Positions 1-64,000 of a stretch of DNA of 64,000 nt are shown here, one piece after another. The DNA comes from Cellulomonas fulva. Lineage in GTDB: Bacteria; Actinomycetota; Actinomycetes; Actinomycetales; Cellulomonadaceae. The DNA lies in the NCBI RefSeq assembly GCF_018531375.1, contig NZ_JAHBOH010000001.1, positions 620,001 to 684,000 on the forward strand, in the 5' to 3' direction. The first letter of the stretch is position 1. Each line of letters starts with the position of its first letter. The translations under genes were made by a program, and so were the position numbers. The notes under the pieces are model-generated. The model did not search any database and had not been told where the DNA came from. It worked only from the letters and a program-made list of their open reading frames with translations.

Positions 1-745
1 TCTCCTGCGCATTGCCGAGGTTCGCGCCGAACGCGAGCACCGCGTCGACGGGCGCGTCGGGCGCGACGTCGAGGCGGTCCGTGACCACCTCGCCCACGAC
101 CTCGTCGTCGGCGGGCGCCGCGATCGGAGCCGGCGCCTCGAGGTCGGGGACCGTGAACGCGGTCGTCGGCTGGTCGTCGGGCGCGACGGGCAGCTGCGCG
201 GTCCCGGTCGGCGGCTCGAGGGGCGGCACGACGAGCGGCGCGACGTCGAGGGGGGCGATCTCGAGCGGCTGCTCGACCGCGCCGACCGCGTGCGTCGGCG
301 GGGCGGTCACGGGCGGCACGTACGGCTCGGCGGCGGGCAGCTTGGTCCGGTCCCGCCGGATCGCGACCACCACGTCACCGAACGGCACCGCGATGGGCGC
401 CTGCGGCTTGTGCACCGCCACGTCCACCGCGCTGACGGTCCCGTCCGCCAGGACGGTCGCCGCGATCCGCTCGGCCAGGGTCTCGATCAGGTCGTACGCC
501 GGGCCCTCGATCACGGCCACGACGAGCTCGGCGAGCTCCCCGTAGTGCAGCGTGTGCCGCAGGTCGTCGCCCGCCGCGGCTCGTCGGGTGTCCAGGTGCA
601 CGACGACGTCCACGACGAACGTCTGCCCGTCCCGCTTCTCGTGCTCGAAGACCCCGTGGTAGCCGGTCGCGCTCACGCCCGTCAGCCGGATCTGGTCGAG
701 ACGGTTCCCGCGGGCGTCCGTCACCGGCCCTGTCGCGTCGCTCAC
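1..745 (-). CDS. folB-folK: Bifunctional dihydroneopterin aldolase / HPPK (FolB-FolK fusion), 3' part outside window
   Basis: The N-terminal ~120 residues are a FolB domain: GYHGVFEHEKRDGQTF carries the active-site Glu, DDLRHTLHYGELAELV is the family core, and VHKPQAPI carries the conserved Lys. A Pro/Ala/Val-rich linker of about 90 residues follows, then DAVLAFGANLGN, the opening of 6-hydroxymethyl-dihydropterin pyrophosphokinase (FolK), where the window ends. FolB makes 6-hydroxymethyl-dihydropterin and FolK pyrophosphorylates it for FolP, in the cytoplasm. The GTG start at 745 overlaps the folP stop by GTGA, so the two genes are translationally coupled. The gene was read by hand on the minus strand. 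The fusion is clear; the rest of FolK is not visible. Confidence 0.9.
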   Translation of the reverse strand, partial: MSDATGPVTDARGNRLDQIRLTGVSATGYHGVFEHEKRDGQTFVVDVVVHLDTRRAAAGDDLRHTLHYGELAELVVAVIEGPAYDLIETLAERIAATVLADGTVSAVDVAVHKPQAPIAVPFGDVVVAIRRDRTKLPAAEPYVPPVTAPPTHAVGAVEQPLEIAPLDVAPLVVPPLEPPTGTAQLPVAPDDQPTTAFTVPDLEAPAPIAAPADDEVVGEVVTDRLDVAPDAPVDAVLAFGANLGNAQE

Positions 746-1665
746 CGCGACTCCTCTCTCGTCGTACCCGCGCCGCTCGTCGTACCCGCGCCCCCGCTCG
801 TCGTACCCCGGACACCCTCCCACGCCGCGGCGACGCGGACGGCGTCCGCGGACGCCGCGACGTCGTGCACCCGCACGCACCACGCGCCCGCCGCCGCGGC
901 CAGCGCGGTGACCGCGGCGGTCGCGTGGTCGCGCTGCAGCGGCGGCGCGGGCGTGCCGTCCGGCGCCGCGAGCAGGTGGCCCAGGAAGCGCTTGCGGCTC
1001 GCCCCGACGAGCACGGGGAACCCGTCGCCGACGAGCTCGGGCAGCCGGGCGAGCAGCGGCCAGTTGCTGGCGCCCGGCTTCGCGAACCCCAGCCCCGGGT
1101 CCAGCACCACCTGCTCGTCGCGCACGCCCGCCGCCCGCAGCGCGTCGACGCGCTCGGCGAGCTCGCGCCGCACGTCCGTCACCACGTCGTCGTAGTCGTC
1201 CAGCTCGTCCATCACGTCCGCGTGCCCGCGCCAGTGCATCGCCACGTACGCGACCCCGGTCTCCGCGACGACCCCGTACATCGCGTCGTCGGCCAGGCCG
1301 CCGGACACGTCGTTCACGACGAGCGCGCCCGCCTCGGCCGCCGCGCGCGCCACCTGCGCCCGCGTGGTGTCGACGCTGACCGCCACGCCGCGGCGCACCA
1401 GCTCGGTGATCACCGGCAGCACGCGCTCGCGCTCCTCGTCGATCGGCACCCGCCTGGCCCCGGGCCGCGTCGACTCGCCGCCCACGTCGAGCAGGTCCGC
1501 GCCCTGCTCGAGCAGCGTCAACCCGTGCGCCACCGCGGCGCCGGGCGTGAACCACCGCCCGCCGTCGGAGAAGGAGTCGGGCGTGACGTTCACGACCCCC
1601 ATCACCAGGGTGCGGCCGGCCTCGCGGAGCGGGGGCGGGAGCACGGCAGGTCCGACGACGTCCAC
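742..1665 (-). CDS. folP: Dihydropteroate synthase
   Basis: This 307-residue protein condenses 6-hydroxymethyl-dihydropterin pyrophosphate with p-aminobenzoate. Family signatures are GVVNVTPDSFSDGG (about residues 23-36), LLDVGGESTRPGA (58-70), DPGLGFAKP, GASRKRF and the RVHD motif near the end of the TIM barrel. The last ~25 residues are a Gly/Thr/Ser-rich tail built from GTTSGAG-like repeats, matching a tandem CTCGTCGTACCC motif at about 777-810. The GTG start at 1665 sits six bases after a TAGGCT hexamer, so folP appears to have its own leaderless promoter. That fits its separation from folE by the accessory patch upstream. Confidence 0.95.
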   Translation of the reverse strand: MDVVGPAVLPPPLREAGRTLVMGVVNVTPDSFSDGGRWFTPGAAVAHGLTLLEQGADLLDVGGESTRPGARRVPIDEERERVLPVITELVRRGVAVSVDTTRAQVARAAAEAGALVVNDVSGGLADDAMYGVVAETGVAYVAMHWRGHADVMDELDDYDDVVTDVRRELAERVDALRAAGVRDEQVVLDPGLGFAKPGASNWPLLARLPELVGDGFPVLVGASRKRFLGHLLAAPDGTPAPPLQRDHATAAVTALAAAAGAWCVRVHDVAASADAVRVAAAWEGVRGTTSGGAGTTSGAGTTREESR

Positions 1666-1671
1666 CCCCCG

Positions 1672-1677
1672 AGCCTA
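1672..1677 (-). promoter_or_regulatory. -10 box of a leaderless folP promoter
   Basis: TAGGCT on the minus strand, six bases before the folP GTG, so transcription would start at or next to the start codon. No Shine-Dalgarno is visible. The -35 region is not obvious. Confidence 0.5.
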
Positions 1678-1816
1678 GGGGGCGGCGAACCGCGTGACCC
1701 GTGTCGGCGGCCGGGCCTACGCTGCGGGAGTCCGGAGAATCCGGGCGTATCCACCCTCCCGGGGCAGCGGCGCCCGCAGGCGCGTCGCACGGGGGACGAC
1801 GAGCGAGGAGAGAGTC

Positions 1817-2185
1817 ATGCCGCACGGGGACATCACGCACATCGACATCCCGGTCTCGGACAACGAGGCCGGCGGCCGCTTCTACGGCGGGCTCTTCGGC
1901 TGGCAGATCGCCGAGATCCCCGGCTTCGAGGGCTACCCCATGTGGCAGGCGCCCAACAAGATCAGCGGCGGCGGCCTCGCACCCCGCTCCGAGGGGTTCA
2001 CCCAGCCCCGCAGCTACGTCGAGGTCGACTCGATCGACGAGTCGCTCGCCAAGGTCACCGAGCTCGGCGGCAAGGTCCTGCGCGGCAAGGAGCCCATCGA
2101 CGACAAGAGCTGGTGGGCGATCTTCGAGGACCCGGACGGCAACGTCATGGGCCTCTACGAAGGAGCCCCCGGCGCCGACTCGTGA
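1817..2185 (+). CDS. VOC (glyoxalase/bleomycin-resistance) family protein
   Basis: A 122-residue single-module VOC protein. It opens with GDITHIDIPVSDNEAGGRFY, the first beta-alpha-beta strand with its metal-ligand-type His, and ends with FEDPDGNVMGLYE, the typical C-terminal strand with a conserved Glu. The ATG at 1817 is preceded by GAGGAGAGA, a good ribosome site; a longer reading frame upstream has no such support. Its substrate cannot be told from the sequence. A truncated, frameshifted second copy of its first two thirds lies at 3258-3509, so this gene was duplicated together with the mobile-element debris next to it. Confidence 0.85.
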   Translation: MPHGDITHIDIPVSDNEAGGRFYGGLFGWQIAEIPGFEGYPMWQAPNKISGGGLAPRSEGFTQPRSYVEVDSIDESLAKVTELGGKVLRGKEPIDDKSWWAIFEDPDGNVMGLYEGAPGADS

Positions 2186-2221
2186 CACCCGGTGAACGCC
2201 TGCGCGTGGCCAGCAGACCCC

Positions 2222-2638
2222 TCAGCGGGACGCGTGCGGCGGGGTTGGCGCCCAGGTGATGTCGGGCAGGTCGTCGTACCGTGCTTGCGCGTCGGCAGAC
2301 ATCACGGTGCGCGAGTGTTCGGCAGCGGTCGCCGCGATGATCAGGTCGTGTGCACCGCGGGGGCGTCCGGTGCGGCGGGTATGGGCAAGGAGACGTGCGT
2401 GCATGTTCGCAGTCCGGGCCGTGTAGTCCAGGACGGGGACGGATGACACGATCGCGTCCAGAACCGCCTGGCGGTGCGCCGCCCTCGAGGGGGTATCGGC
2501 GAGCTCGACGCCGAGTCGGAACTCGGCGACGGTGATGGCCGCGATAGCGACGTCGTCGTCGGCGAGCGCGGCGCGGTCCAGGGTGCGGCGCTCGAACGCT
2601 ATGAGGGCGGTGGTGTCGAGGATCAGGCGTCGGGCCAC
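2222..2638 (-). CDS. vapC: PIN-domain ribonuclease toxin (VapC family)
   Basis: A 138-residue PIN domain: LILDTTALIAFE with Asp8, TVAEFRLG with Glu39, GAHDLIIAATA with Asp98 and SADAQARYDDL with Asp116 give the usual acidic metal-binding set. Such toxins cleave RNA, often tRNA, when freed from antitoxin. The GTG start overlaps the 3' end of the antitoxin gene by 16 bp, a standard toxin-antitoxin layout. All four acidic residues are present, so it looks functional. The RNA target is unknown. Confidence 0.88.
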   Translation of the reverse strand: MARRLILDTTALIAFERRTLDRAALADDDVAIAAITVAEFRLGVELADTPSRAAHRQAVLDAIVSSVPVLDYTARTANMHARLLAHTRRTGRPRGAHDLIIAATAAEHSRTVMSADAQARYDDLPDITWAPTPPHASR

Positions 2639-2877
2639 GGGTTCCCGTTCGAGAGCAGCTTCGTCGCCGCGGTGATGTCCGCCTCGAACGTGTCGTCCAA
2701 GGACACTGTGGAGGCGTCGAGGGCGTCGCTCAGGGCGCGACCGGACGCGACGGGGACGGGCCGCAGCTCCGCGACGGGGACACCGGCCCGGGTGATGGTG
2801 ATGGTGTCGCCGTGCTGGACCGCGTCCAGGACCTCCGAGAAGCCTCGCGAGACGCGGGTGGCTGTCATGGTCCGCAT
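2623..2877 (-). CDS. Antitoxin, Phd/YefM (prevent-host-death) type
   Basis: An 84-residue protein with the Phd-like N-terminal DNA-binding fold: MTATRVSRGFSEVLDAVQHGDTITITRAGVPVAELRPV. The acidic C-terminal part should wrap the PIN toxin encoded by the overlapping downstream gene. A TACTGT hexamer seven bases before the ATG at 2877 suggests a leaderless transcript, which favours this start over the ATG three codons later. ATCAGA repeats next to the -10 box are a likely autoregulatory operator. Confidence 0.85.
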   Translation of the reverse strand: MRTMTATRVSRGFSEVLDAVQHGDTITITRAGVPVAELRPVPVASGRALSDALDASTVSLDDTFEADITAATKLLSNGNPWPDA

Positions 2878-2884
2878 AGCACCG

Positions 2885-2910
2885 ACAGTATCAGATAATC
2901 AGACATCGGT
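2885..2910 (-). promoter_or_regulatory. Toxin-antitoxin promoter with tandem operator half-sites
   Basis: The minus-strand -10 hexamer TACTGT is at 2885-2890. Read on the plus strand, ATCAGA occurs at 2890-2895 and 2898-2903, with a degenerate ATCGGT at 2905-2910, so the half-sites are 7-8 bp apart on nearly one DNA face and touch the -10 box. The stretch is AT-rich for this genome. Autoregulation by the Phd-type antitoxin is inferred. Confidence 0.5.
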
Positions 2911-2932
2911 CCCCGGGGATGTCGCCGACGCA

Positions 2933-3257
2933 TGAAAGCTGACCCCTGGGGCCCGTTGCATCTTGACCCCTCCAAGAACCATTGGAGGGTGATCACGATG
3001 GAGCACTGGGCTGAGATCGGTAGGTTGCGTCGAGCGGAGAGCGTTCCGATCAAGGAGGCCGCGCGCCGCTTGGGGATGGCGCGGACACGGTGCGGGCGGC
3101 GTTGGCCTCCGGCGCGCCACCGAGGTATGAGCGTGCAACGCGGCCTTCGCTGGTCGACGCGGTGGAGCCCCAGGTGTGGGCGCTGCTGCGGGAGCCCGAC
3201 GATGGCGGCGACGGTGGTCGCCGAGCGGACCGGCTGGTCGCACTCGATGAGGATCAC
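2933..3257 (+). mobile_element. Remnant of an IS21-family element (left end plus part of istA)
   Basis: The left end, at about 2933, shows CTGACCCC and TTGACCCC repeats, the kind of subterminal repeats an IS21-type transposase binds, followed by the broken istA reading frame. The element stops abruptly at 3257, where the duplicated VOC sequence begins. There is no istB, no right end and no target duplication, so it cannot move. Confidence 0.7.
2998..3256 (+). pseudogene. istA: istA transposase fragment, IS21 family (two frameshifts, 3' truncated)
   Basis: Three frames must be joined. MEHWAEIGRLRRAESVPIKE with AARRLGMAR (2998 to ~3087) is the IstA N-terminal helix-turn-helix. TVRAALASGAPPRYERA and LVDAVEPQVWALLRE (to ~3195) continue in the next frame, and PTMAATVVAERTGWSHS in the third. 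The first break is explained by one lost base in the usual RNTVRAAL motif. The whole DDE catalytic part is missing. The fragment is inert and marks a past insertion. Confidence 0.8.
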
Positions 3258-3509
3258 GTCATGCCGCAGGGGACATCACGCACATCGACATCCCGGTCTC
3301 GGACAACGAGGCCGCCAGCCGCTTCTACGGCGGCCTCTTCGGCTGGCAGATCGCGGAGATCCCCGGCTTCGAGGGCTACCCCATGTGGCAGGCGCCCAAC
3401 AAGATCAGCGGCGGCGGCCTCGCACCGCGCTCCGAGGTCTTCACCCAGCCACGCAGCTACGTCGAGGTCGACTCGATCGACGAGTCCCTCGCCAAGGTCA
3501 CCGAGCTCG
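3258..3509 (+). pseudogene. Truncated, frameshifted copy of the upstream VOC gene
   Basis: Positions 3258-3509 repeat 1814-2066 almost base for base, with about a dozen substitutions. One base is lost directly after the ATGCCGCA start, which puts the copy out of frame. Similarity stops at CCGAGCTCG, two thirds into the gene, where RHS-derived sequence begins. The preserved GTCATG upstream of the start shows the copied segment began just before the start codon. The copy cannot make the VOC protein. Confidence 0.92.
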
Positions 3510-3960
3510 AACGAGGTCCGCGCGATCCCTGCGGCGTCAGAGGACGACGTCTTGCGACCCAGAGCGTCGTACGCGTACCGCAGCGTCCGACCCTGCCCGT
3601 TGGTCACCGCGGTCACCTGCCCCAGCAGGTCGCAGGCGGCCCGGGTCGCTCGCCGTGACCTGCCGGCCCGCGAAGTCGTAGGAGTACCCAGGAGTTGTCG
3701 TCACCGCCCGCCACGCCATTGCGGCCCTGGTCGGCGACCGTGGTCAGATTCCCCGCCGGATCGTAGCCGTGCCCCACGCTCACCACCCCACCGGCCGGCC
3801 TGGCACGGCCGTCGAACCCGGGCACACTGCCCGCCCCCGTCAGCGGATCGATGGCGACCTTGGGAGCGGGGATTGTGCTCGGTCAGCTCGACCGTGCGAC
3901 CCCGCACGTCGGTGACGGTCGTCGTGGCCGTGCCGTGGCACCGCGCCCTGGTTCCCGATC
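3510..3960 (-). pseudogene. Decayed RHS/YD-repeat protein fragment
   Basis: Several YD-type repeats survive on the minus strand in different frames: TVTDVRGRTVELTEHNPR near 3900, GHGYDPAGNLTTVADQGRNG near 3750, YSYDFAGRQVTASDP near 3680, and LRYAYDALGRKTSSSDAAG near 3560. They are the beta-shell repeats of RHS toxins. The frame changes at least three times, and the 3' end is cut off where the VOC copy begins. Toward 4130 no further coding sequence is recognisable. Confidence 0.8.
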
Positions 3961-4132
3961 CCGTTCATCACTGCATCTCGCCAGGCCGAAGGGAACACCG
4001 TCCTTCGTCGTTGCACGCCTTCCGACCAAGGAGAGGCAAGCGTCGTCGAAACCTCGGACACTCGCCTACACATCGACGCCGGCAGGGTCTTCCGCGACCA
4101 TTCTTATGCGATTCGACGGCCCCATCTAGTAA

Positions 4133-4399
4133 TCAGCGAAATCTATCCGGGATCCGAGCGAGCCTCACCTGCACGTCCAGCCCGTCGGACGGGACGGAGG
4201 CATCAGCCCAGACCGCTCCGGCGGCTAGCCATCGGTACCTATAACGCTTGGCTGCGACTTCAGTCGCGTCGCCATATCCGAATTCGACACCGCAACACGG
4301 GCAGAAATCCCACGAGGGGTCGCTGCCGGACTGCCCCCATGGCGGCTGATCGGGGAGATAGCCGCAAACGCGGCAGCATACATTCTGTTCACTGTGCAT
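4133..4399 (-). CDS. Small zinc-ribbon protein, candidate immunity protein
   Basis: An 88-residue protein with two Cys pairs, CCRVCGY and CPCCGVEFGYG, spaced like a zinc ribbon, and a C-terminal half rich in Arg and Trp. No named family is assigned. Its ATG overlaps by 11 bp the stop of a toxin-tip fragment (4389-4602), the layout of a toxin/immunity pair in RHS loci, so an immunity role is inferred from position. GC is lower than in the flanking core genes. No good ribosome site is visible, so translation may depend on coupling to the broken upstream frame. Confidence 0.6.
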   Translation of the reverse strand: MHSEQNVCCRVCGYLPDQPPWGQSGSDPSWDFCPCCGVEFGYGDATEVAAKRYRYRWLAAGAVWADASVPSDGLDVQVRLARIPDRFR

Positions 4400-4602
4400 T
4401 GAAGTAGTCCATGTTGGTCGCATATCCATGCTGAGTCCGCCCGGTCATGCCGAGACTCCGCCACATACGTGCCCCACCCGAACGCACCGACCATCCACGC
4501 CGGCACCGACGTCGCATCGAAGTACGTCGTGACTGTCTCGCCACCCAACACCCGCGCCCCACCAGACGCCCCCTTCCTGGTGATCTGCGGGAGCGTGAGC
4601 GT
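4389..4602 (-). pseudogene. Displaced RHS-type toxin tip A (frameshifted)
   Basis: A stop codon stands immediately upstream, so this is an orphan C-terminal piece without its own start. One frame reads TLTLPQITRKGASGGARVLG through YFDATSVPAWMVGAFGWGTY and VAES. A frameshift near 4455 is needed to continue with LGMTGRTQHGYATNMDYFNA and the stop. Position next to RHS repeats and the overlap with the small zinc-ribbon gene suggest a discarded toxin tip. Its activity is not recognisable. Confidence 0.55.
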
Positions 4603-4630
4603 CTAGATGCGTGACTTACGAGACGTGGCA

Positions 4631-5020
4631 TTAGCAATCGTCCTGAAGAACTACGCCGCGACATTCCACAGAGATGCTCCGATCGCCCTCCCATTTAACA
4701 TCGCATTGAATGCCGCCTTGGAGTTCAGCGATGCTGACGTGCGCAACCTCGCTCAAGCCCCAGTCGATATTCTCAGGATGCTCCAGCATGTATATGTTTA
4801 GGCCGCCGTGGAGCATAAAGAGCTGGACGCCGTCGAGCTCGATGCGCACGGCGCGCGATACCTGGCGCGGACGACCGGTCTTGCCGTCGATCACCATCGA
4901 GAACGTCAGGTGCACAGAATACCCGTGGTGGGCAAACTCGATCCTGGTCAACAGCGCTTCTGAGAGACCTCCCTCGCCGTAAAGCCATTCGACAACGGCG
5001 CCGGGTCCCAAGATTCTCAT
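4631..5020 (-). CDS. Hypothetical protein, candidate immunity protein B
   Basis: An intact 129-residue acidic protein (starts MRILGPGAVVEWLYGEGG, ends in ECRGVVLQDDC) with alternating beta-strand-like segments and no signal peptide. I do not recognise its family. Its ATG overlaps the stop codon of toxin-tip fragment B as ATGA, the classic toxin/immunity junction. The local sequence is clearly less GC-rich than the chromosome, which suggests recent acquisition. It could persist as an orphan immunity gene protecting against related strains; that is inference from position. Confidence 0.6.
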   Translation of the reverse strand: MRILGPGAVVEWLYGEGGLSEALLTRIEFAHHGYSVHLTFSMVIDGKTGRPRQVSRAVRIELDGVQLFMLHGGLNIYMLEHPENIDWGLSEVAHVSIAELQGGIQCDVKWEGDRSISVECRGVVLQDDC

Positions 5021-5241
5021 CTCGAAAGAACCCGAATGCCGTGCGAACCACTGTTCCCGGCGACATTGCCATGCCCGTCCAAGCAGTTGTTTGCCCTATT
5101 GCGAATGCGGATATCCCACCCGCCTCCTCGACTCGTGATGCACACCTGCTCGCCCGTCCGGTTCGAATAGATATAGCCGGATTTTTTCCCAGGTGAGGCT
5201 CGGGCGGAATCCATTGTCGAGCAAGCCGGATCGAAAATCGA
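5017..5241 (-). pseudogene. Displaced RHS-type toxin tip B
   Basis: An orphan C-terminal module of about 74 residues with a stop codon directly upstream. It reads PGKKSGYIYSNRTGEQVCIT, then GGGWDIRIRNRANNCLDGHG, then NVAGNSGSHGIRVLSR. The segment is compact and ends exactly at the ATGA overlap with the next gene, like the variable tip of an RHS polymorphic toxin. The repeat-containing body and delivery parts are absent, so it is not expected to be exported. Confidence 0.6.
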
Positions 5242-5397
5242 TCATTAGTCTTCCCCTGACTCTCCCCCGCTGAAGACGCCCTTAGCCAACTCAGCCGTCC
5301 TCTCAGCTCACCGAGATCCGCGTCGACGTCGCATCTCCGCACCCATCAAAGCACCGCGCCCACCGGCGCGGAGGACGCCTCGAACGATTGGTCGCGA

Positions 5398-5496
5398 TCA
5401 GGCCGCGAGCATGGCCAGGCCGATGGAGCCGACCAGTGCGAGGACCGCGACGACTGAGACGGCCACCAAGACGGTGCGGGAGCGCATGAACCTCAC
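5398..5496 (-). CDS. 32-residue single-pass membrane peptide
   Basis: The GTG at 5496 overlaps the stop of the acyltransferase gene as GTGA, and the frame runs 32 codons to a TGA at 5398. The peptide has a basic start (RFMRSRT) followed by one hydrophobic helix, VLVAVSVVAVLALVGSIGLA. A second possible start is the ATG at 5487. The coupling and clean helix suggest a real small protein, perhaps a membrane partner of the acyltransferase. Its function is unknown. Confidence 0.6.
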   Translation of the reverse strand: MRFMRSRTVLVAVSVVAVLALVGSIGLAMLAA

Positions 5497-6122
5497 GGGC
5501 GTACCTCCGGGTCTTCGGCGCCGTCGGCCGTCGGCTGAGAGGACTGCCCTGCGGCCTGCTCGGACGCCAGGCGGGGTTCCGTGCGGCGCTCGGGGCGGAA
5601 ACCGGCCTTGTCGGCGTAGAACGCGCGGATGACGTCCATGTCGGCGCGCACGTCGCCGGTGAGCTCGATGGTCGGGCCCAGGCCCGTGGTCATCGTCGTG
5701 CGGTCGACGTAGCCGAGGGTGACACCCCAGCCCGTCTCGCGGGCGATGCGGTAGAAGCCCGACTTCCAGCCCTGGCCGCTGCGGGTGCCCTCGGGCGTCA
5801 CGACGAGGTAGAACCGCTCGCCGTCGCGCACGCGGGCGATCAGCTCGTCGACCAGGCCAGCGGGATCGCGGCGGTCGACGGGGATGCCGCCCAGGCCGCG
5901 CATGAGCGGGCCGGCCGGGCCGGAGAACAGCGTGTGCTTGCCGAGCCAGCGGAACGGGATGCCCTGCTCCCAGGCGATCGCGAGCATCAGGACGAAGTCC
6001 CAGTTCGAGGTGTGCGGGGCGCCGATGAGGATGCCGGCACCGTCGCGCGGCGGGCGCTCGGTGACCAGGCGCCAGCGGCTGACCCGCCAGTAGGCGCGCG
6101 CTGCGGCGCGTCGGAGGTCCAT
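5493..6122 (-). CDS. Lysophospholipid/1-acylglycerol-3-phosphate acyltransferase family protein
   Basis: A 209-residue PlsC-type acyltransferase. The catalytic HX4D motif is His37-Thr-Ser-Asn-Trp-Asp42 in GAPHTSNWD, followed by the GGIPVDRR block and TPEGTRS, the acceptor-binding motifs. It would acylate a lipid such as lysophosphatidate at the inner membrane face; the real acceptor is unknown. The C-terminal ~35 residues are a hydrophilic tail rich in Gln, Pro and Asp. The ATG at 6122 is only four bases past the folE stop, so it is probably co-transcribed with ftsH-folE. A tiny membrane peptide is coupled to its stop codon. Confidence 0.85.
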   Translation of the reverse strand: MDLRRAAARAYWRVSRWRLVTERPPRDGAGILIGAPHTSNWDFVLMLAIAWEQGIPFRWLGKHTLFSGPAGPLMRGLGGIPVDRRDPAGLVDELIARVRDGERFYLVVTPEGTRSGQGWKSGFYRIARETGWGVTLGYVDRTTMTTGLGPTIELTGDVRADMDVIRAFYADKAGFRPERRTEPRLASEQAAGQSSQPTADGAEDPEVRP

Positions 6123-6126
6123 GGGA

Positions 6127-6728
6127 TCAGCGCGCGTGGATGAGGCTCATGGCCTCGGCCCGGGTGGCGACGTCACGCATCTGGCCGCGGACCGCCGAGG
6201 TGACCGTGCGGGAGCCGGGCTTGCGGACGCCGCGCATCGACATGCACAGGTGCTCGCACTCGACCACGACGATCACGCCGCGCGGCTCGAGCGCCTCGAC
6301 CAGCGCGTCGGCGATCTGCGACGTCAGCCGCTCCTGCACCTGCGGGCGGCGCGCGAACACGTCCACCAGCCGCGCGAGCTTGGACAGCCCCGTGATCCGG
6401 CCGTGCTCGCCCGGGATGTAGCCGACGTGGGCGACACCGTGGAACGGCACCAGGTGGTGCTCGCACGTCGAGTACACCTCGATGTCCTTGACCAGCACCA
6501 TCTCCTCGTGACCGAGGTCGAACGTGGTGGTCAGCACGTCCTGCGGCGACATCCGCAGGCCGGCGAAGATCTCCCGGTACGCCCGGGCGACGCGCGCCGG
6601 GGTGTCCCGCAGGCCCTCGCGCTCGGGGTCCTCGCCGACCGCGAGCAGCAGCTCGCGGATGGCGGCCTCCGCGCGGTCCTGGTCGTACTCGCCGACGGCG
6701 CCGGTGGGGGCCGTGATCGGGTCGACCA

Positions 6729-6729
<1 letters not shown>
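6127..6729 (-). CDS. folE: GTP cyclohydrolase I
   Basis: A 200-residue enzyme converting GTP to 7,8-dihydroneopterin triphosphate, the first step of folate synthesis. Cys89, His91 and His92 in [10 protein letters not shown] and the later Cys in [12 protein letters not shown] form the zinc site, and [20 protein letters not shown] is the family core. The ATG at 6729 overlaps the ftsH stop by one base (TGATG), so it is coupled to ftsH. In relatives folP usually follows directly; here an acyltransferase and the accessory patch come next. Confidence 0.96.
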
Positions 6730-8762
<2,033 letters not shown>

Positions 8763-8935
8763 AGGCGTTCGGGGCAGGGCCCCTCATCCTCCTGGTCGGT
8801 CGACCGGCATGTGCCGTCGGACGGGCTGATCGCCTCGAAAGTACACGGTGGTGCTGTTCTTCCCGGGGCCTGTTCGCGCAGGGCACACCCGGTCCGCACC
8901 GGGTCCACACCGCGCGGGCACCGGCGTGGGCGCGG

Positions 8936-9490
8936 TCAGGCGCCGTACACGTGCGGCGCGAGCGTCCCGACGAACGGCAGGTTCCGGTAGCGCTCGGCGT
9001 AGTCGAGCCCGTACCCGACGACGAACTCCGACGGGATGTCGAAGCCCACGTACCGCACGTCGACCTCGACCTTCGCGGCGTCCGGCTTGCGCAGCATCGT
9101 CGCGATCTCGACGCTCGCCGGACCGCGGCTGCGCAGGTTCGAGACGAGCCAGGACAGCGTGAGACCCGAGTCGATGATGTCCTCGACGATCAGCACGTGC
9201 CGGCCCGTCAGGTCGGTGTCCAGATCCTTGAGGATCCGCACCACGCCGGAGGACTTGGTCCCCGAGCCGTACGACGAGACCGCCATCCAGTCCATCGCGA
9301 CCGACGAGTGCAGGCGCCGCGCCAGGTCCGCCATGACCATGACGGCACCCTTGAGGACGCCGACCAGCAGCACGTCCTTGCCCTCGTAGTCGGCGTCGAT
9401 CTGCGCCGCGATCTCGTCGAGCCGCGTGTGCAGCTGCTCCTGGGTGAGCAGGACCTTCTCGAGGTCGTCTCCCATGTCCGCAGGGTCCAC
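8936..9490 (-). CDS. hpt: Hypoxanthine phosphoribosyltransferase
   Basis: A 184-residue purine-salvage enzyme making IMP or GMP from hypoxanthine or guanine and PRPP. The PRPP-binding loop IVEDIIDSG lies at about residues 101-109, preceded by the [11 protein letters not shown] block and the flexible SSYGSGT loop. The GTG at 9490 was chosen because GGGAG stands a few bases upstream and its [14 protein letters not shown] start matches the family. A GTG at 9505 overlapping the tilS stop and an ATG at 9475 are alternatives. The tilS-hpt-ftsH order is a common bacterial cluster. Confidence 0.95.
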
Positions 9491-9501
9491 TGCCGCTCCC
9501 G

Positions 9502-10587
9502 TCACGCGTTCGGTTCGTCTGTCGCCGGCTCGTCGTCGGGCCCGACGACAAGCGTGCCACAGGCACGGCGCGCCACCCGACTCCCGGGCAGGTGGACCGG
9601 GCCCTGGCCGCGCCAGTCGGTCAGCAGCGCGTCCACCGCGAGCACGTGGACGCGGTGCACCGCGCCCGCGGGCGCGCCCGCGGCGACCACCGCCGACCGC
9701 ACCGCGCGGCGCCGCACCGCGTCCGGCGCCCCGACGAGCGTCGCGACGTCGAGCCGCACGTCGATCGCCTCGTCGGGTCCGTCGTTCGACGAGCAGTCCG
9801 ACGAGCGGTCCGACGAGTCGGCCGATGCGGCGCGCGCCGTCGCGAGCAGCTCCGCCGCGGCGTGGTCGAGCGCGTCCGCGTCCTCCCGCAGCTGCGCGGC
9901 GGACCGGGCCAGGGCGCGAGCCACGCCCGGTCCCAGGACACGCTCCAGCGTGGGCAGCGCCTCGGCCCGCACCCGGCTGCGCAGCGGGTCGCCGGGAGCC
10001 CCCGCGTTCGTCGGGTCGTGCCACGGCTCGAGCCCCAGCGCCGCGCACGCGCCGAGCGTGTCCTCGCGCGTCAGGCCCAGCAGCGGGCGGCGCAGCACGC
10101 CCCGCACCGCGGGCATGCCCGCGAGCGAGCGCGCGCCCGAGCCGCGCGCCAGCCCGAGCAGGACCGTCTCCGCCTGGTCGTCGAGCGTGTGCCCCAGCAG
10201 CACGGCCGCCGCGCCGTGCTCGTCCGCCGCGGCCTCGAGCGCGGCGTACCGCGCGTCCCGGGCGGCGGCCTCGGGTCCGCCCGGACCGTCCACCTGCACC
10301 CGCACGACGAGCACGGGATCGAGCCCCAGCGCGCGGCACGTGCCCGCGGTCCGCCGCGCGACCTCGTCGGACCCCGCGACCAGCCCGTGGTCGACGACCA
10401 CCGCTCCGGCCCGCCGGCGCGCGGCCCGGCCCGACCGGGGGACCGCGAAGGCCGCGCCCGCCGCGAGCGCGAGCGAGTCGGGTCCGCCCGAGCACGCGAC
10501 CAGCACGAGCGCGTCGTCGGGCAGGTCCACGACCGCGGCGGTGACGGCCGAGCGGATCGCGGCGACCCGCGGGTCGGGACCGGGCAC
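9502..10587 (-). CDS. tilS: tRNA(Ile)-lysidine synthase
   Basis: A 361-residue enzyme that puts lysine on C34 of the CAU-anticodon tRNA-Ile so that it reads AUA. The N-type ATP PPi-synthase loop SGGPDS is at about residues 33-38, followed by [20 protein letters not shown] with the conserved DDQAET. The C-terminal half contains a Ser/Asp-rich insert ([15 protein letters not shown]) encoded by repeated TCCGACGAG-like units. The start is uncertain: GTG at 10587 was chosen because the P-loop then falls at the usual distance; a longer frame upstream only overlaps the metalloprotease gene. Confidence 0.92.
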
Positions 10588-10594
10588 GCCCGGC

Positions 10595-11656
10595 TCAGCC
10601 GTGCACGCGACGCACCCACGCGTCGGGCTCGGCGATCTCCGCGGACGTCGGCAGGTGCGCGGCGGCCGTCCACACCTCGTTGAACCCCGAGACGCCGACC
10701 CGACGCCGCACGGCGCGCACGAACGCCGCGCCCTCGCGGTACTGCGCGAGCTTCTCGTCCATCCCGAGCAGGCGGCGCACCAGCCGACCGGTGCCCCGCG
10801 CGTTCGCGCCCGAGTCGCGGCGGGCCTCGAACTTGCGCCGGATCTCCCGGACGCTCGGCACCACACCGCGGCCCACGGCGTCCATGGTGACGTCGGCGTG
10901 GCCCTCGAGCAGGGCCATCACCGCGCCGACCTCGTCGAACAGGTCGCGCTGCTCGGGGGTCAGCACGTCGAGGACGCTGCCCGTGCCGGACACCACGCGG
11001 GACAGGCCGGTCATGAGCGTGCCGACCGGCTCGTCGGACGTCCGCGCGAAGTCCGTCAGCAGCTGCCCGGACCGTTCGCGCAGGTGCGCCGCGAGCCACG
11101 GCGCCGCCGCGAACTGCAGCGCGTGGGTCTGCTCGTGCAGCGCGACCCACAGCCGGAAGTCGTCCTCCGGAACCTTCAGCTCGCGCTCGACGTGCAGGAC
11201 GTTGGGCGCGACCAGGAGGAGCCGTCCCTCGCCCGGCGCCTCAAGGGGCCGGCCCGGAGCGGGGGTGAACGGGTCGAACTGGCCGAGCACCTTGCTCGAG
11301 AGCAGCGCGAGCACGCCGCCGACCTGCAGCCCTCCGGCCCGCCGCCCCGCGAGCGTGGCGCGTGGCGTCGCGTCGGCGAGCGGGGCCGCCATGACCTCGA
11401 ACATCCGGGTGTTCGCGCGCGCCCAGCCGGCGCGGTCCACGACGATCACCCGCGACACGGCCGCCGGGTCGCGTCCGTCGGCAGGACTCATCCGCGTGGC
11501 GCGCACCACGTGCTCCGCGGCCACGCCCGCGACCTCCCGCAGCCCCTCGACCAGGTCCTCGAGCACGGGTCGCGGCGCGGTGCTGCCGGGCGGCGCGATC
11601 CGCCCCGCCACGCGCGCGGCGGTCGCCCAGTCGACGGGACCCCGCGGCGCGCTCAC
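10595..11656 (-). CDS. Zinc-dependent metalloprotease, DUF2342 / 'F420 biosynthesis-associated' family
   Basis: A protein of about 353 residues with an HEQTH zinc-protease motif (about residues 174-178, in [14 protein letters not shown]) and a conserved Glu-containing helix ([11 protein letters not shown]) downstream. This actinobacterial family regularly neighbours tilS and hpt and is sometimes annotated with F420 biosynthesis, but its substrate is unknown. The GTG at 11656 is preferred because TACGGT lies exactly six bases upstream, a leaderless pattern seen repeatedly in this window. An ATG eight codons earlier would sit upstream of that -10 box. Confidence 0.88.
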
Positions 11657-11711
11657 GACGTCACCGTAACCCGGAGCCATCCCCCCGGGTCCCCGGAAGG
11701 CGTCGAGCGGG

Positions 11712-13127
11712 TCAGCCGCGGCAGCCGCACTCGTGGAGGTCGGTGACGAACTCGTCGATCGCGGCGCGCGCGCCCCACGGGCCGTCGGCGACCGGGTGCG
11801 TGGTGAGGACCGCGAAGGCGAGCTGGCGGCCGTCCGCGGTCACCACCGTGCCCGCGAGGGCCTTGATGCCGTTGAGGCTGCCGGTCTTGGCGCGGACCAG
11901 GCCGCGCGCGGGCGACTCGAGGTACCGGTCGTCCAGCGTGCCCGTCAGCCCGCCGATCGGCAGGCCGGGGGCGATGGGCCGCAGCGCGGGCTCGTCGGGG
12001 TCCATGACCAGCAGGACCAGCTGCTCGAGGGTCTGCGGGGTCAGCTCGGAGCCGTCCGCGAGACCCGAGGCGTCGGCGAGCGTGGCGCCCGTGACGTCGA
12101 CGCCCAGCCGCGCGACCGCGCGCAGCACCGCCTGCGTCCCGCCCTCGAAGCTCGCGGGCAGCCCCTGGTCGAGTGCGACGAGCCGCGAGACCACTTCGGT
12201 GATGGTGTTGTCGGAGTGCTCGAGGAAGAGCTGCACCACCTGGGTCAGGGGCGCGGACGTCACCGAGGCGAGCGTCGTCGCGCTGTCCGACGCGGCGCCG
12301 CGGCGCGGGTCGCCGGACACCCCGATGCCCGCCTCCGCGAGCCGGTCGGCGAACACCTCGGCCGCGGCCATCGTCGGGTCGGGGTAGCGCGGCGGGTACT
12401 CGACGTCCGTCCTCGTCGCGCCGATGTGCACGGCCAGCGGCGTCACGGGGGCGACGTAGCCGAGCGCGAGGTCCCCCTCGGTCCAGGTCGGGTGCAGGGA
12501 CGGGCCGGAGAACAGCGTGTCGTCGACGAGCAACGTCACCTCGGTCAGCCCCGCGAGCTTGAGCCGCTTCGCGGCGGCGCGGGCCAGGTCGCCCAGGCCC
12601 GCGTGCCCGTCGACGAGCGTCGGGTCGCCCTCGTCGGGCGCCAGCATCATGTCCCCGCCCCCGACGAGCACGATCTGGTCGCCGCTGCCGCGCACGACCC
12701 GGGTCTCGACCCCCGCGCCGCCGTCGAGCGTGCCGAGCGCGGCGACCGCCGTCACCAGCTTCTGCGTGGAGGCGGGCACGCGCGGGACGTCCGCGCGGTG
12801 CTCCGCGAGCACCTGGCCGGTGAGCTGGTCCGCGACGACGACGCCGGAGAACTTGAGGCGATCGTCGTCGACCAGCGCGTCGACCAGCGCGTCGACGCCG
12901 TCGGCGGACGGCTGCGGCGCCTGCGGGTCGAGCGCGCCGAGGGCCGGCACGACGTCGTCCGGCTCGACCGCCCCCGGGGCCGTGGGGAAGGGTGCGGCGT
13001 CCGCCGGCACGGGGTCGAGCGTCATCACGCCGGGCACGACGTCGTACGCGTCGGCCACGGCGTAGCCGCCGAGCCCGAGCACCAGGACGAGCATCGTCGT
13101 GCCGACGACGCGGGCGCCTGTGGCCAT
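11712..13127 (-). CDS. dacB: D-alanyl-D-alanine carboxypeptidase/endopeptidase (PBP4, peptidase S13)
   Basis: A 471-residue exported penicillin-binding protein that trims and cuts peptidoglycan cross-links outside the membrane. An N-terminal hydrophobic segment ([16 protein letters not shown]) acts as signal or anchor. The active-site trio is SxxK at 120-123 (ASTQKL), SDN at 305-307 and KTG at 414-416. The ATG at 13127 has GGAG at good spacing; a GTG two codons earlier is too close to it. It is divergent from ppa. All catalytic motifs are intact. Confidence 0.95.
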
Positions 13128-13296
13128 GATCACGCTCCGTAGCTCGTCCCGGTACGGGCGGGGAGGGACGGCCCGCCCGCCGGTGCGTCAGACTATGACG
13201 ACGAGACGAGGTGACCGACCCACCGGCGCGCCGGTCACCGCCGAGGTGACCGACAGCGCAGGCCCACCGGCCGGCGGTTCGGCGGACAGGAGTGCT

Positions 13297-13791
13297 GTGG
13301 AGTTCGACGTCACGATCGAGATCCCCAAGGGTCAGCGGAACAAGTACGAGGTGGACCACGCCACGGGGCGCATCCGGCTCGACCGCATGCTCTTCACCTC
13401 GACGCGCTACCCCGACGACTACGGCTTCATCGAGGGCACCCTCGGCGAGGACGGCGACCCGCTCGACGCGCTCGTCCTGCTGGAGGAGCCCACGTTCCCC
13501 GGCTGCCTGATCCGCTGCCGCGCGCTCGGCATGTTCCGCATGCGCGACGAGGCGGGCGGCGACGACAAGGTGCTCTGCGTCCCGACGGGCGACCAGCGCG
13601 CCGCGTGGCGCCAGGACATCGACGACGTCTCCGACTTCCACCGCCTGGAGATCCAGCACTTCTTCGAGGTCTACAAGGACCTCGAGCCCGGCAAGTCCGT
13701 CGAGGGCGCGCACTGGACGGGCCGCGCGGAGGCGGAGGCGGAGATCCAGCGCTCGCGCCAGCGCGCGATCGACGCCGGCTACGACCACTGA
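13297..13791 (+). CDS. ppa: Inorganic pyrophosphatase
   Basis: A 164-residue soluble family I pyrophosphatase. It begins [20 protein letters not shown], followed by [13 protein letters not shown] and the metal-binding signature [12 protein letters not shown] with its three Asp residues. It removes pyrophosphate made by biosynthesis. The GTG at 13297 has AGGAG just upstream and matches the family start, so the longer upstream frame is not used. A strong hairpin lies 46 bases after the stop. Confidence 0.96.
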
Positions 13792-13836
13792 CGCGGCCAC
13801 CGACCCGCTGACGGCAGCCGCACCGCCGGTACGAGG

Positions 13837-13870
13837 CGACGCCCGGTCCCCCGAGGGGGGCCGGGCGTCG
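13837..13870 (+). terminator. Hairpin terminator after ppa
   Basis: CGACGCCCGG at 13837-13846 pairs perfectly with CCGGGCGTCG at 13861-13870, and the inner C and G runs extend the stem. There is no T tract. The hairpin lies between the convergent ppa and NlpC/P60 genes and can serve both strands. Confidence 0.75.
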
Positions 13871-13922
13871 TCGTGCGGGCGCCTGCTCGCGCCCGGCACG
13901 TGAGGCTACCGGTGCGCCCGGG

Positions 13923-15356
13923 TCACGGACGGCCCGCGTACGGCATCGCGTCGTAGTAGCGCATCGGAGCGATGCGCACGGTCAGCCCCGGCCGCGGGGC
14001 CTCGATGATCTGCCCACCGCCGATGTACATCGCCACGTGGTAGACCGAGTTCGGGTCGTTCGGGTTGGTGCCCCAGAAGACCAGGTCACCGGGCCGCATC
14101 GACGAGTAGCTGATCTTCAGCACCTGCTTGTACTGGTCCCGCGAGGTCCGGTAGAGGCCGACGCCGGCGGCGCTCCAGGACGTCATCGTGAGCCCCGAGC
14201 AGTCGTAGCCGGGTCCCGTGCCGCCCCACACGTACGGCGCACCGAGCCGCGTCCTGGCCACCGCCACCGCGGACTGCCCCATCGAGGACGACCCGCGCGA
14301 GGTCCCGGTGCCCAGCCCGTAGCCCGGGTTGGTGGGCGTCGGCGTGGGGGTCGGGGTCGGTCGCGGCGCCGGGGTGGTGGGCTCCGGGTCCGGGTCGGCC
14401 GGCGGGGTCGTCGGGTCGGGGTCCGGGTCCGCGGGCGGGGTCGTCGGGTCGGGGTCCGGGTCGGCCGGCGGGGTCGTCGGGTCGGGGTCCGACGGGGTCG
14501 TGGGGTCGGTCGGCCGCGCGGGCGGCGTCGTCGGCTCGGGGTCGGGCGTCTGCTCGCGCTCGCGCCGGGCCTCGTCCTCCTCGCGCCGACGCCGCTCCTC
14601 GTCGATCGCCTCCTGGCGGCGGCGCTCGGTCTCGACGCTCGTGTCCCGGGCGGCGGCGAGCTGGGTCAGGAGCGTGCCGCGCTCCGCCTCGGCCGTCCGC
14701 CGTGCCGCGTCCGCCTCGTCGGCCGTGCGCTGGGCCGTCTCGAGCGCGGTCTGCGCGGTGTCCTGCGCGGCCTGCGCGTCACGTGCCGCGTCCTGGGCCT
14801 GGTCGGCCAGGGCGCCCGCCACGAGCTGGGCCGCCTGGTAGGCCTGGACCGCGTCGTCCGCCTTGCTCGTGATCTGGTCCATCGCACTGGTCCGACGAGC
14901 CACGTCCTCGAACCCGTCGGCGGACAGCAGCGCCTCGACCACGTCGGCGGAACCCCCCGACCGCGCGACCTGGCGCGCGATCGCGACGAGCTCGCGACGC
15001 GCCTGCTCGGCGGTCCCGGCGGCGTCGGCGGACCGCTGCGCGGCCTCGTCGGACTCGTCCTGCGCGGCCTGCGCGTCGGTGAGCGCCTGCGTGTACGCCT
15101 CGCCGGCCTGCTGGACGGCCCGGTCGGCCGTGTCCGCCTCGGTGCTGAGCTGCGCGAGCCGGACCTCCATCTGCGCCACGGACTGCTCCGCGCTCGCGAC
15201 GGCCTCCTGCGCACGCCGCACATCGTCGTCGCTCGGCCCCGTCGGGTCGGCGACCGCCCCGGGCGCACCGACGAGGAGGCTCGCGGCGGTCACTGCGACG
15301 AGCGCGAGCGCACCCGCGCTGCGGCCCGGCCGGCCGCCGGCTCGTCGATGCGTCAC
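13923..15356 (-). CDS. Secreted NlpC/P60 peptidoglycan hydrolase with coiled-coil domain (RipA-like)
   Basis: A 477-residue exported protein. It has a signal peptide (basic start, then LALVAVTAASLLVG), a long Ala/Gln/Glu-rich coiled coil at about 40-245, and a Pro/Thr/Asp linker with three 11-residue DPDPTTPPADP-type repeats. The C-terminal NlpC/P60 peptidase has its catalytic Cys near 386 in GYDCSGLT and its His in YHVAMYIG. Such enzymes cut peptidoglycan stem peptides and support cell separation; the coiled coil usually regulates them. The GTG at 15356 is preceded by GAAGGGG. Tandem GTCACA boxes lie about 130 bp upstream, resembling MtrA sites that control ripA-type genes. Confidence 0.92.
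   Translation of the reverse strand: MTHRRAGGRPGRSAGALALVAVTAASLLVGAPGAVADPTGPSDDDVRRAQEAVASAEQSVAQMEVRLAQLSTEADTADRAVQQAGEAYTQALTDAQAAQDESDEAAQRSADAAGTAEQARRELVAIARQVARSGGSADVVEALLSADGFEDVARRTSAMDQITSKADDAVQAYQAAQLVAGALADQAQDAARDAQAAQDTAQTALETAQRTADEADAARRTAEAERGTLLTQLAAARDTSVETERRRQEAIDEERRRREEDEARREREQTPDPEPTTPPARPTDPTTPSDPDPTTPPADPDPDPTTPPADPDPDPTTPPADPDPEPTTPAPRPTPTPTPTPTNPGYGLGTGTSRGSSSMGQSAVAVARTRLGAPYVWGGTGPGYDCSGLTMTSWSAAGVGLYRTSRDQYKQVLKISYSSMRPGDLVFWGTNPNDPNSVYHVAMYIGGGQIIEAPRPGLTVRIAPMRYYDAMPYAGRP
14401..14499 (-). repeat. Three 33-bp in-frame repeats in the hydrolase linker
   Basis: Units begin at 14401, 14434 and 14467, are nearly identical, and each encodes 11 residues of the Asp-Pro-Thr-rich linker between coiled coil and NlpC/P60 domain. 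Copy number could change without breaking the frame. Confidence 0.8.
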
Positions 15357-15481
15357 GCGCGCCCCTTCGTCGTCCCGTGCTCGTCGGGTGCCCGTCCGCG
15401 CGCGGCTGGTCGCCCGCCCGTCCACGTGCACTCGTCTGTCCGCGAGGGACGCTACCCGTCGCGACCTCAGAAGTGAACACC

Positions 15482-15517
15482 AGTCACAACAGTCACAGGA
15501 GTCACACGGATGTGACT
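15482..15517. promoter_or_regulatory. Tandem GTCACA boxes, candidate MtrA-type operator
   Basis: AGTCACA occurs at 15482-15488, 15491-15497 and 15500-15506, an exact 9-bp period. The reverse complement TGTGACT at 15511-15517 makes a perfect AGTCACA-CGGA-TGTGACT palindrome with the third copy. Mycobacterial MtrA is known to bind 9-bp direct repeats containing GTCACA near ripA-type genes; assigning that here is inference. The boxes lie between the hydrolase gene (minus) and the metY leader (plus). Confidence 0.6.
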
Positions 15518-15593
15518 CGGGACGAGTCGGGCGCCGCGGATGAATCTGTCTCGGACAGTGAGATAGGCGTGTCAGCACGTGGCACACGCGGCC

Positions 15594-15599
15594 TACTCT
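15594..15599 (+). promoter_or_regulatory. -10 box of a leaderless promoter for the metY leader ORF
   Basis: TACTCT lies six bases before the ATG at 15606, so the transcript would begin at or beside that ATG. It is the best promoter candidate for metY, whose own start is about 200 bases downstream behind a Shine-Dalgarno site. The -35 region is weak. Confidence 0.55.
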
Positions 15600-15605
15600 G
15601 CCGTC

Positions 15606-15632
15606 ATGACCTGCCGCCGAATGTGTCGCTGA
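15606..15632 (+). CDS. Eight-residue cysteine-containing leader peptide (candidate attenuator)
   Basis: A leaderless ATG opens an eight-codon frame, MTCRRMCR, with two Cys codons (TGC, TGT) and a TGA stop at 15630-15632. Short leaderless ORFs rich in Cys codons upstream of sulfur genes are known cysteine-responsive attenuators in mycobacteria. Here the ORF precedes metY by 177 bp. It has only two, non-adjacent Cys codons, so the parallel is suggestive rather than proven. Confidence 0.5.
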   Translation: MTCRRMCR

Positions 15633-15809
15633 CGCGCACGTTCGGCCTGCCTGCGGGCGGCCCGTCGACCACCTGACGGGCTGATCGACCCGCACGAGCC
15701 CTGCTCGACACGTGCGCCACCCTCCCCCTCCGCGGGACGGACGTCGGCTGCCCGAGCTCCCCGCGGATCCCGTCACGGACCAGCCGTCACCCACCGCAAG
15801 GAGCCACCG

Positions 15810-17129
15810 ATGAGCAACGAGAGCTGGAGCTTCGAGACCCGCCAGATCCACGCGGGCCAGTCCCCGGACCCGACCACCGGCGCCCGGGCGCTGCCGATCT
15901 ACCAGACGACGTCCTACGTCTTCGACTCCGCCGAGCAGGCCGCCGCGCGCTTCGCGCTGCAGGACCTCGGCCCCATCTACACGCGCATCGGCAACCCCAC
16001 GCAGGAGGTCGTCGAGAACCGGATCGCGTCCCTCGAGGGCGGCGTCGGCGCGCTCCTGCTCGCCTCGGGCCAGGCCGCCGCGTCGTTCGCGATCCTCAAC
16101 GTCGCGGAGGCCGGCGACCACGTCGTCGCGAGCCCCTCGCTCTACGGCGGCACCTACAACCTGCTGCACTACACGCTGCCCAAGCTGGGCGTCGAGACGA
16201 CCTTCGTGACGGACCCGCACGACGCCGAGGCGTGGCGCGCGGCGATCCGGCCCAACACCAAGGCGTTCTTCGCGGAGACCATCCCGAACCCGCGCTCCGA
16301 CGTGCTGGACATCGAGCTCGTTGCGGGGGTCGCGCACGAGTACGGGGTGCCGCTGGTCGTCGACAACACGGTCGCCACGCCCTACCTGATCAACCCGCTG
16401 AAGTGGGGCGCCGACGTCGTCGTGCACTCCGCCACCAAGTACCTGGGCGGCCACGGCTCGGCGATCGGCGGCGTGATCGTCGACGGCGGCTCGTTCGACT
16501 ACGCGCGCTACCCCGAGCGCTTCCCCGGGTTCAACCAGCCCGACCCGTCGTACCACGGCCTCAACATCGCCGAGGCGCTGGGCGTCGGCTCGGCGTTCGG
16601 CGCCAACCTCTCCTACATCCTCAAGGCGCGCATCCAGCTCCTGCGCGACCTGGGCGCGGCGGTCTCGCCGTTCAACGCGTTCCTCATCTCGCAGGGCATC
16701 GAGACGCTGTCCCTGCGCGTCGAGCGGCACGTCGAGAACGCGACGAGGGTCGCGCGGTGGCTCGAGGCGCGCGACGACGTGCTGGGTGTGCACTACTCCG
16801 GCCTCGAGTCGAGCCCGTGGCACGCCAACCAGGTCAAGTACGCCCCGCGCGGTGGCGGCGCCGTGCTCGCGTTCGAGCTCGAGGGCGGCGCGGCGGCCGG
16901 TCAGGCGTTCGTCTCCGCGCTCGAGCTGCACTCCAACGTCGCCAACATCGGCGACGTGCGCTCGCTCGTGATCCACCCGGCCTCGACCACGCACAGCCAG
17001 CTCACGCCCGAGGAGCAGGCGCTGTCCGGCGTCACGCCCGGGCTGGTCCGGCTCGCGGTCGGCATCGAGCACATCGACGACATCCTGGCCGACCTCGAGG
17101 CGGGCTTCCGCGCCGCCAAGGGCGCCTAG
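15810..17129 (+). CDS. metY: O-acetylhomoserine aminocarboxypropyltransferase (sulfhydrylase)
   Basis: A 439-residue PLP enzyme of the Cys/Met metabolism family that makes homocysteine from O-acetylhomoserine and sulfide. The PLP Lys is residue 210 in VVHSATKYLGGHG. TRIGNPTQEVVENRIASLEGG and LLLASGQAA are substrate- and PLP-binding blocks. The ATG at 15810 follows AAGGAGCC. It lies directly before metX, which supplies its substrate, so the two form a short methionine pathway unit. A cysteine-containing mini-ORF upstream may tie it to sulfur supply. Confidence 0.95.
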   Translation: MSNESWSFETRQIHAGQSPDPTTGARALPIYQTTSYVFDSAEQAAARFALQDLGPIYTRIGNPTQEVVENRIASLEGGVGALLLASGQAAASFAILNVAEAGDHVVASPSLYGGTYNLLHYTLPKLGVETTFVTDPHDAEAWRAAIRPNTKAFFAETIPNPRSDVLDIELVAGVAHEYGVPLVVDNTVATPYLINPLKWGADVVVHSATKYLGGHGSAIGGVIVDGGSFDYARYPERFPGFNQPDPSYHGLNIAEALGVGSAFGANLSYILKARIQLLRDLGAAVSPFNAFLISQGIETLSLRVERHVENATRVARWLEARDDVLGVHYSGLESSPWHANQVKYAPRGGGAVLAFELEGGAAAGQAFVSALELHSNVANIGDVRSLVIHPASTTHSQLTPEEQALSGVTPGLVRLAVGIEHIDDILADLEAGFRAAKGA

Positions 17130-17135
17130 CCCCCA

Positions 17136-17180
17136 CCCGCCGCACCCGTCCCGGCCCCCGGTCGCGACGGGTGCGGCGGG
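17136..17180 (+). terminator. 15-bp perfect hairpin between metY and metX
   Basis: CCCGCCGCACCCGTC at 17136-17150 pairs perfectly with GACGGGTGCGGCGGG at 17166-17180. No T tract follows. The hairpin starts six bases after the metY stop and ends 11 bases before a metX -10 box, so it probably ends or limits metY transcription. Confidence 0.7.
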
Positions 17181-17191
17181 AGCTCCCTGCG

Positions 17192-17197
17192 TAGATT
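17192..17197 (+). promoter_or_regulatory. -10 box of metX
   Basis: TAGATT lies eight bases before the metX GTG. There is no Shine-Dalgarno site, which suggests a leaderless metX transcript separate from metY. Confidence 0.5.
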
Positions 17198-17205
17198 GGA
17201 TCCTC

Positions 17206-18426
17206 GTGTCCGACGAGTCCCCCGCCTTCACGCCCGCCCGGGCCCTGGCCAGCACGCGTGCGAGCCGGGTCCCGGTGGCGCAGCGCGCCGCCACGCCGGC
17301 CTCGTCGGCCTGGCGCGAGGGCGACCCCGTCGGCCGCCGGCAGTTCGCCGACCTGGGTCCGTTCGCGCTCGAGTCGGGCGGCCGGCTGCCCGCCGTGCGC
17401 CTGGCGTACGAGACGTGGGGCGAGCTCGCTCCCGACGGCTCCAACGCCGTCCTGGTGCTGCACGCGCTGACCGGCGACTCGCACGTCACGGGTCCCGCGG
17501 GCGAGGGCCACCCGACGCCGGGCTGGTGGGAGTCGATGGTCGGGCCGGGCGCGCCGATCGACACCGACCGCTGGTTCGTCGTCGCCCCGAACGTCCTGGG
17601 CGGCTGCCAGGGGTCCACCGGACCGTCCTCGCCCGCGCCCGACGGACGGCCGTGGGGCAGCCGGTTCCCGCGCGTGTCGGTGCGCGACCAGGTCGCGGCC
17701 GAGGTGCGGCTCGCGGACCTGCTCGGCATCCGCACGTGGGCGCTCGTGATCGGCGCGTCCATGGGCGGCCTGCGCGTGCTCGAGTGGGCGGCGTCCGAGC
17801 CGCAGCGCGTCGACGCGTTCGCGGCCATCGCGACCGCCGCGCAGACGTCGGGCGACCAGATCGCCAACTTCCACACGCAGCTGTCCGCGATCCACGCCGA
17901 CCCCGGCTTCCGCGGCGGGGACTACTACGACGCGCCCGACGGCGAGGGGCCGCACCTCGGCCTGGGCCTCGCCCGGCAGATCGCGCACCAGAGCTACCGC
18001 TCGGCGTACGAGCTCGACGCGCGGTTCGGCCGCATCCCCCAGGGCGCCGAGGACCCGCTCGAGGGCGGGCGGTTCGCCGTGCAGTCCTACCTCGAGCACC
18101 ACGGCGACAAGCTCGCCCGGCGCTTCGACGCGAACACCTACGTGACGCTGACCCGCTCGATGATCACCCACGACCTGGGCCGCGACCGCGGCGGCGTCGA
18201 CAACGCGCTCAGCCAGGTCACCGCGCGCGGCCTGGTGATCGCGGTCGACACCGACCGGCTGTTCCCGGTCGCCCAGTCCGAGCGCATCGCCGAGCACGTG
18301 CCGGGCGCCGGTCCCGTGCGCGTGGTGCACTCCGACTACGGGCACGACGGCTTCCTCATCGAGGCGGACCAGGTGGGCGCGCACGTCGCCGACTTCCTGG
18401 GCGAGCTGGTCCGCACCCGGCCCTGA
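17206..18426 (+). CDS. metX: Homoserine O-acetyltransferase
   Basis: A 406-residue alpha/beta-hydrolase-fold enzyme that acetylates homoserine with acetyl-CoA. The nucleophile is Ser185 in VIGASMGGLR. The acid is Asp348 or Asp350 in AVDTDRLFP, and His380 lies in DYGHDGF. NVLGGCQGSTGPSSP is the family signature. The N-terminus carries about 40 extra Ala/Arg-rich residues before the conserved core, so a later start is possible. The product feeds MetY encoded just upstream. Confidence 0.95.
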   Translation: MSDESPAFTPARALASTRASRVPVAQRAATPASSAWREGDPVGRRQFADLGPFALESGGRLPAVRLAYETWGELAPDGSNAVLVLHALTGDSHVTGPAGEGHPTPGWWESMVGPGAPIDTDRWFVVAPNVLGGCQGSTGPSSPAPDGRPWGSRFPRVSVRDQVAAEVRLADLLGIRTWALVIGASMGGLRVLEWAASEPQRVDAFAAIATAAQTSGDQIANFHTQLSAIHADPGFRGGDYYDAPDGEGPHLGLGLARQIAHQSYRSAYELDARFGRIPQGAEDPLEGGRFAVQSYLEHHGDKLARRFDANTYVTLTRSMITHDLGRDRGGVDNALSQVTARGLVIAVDTDRLFPVAQSERIAEHVPGAGPVRVVHSDYGHDGFLIEADQVGAHVADFLGELVRTRP

Positions 18427-18464
18427 GCCCGCGCGCCGTGGCGGCCGTCGGGCACCATGGACGC

Positions 18465-19196
18465 ATGACCGCGACGACGTCCGAGGCGCGCACCGCCCTG
18501 CGCGCCCAGTGGGCCCGCCTCCGCGGCTGGGTCGCCGAGGTCGTCGACGACACCGCGGGCGCCACCCCGTCCGTCCTCGAGGGCGGGACCGTCGCGGAGC
18601 TCGTCGCCCACCTCGGCCGCGCGATGGACGCGCTCGCGGCGTGCGTGCCGCTGCCGGAGGGGACGGTCCCGCTGACGCTGGCCGAGTACCTGGGCACCTA
18701 CGGGGGCCGGTCCGACGACGTCGCGGCGCGGACGCGCGAGCTCGCGGCGCAGGCCGCGGGCGACCCGCTCGCGTGGGTCGACGCGCGCGCCGCCGCCGCG
18801 TTCGCGGTCCTCGACGAGCTGGCCGGGCCGGCCGGCGCCGACCCCGTGGTCCAGGCCCGCCGCGGCCCCGTGCGGCTGTCCACGATGACGGTGTCCCGGG
18901 TCGCCGAGCTCGTCGTGCACGCCGACGACCTGCACCGCTCCGCGCACCGCGTGCCCGGCGCCGGCGCGGGGCCCGACCCCGTGGATCCCGGCGCGCTCGA
19001 CCTCGTCGCGCGCGAGCTGCTCACGATCGTCGTGGCCCGCGGCGGCTGGGACCTCGAGATCGCCGACGCGCGCCGGTGGGTGCGCCTCGCCGCCGGCCGC
19101 ACGCCGTACCACGTGGAGGAGCTCACGGCCGCGCTGCACCCGCACTGGACGGGCGACGCGGTGCCGGACCTGGGGCGCATGCTCCCGGTCCTCTAG
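18465..19196 (+). CDS. Maleylpyruvate isomerase-like (DinB/MDMPI superfamily) protein
   Basis: A 243-residue protein with the N-terminal four-helix bundle of mycothiol-dependent maleylpyruvate isomerase-like proteins: an early His in ELVAHLGRAMDAL and the paired VVHADDLHRS motif that usually completes a metal site. A C-terminal domain follows (GWDLEIADARRWVRL). Many actinobacterial members have no known substrate and may act on mycothiol conjugates. The ATG at 18465 lies six bases after CACCAT, a leaderless layout. Reaction unknown. Confidence 0.7.
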   Translation: MTATTSEARTALRAQWARLRGWVAEVVDDTAGATPSVLEGGTVAELVAHLGRAMDALAACVPLPEGTVPLTLAEYLGTYGGRSDDVAARTRELAAQAAGDPLAWVDARAAAAFAVLDELAGPAGADPVVQARRGPVRLSTMTVSRVAELVVHADDLHRSAHRVPGAGAGPDPVDPGALDLVARELLTIVVARGGWDLEIADARRWVRLAAGRTPYHVEELTAALHPHWTGDAVPDLGRMLPVL

Positions 19197-19239
19197 CCCC
19201 AGCCGGGCGAGGCCCCGCCGCGCCCGGTTCAGCCTTCCC

Positions 19240-19956
19240 GTGACCGCGCCGCGCGAGGACAGTAGGGCCATGGTGCAGGGGTCGGTGGCGATCGGGCGGG
19301 TCGTGGCCGCCATGGACGACGAGCGGGCCGCGTGGTCGCGCGACGACGGCCTGGGCGTGTTCTGCGACGTGTACCGCCGGGTGACGGCGCTCGTCGCGCT
19401 GCGCGTCACGGACGGCACGTTCACGGACCCGGCGTTCGTCGAGGACCTCGACGTGCGGTTCGCGTCGCTGTTCCTCGACGTCCCCCGGGACCTGGCCGCT
19501 CGGCGCGAGGTGAGCCGGGCCTGGGCACCGGTGGTCGAGCGGCGGGCGACGCGCGGCATCTGGCCGGTGCAGTTCGCGCTCGCGGGGATGAACGCGCACA
19601 TCAACCACGACCTGGCGCTCGCGCTGGTCGAGACGTGCGAGGCGCGCGGCCTCGCCCCGACGAGCCCGGGCGTCCACGCCGACTTCGAGCGCGTCAACGA
19701 CGTGCTCGCGGAGGTGGTGCGGCCCGTGCGGCAGTCGTTCCTCGACGAGCACGTCGTGCGCGTGGGCGCGCCGCTGTCGCCGCTGGCGGACCTGGTCTCG
19801 TCGTTCTCGATCGACAAGGCGCGCGACGCGGCCTGGGCACAGGCCCTGGTGCTGTGGAACGTGCGGGACCTCGGGTTCGTCGCCGCGGCCGCCCGGGACG
19901 CGCTGGCCCGCACCGTCGGGCTCGTCGGGCGCCAGCTCCTCACGGTCGTCTCCTGA
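19240..19956 (+). CDS. DUF5995-like family protein
   Basis: A 238-residue, mostly helical cytoplasmic protein. VFCDVYRRVTALVALRVTDG, FVEDLDVRFASLFLD and WPVQFALAGMNAHINHDLAL match my memory of DUF5995, where the conserved N-H-I-N-H-D stretch may bind a metal. No enzymatic role is known to me. The GTG at 19240 is used; the ATG at 19270 is an alternative start. It stands alone between two monocistronic genes. Confidence 0.65.
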   Translation: MTAPREDSRAMVQGSVAIGRVVAAMDDERAAWSRDDGLGVFCDVYRRVTALVALRVTDGTFTDPAFVEDLDVRFASLFLDVPRDLAARREVSRAWAPVVERRATRGIWPVQFALAGMNAHINHDLALALVETCEARGLAPTSPGVHADFERVNDVLAEVVRPVRQSFLDEHVVRVGAPLSPLADLVSSFSIDKARDAAWAQALVLWNVRDLGFVAAAARDALARTVGLVGRQLLTVVS

Positions 19957-20010
19957 CGGGCGGCGCGCCACCCGGCCGCGCGCGTGGGCGCGCGTGGGTA
20001 ACGTGACGCT

Positions 20011-20967
20011 GTGATCGCGGCCTGGGTACGTGAGCTCTCGTCCGACGACCCGCTCGCGGGACTCGAGGTCGGGGAGGTGCCCGAGCCCGTGGCGCCCGCG
20101 CACTGGTCCGTGGTGGACGTGCGCGCCGCCGCGCTCAACCACCACGACCTGTGGTCGCTGCGCGGCGTGGGGCTGCGCGCCGAGCAGCTGCCGATGGTGC
20201 TGGGGACCGACGCGGCGGGCGTGGTCGACGGGCGCGAGGTCGTGGTGCACGGCGTGGTCGGCGGGCCGTCGGGGCATGGCGTGGGACCGGACGAGCCGCG
20301 TTCGCTGCTGTCCGAGCGGTACCCGGGGACGCTCGCGGAGCGCGTCGCGGTGCCCACGTGGAACCTGGTCGACAAGCCCGCGGAGCTGTCGTTCGTCGAG
20401 GCGGCGTGCCTGCCGACCGCCTGGCTCACCGCGTACCGGATGCTGTTCACCACGGGCGGCGCGGTGCCCGGCCAGCGCGTCCTGGTGCAGGGCGCCGGGG
20501 GCGGGGTCGCGACCGCCGCGGTGCTGCTGGGCGCGGCGGCGGGGCTCGAGGTGGTCGTCACCTCGCGGGACGCGGAGCGCCGTGAGCGCGCGCTGCGCCT
20601 GGGTGCCGCGGCGGCGGTGGAGAGCGGGGCGCGGGTGCCCCGCGCGGACCTGGTGCTGGAGACCGTCGGCCGCGCCACGTGGTCCCACTCCATGCGCTCG
20701 GTGCGTCCCGGCGGCACCGTCGTCGTGGCGGGTGCGACGTCCGGCGACCCGGACGCCGCCGAGCTCACGCGCCTGTTCTTCCAGGAGATCACGGTGCGCG
20801 GCGTGACCATGGGCTCGAAGCAGGACCTCGAGCAGCTCCTGGCGTTCCTCGCCCGCACGGGGGTGCGCCCGCTCGTCGACGCGACGTACCCGCTGGCCGA
20901 CGCGCGGGCCGCGCTCGCACGGCTCGCGGCCGGCACGCAGTTCGGCAAGATCGTGCTGACGACCTGA
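20011..20967 (+). CDS. Quinone oxidoreductase-like MDR family dehydrogenase
   Basis: A 318-residue medium-chain dehydrogenase/reductase without the structural zinc Cys cluster. ALNHHDLWSLRGVG is the N-terminal substrate domain, and VLVQGAGGGVATAAVLLGAA is the nucleotide-binding Rossmann motif. LVLETVGRATWSHSMR and the C-terminal GKIVL complete the fold. It likely reduces or dehydrogenates a small carbonyl or quinone with NAD(P)H. TAACGT lies exactly six bases before the GTG, so the message is probably leaderless. The next gene follows after 9 bp and is probably co-transcribed. Confidence 0.85.
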   Translation: MIAAWVRELSSDDPLAGLEVGEVPEPVAPAHWSVVDVRAAALNHHDLWSLRGVGLRAEQLPMVLGTDAAGVVDGREVVVHGVVGGPSGHGVGPDEPRSLLSERYPGTLAERVAVPTWNLVDKPAELSFVEAACLPTAWLTAYRMLFTTGGAVPGQRVLVQGAGGGVATAAVLLGAAAGLEVVVTSRDAERRERALRLGAAAAVESGARVPRADLVLETVGRATWSHSMRSVRPGGTVVVAGATSGDPDAAELTRLFFQEITVRGVTMGSKQDLEQLLAFLARTGVRPLVDATYPLADARAALARLAAGTQFGKIVLTT

Positions 20968-20976
20968 GGGGGCGGC

Positions 20977-21990
20977 GTGACCGAGGAGACGCTCGCGGCC
21001 CCCGCGTGGGTGCCGCCCGCGGCGGAGGACGGCTGGGCGCCCGACGTGCTCGGGCCGGGCTACGAGGTCCGGACGCTGCCGCTCGCCGACGACGACGAGG
21101 GCGAGGTCGTCGCGAGCCTGGTCCGCTACCGACCCCCGCGGGACGAGGCGCTGCGCCCCGCGCGGGCCCTGCTGTACGTGCACGGGTGGTCCGACTACTT
21201 CTTCCAGACCGAGCTCGCCGAGCACTGGGACGCCCGGGGCGTCGCGTTCTACGCGCTCGACCTGCGCAAGTACGGGCGCTCCCTGCGCGACCACCAGACG
21301 CCCGGGTACGTCGACGACCTCGTCGTGTACGACGAGGAGCTCGCCGCCGCGCTCGACGCGATCCGGGCCGACCTCGGCGCCCACGTGCGGATCATGCCGA
21401 TGGGGCACTCCACCGGCGGGCTCGTGGTCAGCCTGTGGGCGGACCGGCACCCCGGGCAGATCAGCGGGATCGTGCTCACCAGCCCTTGGCTCGAGCTCCA
21501 GGGGTCGGGGCTCCTGCGGCACGTCAGCAGCCCGGCCATCGCGCAGATCGCCCGGTTCCAGCCCAAGGTCGCGCTGCCGAACGTGGACCCCGGGTTCTAC
21601 AGCCGCACCGTGTCCGCCGCGTCCGGCGGCGAGTGGACGTTCGACGAGCGCTGGCGGCCGACCCCGTCGTTCCCCGTGCGCGCGGGCTGGCTCGCCGCCG
21701 TGATGACGGGGCACGCCCTGGTCGCGCGCGGCCTGCACGTGGACGTGCCGATCCTCATGGCCGCGTCGACCCACTCGCTCATCAGCCCCCGCTGGAGCGA
21801 GGCGATGCGGACCTCCGACGTGGTGCTCGACGTCGAGCTGCTCGCGCGGCGGGCGGTACAGCTGGGGCCCACCGTGACGGTGGTGCGCGTGCGCGGCGGC
21901 GTGCACGACCTGACGCTGTCCGCACCCGACGTGCGCGCACGGTTCTACGCCGAGCTCGACCGCTGGTCCACCGCGTACGCATGGACCTGA
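20977..21990 (+). CDS. Alpha/beta hydrolase, lysophospholipase/monoglyceride-lipase type
   Basis: A 337-residue hydrolase. LLYVHGWSDYFFQ holds the oxyanion region, MPMGHSTGGLV the nucleophile Ser in GHSTG, and VRGGVHDLTLS the likely catalytic His near the C-terminus. An Asp in the segment after DVPILMAASTHS probably completes the triad. No signal peptide is seen, so it is cytoplasmic and could act on lysophospholipids or acylglycerols. GGGGCGGC before the GTG is a plausible ribosome site. The stop codon lies inside a run of six ACCTG repeats. Confidence 0.82.
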   Translation: MTEETLAAPAWVPPAAEDGWAPDVLGPGYEVRTLPLADDDEGEVVASLVRYRPPRDEALRPARALLYVHGWSDYFFQTELAEHWDARGVAFYALDLRKYGRSLRDHQTPGYVDDLVVYDEELAAALDAIRADLGAHVRIMPMGHSTGGLVVSLWADRHPGQISGIVLTSPWLELQGSGLLRHVSSPAIAQIARFQPKVALPNVDPGFYSRTVSAASGGEWTFDERWRPTPSFPVRAGWLAAVMTGHALVARGLHVDVPILMAASTHSLISPRWSEAMRTSDVVLDVELLARRAVQLGPTVTVVRVRGGVHDLTLSAPDVRARFYAELDRWSTAYAWT

Positions 21991-22014
21991 CCTGACCTGA
22001 CCTGACCTGACCTG
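21985..22014. repeat. Six ACCTG pentanucleotide repeats
   Basis: A perfect pentanucleotide run that begins inside the last codons of the hydrolase gene, supplies its TGA stop and fills the short gap before the convergent gene. Gain or loss of units would not change the encoded protein because the stop arises in the first two units. Confidence 0.95.
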
Positions 22015-22042
22015 GCTTGCCCGCTCCTGGTCGCGACCGGGA

Positions 22043-23596
22043 TCAGAGACCGGTGCGGCCGGTCGCCTCCGCCAGCGTCGGGCCGCCGTCGCCCAGGCGC
22101 CACGAGCGCCAGCCGTCGATCTCCGCGGTGGACCCGATCGCGGCCGCCGCGGCGTCGCCGGGCTCGACGAACGTGCGGCCGTCCACGAGCTCGATCAGCC
22201 CGTCGTGGCGCAGCGTCGCGACGACGCGCTGGTTGCGGCGTTCGCGCAGCCAGACGAGCGTCGCCAGGGCCCGGCGCTGCTTCGCGACGATGGCGAGCTC
22301 GGGGTAGGGCAGGCCGCGGGGCTCGTGCCGCTGCTCCGGCACCTCGTCGGCGACCACCCCAGCCGGCGGCTCCTCGGCCACGGGCGCGCCGGCAACGGGC
22401 ACCTCGGCGACGGGCACTGCGGCGACGGGCACTGCGGCGACGGGCACTGCGGCGACGGGCTCCGTGGTGGTCGCCCGGGCACCCGGCGCCGGGTGCGGCG
22501 CGGCGCCGGGCGCCGGCGACGTCCCCACGGCCGGGACCTGACGCGTGCGCGTGCTCGCGACCGGCTCACCCGCGACGTCGGCGCTCGCCGTGACAGGGCG
22601 GGCGGCGGGAGAAGGCACGGGGCGGGCGGCGGGGGGAGGAACAGGGGGCGCGGCGGGCGGAACCGCGGGCTGGCGACCCGTGCGGGGCGGCTCGGGGTGC
22701 GAGGGCCGGTTCTCGGGCGGCGCCGCGGGCCGGCCGGCCGACGGGTACGGCAGACCGGCGTGCGTGGCGTTCACCGGCACGCTCGTCGGGAGGTCCGGGA
22801 GCTGGTCCGGGCGGGCCGGTCCGCTGGTCGCGGCCGGGCGCCCGGGCGCCGAGGGGAACGCGGACGACGAGGGCAGACCGGGGGCCGTGCCCGCGGTGGG
22901 GTGCTGGCCGGGGTGGGGAGCCGGCGGGCGGCGCCGCTCGCCCTCGTAGGCCATCGCGGTCGCGAACGACGCCTCGCTCGAGCGGACCAGGCGCAGCGCG
23001 GTGGGCTCCACGGGCCGGCGCACCGTCTCGTGCCGCGCGAGCGGCGAGACCTCGAGCAGCCGGCGGTCGTCGACGCCGCGGACGACGCCGAGCTGGAGGA
23101 TGTCGACGTGCCGGCCGGGGCCGCGCAGGTAGCCGAGGGTGTCACCGGCCTCCGGCGCGACCTCCGAGCACAGCACCAGGAGCCGCACGCCCTCGCGGCG
23201 GCTCGAGGTCATGCCGAACGCGACCTGGTCCCGGAACGCCGCGAAGTCCACCGCGAAGCGGTCCGGGTCCGCGTGGTACGAGCGCGCGAGGTCGGTCGCG
23301 GTCATCCGCGCGGCACCGCCCGCGTGCCGCAGGGAGGCGACGACGGCGTCGTCGTCGAGCACCTGGACCACCTCGATCACCACCACGCGACCCGTCGGGT
23401 CCAGCGCCAGCAGCTCGGGCAGGTCCGCGTGCTCGGGTGCGTCCGAGCGGCGGCGGACCGGGAACAGCGGCTCGCCGGCGATCGCGCTGAGATGGTGCGT
23501 CAGGAGCGACGCGCAGTCGCTCGCGAACGAGCCGGGGAGCGGCTGCATCGGCTGGACGAGGCGCGGGCGGCCCTCGTCGAGCTCGAAGATCGGCAT
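22043..23596 (-). CDS. Protein with nuclease-like N-terminus and predicted C-terminal RAMA domain
   Basis: A 517-residue protein in three parts. Residues 1-200 are a conserved domain with HADLPELLALDPTGRVVVIE, resembling the D...E half of a PD-(D/E)XK nuclease core (Asp58, Glu75), but the third-position Lys is Val. Residues 215-415 are Pro/Ala-rich and low in complexity, including a VPVAA repeat. The C-terminal ~90 residues, with VVATLRHDGLIELVDGRTF, then AAAAAIGSTAEIDGWRSWRL, look like a RAMA domain, a module linked to modified-DNA recognition in restriction systems. The function is unknown. The ATG at 23596 agrees with the conserved MPIFELDEGRPRLV start. Confidence 0.65.
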   Translation of the reverse strand: MPIFELDEGRPRLVQPMQPLPGSFASDCASLLTHHLSAIAGEPLFPVRRRSDAPEHADLPELLALDPTGRVVVIEVVQVLDDDAVVASLRHAGGAARMTATDLARSYHADPDRFAVDFAAFRDQVAFGMTSSRREGVRLLVLCSEVAPEAGDTLGYLRGPGRHVDILQLGVVRGVDDRRLLEVSPLARHETVRRPVEPTALRLVRSSEASFATAMAYEGERRRPPAPHPGQHPTAGTAPGLPSSSAFPSAPGRPAATSGPARPDQLPDLPTSVPVNATHAGLPYPSAGRPAAPPENRPSHPEPPRTGRQPAVPPAAPPVPPPAARPVPSPAARPVTASADVAGEPVASTRTRQVPAVGTSPAPGAAPHPAPGARATTTEPVAAVPVAAVPVAAVPVAEVPVAGAPVAEEPPAGVVADEVPEQRHEPRGLPYPELAIVAKQRRALATLVWLRERRNQRVVATLRHDGLIELVDGRTFVEPGDAAAAAIGSTAEIDGWRSWRLGDGGPTLAEATGRTGL

Positions 23597-23778
23597 CCGG
23601 TTCCCAGCCCTTTCCTCTGGTCGTGCGCGGTCCGACGCGGCCGGCCGTCCGACGGCGCGATTTCGCGCGCCCACACTCTCCCACGTCCGGAGCGCCCGGT
23701 CTGTCCGCCGTCCGGGTTGCCGTCAGCCGACCCTCACCGCGCTGGACGGCCGCCGGCGGCGCGTCCGGGTGACGGGGC

Positions 23779-24090
23779 TCAGGCCTCGCCGGCGGGATCC
23801 GGCCGCAGCGCCGCCTCGACCCGGTCCACCTTGCCCGTCAGCTCACCCGTGCGACCTGGCCGGATGTCCGCCTTGAGCACCAGGCTCACGCGGTTGCCGT
23901 GGCGGCCGACCGCCTCCGTGGCGCGGCGGACGACGTCCATCACCTCGTCCCACTCGCCCTCGAGGGTGGTGAACATCGCGTCGGTCCGGTTCGGCAGGCC
24001 GGACTCGCGGACGATGCGCACCGCGTCCGCGACGGCCTCCGAGACGGACTCGCCGGAGCCGAGCGGGGAGACGGAGAAGGCGACGAGCAT
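23779..24090 (-). CDS. Thiamine-binding protein, MTH1187/UPF0045 family
   Basis: A 103-residue ferredoxin-like-fold protein. [40 protein letters not shown] and [15 protein letters not shown] are the family blocks. Members bind thiamine or a related small ligand in the cytoplasm; no catalytic activity is known. It is divergent from the PPOX-type gene, with a 70-bp gap. Confidence 0.88.
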
Positions 24091-24160
24091 GGCTCGACTC
24101 TGGTCGACGGGTCGCGCCGGCGCAACGTGCCGTGTCGGTGGTCGGGTGTCTGATCACGGG

Positions 24161-24610
24161 ATGACTCGGTGGAAGGACGTGGCGGCGGAGGCGCCGGACC
24201 TCGCCGCCCTGGCGCGTGCGGTGTTCACGGCGGGGACCAACAAGACCCTGGCGACGCTGCGCGCCGACGGGTCGCCGCGGATCTCGGCGACGGAGTGCGA
24301 GCTCGGCGACGACGTGACGCTGGGGATGATGCCGGGCTCCAGGAAGCTCCTCGACGTGACGCGGGACCCGCGGGTCGCGCTGCACTCGCCCACGCTCGAG
24401 CCGCCGTCGGACATGCAGCAGTGGGCCGGGGACGCGAAGCTCGCGGGCGTCCTGGAGCCCGCGCCGCGCCCGGAGGACGGGCCGCCCGGCGCCTACTTCT
24501 GGCTGGACGTGCGCGAGGTCGTGCACACGGGGCTCGACGAGGCCGCGCGTCGGCTCGTCGTCACGTCGTGGCACCCCGGGCGCGGCGTGACCCGCGTCGA
24601 GAGGGACTGA
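24161..24610 (+). CDS. Pyridoxamine 5'-phosphate oxidase-like flavin/F420-binding protein
   Basis: A 149-residue split-barrel protein. KTLATLRADGSPRISATECE is the first strands with the phosphate-binding Arg, and VTLGMMPGSRKLLDVTRDPR the second block. Actinobacterial members of this group bind FMN or F420 and reduce small molecules, and few have known substrates. No Shine-Dalgarno is evident before the ATG at 24161, so it may be leaderless. The stop codon lies inside a 12-bp tandem repeat. Confidence 0.8.
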   Translation: MTRWKDVAAEAPDLAALARAVFTAGTNKTLATLRADGSPRISATECELGDDVTLGMMPGSRKLLDVTRDPRVALHSPTLEPPSDMQQWAGDAKLAGVLEPAPRPEDGPPGAYFWLDVREVVHTGLDEAARRLVVTSWHPGRGVTRVERD

Positions 24611-24660
24611 CTGCGGGACTGACCGCGGGACTGACTGTGGGACCGACTGCGGGACCGACG
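24603..24660. repeat. Tandem 12-bp repeat, about 4.8 copies
   Basis: Units of the form GGGACYGACYGY start at 24603, 24615, 24627, 24639 and 24651. The array includes the last codons and stop of the PPOX-like gene and fills most of the gap to the convergent ABC transporter gene. No hairpin was found. Confidence 0.9.
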
Positions 24661-24682
24661 CGGGCTGAGCGACGGGCGCCGG

Positions 24683-26557
24683 TCACGCGGCCGCGCTGGC
24701 GCTGCCCTCGAACTGGGTCCGGTACAGCTCGGCGTACAGGCCTCCGCGGGCGAGGAGATCGGCGTGCGTGCCCTGGTCGACCACGCGGCCGTCCTGGACC
24801 ACGACGATCGAGTCCGCCTGCCGGACCGTGGAGAGGCGGTGCGCGATGACGATGCTCGTCCGGCCGGAGAGCGCCTCGTCGAGCGCCGCCTGCACGGCGG
24901 CCTCGGACTCGGAGTCGAGGTGGGCCGTGGCCTCGTCGAGCACCACGACGTCGGGCGCCTTGAGCAGGAGCCGCGCGATCGCGAGCCGCTGGCGCTCGCC
25001 ACCCGAGAGCCGGTACCCGCGGTCGCCGACGACCGTGTCGATGCCCTCCGGCAGGCTCCGGACGAGGTCGAGCACGTGCGCCTGGCGCAGCGCGCGCTCG
25101 ATGTCCGCGTCGGTCGCCTCCGGGCGCGCGTAGCGCAGGTTCTCCGCGATGGTGTCGTGGAACAGGTGGGCCTCCTGGCTCACGACGCCGACCGTCGCAC
25201 GCAGCGACGCGTGCGTGACGTCGCGCAGGTCCGTGCCGGCGATCCGCACCGCGCCGCGCGTCGGGTCGTACATGCGCGTGACCAGCTGGGAGATCGTCGT
25301 CTTGCCCGCACCGGAGTGACCGACGAGCGCGACCATGTGCCCGGCGGGGACCGTCAGGCTCACGTCGCGCAGGGTGTCGTCGACCGGCTCGTGCCCCAGG
25401 GTCGCCACCGACTCGAGGGACGCGAGCGAGACCTCGTCGGCCCCGGGGTAGCGGAACCCGACGGCGTCGAGCTCGACACTCGCCCCGCGGGCAGCCGTCG
25501 CGGCGCGCAGGTCCACCGCGTCGGGCCGCTCCGCGACGGTCGGTTCCAGGTCCAGCACCTCGAGCACGCGCTCGAAGCTGACCAGGGCGGTCATGACGTC
25601 GACCTGGACGTTGGACATCGCGGTGAGCGGCCCGTACAGCCGGCCGAGGTAGGCGGTGAGCGCGACCACGACGCCCACGGTGAGCTCGCCGCGGACGGCC
25701 ATGACGCCACCGACGCCGTAGACGATCGCGACGGCGACGCTGGCGAGCGTGGTCAGGCCGACGCGGAACCACGTCGAGTACAGGGCGCGCCGGACGCCGA
25801 TGTCGCGGACGCGGCCCGCCTGCCCGGCGTACGCGGCGGACTCCCGCTCGGGGTCGCCGAAGATCTTCACCAGGTGCGCGCCGGCGACGTTGAACCGCTC
25901 GTTCATCATCTGCGCGGCGTCCGCGTTGAGCTCGTAGCTCTCCCGGGTGATCGCGGCGATCCTCCGGCCGAACCAGCGGGCGGGCAGGACGAACGCGGGC
26001 AGCAGCACGAGGCTGAGCAGCGTCAGCTGCCAGGACATGGTGAGCATCGCCGCGAGGACGAACACGACGGTCAGCGCGTTGCTGACCACGTTCTGGAGCG
26101 TGCTGGTGAAGGCCTGCTGGGCACCGAGGACGTCGCCGTTGAGGCGCTGCACCAGCGCGCCCGTCTTGGCCCGGCTGAAGAACGCGAGCGGCATCCGCTG
26201 CACGTGGTCGAAGACCGCGGTCCGCAGGTCCAGGATCAGCCCCTCGCCCACCTGCGAGGACACCCACCGGTCGGCGACCGAGAGGCCGGCGCCGACGAGC
26301 GCCAGGACGGCGACCGCCGCGGCGACACCCACGACGAGCCGCGTGTCGCCGGCGGTGATGCCGTCGTCGATCAGCGTCTGGAACAGCAGCGGCGTCACCG
26401 CACCCGCGGCGGCCTCGAGCGCGATGAGCACGACGAAGACCACGAGCCGGCCCCGGTACGGGCGGGCGAACGCCAGGATCCGGCGCAGGGTCTGGCGGGT
26501 CAGCCTGTGCTCGCGGACCGCGCGGTCCCGCGCGAAGCCGCGCATCGACTCGTACAT
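24683..26557 (-). CDS. ABC exporter, fused membrane and ATPase domains
   Basis: A 624-residue half-transporter. Six membrane helices span about residues 35-330, followed by an ATPase with Walker A GHSGAGKT (413-420), Q-loop near 461, signature LSGGERQ (518-524), Walker B VVVLDEAT and switch His in IAHRLS. It should work as a homodimeric drug or lipid exporter in the cytoplasmic membrane. AAGGAG precedes the ATG at 26557. It is divergent from a MarR gene, and the shared gap holds a perfect 7-5-7 palindrome, so substrate-responsive repression is likely. Confidence 0.93.
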   Translation of the reverse strand: MYESMRGFARDRAVREHRLTRQTLRRILAFARPYRGRLVVFVVLIALEAAAGAVTPLLFQTLIDDGITAGDTRLVVGVAAAVAVLALVGAGLSVADRWVSSQVGEGLILDLRTAVFDHVQRMPLAFFSRAKTGALVQRLNGDVLGAQQAFTSTLQNVVSNALTVVFVLAAMLTMSWQLTLLSLVLLPAFVLPARWFGRRIAAITRESYELNADAAQMMNERFNVAGAHLVKIFGDPERESAAYAGQAGRVRDIGVRRALYSTWFRVGLTTLASVAVAIVYGVGGVMAVRGELTVGVVVALTAYLGRLYGPLTAMSNVQVDVMTALVSFERVLEVLDLEPTVAERPDAVDLRAATAARGASVELDAVGFRYPGADEVSLASLESVATLGHEPVDDTLRDVSLTVPAGHMVALVGHSGAGKTTISQLVTRMYDPTRGAVRIAGTDLRDVTHASLRATVGVVSQEAHLFHDTIAENLRYARPEATDADIERALRQAHVLDLVRSLPEGIDTVVGDRGYRLSGGERQRLAIARLLLKAPDVVVLDEATAHLDSESEAAVQAALDEALSGRTSIVIAHRLSTVRQADSIVVVQDGRVVDQGTHADLLARGGLYAELYRTQFEGSASAAA

Positions 26558-26604
26558 CTGTCGCTCCTTGCGTGCGCCCGGGGGTCGGCGCGTGTGCTGG
26601 CAAG

Positions 26605-26623
26605 TAGTGAGGTTAACTCACTA
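26605..26623. promoter_or_regulatory. MarR-type operator between the ABC exporter and marR genes
   Basis: TAGTGAG (26605-26611), spacer GTTAA, CTCACTA (26617-26623): a perfect 7-bp inverted repeat with a 5-bp AT-rich spacer, the size expected for a MarR dimer. It sits 48 bp upstream of the exporter start and 24 bp upstream of the marR -10 box, so it could repress both genes. Confidence 0.75.
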
Positions 26624-26659
26624 TGTGGGTTGCTCACCAGTCGCGCTACCCTCTGCGGT

Positions 26660-27079
26660 GTGAACACCGAGGCCGAGCCCGATGCTTCCGCCGAGCTGCT
26701 GGAGCTCGTCTACGCGATCCTCCACGCGGTCCGGCGCGAGTCCGGTCCGGGGGCGCCGGGGCAGCTGCGCTTCCTGCGGACGCTGGCGGCGTGCGGCTGC
26801 GCGCAGCGGCCCGGCGCGCTGGCGGAGGCGCTCGGCGTCGCGCCCCGCTCGGTGACGTCGAAGGTGGACACCGCGGAGAGCGACGGCCTGGTGCGGCGCC
26901 TGCCCGACCCGACCGACCGGCGCGCGACCCTCGTGGAGCTGACGCCCGCCGGGCACGCGCTGCTCGCCGAGTCGGCGCACCGACGGCACGAGCACGTGGC
27001 GGCACGCCTCACGCGGCTCTCGAGCGCGGAGCAGGCCGAGCTGCTGCGCCTGCTGCGGGTCGTCGCCGGGCAGGGCTGA
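26660..27079 (+). CDS. MarR family transcriptional regulator
   Basis: A 139-residue winged-helix repressor. The recognition region is LAEALGVAPRSVTSKVDTAE and the wing is RLPDPTDRRATLVELTPAGH, both typical of MarR. It probably represses itself and the divergent ABC exporter by binding the 26605-26623 palindrome and releases DNA on ligand binding. TACCCT seven bases before the GTG at 26660 indicates a leaderless message. Confidence 0.9.
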   Translation: MNTEAEPDASAELLELVYAILHAVRRESGPGAPGQLRFLRTLAACGCAQRPGALAEALGVAPRSVTSKVDTAESDGLVRRLPDPTDRRATLVELTPAGHALLAESAHRRHEHVAARLTRLSSAEQAELLRLLRVVAGQG

Positions 27080-27097
27080 GCACCCGCCCGCGTCCGG

Positions 27098-30031
27098 TCA
27101 GGCGCCGGGCGTCGTCGCCCCGGCCGTCGGGAGGTGGGCCGCGAGCAGCTCGGCGAGGTGGACGCCCTGGACGTCGGCGAGCTGGTCCGCCTGGGTGCGG
27201 CAGGAGTAGCCGTCCGCGAGGTAGACGTCGCCCGGGGCGGCGGCGCGCAGCGCCGGGAGCAGCGAGCTCTCGGCCACCGCGACCGACACGTCGTAGTGCC
27301 CCTTCTCCATCCCGAAGTTGCCGGCGAGCCCGCAGCAGCCCGCGAGCGCGGAGAACTGCGCGCCCGCCTCGGTGAGCAGGCGGCGGTCCGCGGTCCACGT
27401 CATCACGGAGTAGTGGTGGCAGTGCGGCTGCACCACGGCGGTGACGTCCGAGAGGTCGGGCACCTGCCAGCGGTCGCCGGGGCCGATCGGCGCGGGTGCG
27501 GTGAGCAGCTCGGCGAGCGTGCGGGTCTCCCGCGCGACGGCCACGGCGCGCGGGTCGTCGGGCAGCAGGTCCTGCAGGTCCGAGCGCAGCACGGCCGTGC
27601 ACGACGGCTCGAGCCCGACGATCGGGATCCCGTTGACCGCGAACGGGCCCAGCACCTCGAGCAGGTGCTCGAGCTGGTGCCGGGCGCCCTCGAGCTGCCC
27701 CGTGCTGATCCAGGTGAGGCCGCAGCACGCCTGGTGGTCCGGGACCAGCACCTCGTAGCCGGCGTCGCGGAGCACGGTGACGGCGGCCTTGGCCACCGAC
27801 GGGGCGAGCGCGTCGCTGAACGAGTCGGTCCACAGCAGCACGCGCGGCCGCGCGGGCTCGGCCGGCAGCGGCTGGTCGTCCGCGCGCGAGCTCGGCGTGA
27901 CCGAGACCTGGTCCGCGCCGTCTCGTCGGACCCACGTCCGGAACGGCTCCCGCGCGAAGGTGACCATGCGCCGGCGGGTGTCCATGCCGCCGCCCGCGAG
28001 CACCAGCTTCGCGACGGGCCGGAGGCCGAGCACCGCGTTGGTGAGCGCGGCCAGGCCCGGCAGCCCGGTGACGAGCCGCGCCCAGCGCGGCAGCCAACCG
28101 AGGGCGTAGTGGTTCATCGGGCGCAGCTTGCGACGGTAGGTCTGGTGGAGCACCTCCGCCTTGTAGGTCGCCATGTCGACGCCCGCCGGGCAGTCCGACG
28201 AGCACGCCTTGCAGCTCAGGCACAGGTCGAGCGCCTCGTGCACCTCGGGCGAGGACCAGCCCTGCGAGACGAGCGTGCCGTTCGCCATCTCCTGCAGCAC
28301 GCGGGCGCGGCCGCGCGTGGAGTCCTTCTCGTCCTTCGTCGCCAGGTACGACGGGCACATGAAGCCACCGGCGGCGGTCGAGTCCGCGCGGCACTTGCCC
28401 ACGCCGACGCAGCGGTGCACGGCGGTCGTCAGGTCGCCGGAGTCGTGGGGGAAGGCGAAGCCCGTGGTGGCCAGGACCGGGCGCGCGGCGGGCCGGCGCA
28501 GGTCCGCGTCGATCGCCCGCGGCCGCACCAGGACCCCGGGGTTGAGCAGGTCCCGCGGGTCGAACAGCGACTTGAACGCGCCGAACACCTCGATCGCACG
28601 CTCGGAGTACATGACGGGCAGCAGCTCGGAGCGCGCGCGGCCGTCGCCGTGCTCGCCGGACAGCGACCCGCCGTGCGCCGCGACCAGGTGCGCGGCATCG
28701 GTCATGAAGGACCGCAGCGCGTCGCCGGAGCGCTCGAGCGGGATGTCGAGCCGCAGGTGCACGCATCCGTCACCGAAGTGCCCGTACGCGAGCCCGTCCA
28801 CGCGGTGCCGCGCCATGAGCGCCTCGAGCTCGCGCAGGTAGGCGCCCAGCCGCTCGGGCGGCACCGCCGAGTCCTCGAACCCGGGCCACGCCTGCTCGCC
28901 CGAGGGGGTGCGTCCGCCGAGGCCCGCACCGTCCTCGCGGATGCGCCACATGGCGGTCGCCTGCGGCCCCGGCGGGAACAGCCCGACGGCGGTGGTGCCG
29001 GAGTCGGCCGCGAGCGCACCCGCCCGCTCCATCGCCTCGTCGAGGGTCTCGCCCCCCACCTCGACCATGAGCCAGCCCGCACCGGGCGGCAGGTCCGGCA
29101 CCGCGGACGCGCCACGCACGCGCCGCACCACGTCGACCAGGCGCGCGTCCATGCCCTCGATCGCGATGGGCCGGTGCGCCAGCAGCGCGGGCACCGCGTC
29201 GGCGGCGGCGGGCATGTCCGGGTAGCCGAGCACGACGAGCACGGGCGCGGCGGCCACGGGGACCAGCCGGACGGTCGCCTCGAGGAGCGTGCCGACCGTG
29301 CCCTCGGTGCCGACGAGCGCCTTGGCGAGGTCGGTGCCGTTCTCCGGCAGCAGGTGCTCGAGCGAGTAGCCGGAGACCTGGCGGCCGAACCGGCCGAGCT
29401 CGGTGCGCAGCAGGTCCAGGTTGCCGCGCACCAGGTCGCCCAGGCCGGGGACCGCGTCGAGGGCTCCCGCGCCCGCGCGGGCGGCGACCCGGCGGCCCGT
29501 GCCGTCGACCAGGTCGAGCGCGAGCACGTTGTCCGCGGTGCGGCCGTAGGCCACGGCGCGCGGGCCGCAGGCGTTGTTGCCGATCATCCCGCCGAGCGTG
29601 GCGCGGGTCCACGTCGACGGGTCCGGCCCGAACCGCAGCCCGTGGGGTGCCGCGGCCTTCTGCACCGCGGCCATGACCACGCCCGGCTCGACGCGGGCGG
29701 TGCGCGTCTCCGGGTCGAGCTCGAGGATCCGGTTGACGTGCCGCGAGAAGTCCAGGACCACGCCCGGGCCGACCGCGTTGCCCGCGACCGAGGTGCCGCC
29801 GCCGCGGGAGGTGATCGGCACGCCCGCCTCGCGCGCGACGGCCAGCGCCGCCTCGACGTCGTCGGGGTCCTGCGGGAAGACGACGACCTGCGGCACCACC
29901 CGGTAGTTCGACGCGTCGGTCGAGTACTCGGCCCGGCGGCGCGTGGAATCGTCGACCGCCCCCCGCACGGCGGACCGCAGCGCGGCGACGACGTCGGTCC
30001 CCACACGGTTCTCGTCGGCCAGGGCAGTCAC
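27098..30031 (-). CDS. FAD-linked oxidoreductase with Fe-S and CCG domains (D-2-hydroxyacid dehydrogenase type)
   Basis: A 977-residue fusion. The N-terminal FAD-binding PCMH domain contains VPITSRGGGTSVAGNAVGPG and TLGGMIGNNACGPRAVAYGR. A FAD-linked oxidase C-domain follows, then an Fe-S domain with Cys groups CVGVGKCRAD and CLSCKACSSDCPAG. Last come GlpC-like cysteine-rich motifs, CCGLTW and AGCCGLAGNFGMEKGHYD. Such one-piece enzymes oxidise D-lactate or D-2-hydroxyglutarate and pass electrons onward at the membrane. The exact substrate is not visible. The GTG at 30031 places the conserved start correctly; AGGA lies about nine bases upstream. Confidence 0.9.
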   Translation of the reverse strand: MTALADENRVGTDVVAALRSAVRGAVDDSTRRRAEYSTDASNYRVVPQVVVFPQDPDDVEAALAVAREAGVPITSRGGGTSVAGNAVGPGVVLDFSRHVNRILELDPETRTARVEPGVVMAAVQKAAAPHGLRFGPDPSTWTRATLGGMIGNNACGPRAVAYGRTADNVLALDLVDGTGRRVAARAGAGALDAVPGLGDLVRGNLDLLRTELGRFGRQVSGYSLEHLLPENGTDLAKALVGTEGTVGTLLEATVRLVPVAAAPVLVVLGYPDMPAAADAVPALLAHRPIAIEGMDARLVDVVRRVRGASAVPDLPPGAGWLMVEVGGETLDEAMERAGALAADSGTTAVGLFPPGPQATAMWRIREDGAGLGGRTPSGEQAWPGFEDSAVPPERLGAYLRELEALMARHRVDGLAYGHFGDGCVHLRLDIPLERSGDALRSFMTDAAHLVAAHGGSLSGEHGDGRARSELLPVMYSERAIEVFGAFKSLFDPRDLLNPGVLVRPRAIDADLRRPAARPVLATTGFAFPHDSGDLTTAVHRCVGVGKCRADSTAAGGFMCPSYLATKDEKDSTRGRARVLQEMANGTLVSQGWSSPEVHEALDLCLSCKACSSDCPAGVDMATYKAEVLHQTYRRKLRPMNHYALGWLPRWARLVTGLPGLAALTNAVLGLRPVAKLVLAGGGMDTRRRMVTFAREPFRTWVRRDGADQVSVTPSSRADDQPLPAEPARPRVLLWTDSFSDALAPSVAKAAVTVLRDAGYEVLVPDHQACCGLTWISTGQLEGARHQLEHLLEVLGPFAVNGIPIVGLEPSCTAVLRSDLQDLLPDDPRAVAVARETRTLAELLTAPAPIGPGDRWQVPDLSDVTAVVQPHCHHYSVMTWTADRRLLTEAGAQFSALAGCCGLAGNFGMEKGHYDVSVAVAESSLLPALRAAAPGDVYLADGYSCRTQADQLADVQGVHLAELLAAHLPTAGATTPGA

Positions 30032-30142
30032 GGGGGCATCCTCGCACCCCGCCCCGGGTGCCCCTCGGGACCTCCCGCGGACCGGACGCCCGGCCGGCGG
30101 ACTCCTCACCCGCATCACCCCGCCCTCTTCTGCCGAGCGCCC

Positions 30143-30213
30143 CCGGTACGGCGCGAGCGCCACCCCGGAGGGGTAGCGCTCGCGCGCGGACGGGAGCGCT
30201 CGCGCCGTACCGG
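30143..30213. repeat. Perfect 18-bp inverted repeat with 35-bp loop
   Basis: CCGGTACGGCGCGAGCGC at 30143-30160 is the exact reverse complement of 30196-30213. It lies in the 224-bp gap upstream of the FAD oxidoreductase and downstream of osmC. The surrounding GAGCGC/GCGGAC wording resembles the 72-bp repeats at 56.5-56.9 kb. It could be a terminator for osmC or a dispersed repeat. The rest of the gap shows nothing else I can name. Confidence 0.8.
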
Positions 30214-30255
30214 GCGAGCGCCGTCCCGGGCGAGCGCGGACCGGGCGAGGGCGGG

Positions 30256-30693
30256 TCAGGCCAGGGCGGCGTCCAGCGTGATGGACGTGCCCGTGAGCGC
30301 CTTGCTCACCGGGCAGGTCGCCTTCGCGGCCTCGGCGGCGGTGCGGAAGCCCTCGTCGTCCAGGCCGTCGACCTCGCCGCGGACCGACAGCGCGATCTGC
30401 GAGATCTGGAAGCCGCCCGCGGGGTCCGGCCGCAGCGTCACGTCGGCGCTGACGTCGAGCGAGCGGGGCGTGCCGCCGGCCTCGGCCAGCAGCGCCGAGA
30501 GCTGCATGGCGTAGCAGGACGAGTGCGCCGCGGCGATCAGCTCCTCGGGGCTGGTCACGCCGCCGGCCTCGTCGGCGGCGCGGCGCGGGAACGAGACGTC
30601 GAACCCGCCGGCGCCGGAGCTCGTGAGCTCGACGCGGCCGCTGCCGTCCTGCAGTCCACCGGTCCAGGCGGTCGTTGCGCTGCGCGTGGGCAT
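30256..30693 (-). CDS. osmC: OsmC family peroxiredoxin
   Basis: A 145-residue thiol peroxidase. The redox Cys pair is Cys60 in AAHSSCYAMQLSALL and Cys127 in AKATCPVSKAL, with an activating Glu in SPEELIAA. It reduces organic hydroperoxides in the cytoplasm. AAGGAG before the ATG at 30693 fixes the start; the frame extends further upstream but without such support. Both Cys residues are intact, so it should be active. Confidence 0.92.
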   Translation of the reverse strand: MPTRSATTAWTGGLQDGSGRVELTSSGAGGFDVSFPRRAADEAGGVTSPEELIAAAHSSCYAMQLSALLAEAGGTPRSLDVSADVTLRPDPAGGFQISQIALSVRGEVDGLDDEGFRTAAEAAKATCPVSKALTGTSITLDAALA

Positions 30694-30715
30694 GTGCTGC
30701 TCCTTCGTGCGGGGA

Positions 30716-30736
30716 CCCGGGCGCGGTTCGCCCGGG
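30716..30736 (-). terminator. Short hairpin between the LAL-type ATPase and osmC genes
   Basis: CCCGGGCG (30716-30723) pairs perfectly with CGCCCGGG (30729-30736) around a five-base loop. No T run follows. It may weaken read-through into osmC. Confidence 0.5.
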
Positions 30737-30778
30737 AGACTCGTCACCACGCTAGGCAGGTCGCGCCGCCCGCGCGCG

Positions 30779-31762
30779 TCAGCGCGCGCGCTCGAGATGG
30801 GTCGCGACGACGGCCTGCGGCGCGCCCGCGTCGCGCAGCGTCGTGGCCGCGCGGGCGTGCAGCCCGCGCCGCTCGTCGGGCGCGAGCCCGCCGTACAGCG
30901 CGGCGCGCACCACGTCGTGCCGGAAGACCAGCCGGTCGCCGCGCGCCTGCACCACGCCCGCCGCGAGCGCGTGCCGCAGCGTGCGCCACACCTCCGGCAC
31001 GGGCTGCCCCACGACCACCGCGAGGTCGACCACCACGAACGAGACCCCGAGCACGGACGCGACCGCGAGCAGTGCGAGCACCTCGTCGTCCAGGTAGTCC
31101 AGGCGCCCCCGGACCCGTTGCTCGACCACCGCGCGCCAGCCGAGCACCACGGCGTCGATGCCGCCCTCGACCGGGGCGAGCGCCCCGGCGTCCCGTGCGG
31201 CGGTCACCACGTCGACGACGAACCGCGGGTTCCCGCCGGCGGTCGCGACCGCGCCGCGGAGCGACGGACCGAGGCTCGCGCCCAGGATCGCCTCGGCGAG
31301 CTCGGCGGCCGCGGCCGCCGGCAGCGTGCGCAGCTCGACGTGCTGCGCACCGGCGCGCGTCCAGCCGGAGACCACGCGCACCACGCCGTCGCGGTGCGGC
31401 ACGGGACGCAGCGTGAGCACGACGAGCGTGCGCGCCGGCACGCCCTCGCGCGCCGCGTCGGCCAGCGCCTCGAGCGCGTCGTCGGGCCAGTCCTGGAGGT
31501 CCTCCAGCACGACGAGCCGCGCGCGCCCGTCCGCCGGCGGCGGACCGATCCGGGTGCTCCCCGGGCCGGCCGCGTCCTCGATCCCCAGCAGCCGCGCACC
31601 CGAGCGCAGCGCGTCCACCAGCGACGTGCGGCCCACGCCCGCCTCGCCCTCGAGGACCACCACGCCGCCAGCGGCGTCCGTGGCGTCGGTCAGCAGCGTC
31701 TCGAGGTCGTCGAGCTCCGCGGCACGTCCGACGAGCGGCCAGTCACGACCCGGGTCAGGCAT
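30779..31762 (-). CDS. Truncated LAL-type AAA ATPase without DNA-binding domain
   Basis: A 327-residue protein. Residues 8-330 resemble the ATPase and following helical part of large LuxR-family (LAL/MalT) regulators: LVGRAAELDDLETLL, a P-loop GEAGVGRT (39-46), and LVVLEDLQDWPDDALEAL as Walker B. The P-loop Lys is Arg45, which usually weakens ATP hydrolysis. The C-terminal LuxR helix-turn-helix and TPR-like arm of a full LAL protein are absent, so it is not a DNA-binding regulator by itself. TAGCAT six bases before the ATG suggests a leaderless message. Confidence 0.7.
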   Translation of the reverse strand: MPDPGRDWPLVGRAAELDDLETLLTDATDAAGGVVVLEGEAGVGRTSLVDALRSGARLLGIEDAAGPGSTRIGPPPADGRARLVVLEDLQDWPDDALEALADAAREGVPARTLVVLTLRPVPHRDGVVRVVSGWTRAGAQHVELRTLPAAAAAELAEAILGASLGPSLRGAVATAGGNPRFVVDVVTAARDAGALAPVEGGIDAVVLGWRAVVEQRVRGRLDYLDDEVLALLAVASVLGVSFVVVDLAVVVGQPVPEVWRTLRHALAAGVVQARGDRLVFRHDVVRAALYGGLAPDERRGLHARAATTLRDAGAPQAVVATHLERAR

Positions 31763-31803
31763 GTGCCGATGCTAGGGCCGACGGGGCCTCGCGGTGGGCT
31801 CCG

Positions 31804-33267
31804 TCAGCGGGTGTACTCCCAGTGCCACGGCTCGGGCTTGCTGCCGGTCTGCTCCGCCCAGTCGGGGTGCTCCCAGCCGAACTCCGCGGCGTTCTCGCTC
31901 AGCCACGTCCACTCGGGCGTGCCGAACCCCTGCGCGCCACCGCCCAGGTCGATCGCCGTGCCGGTGCCGTGGTTCGAGGTGCCGGGCACCGCGCACAGCG
32001 AGCCCTTGCGCGCGCGGCAGCTGACCTGCGCCGCGTACGAGCGGTAGGAGTCCGTGATCGTCAGATGCTCGCCGAACTCCGCGGCGTACGCCTCGTCGAG
32101 GGCCTCGAGGTCCTCGGTCGCGTCGCACCGGAGCAGGACGTTCTCGTCGAACGACGCCGCGCACAGCGCCGAGGACGGGATCTGGCCGTTCGGGTAGCCG
32201 AGGAGGGACTCCTTCCAGGCGGCGCGCTCGGCGGCCTCCTGCTCGGCCTTCTCCTTCGCGGCCTGCTCGGCGGCCTCCTGCGCGGCCTTCTCCTTCGCCT
32301 CCGCGGCGGCCTGCGCGGCCTCGCGGTCGGCGACCTCCTGGGCGGCGGTGTCCAGCACCTCGTCGCTCAGCTCGACCACGCGCTGCAGCGCGGCGCGCAG
32401 CCGCGTGGTGGTCGCGTCCTCCGCGCCGGAGACGGGCGGCACGACGACGTCCTCGGGCGCGGCACCGTCCGCCGTCGGCCCGGCCGACGGGTCGGTCGTC
32501 GCGTCGGTGGACGGCTCGGTGGACGCGTCGGTCGTCGGCTCGGTGGTCGGGTCGCTCGTCGGCTCGTCCGACGAGGTCGTCGCGTCGCTCGTCGGCTCGT
32601 CCGACGACGTCCCGGTGGTCAGCGCGCGGTCGCCCGACGCGCTCAGGAGCCCCTCGGCGGCGGCCGACGCGGCATCGGTCGGCTCGGGGTCGGTCGGCTC
32701 GGGGTCGGTCGGCTCGGCATCGGCGTCCGCAGTCGGCTCGGTGGTCGGCTCGGCGGTCGGCTCCGTGGTCGGGTCGGCGGTCGACTCGGTCGTCGGGTCG
32801 GACGCCGGGTCCGCGGTCTGCTCGGCCGACGCGTCGCCCCCGAGCTCGCTCACGTCGGCGACGCCGGCCTGGGCCAGCAGGTGCTGGAGCTCGGCGGTCG
32901 CGGCCTCGAGCTCGGCGACCTGGTCCCCGTCGACGGTGACGTCCTGCGCGGTGTGCTGCGCCGCCTGCGCGACGGTCAGGGCGTCGACCGCGGCGTCCGC
33001 GACGGCGGCGCGCGCGGCGAGCCGCTCGCCCGAGCGCGGGTCCGCGCTGGCGGACGTCTGGGCGGCCAGTCCGCCCAGCGACCCGGCGAGCGCGACGACG
33101 AGCACGCCCTGGGCCACGCGGCCGGGGGTGCTGGTCGGGAGCGCCCGGCCCAGGACGGAGCGGGCGGGGTGCTGGGGGCTGGTCGTCGGGCGCGGGGCGC
33201 GCGACCGGCGAGGGGCCGCATGGCGGCCGCCGCCGGACGTGCGCCGGCGCTGCGGCTCGTCAGTCAT
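31804..33267 (-). CDS. Membrane-anchored VanY-type D,D-/L,D-carboxypeptidase
   Basis: A 487-residue protein. A basic N-terminus and one hydrophobic segment (VAQGVLVVALAGSLGGLAAQ, near 55) act as anchor or signal. They are followed by a ~150-residue Thr/Asp/Glu/Pro-rich linker, an Ala/Glu/Lys coiled coil (about 310-355), and a C-terminal VanY domain. Zinc motifs are SNHGTGTAIDLGG (HxxxxxxD) and the last PWHWEYTR. It trims peptidoglycan peptides outside the cell. The Thr/Pro linker suits a reach through the wall. The start at 33267 keeps the basic leader. Confidence 0.85.
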   Translation of the reverse strand: MTDEPQRRRTSGGGRHAAPRRSRAPRPTTSPQHPARSVLGRALPTSTPGRVAQGVLVVALAGSLGGLAAQTSASADPRSGERLAARAAVADAAVDALTVAQAAQHTAQDVTVDGDQVAELEAATAELQHLLAQAGVADVSELGGDASAEQTADPASDPTTESTADPTTEPTAEPTTEPTADADAEPTDPEPTDPEPTDAASAAAEGLLSASGDRALTTGTSSDEPTSDATTSSDEPTSDPTTEPTTDASTEPSTDATTDPSAGPTADGAAPEDVVVPPVSGAEDATTTRLRAALQRVVELSDEVLDTAAQEVADREAAQAAAEAKEKAAQEAAEQAAKEKAEQEAAERAAWKESLLGYPNGQIPSSALCAASFDENVLLRCDATEDLEALDEAYAAEFGEHLTITDSYRSYAAQVSCRARKGSLCAVPGTSNHGTGTAIDLGGGAQGFGTPEWTWLSENAAEFGWEHPDWAEQTGSKPEPWHWEYTR

Positions 33268-33528
33268 CGCGTACCACGGTACGAACCCGGCTCGGACGTC
33301 CCGGAGGGGCGGCGTCAACGTTCTGGGGAGGAGTGCGTGTCCGATTCACACGACCTGTTCACAGCCCGGGGCAACCGACCGCCCGATCCGTCCCGCGGCG
33401 CCCGAAACATGTTGGTGACACGTCAACGGGTGACTTAGGACCTACCGGTCAGTAACGTGCATCCGGTGCGCCGCCGTGACCCCGGTCACGTCGGCGTCCC
33501 GCGACCACCACTCACCACAGGGGTACGC
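33268..33528. promoter_or_regulatory. Divergent promoter region of the VanY-like and subtilase genes
   Basis: This 261-bp gap holds a less GC-rich core (33340-33470) with TTCACA twice and GGTGAC twice 16 bp apart, a TAACGT hexamer near 33452, and the 16-bp palindrome CGTGACC-CC-GGTCACG at 33475-33490. These are plausible regulator sites for the two exported proteins. No known consensus is matched with certainty. Confidence 0.4.
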
Positions 33529-36500
33529 ATGTCACGTCGACCACTTCTCGCCTCCGTCACCGCGCTGTCCGTGGCCCTGAGCAGCGCGCTGCTCGCCACG
33601 TCGGCGGCGGCCGCCCCACCCGATCCCTCGCCCGACCAGCGCACGATCGACCCCGCGCTCGCGAGCCGGTCGCTCGCCGAGGCCCGCAAGGTCGCCGGCC
33701 TCGTCGGCGTGGAGGGCCAGGTCACCGCGCTCGTCGAGCTCGACACCACACCCGCCGTCGAGGTCGACGGCGGCGCGAGCGCCGTCCGGGCCGCCACGGC
33801 GGCGACCGAGGACGTCGCGCAGGACGTGGTGCCGGCCGAGGCCACGGCCGCGAACGCCGGCTCCGCCGAGCCGAAGCGCCTCGGCACGCTCACCAACCTG
33901 GTCGCCGGCACGCTCGTCACGGGTGACGCCGACGAGGTGCGTGCGCTCGCCTCGTCGGACCAGGTCACGGCGATCTACCGCGTCGCCACCAAGCGCCCGA
34001 CGAACGCGAACACGGTCGCGTTCACGCACGCGCTGCAGACCTGGCAGGACCTGGGCGAGACCGGTGAGGGCGTGACCATCGCCGTCATCGACACCGGCCT
34101 GGACTACACGCACGCCGACTTCGGCGGCGAGGGCACCGTCGCGGCGTACGAGGCCGCGTACGGCGAGGACGGCACGCAGCCGGTGCCCGCGGGCTCGTAC
34201 GACCCGGCCAAGTTCGCCGGCGGCTACGACTTCGCCGGCCCGCTCTACGACGCGAGCGGCGACACCGAGGGCTCGACCCTGGTGCCGACGCCCGACGAGA
34301 ACCCGATCGACTCGCTGTCGACGTCCGACAACTCGGGCCACGGCACGCACGTCGCCGGCACCGCGGCCGGCTACGGCGTGGACGCGGACGGCGAGACGTT
34401 CGACGGCGACTACTCGACGCTGACCGACCTCGAGGGCTGGAAGATCGGCCCCGGCTCGGCCCCCGGCGCGAAGCTCTACTCGTTCAAGGTCTTCGGCGAC
34501 ATCGGCGGGTCCACCGACCTGACGAGCCTCGCGCTCGACCGCGCGGCCGACCCGAACGGCGACGGCGACCTGGGCGACCACGTCGACGTGGTCAACATGT
34601 CGCTCGGCTCCGACGGCGCGCCGGCCGACGACCCGGACACGGTCCTGGTCGACCGGCTCACCGAGCTGGGCGTGCTCGTCGCCAACTCGGCGGGCAACGC
34701 GGGCGACATCACCGACATCGGCGGCGCGCCCGGCAACGCGGCGAGCGCGCTGACGGTCGCCAACTCCGTCGCCTCGCCGGTGCTCGACGCCGTGAAGGTC
34801 ACGGCCGCGGCGGACGACGAGCTCGAGGGCCGCACCTTCGCGGGCCAGAACTCCGTGGCCTACGCGGGCGACGACGTCACCGCCCCGGTCGCGTTCGTCG
34901 CGGACGACTTCGACGGCTGCACGCCGTTCACCGCCGAGCAGGCCGCGACGGTGGCCGGGAAGATCGCCTACCTGTGGTGGGACGACGACGACGCGAGCCG
35001 CGCGTGCGGCTCGGCCGTCCGGTTCAACAACGCCGCCACCGCGGGCGCGGTCGGCGTGGTGCTGCCCACCGAGCTCACGGTGTTCTCCGCCGGCATCGCG
35101 GGCAACGCCGCGATCCCCGGCGTCCAGCTCACCAAGGACTCGACCGACGCGCTGCTGCCGGAGATCGAGGCCGGCACGCTCTCGCTGCAGATCGGGCCGA
35201 GCCTGGCCATGACCGGCAGCCTCACCGGCGCGGGCGACCTGCTCAACGACGGCTCGTCGCGCGGCGCCCACGGCTCGCTCGGCTCGGTGAAGCCGGACGT
35301 CGCCGCCCCCGGCACGGGCATCCTGTCCGCCGCCTCCGGTGGTGGCGCCGCGGGTCACGTGCTGTCCGGGACGTCCATGGCGTCGCCGCACGTCGCCGGC
35401 ATCGCCGCGCTCGTCCGCGCCGCGCACCCCGCGTGGGACGCGTCCGAGGTCAAGGCCGCGATCGTCAACACGGCGACGCACGACGTGACCACCGAGCCGG
35501 ACGGCGCGGGTCTGGCCTACGGGCCCGAGCGCGTCGGCGCCGGCCGCGTGGACGCGCTGGACGCGGTCTCGACCGACGTCATCGCGTACAGCGGCGCGAA
35601 CAAGGCGCTCACGTCCGTGTCCTTCGGGATCGTCGACGTGGGCACCGAGACGGTGACCCGCAAGGTGCCGGTCACGGTGCGCAACTTCGGCACCACCGAC
35701 CGCACCTTCGACACCGCGTTCGTCGCGTCGTCGACGGCGGGCGGGGCGACCGTCACGGTCTCGCCGTCCACCATCACCGTCCCCGCGACGGGCAAGGCGG
35801 CGACGCTGACCGTGACGCTCACGGCCGACCCGGCGACGCTCGAGCGCGAGCTCGACCCGACGTCGCAGGCCCTGCAGAGCGGTCTGCCGCGCGAGTACGT
35901 CGCGATGCTCACCGGCCGCGTGGTCCTCACGGACGACGACCAGGAGCTGCGCGTGCCCGTCCAGGCCGCACCCCGCCTGGTCAGCCACCTGAGCGCGAAG
36001 GACGTGGCGTTCACCGGCAGCAGCACGGTTGCGGACCTGGAGCTCACGGGCGAGGGCGTCGACGCGGGCGGCTGGCAGTCGCTCACGACGCCGCTGGTCC
36101 TGGGCGCCACCAGCCCGCAGCTCGAGGACGACCCGTCGCTCGAGACCTCCCGGTCGGCGATCGACTCGGGCGACATCCGGTACGTCGGGTGGTCCTCGAC
36201 CGCCCCGTACGTCGACGAGCTCGGCGGTGACCCGCAGGAGGACGGGCTGCTCAACATCGGCATCGCGACCCAGGGCGACTGGGCGTCGCTCGGCCAGGCC
36301 GTGATCCCGATCATCGACATCGACGTGGACGGCGACGGCGAGGCCGACCTCCAGTCGTACGTCTGGAAGCTCGACGAGGCGATCGACCTCACCGTGGTGT
36401 CGACGTTCGACCTGCACGCGCCGGCGAGCGACCCGGCCATCGACGTCGAGCCGATCAACTACGAGTTCGGCGACGTCGACACGGGCACGTTCGACCGCAA

Positions 36501-37386
36501 CGTGCTCCTCGCCCCGATCAGCCTGGGCGCGGTCGGCATCGAGCCGGGTGACACGCCCGAGGTGTCGGTGTGGACGTACTCCGACTACGGGCGCGACAAC
36601 GTCGTGGACCAGGCCCCCTCGTTCACGGTGGACCCGTACACCCCGCCGTTCTGGTTCGAGAACGACCGCAACTCGCTCGTCTCGAGCAACGGCGACGGCG
36701 GCGTCAGCATCCCGGTGCACCGCTCGTCGTCCGCGACCAGCGGCAAGCTCCTGGTGCTGCAGCACCACAACGCCGACCCGACCTCGCGCGCGCAGGTCGT
36801 GTCCGTCGCGGTGCCCAAGGCCACCACGACGAAGCTGACCGTCTCCGGCGGCTCGTCGTACGGCCAGAAGGCCACGCTCACCGCGACCGTCGCGCCCGCG
36901 GCGGCCGGGACCGTGAAGTTCTACGACGGCAGCAAGGTGCTCGGCTCGGCGACGGTGAAGGGCGGCAAGGCGACCATGAAGGCCGCCCTGGGCGTCGGCA
37001 CGCACAAGCTGAAGGCGACGTTCACGCCGTCCTCGGCCGCGTCGTACCGGGCGTCGACCTCGCCGGTCGTGACGTTCACGGTCAAGAAGTCCTCGACGAC
37101 CACCAAGCTCGCGCTGACGCCGTCGACCGTGAAGAAGGGCCACACCGCCAAGGCGGTCGTCACGGTCACCGGGGCCACCGCGGCACCGGCCGGGAAGGTC
37201 CAGGTCAAGATCGGCGGCAAGGTCGTCGGCACCGGCACCCTGGTGGTGTCGGGACGCACCGGCAAGGTGACGGTCACGCTCCCGAAGAGCCTGCCCGTCG
37301 GCACGCACACCGTGGTGGCGAGCTACCCGGGCAGCTCGGGGACCGGCTCGTCGTGGGCCACGGCCAAGCTGGTGGTCAAGCGCTGA
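33529..37386 (+). CDS. Secreted subtilisin-like serine protease with C-terminal Ig-like repeats
   Basis: A 1285-residue exported S8 protease. It has a signal peptide (residues 1-28, Ala-rich h-region), a propeptide-like segment, then Asp188 in AVIDTGLDYTHADFGG, His271 in NSGHGTHVAGTAAG and Ser616 in LSGTSMASPHVAG. A protease-associated (PA) insert lies before the Ser. Beyond the catalytic domain are beta-rich modules and two bacterial Ig-like repeats near the end (TVKFYDGSKVLGSATVKGG and VQVKIGGKVVGTGTLVVSG). It is likely a wall-exposed or released protein degrader. A strong hairpin follows the stop. Confidence 0.94.
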   Translation: MSRRPLLASVTALSVALSSALLATSAAAAPPDPSPDQRTIDPALASRSLAEARKVAGLVGVEGQVTALVELDTTPAVEVDGGASAVRAATAATEDVAQDVVPAEATAANAGSAEPKRLGTLTNLVAGTLVTGDADEVRALASSDQVTAIYRVATKRPTNANTVAFTHALQTWQDLGETGEGVTIAVIDTGLDYTHADFGGEGTVAAYEAAYGEDGTQPVPAGSYDPAKFAGGYDFAGPLYDASGDTEGSTLVPTPDENPIDSLSTSDNSGHGTHVAGTAAGYGVDADGETFDGDYSTLTDLEGWKIGPGSAPGAKLYSFKVFGDIGGSTDLTSLALDRAADPNGDGDLGDHVDVVNMSLGSDGAPADDPDTVLVDRLTELGVLVANSAGNAGDITDIGGAPGNAASALTVANSVASPVLDAVKVTAAADDELEGRTFAGQNSVAYAGDDVTAPVAFVADDFDGCTPFTAEQAATVAGKIAYLWWDDDDASRACGSAVRFNNAATAGAVGVVLPTELTVFSAGIAGNAAIPGVQLTKDSTDALLPEIEAGTLSLQIGPSLAMTGSLTGAGDLLNDGSSRGAHGSLGSVKPDVAAPGTGILSAASGGGAAGHVLSGTSMASPHVAGIAALVRAAHPAWDASEVKAAIVNTATHDVTTEPDGAGLAYGPERVGAGRVDALDAVSTDVIAYSGANKALTSVSFGIVDVGTETVTRKVPVTVRNFGTTDRTFDTAFVASSTAGGATVTVSPSTITVPATGKAATLTVTLTADPATLERELDPTSQALQSGLPREYVAMLTGRVVLTDDDQELRVPVQAAPRLVSHLSAKDVAFTGSSTVADLELTGEGVDAGGWQSLTTPLVLGATSPQLEDDPSLETSRSAIDSGDIRYVGWSSTAPYVDELGGDPQEDGLLNIGIATQGDWASLGQAVIPIIDIDVDGDGEADLQSYVWKLDEAIDLTVVSTFDLHAPASDPAIDVEPINYEFGDVDTGTFDRNVLLAPISLGAVGIEPGDTPEVSVWTYSDYGRDNVVDQAPSFTVDPYTPPFWFENDRNSLVSSNGDGGVSIPVHRSSSATSGKLLVLQHHNADPTSRAQVVSVAVPKATTTKLTVSGGSSYGQKATLTATVAPAAAGTVKFYDGSKVLGSATVKGGKATMKAALGVGTHKLKATFTPSSAASYRASTSPVVTFTVKKSSTTTKLALTPSTVKKGHTAKAVVTVTGATAAPAGKVQVKIGGKVVGTGTLVVSGRTGKVTVTLPKSLPVGTHTVVASYPGSSGTGSSWATAKLVVKR

Positions 37387-37446
37387 CGCCGGCGCGCACG
37401 TCCGTGCTGGTCAGCCGCTGGAGACAGCGCTGACGGCCGGCTGACA

Positions 37447-37493
37447 CCGACGGGGTGTCGCGGTGGGCTCCCGCCCTCGCGGCACCCCGTCGG
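37447..37493 (+). terminator. Hairpin terminator after the subtilase gene
   Basis: CCGACGGGGTGTCGCG (37447-37462) pairs with CGCGGCACCCCGTCGG (37478-37493): 16 bp with a single wobble and a 15-base loop. No T tract. Confidence 0.7.
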
Positions 37494-37561
37494 CGTCTCC
37501 CGGGGCGCCGCGCCGGGTCCAGGTGCTCACGTCTCACAGGTTCCGTGCCGATGATGGGGGT

Positions 37562-38092
37562 ATGACGACGTTCGAGGAGCTGGACCTCGACGAGGCGTTC
37601 GGCGACTTCGGTGACGCCGGGCAGGAGCCCCGCCGCCGGTCGCGGGTGCTCGCGGTGGCTGCGCTCGTGGTCGCTGCGGCGCTCGTCGTCGTGGGCGTGC
37701 TGTGGGCCCGCTCGGCACGGGACGCACCCGACGTCGCGGCACCGACCGACCTGGTCCCCGCGCTCGCCGCCGCGCAGGGCACGGACGACCAGGTCCCCGC
37801 CGAGGACCTGGAGGACCTGACCGTCTCCGCCCCGAGCACGCGCCTGCTCGCGTCCACCGCGTACGGCACGCACTACGCGGCGCTCGGCCGGGACGGCGAC
37901 GTCTGCCTCGTCACCGTGAGCGCGGGCGAGCTCCCGCGCGAGACGTGCGCGGCCCCGTCCGAGCGGCTCGCGCTGACCTACACGGACGCGGACGACGAGA
38001 CCGTCGTCATGCTCGCCCCGTCGGACGCCGCGCCGGCGGCCGCCGAGGGCTGGGCCGAGAAGGTCCCGAACCTCTACGTCCGGCACCCCTGA
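37562..38092 (+). CDS. Membrane-anchored hypothetical protein
   Basis: A 176-residue protein with an acidic cytoplasmic start (EELDLDEAFGDFGD), RRRSR before one membrane helix (VLAVAALVVAAALVVVGVLW), and an extracytoplasmic domain with two Cys (DVCLVTVSAGELPRETC) that may form a disulfide. I do not recognise the domain. GATGAT lies six bases before the ATG, as in the gene at 47224, so it is probably leaderless. Confidence 0.7.
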   Translation: MTTFEELDLDEAFGDFGDAGQEPRRRSRVLAVAALVVAAALVVVGVLWARSARDAPDVAAPTDLVPALAAAQGTDDQVPAEDLEDLTVSAPSTRLLASTAYGTHYAALGRDGDVCLVTVSAGELPRETCAAPSERLALTYTDADDETVVMLAPSDAAPAAAEGWAEKVPNLYVRHP

Positions 38093-38137
38093 CCGCCCGC
38101 TGACGGGCCGCGGCCGGCCCCCGAGGCCCGATGGCCA

Positions 38138-39088
38138 CTACCGCGCGAGCGCGTCCACCACACGGGTGAGGCTCGAGCCGATGCCCCAGCGCTGCGCGAG
38201 CTCCACGACCGCCTCGGGGTCCGCCGGGGTCGCCGGCAGGTGGTCGTCGACCTCCGCCACGGGCGCGTCCGGCGCCACGCGCACGACGAGCGGGGCGACC
38301 TCCAGGTAGTCGGCGGCCTCGGTCAGCCGGCGGCGCTGCGTCGCCGTCAGGCCGGGGTCGCCGGAGTCCCGAGCGGCCAGGACGCCAGCGAGCGAGCCGA
38401 ACCGGGCGACGAGCGCCGCGGCCGTCTTCTCGCCGATGCCGGGGACGCCCGGCAGGCCGTCGCTCGGGTCGCCGCGCAGCGCGGCCATGTCCGCGTACGC
38501 CGGGCCCGACGCGACCGCGTACCGCTCGCGCAGCCGCGCGAGGTCGACGACGTCGAGGTCCTTGATGCCGCGCACGGTGTAGAGCACGCGCACGCGCGCC
38601 TCGTCGTCGACGAGCTGGAACAGGTCGCGGTCGCCCGTCACGACGTCGACCGCGTCCCGCTCCGCCGCGGGCCGGGCCACCTCGCGCGCGACGAGCGTGC
38701 CGATCACGTCGTCGGCCTCGTACCCCGGCGCGCCCAGCCGCGGGATGCCCAGCGCCCGCAGCGCCTCGGCGATCACCGGCACCTGCGGCGCGAGCGTGTC
38801 CGGCACCTCCTCGACGCCCGTGGTCCCCGGGAGGGGGGTGGCGACGCGGTGCGCCTTGTACGTGGGGATCGCGTCGACGCGGAAGGCGGGCCGCCAGTCG
38901 TCGTCCCAGCACGCGACCAGCCGCGTGGGGCGACGGTCGACGACGAGCCGGGCGATCATGTCCAGCAGCCCGCGCACGGCGTTCACGGGGGTGCCGTCGG
39001 GCGCCCGGCCGACGCTCTCCGGGACACCGAAGTACGCCCGGAAGTACAGCGAGGCCGTGTCGAGCAGGAGCAGGCGACCGTCGCTCAC
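38138..39088 (-). CDS. 5'-3' exonuclease (stand-alone Pol I N-terminal domain type)
   Basis: A 316-residue PIN-like FEN nuclease: LLLLDTASLYFRAYFGVPES at the start, YEADDVIGTLV and TGDRDLFQLVDD with metal-binding Asp residues, then ALRGDPSDGLPGVPGIGEKT, the helix-hairpin-helix DNA-binding motif. It lacks any polymerase domain, so it is a separate flap/RNA-primer nuclease. The GTG at 39088 overlaps the stop of the upstream membrane gene as GTGA, so the two are coupled. Confidence 0.92.
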   Translation of the reverse strand: MSDGRLLLLDTASLYFRAYFGVPESVGRAPDGTPVNAVRGLLDMIARLVVDRRPTRLVACWDDDWRPAFRVDAIPTYKAHRVATPLPGTTGVEEVPDTLAPQVPVIAEALRALGIPRLGAPGYEADDVIGTLVAREVARPAAERDAVDVVTGDRDLFQLVDDEARVRVLYTVRGIKDLDVVDLARLRERYAVASGPAYADMAALRGDPSDGLPGVPGIGEKTAAALVARFGSLAGVLAARDSGDPGLTATQRRRLTEAADYLEVAPLVVRVAPDAPVAEVDDHLPATPADPEAVVELAQRWGIGSSLTRVVDALAR

Positions 39089-39843
39089 GCGGTCGGTCCG
39101 GGGGTGGCGGGACCGCCGGGCGCGCCGGGGGCGGCCGCCGGCGGGGGCGTGGGCGGCACACCGGCGGACGCGGTCGGGGCGGGTGCGGGTGCCTGTGCGG
39201 TGGCGGGGGCGGTCGGAGCCGGCGCGGTGGCGGTCGGGGCCGGCGCAGCGGGCGTCGGGGCGGGCTTGGGCTCCTTGGGCGGCAGGCCCAGCCGCTCGCG
39301 GAAGAGCTGGCGCTGGACGTACCAGCCGGTCCCGCCGATGGCCAGCCAGACGACCATCATCACGGTCTGCTGCCAGCCCTCGTCGGGGTGCGCCAGGAAG
39401 TCGAAGGCCTCCGGCCACAGGAGCGCCGCGCCCGAGAGGATGATGCTCGCGCCACCCAGCGCCGTGAGCCACAGCAGCGCGCGCCGCGTGTACTTCTCCG
39501 CGAGCATGCCGGACGCGAACGCGGTGGTCGCGATCACGAAGATGCCGAGCAGGATGCTGGTCTCCGAGTCGTTGAGCGACGCCCACACCTTGGCCCCGAT
39601 CACGGCTCCGGTCGCGAGGCCGACCACGAAGGTGGCGAACCGGAAGATGAGCGAGACGATCATCCACACGACCAGCGCCGTACCGAGGGCGATCCAGAGC
39701 GTGGTCCACGCGTCGGCGTCGAACGCGTCCGCGAGGAAGAAGCCGATCGCGAAGCCCGCCGCGATGAGCGCCAGGTTCACCGACCGGATCCCGTAGAAGC
39801 AGAGCAGCGCCCCGACGAGCAGGACGACGAGCGCGGTGGTCAT
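39085..39843 (-). CDS. Seven-helix membrane protein, DUF4203/TM198-like
   Basis: A 252-residue protein with about seven membrane helices in the first 170 residues (ALVVLLVGALLCFYGIRSVN, LIAAGFAIGFFLADAF and others) and an 80-residue C-terminal tail almost wholly of Pro, Ala and Thr. The helical part resembles DUF4203/TM198 proteins of unknown function. AAGGAG precedes the ATG at 39843. It is translationally coupled to the exonuclease gene. Confidence 0.75.
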   Translation of the reverse strand: MTTALVVLLVGALLCFYGIRSVNLALIAAGFAIGFFLADAFDADAWTTLWIALGTALVVWMIVSLIFRFATFVVGLATGAVIGAKVWASLNDSETSILLGIFVIATTAFASGMLAEKYTRRALLWLTALGGASIILSGAALLWPEAFDFLAHPDEGWQQTVMMVVWLAIGGTGWYVQRQLFRERLGLPPKEPKPAPTPAAPAPTATAPAPTAPATAQAPAPAPTASAGVPPTPPPAAAPGAPGGPATPGPTA

Positions 39844-39918
39844 GACCGCTCCTTCCGACGGCTCTCACGCTAGCGGTCGCGGGGCGCACGCGCGGGGTAC
39901 GGGCGGGGGTGGGGGCGG

Positions 39919-39977
39919 CTCGTCGTCCCCGGGGACGACGAGAGGCCAGCCGGTGCCCCTCCGCACCGACCGGCCTC
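39919..39977. terminator. Two adjacent hairpins downstream of the anti-sigma gene
   Basis: CTCGTCGTCCCC directly followed by GGGGACGACGAG (39919-39942) is a perfect palindrome. A second stem, 39942-39956 with 39963-39977, pairs at 13 of 15 positions. They lie between the ends of the anti-sigma gene and the membrane gene start and should end minus-strand transcription. Confidence 0.6.
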
Positions 39978-40050
39978 GCGTCCTTGCCCTGCCGGGGTCA
40001 GCCCCACCCGGTCCGGGCGCTCTCGCGCGTTCGCCCGCGAAGCAACCGGC

Positions 40051-41559
40051 TCAGCCCGCGAAGCTGAGCTGCGCGTCCGTCACCGCGATGACGTTCCAGG
40101 ACCCGCCCGCGCCGTCGCTCAGCTGGTACGCGGGCACCAGCGCCGTGGACCCGTCGTCGAACGTCCGGAGCGCGACCCCGAGCCGGGCGTCCGTGACCAT
40201 CACGTCCGTCACCAGCCACGGGAGGTCGGCGCCCGGCTCGAGCGTGGCGGGGACCGTCGGCTCGTCTGCCGGCTGGTCCGCCGGGGCGCTCACCGCCGCG
40301 TCACCCGCCAGCGGGACCGTGGCGGCGGAGACCGCGTCGGCCGCCTCGGCGCGCGCCATGAGCGGGAAGACGCCGTACGTCTCGGCGAACCGGGGGTCGT
40401 TGAGCCGCGCGACGGCCTCGCTCGGGCTGACCACGTCGTAGTCGCCCAGCGCGACGAGCGGCGCCATCGGCCCGGACGCCGACTGCACGCCGTCCTCCGC
40501 GACCGTGAAGCTCCACATCGCCCCCGTGCGCTGCCCGTCGACCACGCCGTACGCGATGACGCTCGCCGCCGCGCCGCCCGTGGCCGTCACCTCGTACTCG
40601 TAGTCGTCCGGCTCGAGCCCCAGGGCCTCGAGCGTGTCCTGCGCCTGCGAGCGCGCCTGCTTCGACGAGACCTCGCCCTGCCCGCAGTCCGGCGTCATCG
40701 GCACGATGCGCCCGGGGTCGAGCGGCTCGACGTCGGTGCCCCAGGTCGACGCCTTGTCGTCACCCGCGGCGCCCCCGGACGTGCCGCCGCCCGCGTGCTC
40801 GGCCTGCCCGTCCACCTGCGGCTCGTCCGGCGCGGACCGCTCCTCGCTGCACGTCCACGGGTCCCGCGTCGGGTCGTAGTAGGACGCGGTCGCCATCCCG
40901 TCCGGGGAGAGCGTCACCGTGGCGCGCGACCCGTCGACCGGGCCGACGGTCCAGCCGTAGTCCTGGCGCACCGCGCCGGTCACGCCGAAGACGTCCGCGA
41001 GCAGCTCGACCGTGTCCCGCGAGTAGGCGGACGCCGCGTCGTACGCCCACGCGGCGTGCGTCGCGCCCTCGTCGGACAGGTCCTTGGCGTGGAAGACGAG
41101 GTGCCCGGCGTACGAGGTCGCGGGAAGCGTGAGGGCGAACTTCTCGGCGGCGCCGGACGTCTGCCGGACCTGCGTTGTCCCGCTGACCGCCGCGTCCTCC
41201 TGGACGTCTGACAAGGGGGCCTGGCCCGAGCCCGCGACGCTGTCCCGCTCCGGCTGGTCCAGCGTGATCGCCGGGCTCGCCGCGGCCGGACCGCCCGTCG
41301 CGCCCACCGCGTAGCCGCCCGCTCCGACGACGGCGACCGCCGCCACCGCCGCCGCGGCCTGCAGCCAGCGGGTGCGGGACCGGCGCGCCCGCGCGGCGGC
41401 GAGCTCGTCGGCGTCGACCCGGACGCCCGTGGTCGCGGCCAGCGTGGCATGCAGGCGGGTGGTGTCGAGCTCCGCGTCGGCCGCGGGGTCGGCGGCGGCG
41501 ACGCGGCGCAACGCCTCGTCGAGCCCGTGCTCGTCGTCGCGCGGCTGCTGCGTGGTCAT
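40051..41559 (-). CDS. Membrane protein downstream of an ECF sigma factor, probable anti-sigma
   Basis: A 502-residue protein. An N-terminal cytoplasmic part (LDEALRRVAAADPAADAELD) precedes one membrane helix (about 66-90, AAAAVAAVAVVGAGGYAVGA) and a large extracytoplasmic domain with Cys residues (WTCSEE, PDCGQGE). The layout fits a membrane anti-sigma or sensor partner of the sigma gene just upstream, but no zinc ZAS motif is visible. GGAGG precedes the ATG at 41559. Pairing with the sigma factor is inferred from order and spacing. Confidence 0.7.
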   Translation of the reverse strand: MTTQQPRDDEHGLDEALRRVAAADPAADAELDTTRLHATLAATTGVRVDADELAAARARRSRTRWLQAAAAVAAVAVVGAGGYAVGATGGPAAASPAITLDQPERDSVAGSGQAPLSDVQEDAAVSGTTQVRQTSGAAEKFALTLPATSYAGHLVFHAKDLSDEGATHAAWAYDAASAYSRDTVELLADVFGVTGAVRQDYGWTVGPVDGSRATVTLSPDGMATASYYDPTRDPWTCSEERSAPDEPQVDGQAEHAGGGTSGGAAGDDKASTWGTDVEPLDPGRIVPMTPDCGQGEVSSKQARSQAQDTLEALGLEPDDYEYEVTATGGAAASVIAYGVVDGQRTGAMWSFTVAEDGVQSASGPMAPLVALGDYDVVSPSEAVARLNDPRFAETYGVFPLMARAEAADAVSAATVPLAGDAAVSAPADQPADEPTVPATLEPGADLPWLVTDVMVTDARLGVALRTFDDGSTALVPAYQLSDGAGGSWNVIAVTDAQLSFAG

Positions 41560-41705
41560 GGTGTCCTCCAGCGGGGCCATCGGTGTGCGGGGTGTGCCCG
41601 GTGCGTCCCGGGCAGGCCCTCCTGCCCCGTACGTGTGGTCACGCCGGCACGTCTTGCAGGCAACGGGACGATTCTCGGGACGGCTCCGGCGGGACGGGTG
41701 CTCGC

Positions 41706-42401
41706 TCAGTCCTCGCCGCCGGTCCACGCGGCGGCCAGCCGGGCGCGCGCCCGGCTCAGCGCGGCGTCGGCGCCACCGCGGCCGATCCCCAGCACGTCCG
41801 CGAGCGCCTGGCCCTGCAGGCCCTCCCACGCGTTGAGCAGCACGATCTGCCGGTCCCGCGGGCTGAGCGCCGCGAGCGCGCTCCGCACCCGCTCGTCGCG
41901 CACGGCGCGCAGCGCGGGGTCGTCGTCGTCGACCTCCTCCGGCAGGCGCTCGACGGGGATCGGCCGGCCCTTGCGCCGGTGGTTGGCGAGCACGAACCCG
42001 GCCGTGCGGTAGAGCCACGGCAGCTCCGCGCCGTCCGGCACGTCCTCGCGGCGCCGCCACGCGATCGTCAGGACGTCGGCGACGAGGTCCTCGGCGTCGC
42101 CGCCCGCGCGGCGTACCAGGTACCGGTGCAGCTCGCGCTCGTGCGCCCGGACGACGGCGGTGTACCAGGCGGCGTCGTGCACTCGCGGCGGCGGTCCGGC
42201 GTCCCCGGGCTCAGCGGGTTCCTCGGTCGCGGGCTCGACCACGGCCGGCTCGGCCGGGGCGTCGTCGGCCGGGGCGTCGTCGGCCGGGGCGTCGTCGGCC
42301 GGACCGTCCGTGGCGGGGACGGCGGCGAGCCGGTCGGTGGTCCGGGACAGCATCCTGGGCCTCGTCTCGTCGTTCTCTCGGTCGGGCGGGCGGTCCACCA
42401 T
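41706..42401 (-). CDS. ECF-type RNA polymerase sigma factor
   Basis: A 231-residue protein. Residues 1-75 are a Pro/Ala/Asp-rich extension with PADDA repeated three times, encoded by 15-bp units. Region 2 follows (ELHRYLVRRAGGDAEDLVAD with TIAWRR), then region 4 (LSPRDRQIVLLNAWEGLQGQ and ADVLGIGRGGADAALSRAR). It directs RNA polymerase to stress or envelope promoters. The true start may lie after the repeats. The probable anti-sigma gene follows after 146 bp. Confidence 0.85.
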   Translation of the reverse strand: MVDRPPDRENDETRPRMLSRTTDRLAAVPATDGPADDAPADDAPADDAPAEPAVVEPATEEPAEPGDAGPPPRVHDAAWYTAVVRAHERELHRYLVRRAGGDAEDLVADVLTIAWRRREDVPDGAELPWLYRTAGFVLANHRRKGRPIPVERLPEEVDDDDPALRAVRDERVRSALAALSPRDRQIVLLNAWEGLQGQALADVLGIGRGGADAALSRARARLAAAWTGGED

Positions 42402-42585
42402 CGGTCAGACCGCCGCCCCGGGCCGCGGGGGCGCGACAGAGCCACCCCTGCACACCGCACGTGTCGCGAGCGGACGCGGTCTTGCAGCGGGACGCGCACG
42501 TCCTCGCGATCTCACCCGCCGCGCTCCGCCGCCCACCGGTCGCACCGCCACCGCTCCCGCCGTGCCGTGCCCCGCACCGCCCCGT

Positions 42586-44193
42586 CTACAGGCCGTCGGC
42601 GACGACGGCGGTCGCCCGCAGCCACGCGTCGCGCGTCGCGGGCCGCAGCACCTCGTAGTCGATCGGCCCGCCGGGCACCAGCGACGGGTCGTACGGCACC
42701 TCGACGACCGCGCGGGTCAGCGCGCCGAAGTGCGCACGCAGCCGCTTGCGGAGGTCCTTGTCGATCTTGCGGTCCGGGGCGGACAGGATCGTCACCGCGC
42801 TGCGCACGGCGTCCTCCCGGCCGCTGGCCCGCAGCGCGTCCAGCGCCCACGCGGCGGACTGCGCCGTGTCCTCGCGGATGGTCGAGACGACCACCACCTG
42901 GTCCGCCGCGTCCACGGCCTCCTGCCAGTTGGAGGCGCGCATGTTGTTCCCCGTGTCGATCACGAGCACGCGGTAGAACCGCGACAGCACCCGGTGCAGC
43001 GACGCGAACGCCGCGGCGTCCATGGAGGTCGCCGACGAGGAGCTCTCGTCGGACGCCAGCACGTCGAACTGCTCCGCGGTCTGCGTCCGCACGTACCCGT
43101 CCAGGTCACCGACCCGCACCGTGGCCGCGCCGCCCAGCGAGGGCATCGCCTGCAGCAGGTCGACGGCCGTGCGCTGGTGGTCGGTGTGCGCGGAGCGCCA
43201 GCCGAGCGTGCCCCGTGTCTCGTTGTTGTCCCACGCGAGCGTGTAGCCGCCGCGCTGCAGGCCGAACGTCGCGGCCAGCAGCATGGTCGCGGTCGTCTTA
43301 TGGGCGCCGCCCTTGGGGTTGATCACGACCACCGTGCGCGGGCCGTCGAACGTGCGGCGGACCGCGGCGGTCTGGACCCGGCGGCGCTTCTCCGCGCGGC
43401 CCGGCCCGGGCTTGACCGCACCGAACGTCGCGCGGCGCACGCCGACGCGCCACCCGTGCTCCGCGGGGCCGGTGGTGCTGGGGTGGCGCGCGGCCAGCAG
43501 GTCGTCGAGCGTCGGCAGGGACTCGCGCCCCTCGGACGCGCGCGTGCTCGCCGCGGCCCCCGCACCGAGCGACGACGACGTGGGCGACGTGGCGCCGGGT
43601 GCGGGAGAGTCGTCCGACGAGCGCGTCGCCGGGGCTGCCGCGGAGGACGTCGCGGAGCCCGGCCCGCCAGCCGCGGGGCCGGTCGGCGTGCTGCCCGGCG
43701 TCGCGCCCGTCGCGGTGCCTTCCGACGCGGTCCCTTCCGACGCGGTGCGATCCGACGCGGTGCCATGTGACGTGGTGCCCTCCGACGGGAAGCCGCCCGG
43801 CCGGTCCGAGGTGCCGGCACCGGCGTCCGCGCGCGAGCCGTCGCCCGCGGGCTCGTCGGGACCCTCGCCGGACGTCGCGACGGGGCCGGCGCCCGGCTCG
43901 CCCACCCGGGCGCTGCCGCCGTCCGCCGGTGCCTCGTCGACCAGGCCGTCCGGGTGGATGAGGAGCGACCACATGCCGTCCGGGTCCCGGACCTGCACCG
44001 GGACCGGCGACCCGACCTCGCCCGCGAGCGCGGCGATGCGCTCCGTGATCGCCGCGCCGGCCTCCTGGAGGCTCGCCATGCGGATGCGCTCGACGACGCC
44101 GTCGACCGAGATCTGCCCCGTGCCGTCGTCGTGCACCTCGGCGGTGACCTGCGGCAGCCGTGCCGCGGTCGTCGTGCCGTCACCCTCGCTCAT
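42586..44193 (-). CDS. MinD/ParA-like ATPase with N-terminal domain
   Basis: A 535-residue protein. The first ~115 residues are a small alpha/beta domain. A Ser/Thr/Gly/Ala-rich linker follows with five-residue repeats (SEGTA, SDRTA, SHGTT), then a MinD-like ATPase with the deviant Walker A KGGAHKTT (294-301) and VLVIDTGNNM. Similar ATPases sit beside type VII secretion genes and chromosome-partition genes. Here it is 17 kb from the ESX-like operon. GGAGG precedes the ATG at 44193. The exact role is unknown. Confidence 0.75.
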   Translation of the reverse strand: MSEGDGTTTAARLPQVTAEVHDDGTGQISVDGVVERIRMASLQEAGAAITERIAALAGEVGSPVPVQVRDPDGMWSLLIHPDGLVDEAPADGGSARVGEPGAGPVATSGEGPDEPAGDGSRADAGAGTSDRPGGFPSEGTTSHGTASDRTASEGTASEGTATGATPGSTPTGPAAGGPGSATSSAAAPATRSSDDSPAPGATSPTSSSLGAGAAASTRASEGRESLPTLDDLLAARHPSTTGPAEHGWRVGVRRATFGAVKPGPGRAEKRRRVQTAAVRRTFDGPRTVVVINPKGGAHKTTATMLLAATFGLQRGGYTLAWDNNETRGTLGWRSAHTDHQRTAVDLLQAMPSLGGAATVRVGDLDGYVRTQTAEQFDVLASDESSSSATSMDAAAFASLHRVLSRFYRVLVIDTGNNMRASNWQEAVDAADQVVVVSTIREDTAQSAAWALDALRASGREDAVRSAVTILSAPDRKIDKDLRKRLRAHFGALTRAVVEVPYDPSLVPGGPIDYEVLRPATRDAWLRATAVVADGL

Positions 44194-44345
44194 GGCCGTA
44201 CCTCCTTGGGGCTTCGAGGGCGAAACTACGCGAAAGGGCGCGTTCGCGCGCGTGCCGCGGCACGTGTGCGGTCCCCGGGTCCCACCCGTGCCCGCCGCGC
44301 GCCCGTCCGCCCGACCTGCGGCGACGTGCCCGCCGGGCGCGCGGG

Positions 44346-44858
44346 TCACGCGTCGACGTCCACCTCGAACCAGACGAGCGTGCCGTCGGCGTCCGACGTG
44401 GTCCCCCAGGAGGTCGACAGCGCGTCGACGAGAGCGAGGCCGCGACCGTTGGGCGCGGTGGGGTCCGTGCGCCGCAGCACCGGCCGGCCGTGCCCCTCGT
44501 CGTGCACCTCGACCCGCAGGACGTGGCCCAGGAGCATCACCCGGACGGTGACGTCGGCGTCGGAGGGGCCGTGCACCACGGTGTTCGCGACGAGCTCGCC
44601 CGTGAGCAGCTCGGCGACCTGGTTCGCGGCGCCGCCCACGCCCGCCCCGGCCGCGACGCGCATGACCCACCGGCGTGCGACGCGCGGCGCGACAGGCGTG
44701 GCGGGGACGACGATCTGGTCCTCCGCGTCGGGTCGACGCATGCGGACGCTCGCCGCGCTCCTGATGTCTCGCACCTCACCCACGCCCACCAGGGTGCCCG
44801 ACGACGGGCCGGCGCGCTGGGCGAACCAGCGGATGAAACCGTTGGCGCGCCGCACCAC
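44346..44858 (-). CDS. RsbW-like ATP-binding anti-sigma/serine kinase
   Basis: A 170-residue HATPase domain: N-box LTGELVANTVVHG with the Mg-binding Asn, G1 region DEGHGRPVLR, and G2 NGRGLALVDALSTSWG. Such actinobacterial proteins bind ATP, and some inhibit alternative sigma factors or phosphorylate anti-anti-sigma proteins. No partner gene is adjacent. The GTG at 44858 is the upstream-most start; a later start is possible because the first ~40 residues are not conserved. Confidence 0.8.
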   Translation of the reverse strand: MVRRANGFIRWFAQRAGPSSGTLVGVGEVRDIRSAASVRMRRPDAEDQIVVPATPVAPRVARRWVMRVAAGAGVGGAANQVAELLTGELVANTVVHGPSDADVTVRVMLLGHVLRVEVHDEGHGRPVLRRTDPTAPNGRGLALVDALSTSWGTTSDADGTLVWFEVDVDA

Positions 44859-44904
44859 GCCGTGACCGGGTGACGCTGTCAGCGGTCACCCCTACGTTGG
44901 GGGC

Positions 44905-45981
44905 ATGCCCTCGTCGACGCCCGCGATCGAGATCGACGTCCGGGGCCGCGCGGTGCGCGTGAGCAGCCCGGACAAGGTGTACTTCCCCGCGCGCGGGCTG
45001 ACGAAGCGCGACGTGGTCGAGTACTTCGTCGCCGTCGGGGACGGCGTGCTCGCGGCGCTGCTGGACCGCCCGACGACGTTGGAGCGCTGGCCCAAGGGCG
45101 TGTTCGAGGGCGCGCGGCTCTCGACGCGGGCCGACTCGTCGGGGGACGCGTTCTACCAGAAGCGGGTGCCGGCGGGTGCACCGGACTACGTGCGGACCGC
45201 CCGCATCGGCTTCCCCAGCGGACGGACGGCCGACGAGGTGGCGCCGAGCGAGCTCGCCGTCGTCGCGTGGGCCGCCAACCTCGGCACCCTCACCTTCCAC
45301 CCGTGGCCCGTGACGTCCGACGACGTGGACCGCCCCGACCAGCTCCGCATCGACCTGGACCCGCAGCCGGGGACCGACTTCTCGGACGCGGCCCGCGTGG
45401 CGCCCCGGGTGCGCGAGCTGCTGGCCGAGCACGGGCTGGAGGGCTGGCCCAAGACCTCCGGCGGGCGTGGCATCCACGTCTTCGTGCCCATCGAGCCGCG
45501 CTGGACGTTCGTCGACGCGCGCCGCGCCACCATCGCGTTCGGCCGCGAGCTGGAGCGCCGGATGCCCGACGAGGTGACGATGAAGTGGTGGAAGGAGGAG
45601 CGCGGCTCGAAGATCTTCGTGGACTACAACCAGATGGCCCGGGACCGCACCATCGCCTCCGCCTACTCGGTGCGCAGCAACCCGCGCGCCACCGTGTCCG
45701 CCCCGCTGCGGTGGGAGGAGGTCGGGGACGTCCACCCCGACGACTTCGACGTCACGAGCATGCCGGCGCGGTTCGCGGAGGTGGGCGACCTGTTCGCGCC
45801 GCTCGCCGCCCACGCACCCGGCCGGTTCTCGATCGAGTCGCTGCTGGAGCTCGCCGAGCGCCAGGAGCACGACGAGGGCCACGGGGACCTGCCCTACCCG
45901 CCCGAGTACCCGAAGATGCCGGGCGAGCCGCCGCGCGTGCAGCCGTCCCGTGCGCGCAAGGACCCCGCCGAGCCCGCGTGA
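44905..45981 (+). CDS. Stand-alone LigD-type primase/polymerase domain
   Basis: A 358-residue member of the archaeo-eukaryotic primase superfamily, the polymerase part of bacterial end-joining LigD. The metal Asp pair is Asp150/Asp152 in LRIDLDPQPGTDF, and the nucleotide loop is KTSGGRGIHVFVPI (183-196). A later RSNPRATVSAPLRWEE is also conserved. No ligase or nuclease domain is present, and no Ku gene is in the window. It could fill gaps during break repair. TACGTT six bases before the ATG suggests a leaderless message. Confidence 0.92.
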   Translation: MPSSTPAIEIDVRGRAVRVSSPDKVYFPARGLTKRDVVEYFVAVGDGVLAALLDRPTTLERWPKGVFEGARLSTRADSSGDAFYQKRVPAGAPDYVRTARIGFPSGRTADEVAPSELAVVAWAANLGTLTFHPWPVTSDDVDRPDQLRIDLDPQPGTDFSDAARVAPRVRELLAEHGLEGWPKTSGGRGIHVFVPIEPRWTFVDARRATIAFGRELERRMPDEVTMKWWKEERGSKIFVDYNQMARDRTIASAYSVRSNPRATVSAPLRWEEVGDVHPDDFDVTSMPARFAEVGDLFAPLAAHAPGRFSIESLLELAERQEHDEGHGDLPYPPEYPKMPGEPPRVQPSRARKDPAEPA

Positions 45982-46032
45982 ACCAGCCCGCGTGAACCGC
46001 GTGAAGGGGCTCGCGTGAACCAGCCCGCGTGA
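45975..46032. repeat. Two copies of a 21-bp direct repeat
   Basis: A perfect 21-bp word starting CGCGTGAACCAGCCC occurs at 45975-45995 and 46012-46032, with a partial copy between. The first copy contains the stop of the LigD-like gene. No coding role is seen. Confidence 0.85.
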
Positions 46033-46048
46033 TCCCGTCGGCGAGGGC

Positions 46049-47107
46049 TCAGCCGACGAACTCGTAGTGCCAGTACTCGGGGTTGCCGCCGTCCTCGAGC
46101 GCCCAGGACGGCTGCACCCAGCCGTACGACGGGCCCTGGGCGAGCAGCCACTGGCGCTGGGGCGTGTCCCAGCCGTACTCGCACGGCAGCTCGGGCACGT
46201 CGAGCGCCACCCCGGTGCCGTGCCGCGAGGTCCCGGGCTCGGCGGCGATCGAGCCCAGCGCCTCGCGCATCGCGACCTGCGTCGCGTAGTCGCGGTAGGT
46301 CAGGTCGAGGTCCAGGTCGTGCCCGAACTCGGCGCGGAAGGCGCGGTTGAGCCGCTCGAGCGCCGCCGTCGCGTCGGTCCGCAGCCAGTAGCGCGTGCCG
46401 CGGCTGTCCGCGCCCCAGGACGTCGGGGTGAGCATCGACTCCGGGAGCCGGCCGTTCGACCCGTCACCGCCCTCGGTCGGCGCGGACGTGAAGAACGCCG
46501 GGCCGTCGTACGTCGTCGTGCAGCGGTCGGTGGTGGGCGCGGGGTCCGGCTCCGCCGTCACCCCGTCGTCCGGCTCGTCGTCCGGCAAAGGCTCGGGAGT
46601 GGCCTGCAGCGCGAGCCAGTCCCGGTGCGCGGCGTCGACGTCCTCACTGACGTCGAGCGTCTGCGCGGCGAGCGCGCGCAGCGCCTCGACCGCGCCCGCG
46701 CGGGTCTCGTCGTCCTCCGCGTGCTCCAGCAGGTCCGCGAGCCGGCCGCGCACGGCCTCGTCGTCCTCGGCCACCTCGCCGCGGCTGGCCGCGAGCGCGT
46801 CCCGCGCCCGCTCCTGCGCGTCGCGCAGCGCGCCGAGCGCCAGCTGCCGCGTCCGGAGCACGGCGGTCCGTGACGACCGCGCCGCGCCCTCCCGCTGGAC
46901 GGCGGTGTCCGCCAGCCGGGAGTCGACCGCGGCCGCCGCCCGCGCGCTCGCGCGCGCCGCCGCCTGCACCCGGTCGGCGCGGACGTCCGCCCGGTGCTCC
47001 GCGACGACGAGCGAGCCCGCGCCCGCCCCGATCCCGAGGGCGGCGACGACGACCGCGACGGCGGCTCGCCGCGGTGCGCCCGGTCGTCGGTCGGTGGACT
47101 CGCGCAT
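46049..47107 (-). CDS. Exported VanY-like carboxypeptidase with coiled coil
   Basis: A 352-residue protein. An Arg-rich start and one hydrophobic segment (AAVAVVVAALGIGAGAGSLV) form a signal anchor. An Ala/Arg/Glu/Asp-rich coiled coil covers about 40-170, and a C-terminal VanY domain carries SRHGTGVALDVPEL and the last YWHYEFVG. It would trim D-Ala from peptidoglycan stem peptides. It shares domain order with the VanY-like protein at 31804-33267, so the two may be paralogues. CAGCAT six bases before the ATG suggests a leaderless start. Confidence 0.82.
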   Translation of the reverse strand: MRESTDRRPGAPRRAAVAVVVAALGIGAGAGSLVVAEHRADVRADRVQAAARASARAAAAVDSRLADTAVQREGAARSSRTAVLRTRQLALGALRDAQERARDALAASRGEVAEDDEAVRGRLADLLEHAEDDETRAGAVEALRALAAQTLDVSEDVDAAHRDWLALQATPEPLPDDEPDDGVTAEPDPAPTTDRCTTTYDGPAFFTSAPTEGGDGSNGRLPESMLTPTSWGADSRGTRYWLRTDATAALERLNRAFRAEFGHDLDLDLTYRDYATQVAMREALGSIAAEPGTSRHGTGVALDVPELPCEYGWDTPQRQWLLAQGPSYGWVQPSWALEDGGNPEYWHYEFVG

Positions 47108-47223
47108 CGGGCGATGCTGCCTCGCGGACGAATCGGACGCAAACGACGACGACACGCCGCCGTCCGGTGGAACCCGGACCTCGGGGCCTCAAGGGCACCG
47201 CGCCCGTCACCGATGATGAAGGC

Positions 47224-48399
47224 ATGACCGATGCCCGTCCCCTCGTCGCCTCCACCCCCGGGGCCGCGATGCCGGGGGCCGCGGCGGCGGGCATGCGGGA
47301 GCTCGGCCCGGCCGAGCACGCGCACCTCGACCGGCTGCGGACCCACCTGCGAGCCAGCGGCGCGCCCGTGGAGTCGGTCGCCGGCCTGGGTGCCCTCCTG
47401 GGCGCGGCGCACGGCTCCTGGGCACGCAGCCCCGAGCCCGGCCGGCCCGACCCCTCGCCCATGATCTCCGCGATCGCCGTCGGCGTGGGCGACCTGGTGC
47501 TCGCCGGGGCGCCGGGCGCGCGGTGGGTGCTCCGCGTCGACGGCCCCGCGCCCTCCCCCGCGGTCCTGTCCGCGGACGGCTCGGCCGCCGTGGTGCCCTT
47601 CGCCGACGTCCGCAAGCGCTGGACCGACGACGAGGGCGGCCTGGACGCCGAGTGGCTCGACCGCTACGTCGCGGCCGCCTCGACGCACCTCACGGAGACC
47701 GCCCCGGCGCCGCAGCCTGCGCCGACCGGCTCCGCACCCGCCCTGTCCGCACCCGCCCTGTCCGCACCGGCCGGGTCCGGACCTGCCGGCTCGGCATCGA
47801 CCGCGTCCGCGCCGGCCCCGCAGCACTCGCCCGCCGACCGCGAGCCCGGCGTCCCCACCCAGCGCACCGCGGCGAGCGCGGACGCACCGCGGTCCCACCG
47901 CCGCCGCGCCGCACCGGCGGCCGAGGAGCCGGTCGTCCGCTACCGGACGCCCAACGAGCTGCCCGTCGTGCCGTCGCCCGAGGCGCAGAACCTCGCGCTG
48001 CGCGCGCTGGACCGCGGGCTGTCCCTCGCCATGACCGACGGCCCGCGGCCGTTCGCGATGCGTGACGACGGAACCAACGTGCACGTGCGCTGGTTCACCA
48101 CCGGGCCGGACGAGGCGCTGCCGCTCGCCGAGGCGTGGGTCGCCGACGGGGTCGCGCTGCGCGCGGCGATCGGGTGGGCCGTGCCGCTGGCGCCGTCGGG
48201 CGCGCTCGTCGTGCCCGGTCTCGGCACGGTCCCGGACGACGAGTCCGCGGTCGCCGAGGGTGCCGACCACGCGGTCGTCGTGCTGACGTCCGACCTCGGG
48301 TCCCCCGGGCTCGTCGTCGCCCACCGGTACGCGTCCGGCGCACCGGGACGGCCGGTCGGCCAGCCGCTCGTCGTCGGCCCGTGCGCGTCGGTGGTCTGA
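47224..48399 (+). CDS. Hypothetical protein with Ala/Pro-rich linker
   Basis: A 391-residue protein without signal peptide or membrane helix. A conserved-looking N-domain (about 20-155) contains GGLDAEWLDRYVA near its end. A linker (160-235) has repeats of SAPALSAPA, and a C-domain (240-391) begins RTPNELPVVPSPEAQNLALR. I do not recognise a family. GATGAT lies six bases before the ATG, the same leaderless layout as at 37562. It is divergent from the VanY-like gene. Confidence 0.6.
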   Translation: MTDARPLVASTPGAAMPGAAAAGMRELGPAEHAHLDRLRTHLRASGAPVESVAGLGALLGAAHGSWARSPEPGRPDPSPMISAIAVGVGDLVLAGAPGARWVLRVDGPAPSPAVLSADGSAAVVPFADVRKRWTDDEGGLDAEWLDRYVAAASTHLTETAPAPQPAPTGSAPALSAPALSAPAGSGPAGSASTASAPAPQHSPADREPGVPTQRTAASADAPRSHRRRAAPAAEEPVVRYRTPNELPVVPSPEAQNLALRALDRGLSLAMTDGPRPFAMRDDGTNVHVRWFTTGPDEALPLAEAWVADGVALRAAIGWAVPLAPSGALVVPGLGTVPDDESAVAEGADHAVVVLTSDLGSPGLVVAHRYASGAPGRPVGQPLVVGPCASVV

Positions 48400-48446
48400 C
48401 CGTCGCTCGGCGAGCGCGGCGGTCGCCGCGCACCTAGCCTGCGGGG

Positions 48447-49169
48447 ATGCGGCCGCACCTGACCCGACGACGCGCCCTCCTGCGCGCCGCGGCGTTCGGC
48501 GTGGGCGCGGCGGTGCCCGTGCTGGTGCTCGCGTACCTCGTCCGCTCCCAGGCCAGCGGCCTGCAGTCGTTCGACGAGCAGGTGGTCGCGTCCGCGACGT
48601 CGTTCACCCGCGAGCACCCCGCGGTCCGCGACGCGCTGCTGACCTGGCAGTCGGTCTTCGAGCCGATGTGGGTGAACCTCGCGGGCACCGTGGTGTGCGT
48701 GTGGGTCGCGCGCCGGATGCCGAGCCGGGCGCTGTGGGCCTTCGGCACCCTCATGGTGACCTGGGGCCTGACCAACCTCGCCAAGCTCGCCGTCGGCCGG
48801 GCGCGGCCGGTCGTCGAGGACGCGCTCGTCGACCCGCCCGGCGCCAGCTTCCCGTCCGGGCACGCGACGGCGTCCGCCGTCGCCGCGGTGACCCTCACCG
48901 TGCTGCTCTGGCCGCTGCTCGGACGGACCGGGCGCGTCGTCGTGCCCGTGACCGGCGGGCTCGTCGTGCTCGTGACGTGCGCCGACCGCGTGATGCTCGG
49001 CGCCCACTACCCGTCCGACGTGCTCGCGGGCGTGCTGCTGGGCACGGCGATGGCGGGTGCGTCCGCGATCGGCTACCTGGGCTGGTCGCCCCGCACCGAC
49101 GCCGCCTCCCGCGCCGACCACGTCGACGCCGCGCTCACGGACCCCCACCCCCAGGAGGAGACCGCGTGA
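48447..49169 (+). CDS. PAP2 family membrane phosphatase (first of two)
   Basis: A 240-residue protein with five to six membrane helices. The three phosphatase motifs are KLAVGRARP, FPSGHATAS and DRVMLGAHYPSDV. It removes phosphate from lipid phosphates such as undecaprenyl pyrophosphate or phosphatidate at the outer membrane face. TAGCCT six bases before the ATG suggests a leaderless message. Its stop overlaps the next PAP2 gene as GTGA. Confidence 0.9.
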   Translation: MRPHLTRRRALLRAAAFGVGAAVPVLVLAYLVRSQASGLQSFDEQVVASATSFTREHPAVRDALLTWQSVFEPMWVNLAGTVVCVWVARRMPSRALWAFGTLMVTWGLTNLAKLAVGRARPVVEDALVDPPGASFPSGHATASAVAAVTLTVLLWPLLGRTGRVVVPVTGGLVVLVTCADRVMLGAHYPSDVLAGVLLGTAMAGASAIGYLGWSPRTDAASRADHVDAALTDPHPQEETA

Positions 49170-50149
49170 TCCACGAGTACGTGCACCGGTACGAGATCGA
49201 CCCCACCCCGCCGCGGTTCGCGGCCGCCGCGCGCGACGTCGCGGTGCGCGGGCTCGGCCTCGCCGCGCTCTGGTGGCTCGTCCTGCTGGGCGTCGGGCTC
49301 GTCATCCACGGCCCGCTCGACGACCTGCAGGCGGAGTCGAGCGTCAACGAGTGGTTCGTGGACCAGCGGACCGCGACGCTCGACACCGCGAGCAACATCG
49401 CGTCGCACGGCGGCGAGACGTTCGTCATCATCGGCGTCGCCCTGCTCGCGATGGCCCTCGTGTGGTGGCGGACCCGGCAGTGGTGGTTCGCCATCGTGCC
49501 CGGCCTCGCCGTCGGGCTGCAGTCCGCCGTCTTCCTGTCCACGACGCTCGTCGTCGGCCGCGAGCGCCCCGAGGTCGAGATGCTCGACGACGCGCCGCCC
49601 ACCTCGTCGTACCCCAGCGGGCACACCGGTGCCGCGACCGCGCTCTACGTGACGTTCGCCCTGCTCGCGCAGCGCATCCGCACCCCGTGGCTGCGCGCCG
49701 TGGTCACGGTGCTCTGCCTGGCCGTCCCCCTCGCCATCGGCACCGCACGCCTCTACCGCGGCATGCACCACCTCACCGACGTGCTCATGGGCATCGCCAA
49801 CGGCCTGGTCACGGCCTTGCTGGCGTGGCGCTACCTGCGTCGCTCGGTCGCGTCGGACGCGTCCGACGAGCGCGGCTCCGCCGAGGCCGCGTCCGGCGGG
49901 GCGTCGTCCACCGGGGCATCGTCCAGCGGGGGGACGTCCACGGGCCGCGCGTCCGCGGGCCCCGCGTCCTCCCGGTCCGACGAGCGCGCGCCGGGCCGCG
50001 TCACCGCGGCGGGCTCCGCGCCCCCCGGCCCGTCGTCCAGCGGCTCGCCGTCCACCGGTGCGTCGGCCACCACGTCGTCCACGGGCTCGTCCGCGCCGCC
50101 GGGGTCCGCCGGCACCTGGTCGTTCCTGCGCGCGGCGGTCAGCACGTAG
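49166..50149 (+). CDS. PAP2 family membrane phosphatase (second) with Ser/Gly-rich tail
   Basis: A 327-residue protein. The first ~230 residues form a multi-helix PAP2 domain with VVGRERP, YPSGHTGAA and ARLYRGMHHLTDVLMG. The last ~95 residues are almost only Ser, Gly, Ala and Thr. GGAGGAG before the coupled GTG supports translation. The tail lies wholly over a minus-strand gene (49831-50295). It is likely a lipid phosphatase paired with the upstream PAP2 enzyme. Confidence 0.87.
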   Translation: MIHEYVHRYEIDPTPPRFAAAARDVAVRGLGLAALWWLVLLGVGLVIHGPLDDLQAESSVNEWFVDQRTATLDTASNIASHGGETFVIIGVALLAMALVWWRTRQWWFAIVPGLAVGLQSAVFLSTTLVVGRERPEVEMLDDAPPTSSYPSGHTGAATALYVTFALLAQRIRTPWLRAVVTVLCLAVPLAIGTARLYRGMHHLTDVLMGIANGLVTALLAWRYLRRSVASDASDERGSAEAASGGASSTGASSSGGTSTGRASAGPASSRSDERAPGRVTAAGSAPPGPSSSGSPSTGASATTSSTGSSAPPGSAGTWSFLRAAVST

Positions 50150-50295
50150 CCCGTCGTCGCGACGAGCCAGACGATCCCGAGCACGGCGAACGCCCACGTG
50201 TGCCGGCCCGACGTGAGCGCCGCGCACACCGCGATCAGCGCGCCCGCGGGCAGCGCGGAGCGCACCTTGGCGTCGCGCAGCACCGCCCTGACCAT
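49831..50295 (-). CDS. Small membrane protein with acidic tail, antisense to the PAP2 tail
   Basis: A 154-residue protein. Two membrane helices come first (ALPAGALIAVCAALTSG and TWAFAVLGIVWLVATTGYVL), then RRNDQV and an Asp/Pro/Ala-rich acidic tail. AGGAGG lies seven bases before the ATG at 50295, an ideal ribosome site, so translation is well supported. Of its 465 bp, 319 are antisense to the Ser-rich end of the PAP2 gene. Function unknown. Confidence 0.75.
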   Translation of the reverse strand: MVRAVLRDAKVRSALPAGALIAVCAALTSGRHTWAFAVLGIVWLVATTGYVLTAARRNDQVPADPGGADEPVDDVVADAPVDGEPLDDGPGGAEPAAVTRPGARSSDREDAGPADARPVDVPPLDDAPVDDAPPDAASAEPRSSDASDATERRR

Positions 50296-50360
50296 GCCGT
50301 GACCTCCTGACGTCGCGGACGACCGGCCCACCCTGCCACACGACGCGCCTCATCCGATCG

Positions 50361-50513
50361 GGTGAAGCCGGACCGGGGAAGCCGACAGCGAGGGACAAGC
50401 CGGAGGACCCGCCCAGGGCCGTCCGGGTGACGGTCCCCCGCACCGGTCGCGGGTGCGGGATCGTCGCGCGTGCGAGGGGGTCACCTCGCGCTCCCCTGCC
50501 CCAAGGATCCCGC
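50361..50513 (+). promoter_or_regulatory. Structured 5' leader of the secreted beta-domain gene
   Basis: GGGCCGTC (50416-50423) pairs with GACGGTCC (50429-50436), and CCCGCACC (50437-50444) pairs perfectly with GGTGCGGG (50452-50459). The GGGACAAGCC at 50391-50400 and GGGTGACGG near the first stem loosely resemble riboswitch cores such as c-di-GMP-I, but I cannot fold a known aptamer. It precedes an exported-protein gene. Confidence 0.35.
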
Positions 50514-51638
50514 ATGCGCACCTCACTCCCCACGTCCCGCGGCTCCCGCGTGCTTGCCGCGGCGGTCGCCGCGCTCGCCGCCGGCGTCGCGTCGCTCGCC
50601 GGCGCCGTCCCGGCCGCCGCGGCAGACACGACCACCATCACGGGCACGGTCGTCTACCCCGCCGGGGCCGAGGCCTCGGACGTCGCGACCGTGCTCGCCT
50701 GGCTGCCCACCGCCCGCGGGATCGACGTCTCCGCGGCGGCCGACGTCGCGGCCGACGGCTCGTTCTCGCTCACCGACCTCAGCCCGCGCACCGGCTACCA
50801 GCTCTCGTACACGGACGCTGAGGGCCAGTTCGCCACGGGCTACTACCGGACCACGGGCTCGCTCGTCGCCAAGGCGGCCAACGCCTCCCTGGTCACGGCG
50901 GGTGGCTCACCGGTTACCATCGCCGCCCGCACGTCCGCCCCGATGACCGAGGTGGCGCTCACGCTGCCCGGCGACGGCACCTTCCCCGACTGGAGCCCCA
51001 TGGGCTTCTTCGTCGCCGAGCCCGGCAACGGTCGGGTCGTGTCCGTGGCGGGGGTCGGCGGCCCCGCCACCGCCACCGCACTGCTCCGCGGCTCGGCGGC
51101 TCCCACCGCTGCGGCCGGCGTCAGCGGGTTCGGCGCCCAGGGGTTCGGCGCGGCCTCCGCCTCGCCCGCCGCGGGCGAGGCGAACGTGGTGAGGCTGCCG
51201 GTCACCGGCCTGCTGCGCGGCGGGAGCTACACGTTCGCGCTGCCCACCTCCCCGGACTTCACCGGCTACTACTACGGCGGTGCGGGTCAGCCGCTCAAGC
51301 GCTCCCTCGCGAAGGCCGGCGCCTTCACGGGCGGGACGCCGTCGGTCGAGGTGCTCGTGATGGCGCCGTGGGCGACCGTCGCCCCGGCGGTCACCGGCCA
51401 GGCGCGTCTCGGCGTCAAGCTCACCGGGACGCGCGGGACGTGGTCCACCGCCGGCAAGCCGGCCTACCAGTGGCTCCGGAACGGCGTGGCGATCAAGGGC
51501 GCCGTCTACTCGTCGTACACGCCGAAGGCGGCCGACCTCGGCAGGAAGCTGAAGCTCCGGGTCACGTTCACCTCGAACGTCGCCGGGTACGCCCCGGGCA
51601 CCGCCTACTCGACGGCGACCGCGCTCGTCGTGAAGTAG
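50514..51638 (+). CDS. Secreted beta-sandwich hypothetical protein
   Basis: A 374-residue exported protein with a signal peptide (GSRVLAAAVAALAAGVASLA, cut near the AAAAD). A carboxypeptidase-regulatory-like beta domain follows (TITGTVVYPAGAEASDVATV, then DGSFSLTDLSP). A Gly-rich middle precedes a C-terminal bacterial Ig-like repeat (TGQARLGVKLTGTRGTWSTA, then YQWLRNGVAIKGAVYSSYTP). It probably binds something at the cell surface; no catalytic motif is seen. CAAGGATC is a fair ribosome site. A strong bidirectional terminator follows. Confidence 0.85.
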   Translation: MRTSLPTSRGSRVLAAAVAALAAGVASLAGAVPAAAADTTTITGTVVYPAGAEASDVATVLAWLPTARGIDVSAAADVAADGSFSLTDLSPRTGYQLSYTDAEGQFATGYYRTTGSLVAKAANASLVTAGGSPVTIAARTSAPMTEVALTLPGDGTFPDWSPMGFFVAEPGNGRVVSVAGVGGPATATALLRGSAAPTAAAGVSGFGAQGFGAASASPAAGEANVVRLPVTGLLRGGSYTFALPTSPDFTGYYYGGAGQPLKRSLAKAGAFTGGTPSVEVLVMAPWATVAPAVTGQARLGVKLTGTRGTWSTAGKPAYQWLRNGVAIKGAVYSSYTPKAADLGRKLKLRVTFTSNVAGYAPGTAYSTATALVVK

Positions 51639-51686
51639 ACCTCTCGTGAGGTAGGCGTCGAGCGGTCCTGCGCGCCGCCGCCACGA

Positions 51687-51727
51687 GAAAGGCCCCGGAC
51701 CTGCGATGCGCAGGGCCGGGGCCTTTC
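51687..51727. terminator. Bidirectional intrinsic terminator
   Basis: GAAAGGCCCCGG and CCGGGGCCTTTC flank an inner CCTGCG/CGCAGG stem, giving about 18 bp of pairing ending in A and T runs. It separates the secreted protein gene from the minus-strand tRNA. Confidence 0.9.
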
Positions 51728-51733
51728 CTGTGG

Positions 51734-51806
51734 AGCCGCCTAAGGGAATCGAACCCTTGACCTTCTCATTACGAGTGAGACGCTCTGCCGACTGAGCTAA
51801 GGCGGC
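51734..51806 (-). tRNA. tRNA-Thr, anticodon CGT
   Basis: The minus strand reads GCCGCCTTAGCTCAGTCGG at the 5' end and closes with a 7-bp acceptor stem, T-arm GGTTCGATTCC and discriminator T. The anticodon loop CTCGTAA gives CGT, which reads ACG. CCA is encoded just outside, at 51731-51733. All arms fold well. Confidence 0.97.
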
Positions 51807-51876
51807 ATCGTCGGCGGACCGACGAGCGGCGCCTACTGTACCTGGCCGGGGTCCCGCGCTCCAAAGCGGCCACCGG

Positions 51877-53445
51877 TCAGCAAGTGGTCCCCTCGGCCGG
51901 GACGGTGCCCTCGAGCAGGTAGGCGTCGACGTTCTGCGTGACGCAGTCGTTGGAGCTGCCGTAGGCCGTGTGACCCTCGCCCTCGTACGTCAGCAGCGTC
52001 CCGGAGGACAGCAGCTCCGCGAGCGCCTGCGCCTGCGCGTACGGCGTCGCGGGGTCGTTGGTGGTGCCGACCACCAGGATCGGCGCGGCGCCGGGTGCCG
52101 AGTAGTCCGCCAGCCCGCCGACCAGCGGCACCGGCCACTGCGCGCAGAGCACGCCGCCGTAGGTGAAGTACGAGCCGACGGTGGGCGCCGCCGCGACGAT
52201 CTTCTCGGCCTCGGCCGCCATGTCATCGAGGTCCGCGCTCGCCCGGCTGTCCGCGCACCCGATCGACCAGAACGCCTCGGTCTGGTTCGACGAGTAGGTG
52301 CCGTCGGACTGACGGTCGTAGTACGAGTCGGAGAGGGTGAGCAGGATCGAGCCGTCGCGCTCCTCGATCGCCGCCGTCAGCGCCGAGGTCAGGTACGTCC
52401 AGTAGGACTGCGAGTACAGCGTCACCGCGACCCCGCTGAACGCGAGCGCGCCCGTCAGCGGGCGGTCCGTGCCGGTGGGCAGCGGGTCGGCCGTCGCCTC
52501 GTCGAGCAGGTCGCGGACCTGGCTCATCCCCTCGTCGACGTCCCCCGTCAGCGGGCAGCGCGCGCCGGCCTGGCAGTCCGTGACGTAGGCCCGCAACGCG
52601 CTCTCGAAGCCCACGGCCTGCGCCAGCGTCGACTCCTCGGTGGTCAGCGTCGGGTCCACCGCGCCGTCCAGCACCAGCCGGCCGACGCGCTCGGGAAAGA
52701 GCCCGGCGTACGTCGCGCCGAGCTGGGTGCCGTAGGAGAAGCCCAGGTAGGAGAGGTCGGTGTCGCCCAGGACGGCGCGCAGGACGTCCATGTCCCGGGC
52801 GGCACTGACCGTGTCGACGTGCCCGAGCACCGGTCCCGTCTGGTCCAGGCAGGCCGCCGAGAACTCGGCGTACATGTCGATGGAGCGCTGCACGCCCGCG
52901 GGCGTCGAGTAGTCCGGGTCGTAGGCCAGGAGCTCGTCCATCTTGGGCGCCGCCAGGCACGTCACCTCGGGCTGCGAGTGCTGCACGCCGCGCGGGTCGA
53001 AGCCCACCAGGTCGTAGCGCGCCTGCACGTCGTCGCTCACCACGTCGGTCGCGTAGTCCAGGAAGTCCACGCCGGAGGCCCCCGGGCCGCCCGGGTTCAG
53101 CAGCAGCGACCCGATCGCGTCGCCGTCCCCGGCGCGCTGCCGGGCGACCGCGAGCCGGATCGTCTGGCCCTCCGGGTCGGCGTAGTCCAGCGGCACCTCG
53201 AGCATCGCGCACTCGCCCTCGTCGCACGTCTCCCACGCGAGGACCTGGGCGTAGAACGGCTCGAGCTCGGCGGACGGCGCGCTGTCCACGTCCGCCGGCG
53301 GCGGGGTGGTGCCCGCCTGGTGCTTGGGTGCGGTGCACCCGGTCACCACCAGCGCGAGGACGGCCAGGAGGGCGACGCGCGCGCCCCGGGACCCGCGGCC
53401 CGGGGTCGAGGAGGGACGACGAGCGGCGCGGCGGGCTGACTGCAC
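51877..53445 (-). CDS. Lipoprotein alpha/beta hydrolase, tripeptidyl-aminopeptidase type
   Basis: A 522-residue protein. A lipobox VTGC (Cys37) anchors it to the outer membrane face. The hydrolase core has LLNPGGPGASGVDF, the nucleophile Ser in GFSYGTQLG, a likely acid in GTTNDPATPYAQA and His in EGEGHTAYG. It resembles exported aminopeptidases that release N-terminal tripeptides. The GTG at 53445 follows TACGGT at six bases, the same leaderless pattern as at 11656; a longer frame upstream is not favoured. Confidence 0.92.
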   Translation of the reverse strand: MQSARRAARRPSSTPGRGSRGARVALLAVLALVVTGCTAPKHQAGTTPPPADVDSAPSAELEPFYAQVLAWETCDEGECAMLEVPLDYADPEGQTIRLAVARQRAGDGDAIGSLLLNPGGPGASGVDFLDYATDVVSDDVQARYDLVGFDPRGVQHSQPEVTCLAAPKMDELLAYDPDYSTPAGVQRSIDMYAEFSAACLDQTGPVLGHVDTVSAARDMDVLRAVLGDTDLSYLGFSYGTQLGATYAGLFPERVGRLVLDGAVDPTLTTEESTLAQAVGFESALRAYVTDCQAGARCPLTGDVDEGMSQVRDLLDEATADPLPTGTDRPLTGALAFSGVAVTLYSQSYWTYLTSALTAAIEERDGSILLTLSDSYYDRQSDGTYSSNQTEAFWSIGCADSRASADLDDMAAEAEKIVAAAPTVGSYFTYGGVLCAQWPVPLVGGLADYSAPGAAPILVVGTTNDPATPYAQAQALAELLSSGTLLTYEGEGHTAYGSSNDCVTQNVDAYLLEGTVPAEGTTC

Positions 53446-53499
53446 GGGCTCACCGTAACCGTCCGGACCGTGCGACCCGTGCCGCCGGGGCGTCACTCG

Positions 53500-54636
53500 T
53501 CAGCCCTGCGGCCGCAGCGCCACGGCCATCGCCTCGACGGCGAGCAGCGGCGCGACGTTGCCCTCCAGCCGCGTGCGGGCCTGCCCGATCGCGTCCATCC
53601 GCCGCAGGGTCTGCTCGGGCGCGGAGGTCGCCGCGATCGCCCGCACCGACTCCTCGTGGTCCAGGTTCACGAGCGACACGTCCGCACCGAGCTGCACGAC
53701 GAGCACGTCGCGGTACAGCGAGAGCAGGTCGAGCATCGCGCGGTCGAGCACGTCCCGCTGCGCCCTCGTCGCGCGGCGCTTCTGGTCCTCCTCGAGCTGG
53801 CGGACCTGCGCGCGCACCGCGGGAGGCACGGTGGCGAGGCCCTCCGCGCCGAGGGTGCGCAGCAGCGCGGCGCGCTCCGCGGCGTCCCGCTCCTCGGTGG
53901 CCGCCTTGGCGTCCGCCTGCGCGGTCGCGACCAGGTCGCCGGCCGCGAGCACCGCGTCCCCGACGCCGCGGATCCGGGTCGCCACCTGCAGCACGTCCGA
54001 GCGCCGACGACGAGCCTCCGGGTCCCGGGCGAGGCGGCGCGCGATCCCCACGTGGCTCTGCGCCGCGCGCGCCGCGACCTCGGCGACCCGCGGGTCGATG
54101 CCGTCGCGGCGCACCAGCAGGTCCACCACGGCGTCCACCGGCGGCACGCGCAGCGCGACGGCCCGGCTGCGCGAGCGCAACGTGACCAGCACGTCCTGCG
54201 GGCTCGGGGCGCACAGCATCCACACCGTGCGCGGCGCGGGCTCCTCGAGCGCCTTGAGCAGCACGTTCGACGTCTTCTCCACCAGCCGGTCCGCGTCCTC
54301 GACCAGGATCACGCGCCAGCGCCCCGCCGCCGGGGAGCGCTGCGCGAGCTCGACCAGCGGCCGCACCGCGTCGATGAGGATGTTCACACCCTCGGTCGCG
54401 ACCACCTTCACGTCGGGGTGCGTCCCGCCGAGCACCGTCAGGCACGCGTGGCACCGCCCGCACCCGCCCTGCTCGCACTGGAGCGCCGCCGCGAACGCGC
54501 GCGCCAGGTTGGACCGGCCGGAGCCCGGCGGCCCGGTGAACAGCCAGGCGTGCGTCATCGCCGCGGGGTCCACCACCGCGCGCTGGAGCTCGGTGATCGC
54601 GGGCTCCTGCCCGACGAGCCCGTCCCAGACGCTCAC
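53500..54636 (-). CDS. holB: DNA polymerase III subunit delta'
   Basis: A 378-residue clamp-loader AAA+ subunit: GPPGSGRS (35-42) is a P-loop with Arg41 in place of Lys, usual for a non-hydrolysing delta', and a four-Cys zinc module sits at 54, 59, 62 and 65. DADRLVEKTSNVLLKALEEP and RSRSRAVALRVPP follow. The GTG at 54636 overlaps the tmk stop as GTGA. Neighbouring tmk is the usual partner. Confidence 0.95.
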   Translation of the reverse strand: MSVWDGLVGQEPAITELQRAVVDPAAMTHAWLFTGPPGSGRSNLARAFAAALQCEQGGCGRCHACLTVLGGTHPDVKVVATEGVNILIDAVRPLVELAQRSPAAGRWRVILVEDADRLVEKTSNVLLKALEEPAPRTVWMLCAPSPQDVLVTLRSRSRAVALRVPPVDAVVDLLVRRDGIDPRVAEVAARAAQSHVGIARRLARDPEARRRRSDVLQVATRIRGVGDAVLAAGDLVATAQADAKAATEERDAAERAALLRTLGAEGLATVPPAVRAQVRQLEEDQKRRATRAQRDVLDRAMLDLLSLYRDVLVVQLGADVSLVNLDHEESVRAIAATSAPEQTLRRMDAIGQARTRLEGNVAPLLAVEAMAVALRPQG

Positions 54637-55388
54637 CGCGCCGCCCCGGCACTCAGGACCGCCGTCACGCGGGCCTGCACGGCGGCCGCGATCTCCTCCG
54701 CCGGCGCGGTCGCGTCGAGCACCAGCCAGCGGCCGGGCTGCGCCGCGGCCCGGTCCAGGAACGCGAGACGGGTCCGCCGGTGGAAGTCGCCGCCCTCGCT
54801 CTCGAGCCGGTCCGGGTCCCCCGTGAGCCGCGCGCGCCCGACGTCCGGGTCGAGGTCCAGGAGCACGGTCACGGCGGGCAGGAGCCCGCCCGTCGCCCAC
54901 AGCGAGAGCCGCTCGACCTCGTCGGCCCCCAGGTCCCGGCCGGAGCCCTGGTAGGCGACCGAGGAGTCCAGGTACCGGTCGGTCACCACGACGGCGCCCC
55001 GCTCGAGGGCCGGCCGCACCAGCGACGCGACGTGGTGGGCGCGGTCGGTCGCGTAGAGCAGCGCCTCGGTCCGCGCGTCGACGTGCTCGCCGTGCAGCAC
55101 GGCCGCGCGCAGCGTGCGCCCGAGCTCGGTGCCGCCGGGCTCGCGCGTGAGCACCACCTCCCGCCCGTGGGCGCGCAGCCACTCCGCGAGCAGACGGGTC
55201 TGCGTCGTCTTGCCCGCACCGTCGCCGCCCTCGAACGAGACGAACAGCCCGCCCGGGACGGGCGTGCTCGTCGTCGGCAGGCTCGTCGTCGGCAGGCTCG
55301 TCGTCGGCAGGCTCGTCGTCGGCAGGCTCGTCGTCGGCATACCGGCGGGCGCCTGCGGACTGCGCCGCTGCGGGTCGGGCGTGGTCAC
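54633..55388 (-). CDS. tmk: Thymidylate kinase
   Basis: A 251-residue enzyme phosphorylating dTMP to dTDP. P-loop GGDGAGKT is at 54-61, REPGGTELG carries the catalytic Arg, and VTDRYLDSSVAYQGSGRDLG is the substrate motif. About 45 residues precede the normal start. They contain PTTSL four times, from a 15-bp tandem repeat, and look like a low-complexity extension. TAGCCT lies six bases before the GTG at 55388. Confidence 0.96.
   Translation of the reverse strand: MTTPDPQRRSPQAPAGMPTTSLPTTSLPTTSLPTTSLPTTSTPVPGGLFVSFEGGDGAGKTTQTRLLAEWLRAHGREVVLTREPGGTELGRTLRAAVLHGEHVDARTEALLYATDRAHHVASLVRPALERGAVVVTDRYLDSSVAYQGSGRDLGADEVERLSLWATGGLLPAVTVLLDLDPDVGRARLTGDPDRLESEGGDFHRRTRLAFLDRAAAQPGRWLVLDATAPAEEIAAAVQARVTAVLSAGAAR
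55267..55340 (-). repeat. 15-bp tandem repeat in the tmk 5' end
   Basis: CTCGTCGTCGGCAGG starts at 55267, 55282, 55297 and 55312, with a fifth partial copy to 55340. It encodes PTTSL units in the N-terminal extension of thymidylate kinase. Each unit is in frame, so copy-number change would lengthen or shorten the extension only. Confidence 0.97.
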
Positions 55389-55429
55389 GGCGTCAGGCTA
55401 GCCGCCGCGACCCACACGTCCGGCGCCGC

Positions 55430-56434
55430 TCACTCGCCGGGGTAGACCACGCCCACCTGGCGCCGCACCTCGTCCAGCGTCCGCAGGACCTCGATGGTCC
55501 CCTGCCACGTCATCCGCGGGCTCTCGACCGCGCCGTCCGCGACCTGCCGGGCGACCTCCGCGGCCTCGTACTGCAGCCCCTGGGTCCCCGGCTGCTCGAA
55601 GGTCCACACGCGCCCGTCCAGCCGCGTGACACGGAACGACGAGGGACCGTAGAACGAGCCGGCGACCTCGACGAACCCCTCGGTGCCGGAGATCTGCGCG
55701 GTCGTCGGCGTCTTGGCCCACAGCGTCGTCGACAGCGTCGCCTGCGTGCGCTCGCCGTAGGACAGGACGATCGAGACCTGCCCGTCGACGCCCGTCGGCG
55801 CGAGCGTGCCCACGGCCCGCACCGCGTCGGGCGCGCCCAGCAGGTCGTGCGCGAACGACACGGGGTAGACGCCCAGGTCCAGCAGCGCGCCGCCGGCGAG
55901 CGCCGGGTCGTACAGGCGCGAGGCCGGGTCGAAGCCCATGAGCTGGCCGTGGTCGGCGGAGACGTTGACGATCTCCCCGATCTCCCCGGCGTCGAGCACC
56001 TGGTGCAGCGCGGCGACGTGCGGCAGGAACCGCGTCCACATCGCCTCCATGACGAACACGCCGGCCTCCCGCGCCGCGGCGAACACCTGCTCCGCCTCGG
56101 CCGCGTTGCGCGTGAACGCCTTCTCGACGAGGACGTGCTTGCCCGCCCGGATCGCGAGCAGCGCGTGCTCGAGGTGCTCCGAGTGCGGGGTCGCGACGTA
56201 GATCGCGTCCACGTGCGGGTCGGCCACCAGCGCCTCGTAGCCCAGGTGCGTCGTCGGGACGCCGTGCGCGGTGGCGAACCGTTCCGCACGGTCGCGGTGG
56301 CGGGAGCCCACGGCGACCAGCTGCGCGCGGGTGTGCTGCGAGACCGCGTCGGCGAACGAGCCGGCGATGCGGCCCGCGCCGAGGATGCCCCAGCGGATCG
56401 GCGGTGCGGTGCGCGGGTCCAGTGTGCGTGCCAT
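55430..56434 (-). CDS. Gfo/Idh/MocA family NAD(P)-dependent oxidoreductase
   Basis: A 334-residue sugar-type dehydrogenase: IRWGILGAGRIAGSF is the Rossmann start, HVLVEKAFTRN the E-K-x motif with catalytic Lys, and GGALLDLGVYPV the C-domain marker with a Tyr in place of the usual His. Substrate unknown; the position divergent from a mannanase gene hints at sugar metabolism. TAGGTT six bases before the ATG indicates a leaderless message. Confidence 0.88.
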   Translation of the reverse strand: MARTLDPRTAPPIRWGILGAGRIAGSFADAVSQHTRAQLVAVGSRHRDRAERFATAHGVPTTHLGYEALVADPHVDAIYVATPHSEHLEHALLAIRAGKHVLVEKAFTRNAAEAEQVFAAAREAGVFVMEAMWTRFLPHVAALHQVLDAGEIGEIVNVSADHGQLMGFDPASRLYDPALAGGALLDLGVYPVSFAHDLLGAPDAVRAVGTLAPTGVDGQVSIVLSYGERTQATLSTTLWAKTPTTAQISGTEGFVEVAGSFYGPSSFRVTRLDGRVWTFEQPGTQGLQYEAAEVARQVADGAVESPRMTWQGTIEVLRTLDEVRRQVGVVYPGE

Positions 56435-56503
56435 CCCGCCAACCTAGCCGTACCCGCCCCCACCCCACCCACCCCCTCGACTCGCACCCCACCGCCCGCC
56501 CCC

Positions 56504-56575
56504 CGAGCGCGGACGGCACGCCCCCACCGCGGACGCTCGACGACCGCCCTCACCGCTCACCGTCCGCGCTCACCG
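56504..56575. repeat. 72-bp palindromic repeat, copy 1
   Basis: It begins CGAGCGCGGACGG and its right half contains CCGTCCGCGCTC, so the ends pair over about 12 bp. The middle carries GCGGACGCTCGACGACCGC. Two more 72-bp copies follow at 56646 and 56808 in the same orientation. Confidence 0.9.
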
Positions 56576-56645
56576 CCCGGCCGCGGGCCCGGATGACCGA
56601 CCCGCACGGGGTGCGGTAGGGCACGAGCAGACGCCACCCCCACCC

Positions 56646-56717
56646 CGAGCGCGGACGCGGCGCACCGAGCGCGGACGCTCGACGACCGCACTCGCCGCGT
56701 ACCGTCCGCGCTCGCCG
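56646..56717. repeat. 72-bp palindromic repeat, copy 2
   Basis: Same length and end pairing as copy 1, with GCGGACGCTCGACGACCGC unchanged. The best match to copy 1 is in the middle and right end. Confidence 0.9.
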
Positions 56718-56807
56718 GGTGGTGGGCCGCGTGAGGTGGTCGACAGGGGTGGGTGGTGGTTGACGAGGTGGGCGGGGGTGCGGCACGGGCAGGCGGGTCA
56801 CTGGCGC

Positions 56808-56879
56808 CGAGCGCGGACGGAGCGCGCCGAGTGCGGACGCTTGACGGGCGCGCTCGCTGCGCACCGTCCGCGCTCGCGG
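56808..56879. repeat. 72-bp palindromic repeat, copy 3
   Basis: The most diverged copy (middle reads GCGGACGCTTGACGGGCGC) but with the ends intact. It is the copy nearest the mannanase promoter. Confidence 0.85.
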
Positions 56880-57034
56880 GTGGGTGGGGGTGGGTGAGGG
56901 ACCGGGCGGGGTGGGGGATATGGCTTGTCCTGGGGACTTTCTTCGGTTGGCGTACTTAGTTACCCTCGTCCCGATCGGTCCGATGGGGGGCCGAGGCGGT
57001 TGGGCACCACGGACCGACGTTCAACGGAGAACTC
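56880..57034 (+). promoter_or_regulatory. Mannanase upstream region
   Basis: The 600-bp gap 56435-57034 holds the Gfo/Idh promoter at its left end, the three 72-bp repeats, G-rich spacers, and here a short AT-richer island at 56930-56965 (GACTTTCTTCGG, TTAGTTAC) that is the likely promoter. GGAG precedes the ATG. No clear sugar-repressor operator was found. Confidence 0.45.
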
Positions 57035-60000
57035 ATGGCCATGACTCGCACCACACCCCGCTGGCGATCACGCATCCCTGCCGTGGTCGCCGCCACCTCG
57101 CTCGCGCTGGCGGGTCTCGGCACGGCCGCGCAGGCGGCGCCCGACGACGAGACCGTGGCGGTCGTCGACACCGCCGCGACCGACGACACGCTCTCGCTGT
57201 TCCGCTACCTGCGGGACCAGGAGTCCGGCGGCGTCCTGTTCGGTCAGCAGCACGCGACGGACGAGGCGATCTCGTCGTCGGTCACGGGACCGGACGGCCT
57301 GCCGCTGAAGTCGGACGCGTACGACGTGACCGGCGACCTGCCGGGGATCTTCGGGTTCGACACGCTCGCGCTCAAGGGCGACGAGAAGCCGGGCTCCCAC
57401 GACAACACCGACGAGGAGAACGCGCTCGCGCTCGCCGAGCAGTTCGTCCGCGCGGACACCCTCGGCGCAGTCGTGACGCTCTCCGCGCACATGCCCAACT
57501 TCGTGACCGGCAACGACTTCTACGACACGAGCGGCCGCGTCGTCAGCCACATCCTGCCGGGCGGCGACAAGAACGCCGACTACCGCGACTACCTCGACCT
57601 CGTCGCGCTGGCCGCGACGAGCGCGGAGCGCACCGACGGCTCGCTGGTCCCGGTCGTGTTCCGGCCGTTCCACGAGAACACGGGATCGTGGTTCTGGTGG
57701 GGCGCCGCGCACGCGACCACCGGGGAGTACAAGGAGATCTTCCGGTACACGGTCGAGTACCTGCGCGACGTCAAGGGCGTGCACAACCTGCTGTACGCGT
57801 TCTCGCCCAACGGCTCGTTCGACGGCGACGCGGCGCGCTACCTCGAGACCTACCCGGGCGACCAGTGGGTCGACGTCCTGGGCTACGACATGTACGAGAA
57901 CTCGAACGCGGCAGACGACTCCTCCGCGTACGTCGCGTCGGTGGTGACCGACCTCGAGATGGTGGTCGACGAGGCGCGCGAGCGCGGCAAGATCCCCGCG
58001 TTCACCGAGTTCGGCCGCAACGGCGACCGCACCATCAAGCCGTCGGGCAACAAGTCGCTGCACTACTACACCGAGCTGCTCCAGGGGCTGCGGGCCAGCG
58101 AGAAGGCCGGCAGCGTCGCGTGGATGCTCACGTGGGCGAACTTCGGCTCCGGCCAGATCTACGTGCCCTACGCCGGTCACGAGATGGCGGCTGACTTCCA
58201 GGCCCTGTACGACGACGAGGGCTCCGTCTTCGCGAGCCAGACGGGCGACCCGTACGCGTCGCCGGCCACGCCCGGTGCCCAGGAGCCCTTCCTGCGGATC
58301 GTCTCCCCGGCGGACGGCACCCGTCTCACCACGCCGACGACGACCGTGCGGGCGAAGGTCACCGCGGCGCCCGGCGTCGACACCGTGACGTTCACGGCCA
58401 CGGGCTTCGACCCGGTCACGCTGACGCAGGACGCCGACGGCTACTGGTCCGGCACGTGGGAGATCGGGGAGGACGCGCTCACCAACCGCACGGTGGCGGC
58501 GAGCGTGTCCGCGACGGGCGGCGGCCAGGAGCTGTCCGCGGACGTGTCGCTCATCCTCGGCTCGGCCCCCGAGCTGCCGGTCGGCACGGTCGACGACTTC
58601 GAGGGCTACGGCGACGACGTCGCGCTGCGCGCGGCCTACACGGTCACCAACGCCACCTCGTCGGCCCTGACGCTCGCCGAGCACGGCGACGGCCACGCGG
58701 CCCGGCTGTCCTACGACTTCCCCGCGTCCCGCACGGGCTACCTCGGGTTCGGCAAGTCGTACGCGCCGACGCAGAACTGGTCCGGCTTCGGTCAGCTCGA
58801 CCTGTGGGTGGACCCCGACGCGTCGGGCCACAAGCTCGTCGTGCAGGTCCAGGCGGGCGGCGTGACGTTCGAGGCGTACCCGTCCCTCGCGGGCGACGAC
58901 CCGTACCTCGCCGAGATCCCCTGGGACGAGTTCGCGCCCGCCCCCTGGGACACGGCCAACGCCGGCGCCACGCTCACCTGGGAGCGGCTGGCCAAGGTCA
59001 GCCAGTTCTTCGTCTACCTGAACGACGCGGGCGGCTCGGCACCGCTGACCGGCTCGGTCGTGGTGGACGACATCGCGGCGTCGGGCGAGGGCGAGTACGT
59101 CGACCCTGAGCCGTCGGCCGAGCCGATCCTGGTCGACGACTTCGAGTCCTACGCCGACGAGGCCGCGTTCGACGCCGCGTGGGGCAACCGGGGCAAGTCC
59201 GACCTCGTCACCCTGTCCGACGACGCCGGCCAGGGCGAGCAGGCGCTGTCGTTCACGTACGACAACGCGAACGGCGGCTGGCAGGACGTCGCGCGCTGGC
59301 TCGGCGGGCAGGACTGGTCCGGCCGGGACGCGCTGTCGCTGCAGGTGAAGGGCGACGGCTCGAGCAACCAGCTCGCGATCCAGATCGGGAACGGGACCGG
59401 CGGCTACTGGCTCGCGCAGGTCCCGCTGACCGACGCGACGTGGCACGCGGTCGAGATCCCGTTCTCGTCGTTCACCCCGTCGTGGCCGGCCGACCTGACC
59501 GACCCGCTGGGCGACGCACAGCTCGGCGTCGTCAACGAGCTCGTGCTCGCGTCGAGCTCGCAGTCCGGCGCCGGGACGTTCGGCGTCGACGACGTGCGCG
59601 TGGTCGGCGGCGACGTCGCACCCGAGGTGCCGGACGGCACGCCCGAGGTGCTCGACACGTTCGAGTCCTACGCCACCACCACGGACCTGCGTGCCGCGTG
59701 GAACAACATCGCCGAGCAGGACTGGGGCGACGGCTGGCAGCTCGCGCTCGCGCCCGGCGAGGGCTCCGGCGGCTCGCAGGCCGGCGAGTTCACGTACGAC
59801 TTCTCGTCGACGACGTACCTGCAGGAGTCGCGCTGGCTCGGCGGGCACTCGTGGGCGGGGCTCGACGGGGTCTCGGCGTGGGTCGACCCGAACGGCTCGG
59901 GGCAGTCCGTCACGTTCCGCGTGCGCACGCCCTCCGCCGACGGCACGGGCGAGGACTGGTACTGGGAGCTCCCCGTCGCGCTGACCGGCCCGGCCCGGAC

Positions 60001-60760
60001 CGTGCACCTGCCGTTCGACGAGGCCGTGGCGACCTGGCCCAGCGGGATCGACCCCTCGGTCCGGCCGACCCGCGCCCAGCTCGCCAAGGTCAACGAGTTC
60101 ATCATCATGGCGACGCAGGCCGACGCGACCGCCACCACCGGCTCGTTCCTCCTCGACGACCTCGAGGTCGGGGACTTCCCGGACGAGCCCGAGCAGGTCG
60201 CGCCGTCGGTGACGACGGACCCGGCCGACGCCTCCGGCGCCCTGGGCAGCACCGTGACGCTCACGGCCGCGGCGGCCGGCACGCCCGAGCCGTCGGTCCA
60301 GTGGCAGCGGGCCGCGGCGGGCTCGTCGTCCTGGACCGACGTCCCGGACGGCACCGCGGGCTCGCTCGACGTGGTGCTCACGGCCGACGAGGACGGCGCC
60401 CGCTACCGCGCGGTGTTCACCAACGCGGCCGGCTCGGTCACGTCGGCGACCGCGACCGTGACGGTCCGGAGCACGGCACCCGTCGTGACGCACCAGCCGG
60501 GCTCCGCGGCGGGCAGGGTCGGCGCGAAGGTCACGCTGACGGCGGAGGCCACGGGCTACCCGGCCCCGCGCGTGCGCTGGCAGCTGCGGGTGGGCTCCTG
60601 GTGGATCGACGTGCCGCACGCCACGGGCACCACGCTGCGCACCGTGGTGCTGCCGGCGCCGGTCACGTACCGGGCCGTCTTCACCAACGCGGCGGGCACG
60701 GTCACGACGCACACCGCCACGGTGTCGCCGACGCCGTCCTGGTGGCCCTGGCCGCGCTGA
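57035..60760 (+). CDS. Secreted GH26 beta-mannanase with three carbohydrate-binding-like and two Ig-like modules
   Basis: A 1241-residue exported enzyme. Signal peptide to about residue 35; GH26 barrel about 40-390, with acid/base Glu214 in VVFRPFHENTGSWFWWG and nucleophile Glu325 in PAFTEFGRNG. An Ig-like module follows (395-505). Three related beta-sandwich modules each open with DDFEGY/DDFESY/DTFESY, at about 520, 700 and 870, resembling CBM11-type binding domains. Two Ig-like repeats and a Trp/Pro tail (SWWPWPR) complete it. It hydrolyses beta-1,4-mannan outside the cell. It is divergent from the Gfo/Idh gene; a strong hairpin follows. Confidence 0.93.
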   Translation: MAMTRTTPRWRSRIPAVVAATSLALAGLGTAAQAAPDDETVAVVDTAATDDTLSLFRYLRDQESGGVLFGQQHATDEAISSSVTGPDGLPLKSDAYDVTGDLPGIFGFDTLALKGDEKPGSHDNTDEENALALAEQFVRADTLGAVVTLSAHMPNFVTGNDFYDTSGRVVSHILPGGDKNADYRDYLDLVALAATSAERTDGSLVPVVFRPFHENTGSWFWWGAAHATTGEYKEIFRYTVEYLRDVKGVHNLLYAFSPNGSFDGDAARYLETYPGDQWVDVLGYDMYENSNAADDSSAYVASVVTDLEMVVDEARERGKIPAFTEFGRNGDRTIKPSGNKSLHYYTELLQGLRASEKAGSVAWMLTWANFGSGQIYVPYAGHEMAADFQALYDDEGSVFASQTGDPYASPATPGAQEPFLRIVSPADGTRLTTPTTTVRAKVTAAPGVDTVTFTATGFDPVTLTQDADGYWSGTWEIGEDALTNRTVAASVSATGGGQELSADVSLILGSAPELPVGTVDDFEGYGDDVALRAAYTVTNATSSALTLAEHGDGHAARLSYDFPASRTGYLGFGKSYAPTQNWSGFGQLDLWVDPDASGHKLVVQVQAGGVTFEAYPSLAGDDPYLAEIPWDEFAPAPWDTANAGATLTWERLAKVSQFFVYLNDAGGSAPLTGSVVVDDIAASGEGEYVDPEPSAEPILVDDFESYADEAAFDAAWGNRGKSDLVTLSDDAGQGEQALSFTYDNANGGWQDVARWLGGQDWSGRDALSLQVKGDGSSNQLAIQIGNGTGGYWLAQVPLTDATWHAVEIPFSSFTPSWPADLTDPLGDAQLGVVNELVLASSSQSGAGTFGVDDVRVVGGDVAPEVPDGTPEVLDTFESYATTTDLRAAWNNIAEQDWGDGWQLALAPGEGSGGSQAGEFTYDFSSTTYLQESRWLGGHSWAGLDGVSAWVDPNGSGQSVTFRVRTPSADGTGEDWYWELPVALTGPARTVHLPFDEAVATWPSGIDPSVRPTRAQLAKVNEFIIMATQADATATTGSFLLDDLEVGDFPDEPEQVAPSVTTDPADASGALGSTVTLTAAAAGTPEPSVQWQRAAAGSSSWTDVPDGTAGSLDVVLTADEDGARYRAVFTNAAGSVTSATATVTVRSTAPVVTHQPGSAAGRVGAKVTLTAEATGYPAPRVRWQLRVGSWWIDVPHATGTTLRTVVLPAPVTYRAVFTNAAGTVTTHTATVSPTPSWWPWPR

Positions 60761-60853
60761 CGCGGCCCAGCTCCGCGTCGCCGTGCGCAGCGACGCGGGT
60801 CGGGCCGCCCGCCGCCCCGCCCTCACGTGGGGCGGGCCGGGCGGTCTGAGACG

Positions 60854-60893
60854 ACGACACCCCCGCCGGAAGGGCTGCCGGCGGGGGTGTCGT
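60854..60893. terminator. 16-bp perfect hairpin after the mannanase gene
   Basis: ACGACACCCCCGCCGG (60854-60869) pairs perfectly with CCGGCGGGGGTGTCGT (60878-60893) around an 8-base loop. It lies between convergent genes and can end both transcripts. Confidence 0.85.
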
Positions 60894-60907
60894 GCGTGCG
60901 GGTCGGG

Positions 60908-61330
60908 TCAGGCGGCCGCGCTGCGGACGGTCCGGGCGGAGTACCACGACGAGCAGCCGAGCACCGTGACCACGGTGCCGAGGAGCACCAGGAAGACGAG
61001 CATCGACGGGGCCGCCGCCGGCGAGTCCGCGTCCAGCGGGCGCAGGAGCAGCACGAACCCCCCGAGGGTCACGACGAGCGCGGCGACGGCGCACGCGCCC
61101 GCCACGCCGCCCGCGCGACCCCGGGGCGGCAGCCGCCGCAGGTCCAGGACCCCGAGCGCGAGCGCGAGGAGGGCGAGCAGCCCGGCGCACCCCGCGGCGA
61201 CGCCCGTGTGGGGGCCGCCGTCCCCCGCCGCGACCGCCGCGACGACCCCGCCCAGCAGCGCGAGCACCAGGAGCGTGACCGCGCGGACCCGCGAGAGCCG
61301 GCCCTGGTCCGGCGGCGGCTGCTGGCTCAC
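60908..61330 (-). CDS. Small four-helix membrane protein of the ESX-like operon
   Basis: A 140-residue protein. QQPPPDQGRLSR leads into four hydrophobic helices, such as AVTLLVLALLGGVVAAVAAG and MLVFLVLLGTVVTVLG. Function unknown. The GTG at 61330 overlaps the preceding gene's stop as GTGA, so it is the last, coupled gene of the four-gene minus-strand operon. Confidence 0.75.
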   Translation of the reverse strand: MSQQPPPDQGRLSRVRAVTLLVLALLGGVVAAVAAGDGGPHTGVAAGCAGLLALLALALGVLDLRRLPPRGRAGGVAGACAVAALVVTLGGFVLLLRPLDADSPAAAPSMLVFLVLLGTVVTVLGCSSWYSARTVRSAAA

Positions 61331-62028
61331 GAGACCGCGAAGCTCGGCCAGGTCGTCAGGCCGTAGGACTTGGCGTTGTCGAGCGCGAGCTCGGCGGACG
61401 TGGCCTGGTTGCTCAGCGTGTTCCACGTGGTGCCGAGGGCGACGAGCGCGCCCGCCACGCCGAGCCCGGCAAGCACCGGGGCCGCGGGGAGCCCGAAGAC
61501 CGTGCCCGTCGCCGTGATCGCGCCGGCGATCCCGAGGGCGAGCGAGACCAGCGCCCCGGCGACGCCCCACCAGAACACCGTGATGCCGGAGCTCATGGAG
61601 TCCAGCGCGGACGTCAGCGCCGTGACGTACTCCGTGCGGACGGCCTCGAGCGTGGACTTCTGCTCCGGGACCCGCTGGCGGTACTGGTCGGCGGCGTCGC
61701 CCTGCCAGCGGTCGTCGACCAGCAGGTCGCCGTCCTCGATCTCGTGCGTCTGCGCGGAGGTCGGCGCGGACACCTCGTCCGCCCACCGTCTGGCCAGGTC
61801 GGACAGCCCGCCGGGATCACCCGCGTACGCGAGCTTGTCCGTGAACCAGTCCCAGAACTGGCCGAGCTTCTCGCACAGGCCGTTCCACGCGTCCTGGACC
61901 CGGTCGGCGACCCAGCCGGCCCACCCGGGCACCTTGGCGAGCGTCTCGTTGACCTTGCGGGTCAGCTCGTCCACCTTGTCGCGGATCTCCTGCAGGAGCC
62001 GCGTCACCTCGTCGATCGCGTCGTCCAC
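61327..62028 (-). CDS. WXG100-like protein with C-terminal membrane segment
   Basis: A 233-residue protein. A helical N-half carries several W residues (VPGWAGWVADRVQDAWNGL, then FWDWF) and RWQGDAADQYRQRVPEQ, a W-x-G motif in a helix-turn-helix as in ESX/WXG100 proteins. Two membrane helices follow (WWGVAGALVSLALGIAGAI and PVLAGLGVAGALVALG). It may be a type VII secretion substrate or scaffold. GTG at 62028; it starts 9 bases after the preceding small gene. Confidence 0.72.
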   Translation of the reverse strand: MDDAIDEVTRLLQEIRDKVDELTRKVNETLAKVPGWAGWVADRVQDAWNGLCEKLGQFWDWFTDKLAYAGDPGGLSDLARRWADEVSAPTSAQTHEIEDGDLLVDDRWQGDAADQYRQRVPEQKSTLEAVRTEYVTALTSALDSMSSGITVFWWGVAGALVSLALGIAGAITATGTVFGLPAAPVLAGLGVAGALVALGTTWNTLSNQATSAELALDNAKSYGLTTWPSFAVS

Positions 62029-62037
62029 CGTGCCCCC

Positions 62038-62346
62038 TCAGTCCCAGTCCCACGTGCCGGCGAGCCGCTGCTTGGCGGCCTCGTCCGTGCCCTCGTACGT
62101 CGCGCGCACCTGGCGCAGCGCGGTCGCCGCCCCGGCCATCTCCGCGGACCCGCCGCGCAGCAGGCCCTCCACGACCGAGCGGATCTCCTCGAACGAGGTG
62201 GACACCGCGCCCCCCGCGAACGAGAACTGGGACGGACGGACGCTCAGCGAGCCCGCCGAGTCCGCCGCCGTCCGCGTCACGTCCGCGACGCCGTCCCAGC
62301 GTTTCGCGTCGTCCGTCAGTGCCTGCATCGCCGCCTCGAACGTCAT
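62038..62346 (-). CDS. ESX-associated small helical protein (EspC/DUF2580-like)
   Basis: A 102-residue two-helix protein. It begins MTFEAAMQALTDDAKRWDGV and ends ATALRQVRATYEGTDEAAKQ before RLAGTWDWD. The YEGTD segment is typical of small secreted ESX partners. GGGGGAG precedes the ATG at 62346. It is likely a substrate or chaperone-like partner of the next gene product. Confidence 0.72.
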   Translation of the reverse strand: MTFEAAMQALTDDAKRWDGVADVTRTAADSAGSLSVRPSQFSFAGGAVSTSFEEIRSVVEGLLRGGSAEMAGAATALRQVRATYEGTDEAAKQRLAGTWDWD

Positions 62347-62410
62347 GCGCTCCCCCTCTCGGCCGTCCGGTGCTCACCGCACCGGCCGCACTCGGTCGTG
62401 AAATCGGTCG

Positions 62411-62458
62411 GTCGTCGTGTCGGTCGTCGTGCCAGTCGTCGTGTCAGTCGTCGTGCCG
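62411..62458. repeat. Four 12-bp tandem repeats
   Basis: GTCGTCGTGYCR occurs at 62411, 62423, 62435 and 62447 in the gap between two genes of the ESX-like operon. No gene or hairpin accounts for it. Confidence 0.9.
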
Positions 62459-62472
62459 GTCGGTCCGGCTGG

Positions 62473-63228
62473 TCACTCGTGCAGGAAGCCGGCCCGGCGC
62501 GCGAGCGCGTCCGGGTCGGCGAACAGCCGCGCCGCGTCGGCCAGCGCCGTGCCGTCGAACGGCTGCTCGGGCACCGTGCGCGTCGCCGCCTGCACGGCCG
62601 CCCCGAGCGCCTCGGTGAGCTCGCGGCTCAGGTTGAAGGGGTGCGTGCGCGCGGCCCACTGCTCGTCGGCCTCGACGCGGACCAGGACGCCCGCGCCGTT
62701 GACCGCGGCGGTCACGTGCCCGGCGGCGCTGCGTCCCTCGTGCTCCGCGGCCGCCCGCTCCGCCACCTGGTCGAACGCGGTGTCGAGCCGGCTGTTCACC
62801 GTCCGCAGCAGCTCGGTGAGCTCGTCGATCGAGCGGCGGACGTCCACCCGGTCGCCGGACTGCGCGGCGAGCTCGCGCAGACGGTCGGTGAGCGACTCGA
62901 CGCCCGTGGCGGCGGGACGCGCGCGGGGAGCCGGCTCGTCGAGCGACTGCACCGTCGCCTCGCCCCAGAGCCGCGCCCGCTCGGCGCCCGCGCTCCCGTA
63001 CGCCTCGAGGACGGCGGCACCCAGGCCGGCGGCGCCGTGGTGGGTCGCCCACCCGTCGCGCACGACGACGTCCTGGGGCGCGCCCTGCGCGTCGATCCGC
63101 ACCTGCACCGTCCCGGACGGGTCCGCGCCCGTCACCGGCCCGGCGGCGCGGACCGCCTCCTCGTACCGCTGGGTCGACACGTCGATCGACTCGCGCAGCT
63201 CCGCGAGGTCCTCGCGCGGATCCGTCAC
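62473..63228 (-). CDS. YbaB/EbfC-like protein of the ESX-like operon
   Basis: A 251-residue protein with two YbaB-like halves: GTVQVRIDAQGAPQDVVVRD, then HVTAAVNGAGVLVRVEADEQ. A helical stretch lies between them. Proteins of this type are often encoded beside actinobacterial ESX genes. It may bind DNA or act as a scaffold; this is not known. GTG at 63228; GGGGG lies upstream. Confidence 0.72.
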   Translation of the reverse strand: MTDPREDLAELRESIDVSTQRYEEAVRAAGPVTGADPSGTVQVRIDAQGAPQDVVVRDGWATHHGAAGLGAAVLEAYGSAGAERARLWGEATVQSLDEPAPRARPAATGVESLTDRLRELAAQSGDRVDVRRSIDELTELLRTVNSRLDTAFDQVAERAAAEHEGRSAAGHVTAAVNGAGVLVRVEADEQWAARTHPFNLSRELTEALGAAVQAATRTVPEQPFDGTALADAARLFADPDALARRAGFLHE

Positions 63229-63356
63229 CTGGTCCCCCTGGCCTCGTCGTACCGTTCCGGCTGCACTCTAGCCAGACGAACCGGACGAGTCGCCCCGAGC
63301 CCACGGCCGGCACCCGATCGGGTCATCGGACCGGACCCGGGGCGCGGCGTGCGGCC

Positions 63357-64000
63357 TCAGGAGGACGACGAGGCCTTCTTGCGCGTGGTGGTGCGCCGCG
63401 CCGGCGCCTTCTTCTTGGCCGGGGCCGAGGCCCGCTTGTCCGCGAGGAGCTGGATCGCCTGCTCGGGCGTGATCGACTCCGCCGTGACGTCGCGCGGCAG
63501 CGTCCGGTTGGTCACGCCGTCGGTCACGTACAGACCGAACCGGCCGTCCTTGACCACGATCGGCTTGCCCGACGTCGGGTCGTCGCCGAGCTCGCGCAGC
63601 GGCGGCGCGGCGGTGGCGCCGCGGCCGCGCTTGGGCTGGGCGTAGATCGCGAGCGCCTCCTCGAGCGTCGTCGTGAACAGCGCCTCCTCCGAGGCGAGCG
63701 TCCGCGAGTCGGTGCCCTTCTTGAGGTACGGCCCGTACCGGCCGTTCTGCGCGGTGATCTGCGTGCCGGACTCCGGGTCGACGCCGACGACGCGGGGCAG
63801 CGACAGCAGCCGCAGCGCGTCGTCGATCGTGATCGAGTCGAGCGACATCGTCTTGAACAGCGAGGCCGTGCGCGGCTTGGGGGCCGCGGACAGCGCCTTC
63901 TTCCGCGCGGCGGCCGAGAGCGACGGGTCGAGCTCCGGCTCGGGCAGGAGCTCGGTCACGTACGGGCCGTAGCGGCCGTTCTTCGCGACGATCGTCGTGC
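63357..64000 (-). CDS. topA: DNA topoisomerase I, C-terminal part
   Basis: The last ~214 residues of an actinobacterial TopA. C-terminal repeats with NGRYGPYLKKG and KDGRFGLYVTDG are joined by Thr/Ala-rich linkers, and the end is Lys/Arg-rich (KKKAPARRTTTRKKASSSS), which binds DNA. The catalytic part lies beyond the window edge. The enzyme relaxes negative supercoils. Confidence 0.93.
   Translation of the reverse strand, partial: TTIVAKNGRYGPYVTELLPEPELDPSLSAAARKKALSAAPKPRTASLFKTMSLDSITIDDALRLLSLPRVVGVDPESGTQITAQNGRYGPYLKKGTDSRTLASEEALFTTTLEEALAIYAQPKRGRGATAAPPLRELGDDPTSGKPIVVKDGRFGLYVTDGVTNRTLPRDVTAESITPEQAIQLLADKRASAPAKKKAPARRTTTRKKASSSS

Follow-up and report, generated by a model that had tools for sequence, protein, structure and literature searches.

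A 517-aa protein of Cellulomonas fulva, encoded in a window of 64,000 bp (contig NZ_JAHBOH010000001.1, positions 620,001 to 684,000), joins a nuclease-like domain without the catalytic lysine to a RAMA domain in which the serines of the usual DNA-contact site are replaced, and it belongs to a family that is present in nearly all genomes of its genus. We put the probability at about 0.5 that it is a core Cellulomonas protein, a disarmed nuclease-RAMA protein which likely acts as a non-cutting, tethered adaptor and which comes from a compact, defence-type ancestor. The adaptor step, reached by elimination and from the conserved surfaces, is likely, with the partner being hypothetical. We are slightly more hesitant about a wider reading, in which a defence protein of the nuclease-RAMA kind lost both its cutting ability and its DNA grip, and then spread to fixation among the core genes of Cellulomonadaceae-type actinobacteria; it would now be a domesticated "pseudo-restriction enzyme" whose tether is long and variable.

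The original prediction of a nuclease-like core and a RAMA-like domain joined by a Pro/Ala linker was borne out by structure prediction, which recovered both the RAMA fold and the endonuclease-like core (Table 1). The RAMA part scored 37 bits with the RAMA profile (PF18755), above the Pfam cut-off of 35.2, and its predicted fold is that of the RAMA domains of CcrM (C-terminal, 6pbd) and MPND (7ydt/7ydw). The nuclease part showed a predicted PD-(D/E)XK core fold, with NucS/EndoMS as the best structural matches (2vld, 5gke and 5gkj), and the structural alignment with 2vld begins at 2vld residue 126. PF01939 (NucS/EndoMS) gave no match at E 5 in the 517-aa protein; no NCBIfam match was detected for the protein either. 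The linker, with 55 Pro and 47 Ala of 228, is probably disordered according to the predicted structure, and in 78 Cellulomonas-type relatives it can be as short as 26 or as long as 369 residues (median 159). One copy of the gene and one RAMA domain over threshold were found in the genome of the window.

Table 1. Features of the nuclease-RAMA gene and of its conserved flanks, in window coordinates
Feature	Position	Strand	Remarks
Coding sequence, 517 aa: pseudonuclease, Pro/Ala linker, RAMA	22043..23596	(-)	
Predicted NucS/EndoMS-type nuclease domain, PD-(D/E)XK fold, residues about 15-189	23030..23554	(-)	
Active-site remnant, residues 61-77: E61, E75, V77	23366..23416	(-)	
RRPVEPTALRLV, conserved short motif, residues 193-204, directly after the nuclease domain	22985..23020	(-)	
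Pro/Ala-rich linker of variable length, residues 205-431	22304..22984	(-)	
RAMA domain, residues 432-516	22049..22303	(-)	profile and fold
E-P-G, residues 478-480, site of the DNA-contact serines (S-P-S) of the intact family	22157..22165	(-)	
Hairpin, residues 451-457, invariant Arg 451, 453, 454 and 457	22226..22246	(-)	
Alpha/beta hydrolase	20977..21990	(+)	convergent side in 19/20 genus loci; few kb off in two
Thiamine-binding family protein (PF01910)	23779..24090	(-)	18/20 genus loci, 17 on the same strand
FAD-linked oxidase with 4Fe-4S and CCG domains	27098..30115	(-)	16/20 genus loci, within 18 kb

Compact actinobacterial nuclease-RAMA proteins (P0141 and its relatives) have the same domain order and are homologous over both domains, but they are mostly of about 300 aa, with a short linker (14–61 residues in 66 relatives, median 25), an intact active site and a patchy presence. 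Seven catalytic positions (E25, E29, D60, E74, K76, Q86 and Y90) were compared in 79 Cellulomonas-type and 66 compact proteins, selected from 260, together with 31 loci of other relatives, the homologues being taken from among the matches listed in each search. All seven positions were intact in 66/66 compact members, against none, one or two in 24, 49 and 6 of the Cellulomonas-type rows and one or two in 24 and 7 of the other relatives. The catalytic lysine, present in 66/66 compact proteins, was found in 0/79 Cellulomonas-type rows (78 with another letter and one gap, that of P0139, which has no RAMA motif and so is absent from the RAMA counts, n = 78) and in 0/31 of the others, and the equivalents of Gln86, Tyr90 and Glu25 were nearly all gone from the dead relatives. 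The window protein itself reads E...E.V where NucS-type PD-(D/E)XK domains have the catalytic D...E.K: residue 61 is Glu where the intact family has Asp, residue 77 is Val instead of Lys, and residue 75 is Glu, with D or A in others. When a compact member was aligned to 2vld from sequence alone (E 0.75), its D, E and K fell on the NucS residues.

Thus the suspicion of a catalytically dead protein, which had been raised from the valine at the place of the third-position lysine, appears to apply to the whole Cellulomonas type and to the other dead relatives, while the alternative offered with it, a modified-base-sensing nuclease, would have to do without that lysine in every one of the 79 + 31 rows. 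A type IV modification-dependent restriction enzyme combines a working nuclease with a modified-DNA reader, and here the active-site residues are lost. It is hardly credible that the nuclease is still active with rearranged catalytic residues: acidic residues do persist at two positions in most Cellulomonas-type relatives, but 9/78 rows have A, S, T or V at position 75, and 9/78 have A, H, T or Y at position 61, in addition to the missing lysine and to the loss of the Gln86, Tyr90 and Glu25 equivalents.

In a tree of 72 of the 176 rows, built without the seven catalytic columns, the presence or absence of the lysine amounts to one change, and the compact family makes up one side of a 100/100 branch. 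Five dead Actinomycetales rows adjoin the compact family on long branches, which calls for a long-branch warning, so a single loss at one time is not proven. The ancestor would have been an active nuclease, because the compact family and archaeal NucS have the same active-site residues.

Compact copies were next to restriction or defence genes in 2 of the 3 inspected loci. In L150, the intact compact gene and a type ISP restriction-modification gene share a strand and are a single base apart, and the two (L150:1517-7334) are a possible two-gene system. In L101, from Rhodococcoides fascians (L101:1217-16836), the compact gene lies amid helicase-nuclease genes, 4/5 of the neighbours tested matching PADLOC models; the neighbours include an AAA helicase with an MTES_1575 nuclease domain, a PbeA-like helicase, a UvrD helicase and a DruE-like gene. 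At the third locus, L149, one neighbour is an NYN/OST-HTH protein and no PADLOC match was detected among three neighbours tested, so the defence origin rests on two loci. PDC-S11, a candidate single-gene system of PADLOC, gave E 3.4e-24 for the compact nuclease domain, compared with E 6e-5 for the window protein (residues 61–194, model positions 59–191 of 358); the latter match is short of the coverage of most of the model that a member would have. The two halves of L101 are matched by the PDC-S11 and PDC-S14 profiles, and PF01939 matched this compact relative at E 0.027, under the cut-off. At E 0.001, the compact profile had matches in 35/346 phylum genomes, with full-length ones in 2. The compact intact family is a good candidate for defence nucleases.

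As for the RAMA domain, CcrM contacts DNA phosphates through Ser315, His317, Asn330, Trp332 and Arg350 and binds DNA nonspecifically, according to PMC6787082; according to PMC9963953, Ser113, Ser115 and Trp135 of MPND touch the backbone, alanine mutants nearly lose binding, and binding is unaffected by 6mA. PDB sequence searches that started from the full or the compact alignment, from a single compact protein or from the RAMA part only recovered neither MPND nor CcrM, and thus the residues were mapped by motif spacing, along with the predicted folds. The compact family has S-P-S and DGW spaced as in CcrM, with 17 residues from the first S of S-x-S to the W of xGW (CcrM Ser315-Trp332; P0141 258-275).

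The compact positions 258, 260, 275 and 290 are S59/T5/A2, S66, W66 and R66 (n = 66). In the Cellulomonas type (n = 78), the columns of the first two (478 and 480) read D68/E8/S2 and D58/G10/S8/N1/C1, that of 275 reads W77/R1, and that of 290 reads T48/A19, with R in 2. By this spacing-based mapping, the serine sites of CcrM and MPND hold D/E in 76/78 and D/G in 68/78 Cellulomonas-type proteins; in 32 other relatives the first serine column is H19/D10/S2/N1. Because the contact residues are mostly replaced, RAMA of the Cellulomonas type probably has a weaker or modified form of the usual DNA grip. The changed residues are not proof of lost DNA binding: W496, W499 and the arginine hairpin persist, with Arg 451, 453, 454 and 457 each found in 78/78, and DNA may be bound in some other manner. 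In four dead relatives from one family of the same order (L169, L170, L172 and L173) the RAMA motif is eroded, with no DGWxxW, and the N-terminal domain is still present, adjoining the FAD/FeS oxidase gene.

These substitutions bear on the idea of a dead sensor, in which RAMA would read a modified base, such as N6-methyladenine, for the pseudonuclease to relay the signal. RAMA domains are annotated as modified-DNA readers, NCBI calls several of the relatives "restriction system modified-DNA reader domain-containing", the DGWxxW motif is retained in the Cellulomonas type, and the window's own genome has three matches to PF02384 (N6 methyltransferase family), with none to PF01555. We nevertheless consider such a sensor quite unlikely, as the intact family's Ser258 and Ser260 gave way mostly to acidic residues or Gly and its Arg290 mostly to Thr or Ala, and as the published domains bind DNA independently of 6mA (MPND) or nonspecifically (CcrM). 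The hosts also speak against it. Out of 72 good genomes of the genus, PF01555 was detected in 18 and PF02384 in 48, with neither in 19; of these 19, one has PF02086 and 6 others have PF07669, which leaves 12 genomes that match none of the four adenine-methyltransferase families and all keep the gene. Of the catalytically dead sensor first envisaged, then, the dead part stands and the sensor part is weakened.

Perhaps both domains hold plain DNA uncut and the linker bridges two sites, as in a sequence-independent DNA-binding or nucleoid-associated protein. Both folds do resemble DNA-binding domains, and the invariant arginines of the hairpin would suit such a role. We regard it as unlikely, since acidic residues or Gly have mostly replaced the phosphate-contact serines and since both domains are themselves acidic or near neutral, with K+R against D+E of 18 vs 25 in the nuclease domain and 12 vs 11 in RAMA, though the compact P0141 is no more basic (20 vs 29 and 10 vs 15, respectively).

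The predicted likeness to the C-terminal nuclease domain of NucS/EndoMS, whose active site the window protein has lost, raises another role, that of a pseudoenzyme which takes up the DNA or the partner of the cell's true NucS mismatch-repair nuclease, or of restriction nucleases, and so regulates them. One canonical NucS is encoded in the same genome (PF01939, E 2.7e-41), and NucS/EndoMS gave the best structural matches. On the other hand, nucS is far off (C1:29572 vs 642046), the window protein has no more than about 20 residues ahead of its nuclease domain, too few for the N-terminal domain of NucS, and a contact with NucS is purely hypothetical; we find this role distinctly improbable.

Purifying selection acts on the nuclease domain and on RAMA alike, as estimated (Nei-Gojobori) from eight close pairs of relatives, one of which (L037/L040) is named Cellulomonas and none of which includes the window's gene: dN/dS was 0.04–0.20 in the nuclease domain and 0.00–0.24 in RAMA, compared with 0.13–0.79 in the linker. 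A gene in decay would not give such low values in the folded domains. Since the cutting residues are gone and most of the DNA-gripping ones are changed, and yet the folds are under selection, the protein is likely a defence-type nuclease that was disarmed and has taken on a different function, probably that of binding a partner molecule.

Arg113 and Arg122 are invariant in the Cellulomonas type (79/79) and not in the compact or other groups. Directly after the nuclease domain, R193, R194, E197 and P198 of the RRxVEP motif are identical in 79/79 Cellulomonas-type proteins; in the three-group alignment the motif was found in 78/79 with one gap, and it is not conserved in the other groups. Residues 193–204, which lie in a low-confidence and probably disordered stretch (pLDDT below 50 at 192–210), are described here as a candidate docking motif. 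For the adaptor, we propose that the pseudonuclease domain binds a partner through Arg113, Arg122 and RRxVEP, surfaces that are invariant in the Cellulomonas type and not in the compact family; that RAMA would be a second docking module, using its invariant arginine hairpin, rather than a gripper of modified DNA; and that the linker may set the reach between the two. Against the adaptor, other dead relatives conserve neither these surface residues of Cellulomonas nor RRxVEP, and some relatives at the level of the order, L169 and L172 among them, have an eroded RAMA motif.

The family was detected in 77/81 genomes of the genus Cellulomonas, and in 71/72 of the good-quality ones (completeness of 90% or more, contamination of 5% or less). 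Across the GTDB family, 207/221 genomes, 188/196 good ones, and 22/25 genera have it. In the order, matches were found in 66/347 drawn genomes (64/330 good), some of them RAMA-only matches in other proteins; several match just the RAMA part of long frames (f76) and were not counted as family. Over 80/85 loci, the named relatives come from Cellulomonas, Oerskovia, Cellulosimicrobium, Isoptericola, Promicromonospora, Myceligenerans and Luteimicrobium, as well as from Sanguibacter, Actinotalea, Antribacter, Actinomyces and Gleimia, with the intact form in Rhodococcoides.

The locus is conserved as well. At least one of the three flank genes of Table 1 was kept, within the stretch compared, in 29/31 loci, mostly outside the genus; the two loci without them are that of the active-type relative L101 and L105, where the gene is at a contig edge (the L180 sequence is the same as that of L105). 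Further out in the order, at least one flank gene was present in 14/14 non-compact loci with enough flank, a tally that includes L183, in which the N-terminal domain is absent. A defence gene would be marked by a defence neighbourhood and patchy presence, and what we found are housekeeping-type flanks and a gene in 71/72 good genomes. Nine neighbours in the window were searched against PADLOC at 1e-5 and gave no defence match except for an ABC transporter (mads_3/mads_8). A mobile element was dropped as an explanation, the flanks being conserved, and a toxin-antitoxin role was dropped since no such partner gene was seen adjoining.

Elsewhere in the window, all on the (-) strand, a tRNA-Thr (cgt) lies at 51731-51806, small frames at 62038-63228 recall, by eye, WXG100/type VII secretion-associated proteins, and two short frames at 2222-2877 resemble, also by eye, a PIN-domain toxin and Phd-type antitoxin pair.

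The combination of a nuclease with RAMA is not new as a kind, contrary to what had been supposed: PDC-S11 of PADLOC matches the nuclease domain, and Mrr-RAMA-NTPase and GIY-YIG-RAMA fusions are mentioned in PMC11037411. Those fusions likewise combine nuclease and RAMA, but with other nuclease types or extra domains, and where that source mentions them it calls them neither dead nor core genes. In the literature searched, outside which lie most subscription papers and all of bioRxiv, we found no paper with both Cellulomonas and a RAMA domain, no NucS-RAMA fusion, no use of the phrase "modified-DNA reader domain-containing" and no core, doubly disarmed nuclease-RAMA form.

Kinases and proteases offer well-known examples of pseudoenzymes. 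It is unusual for a nuclease of the restriction type to lose catalysis and then to become near-universal in its bacterial family, and the intact sister family provides a built-in comparison for the disarmed form. The NCBI label carried by several of the relatives may mislead for this clade. If the reading is true, the domesticated "pseudo-restriction enzyme" would perform a previously undescribed cellular job.
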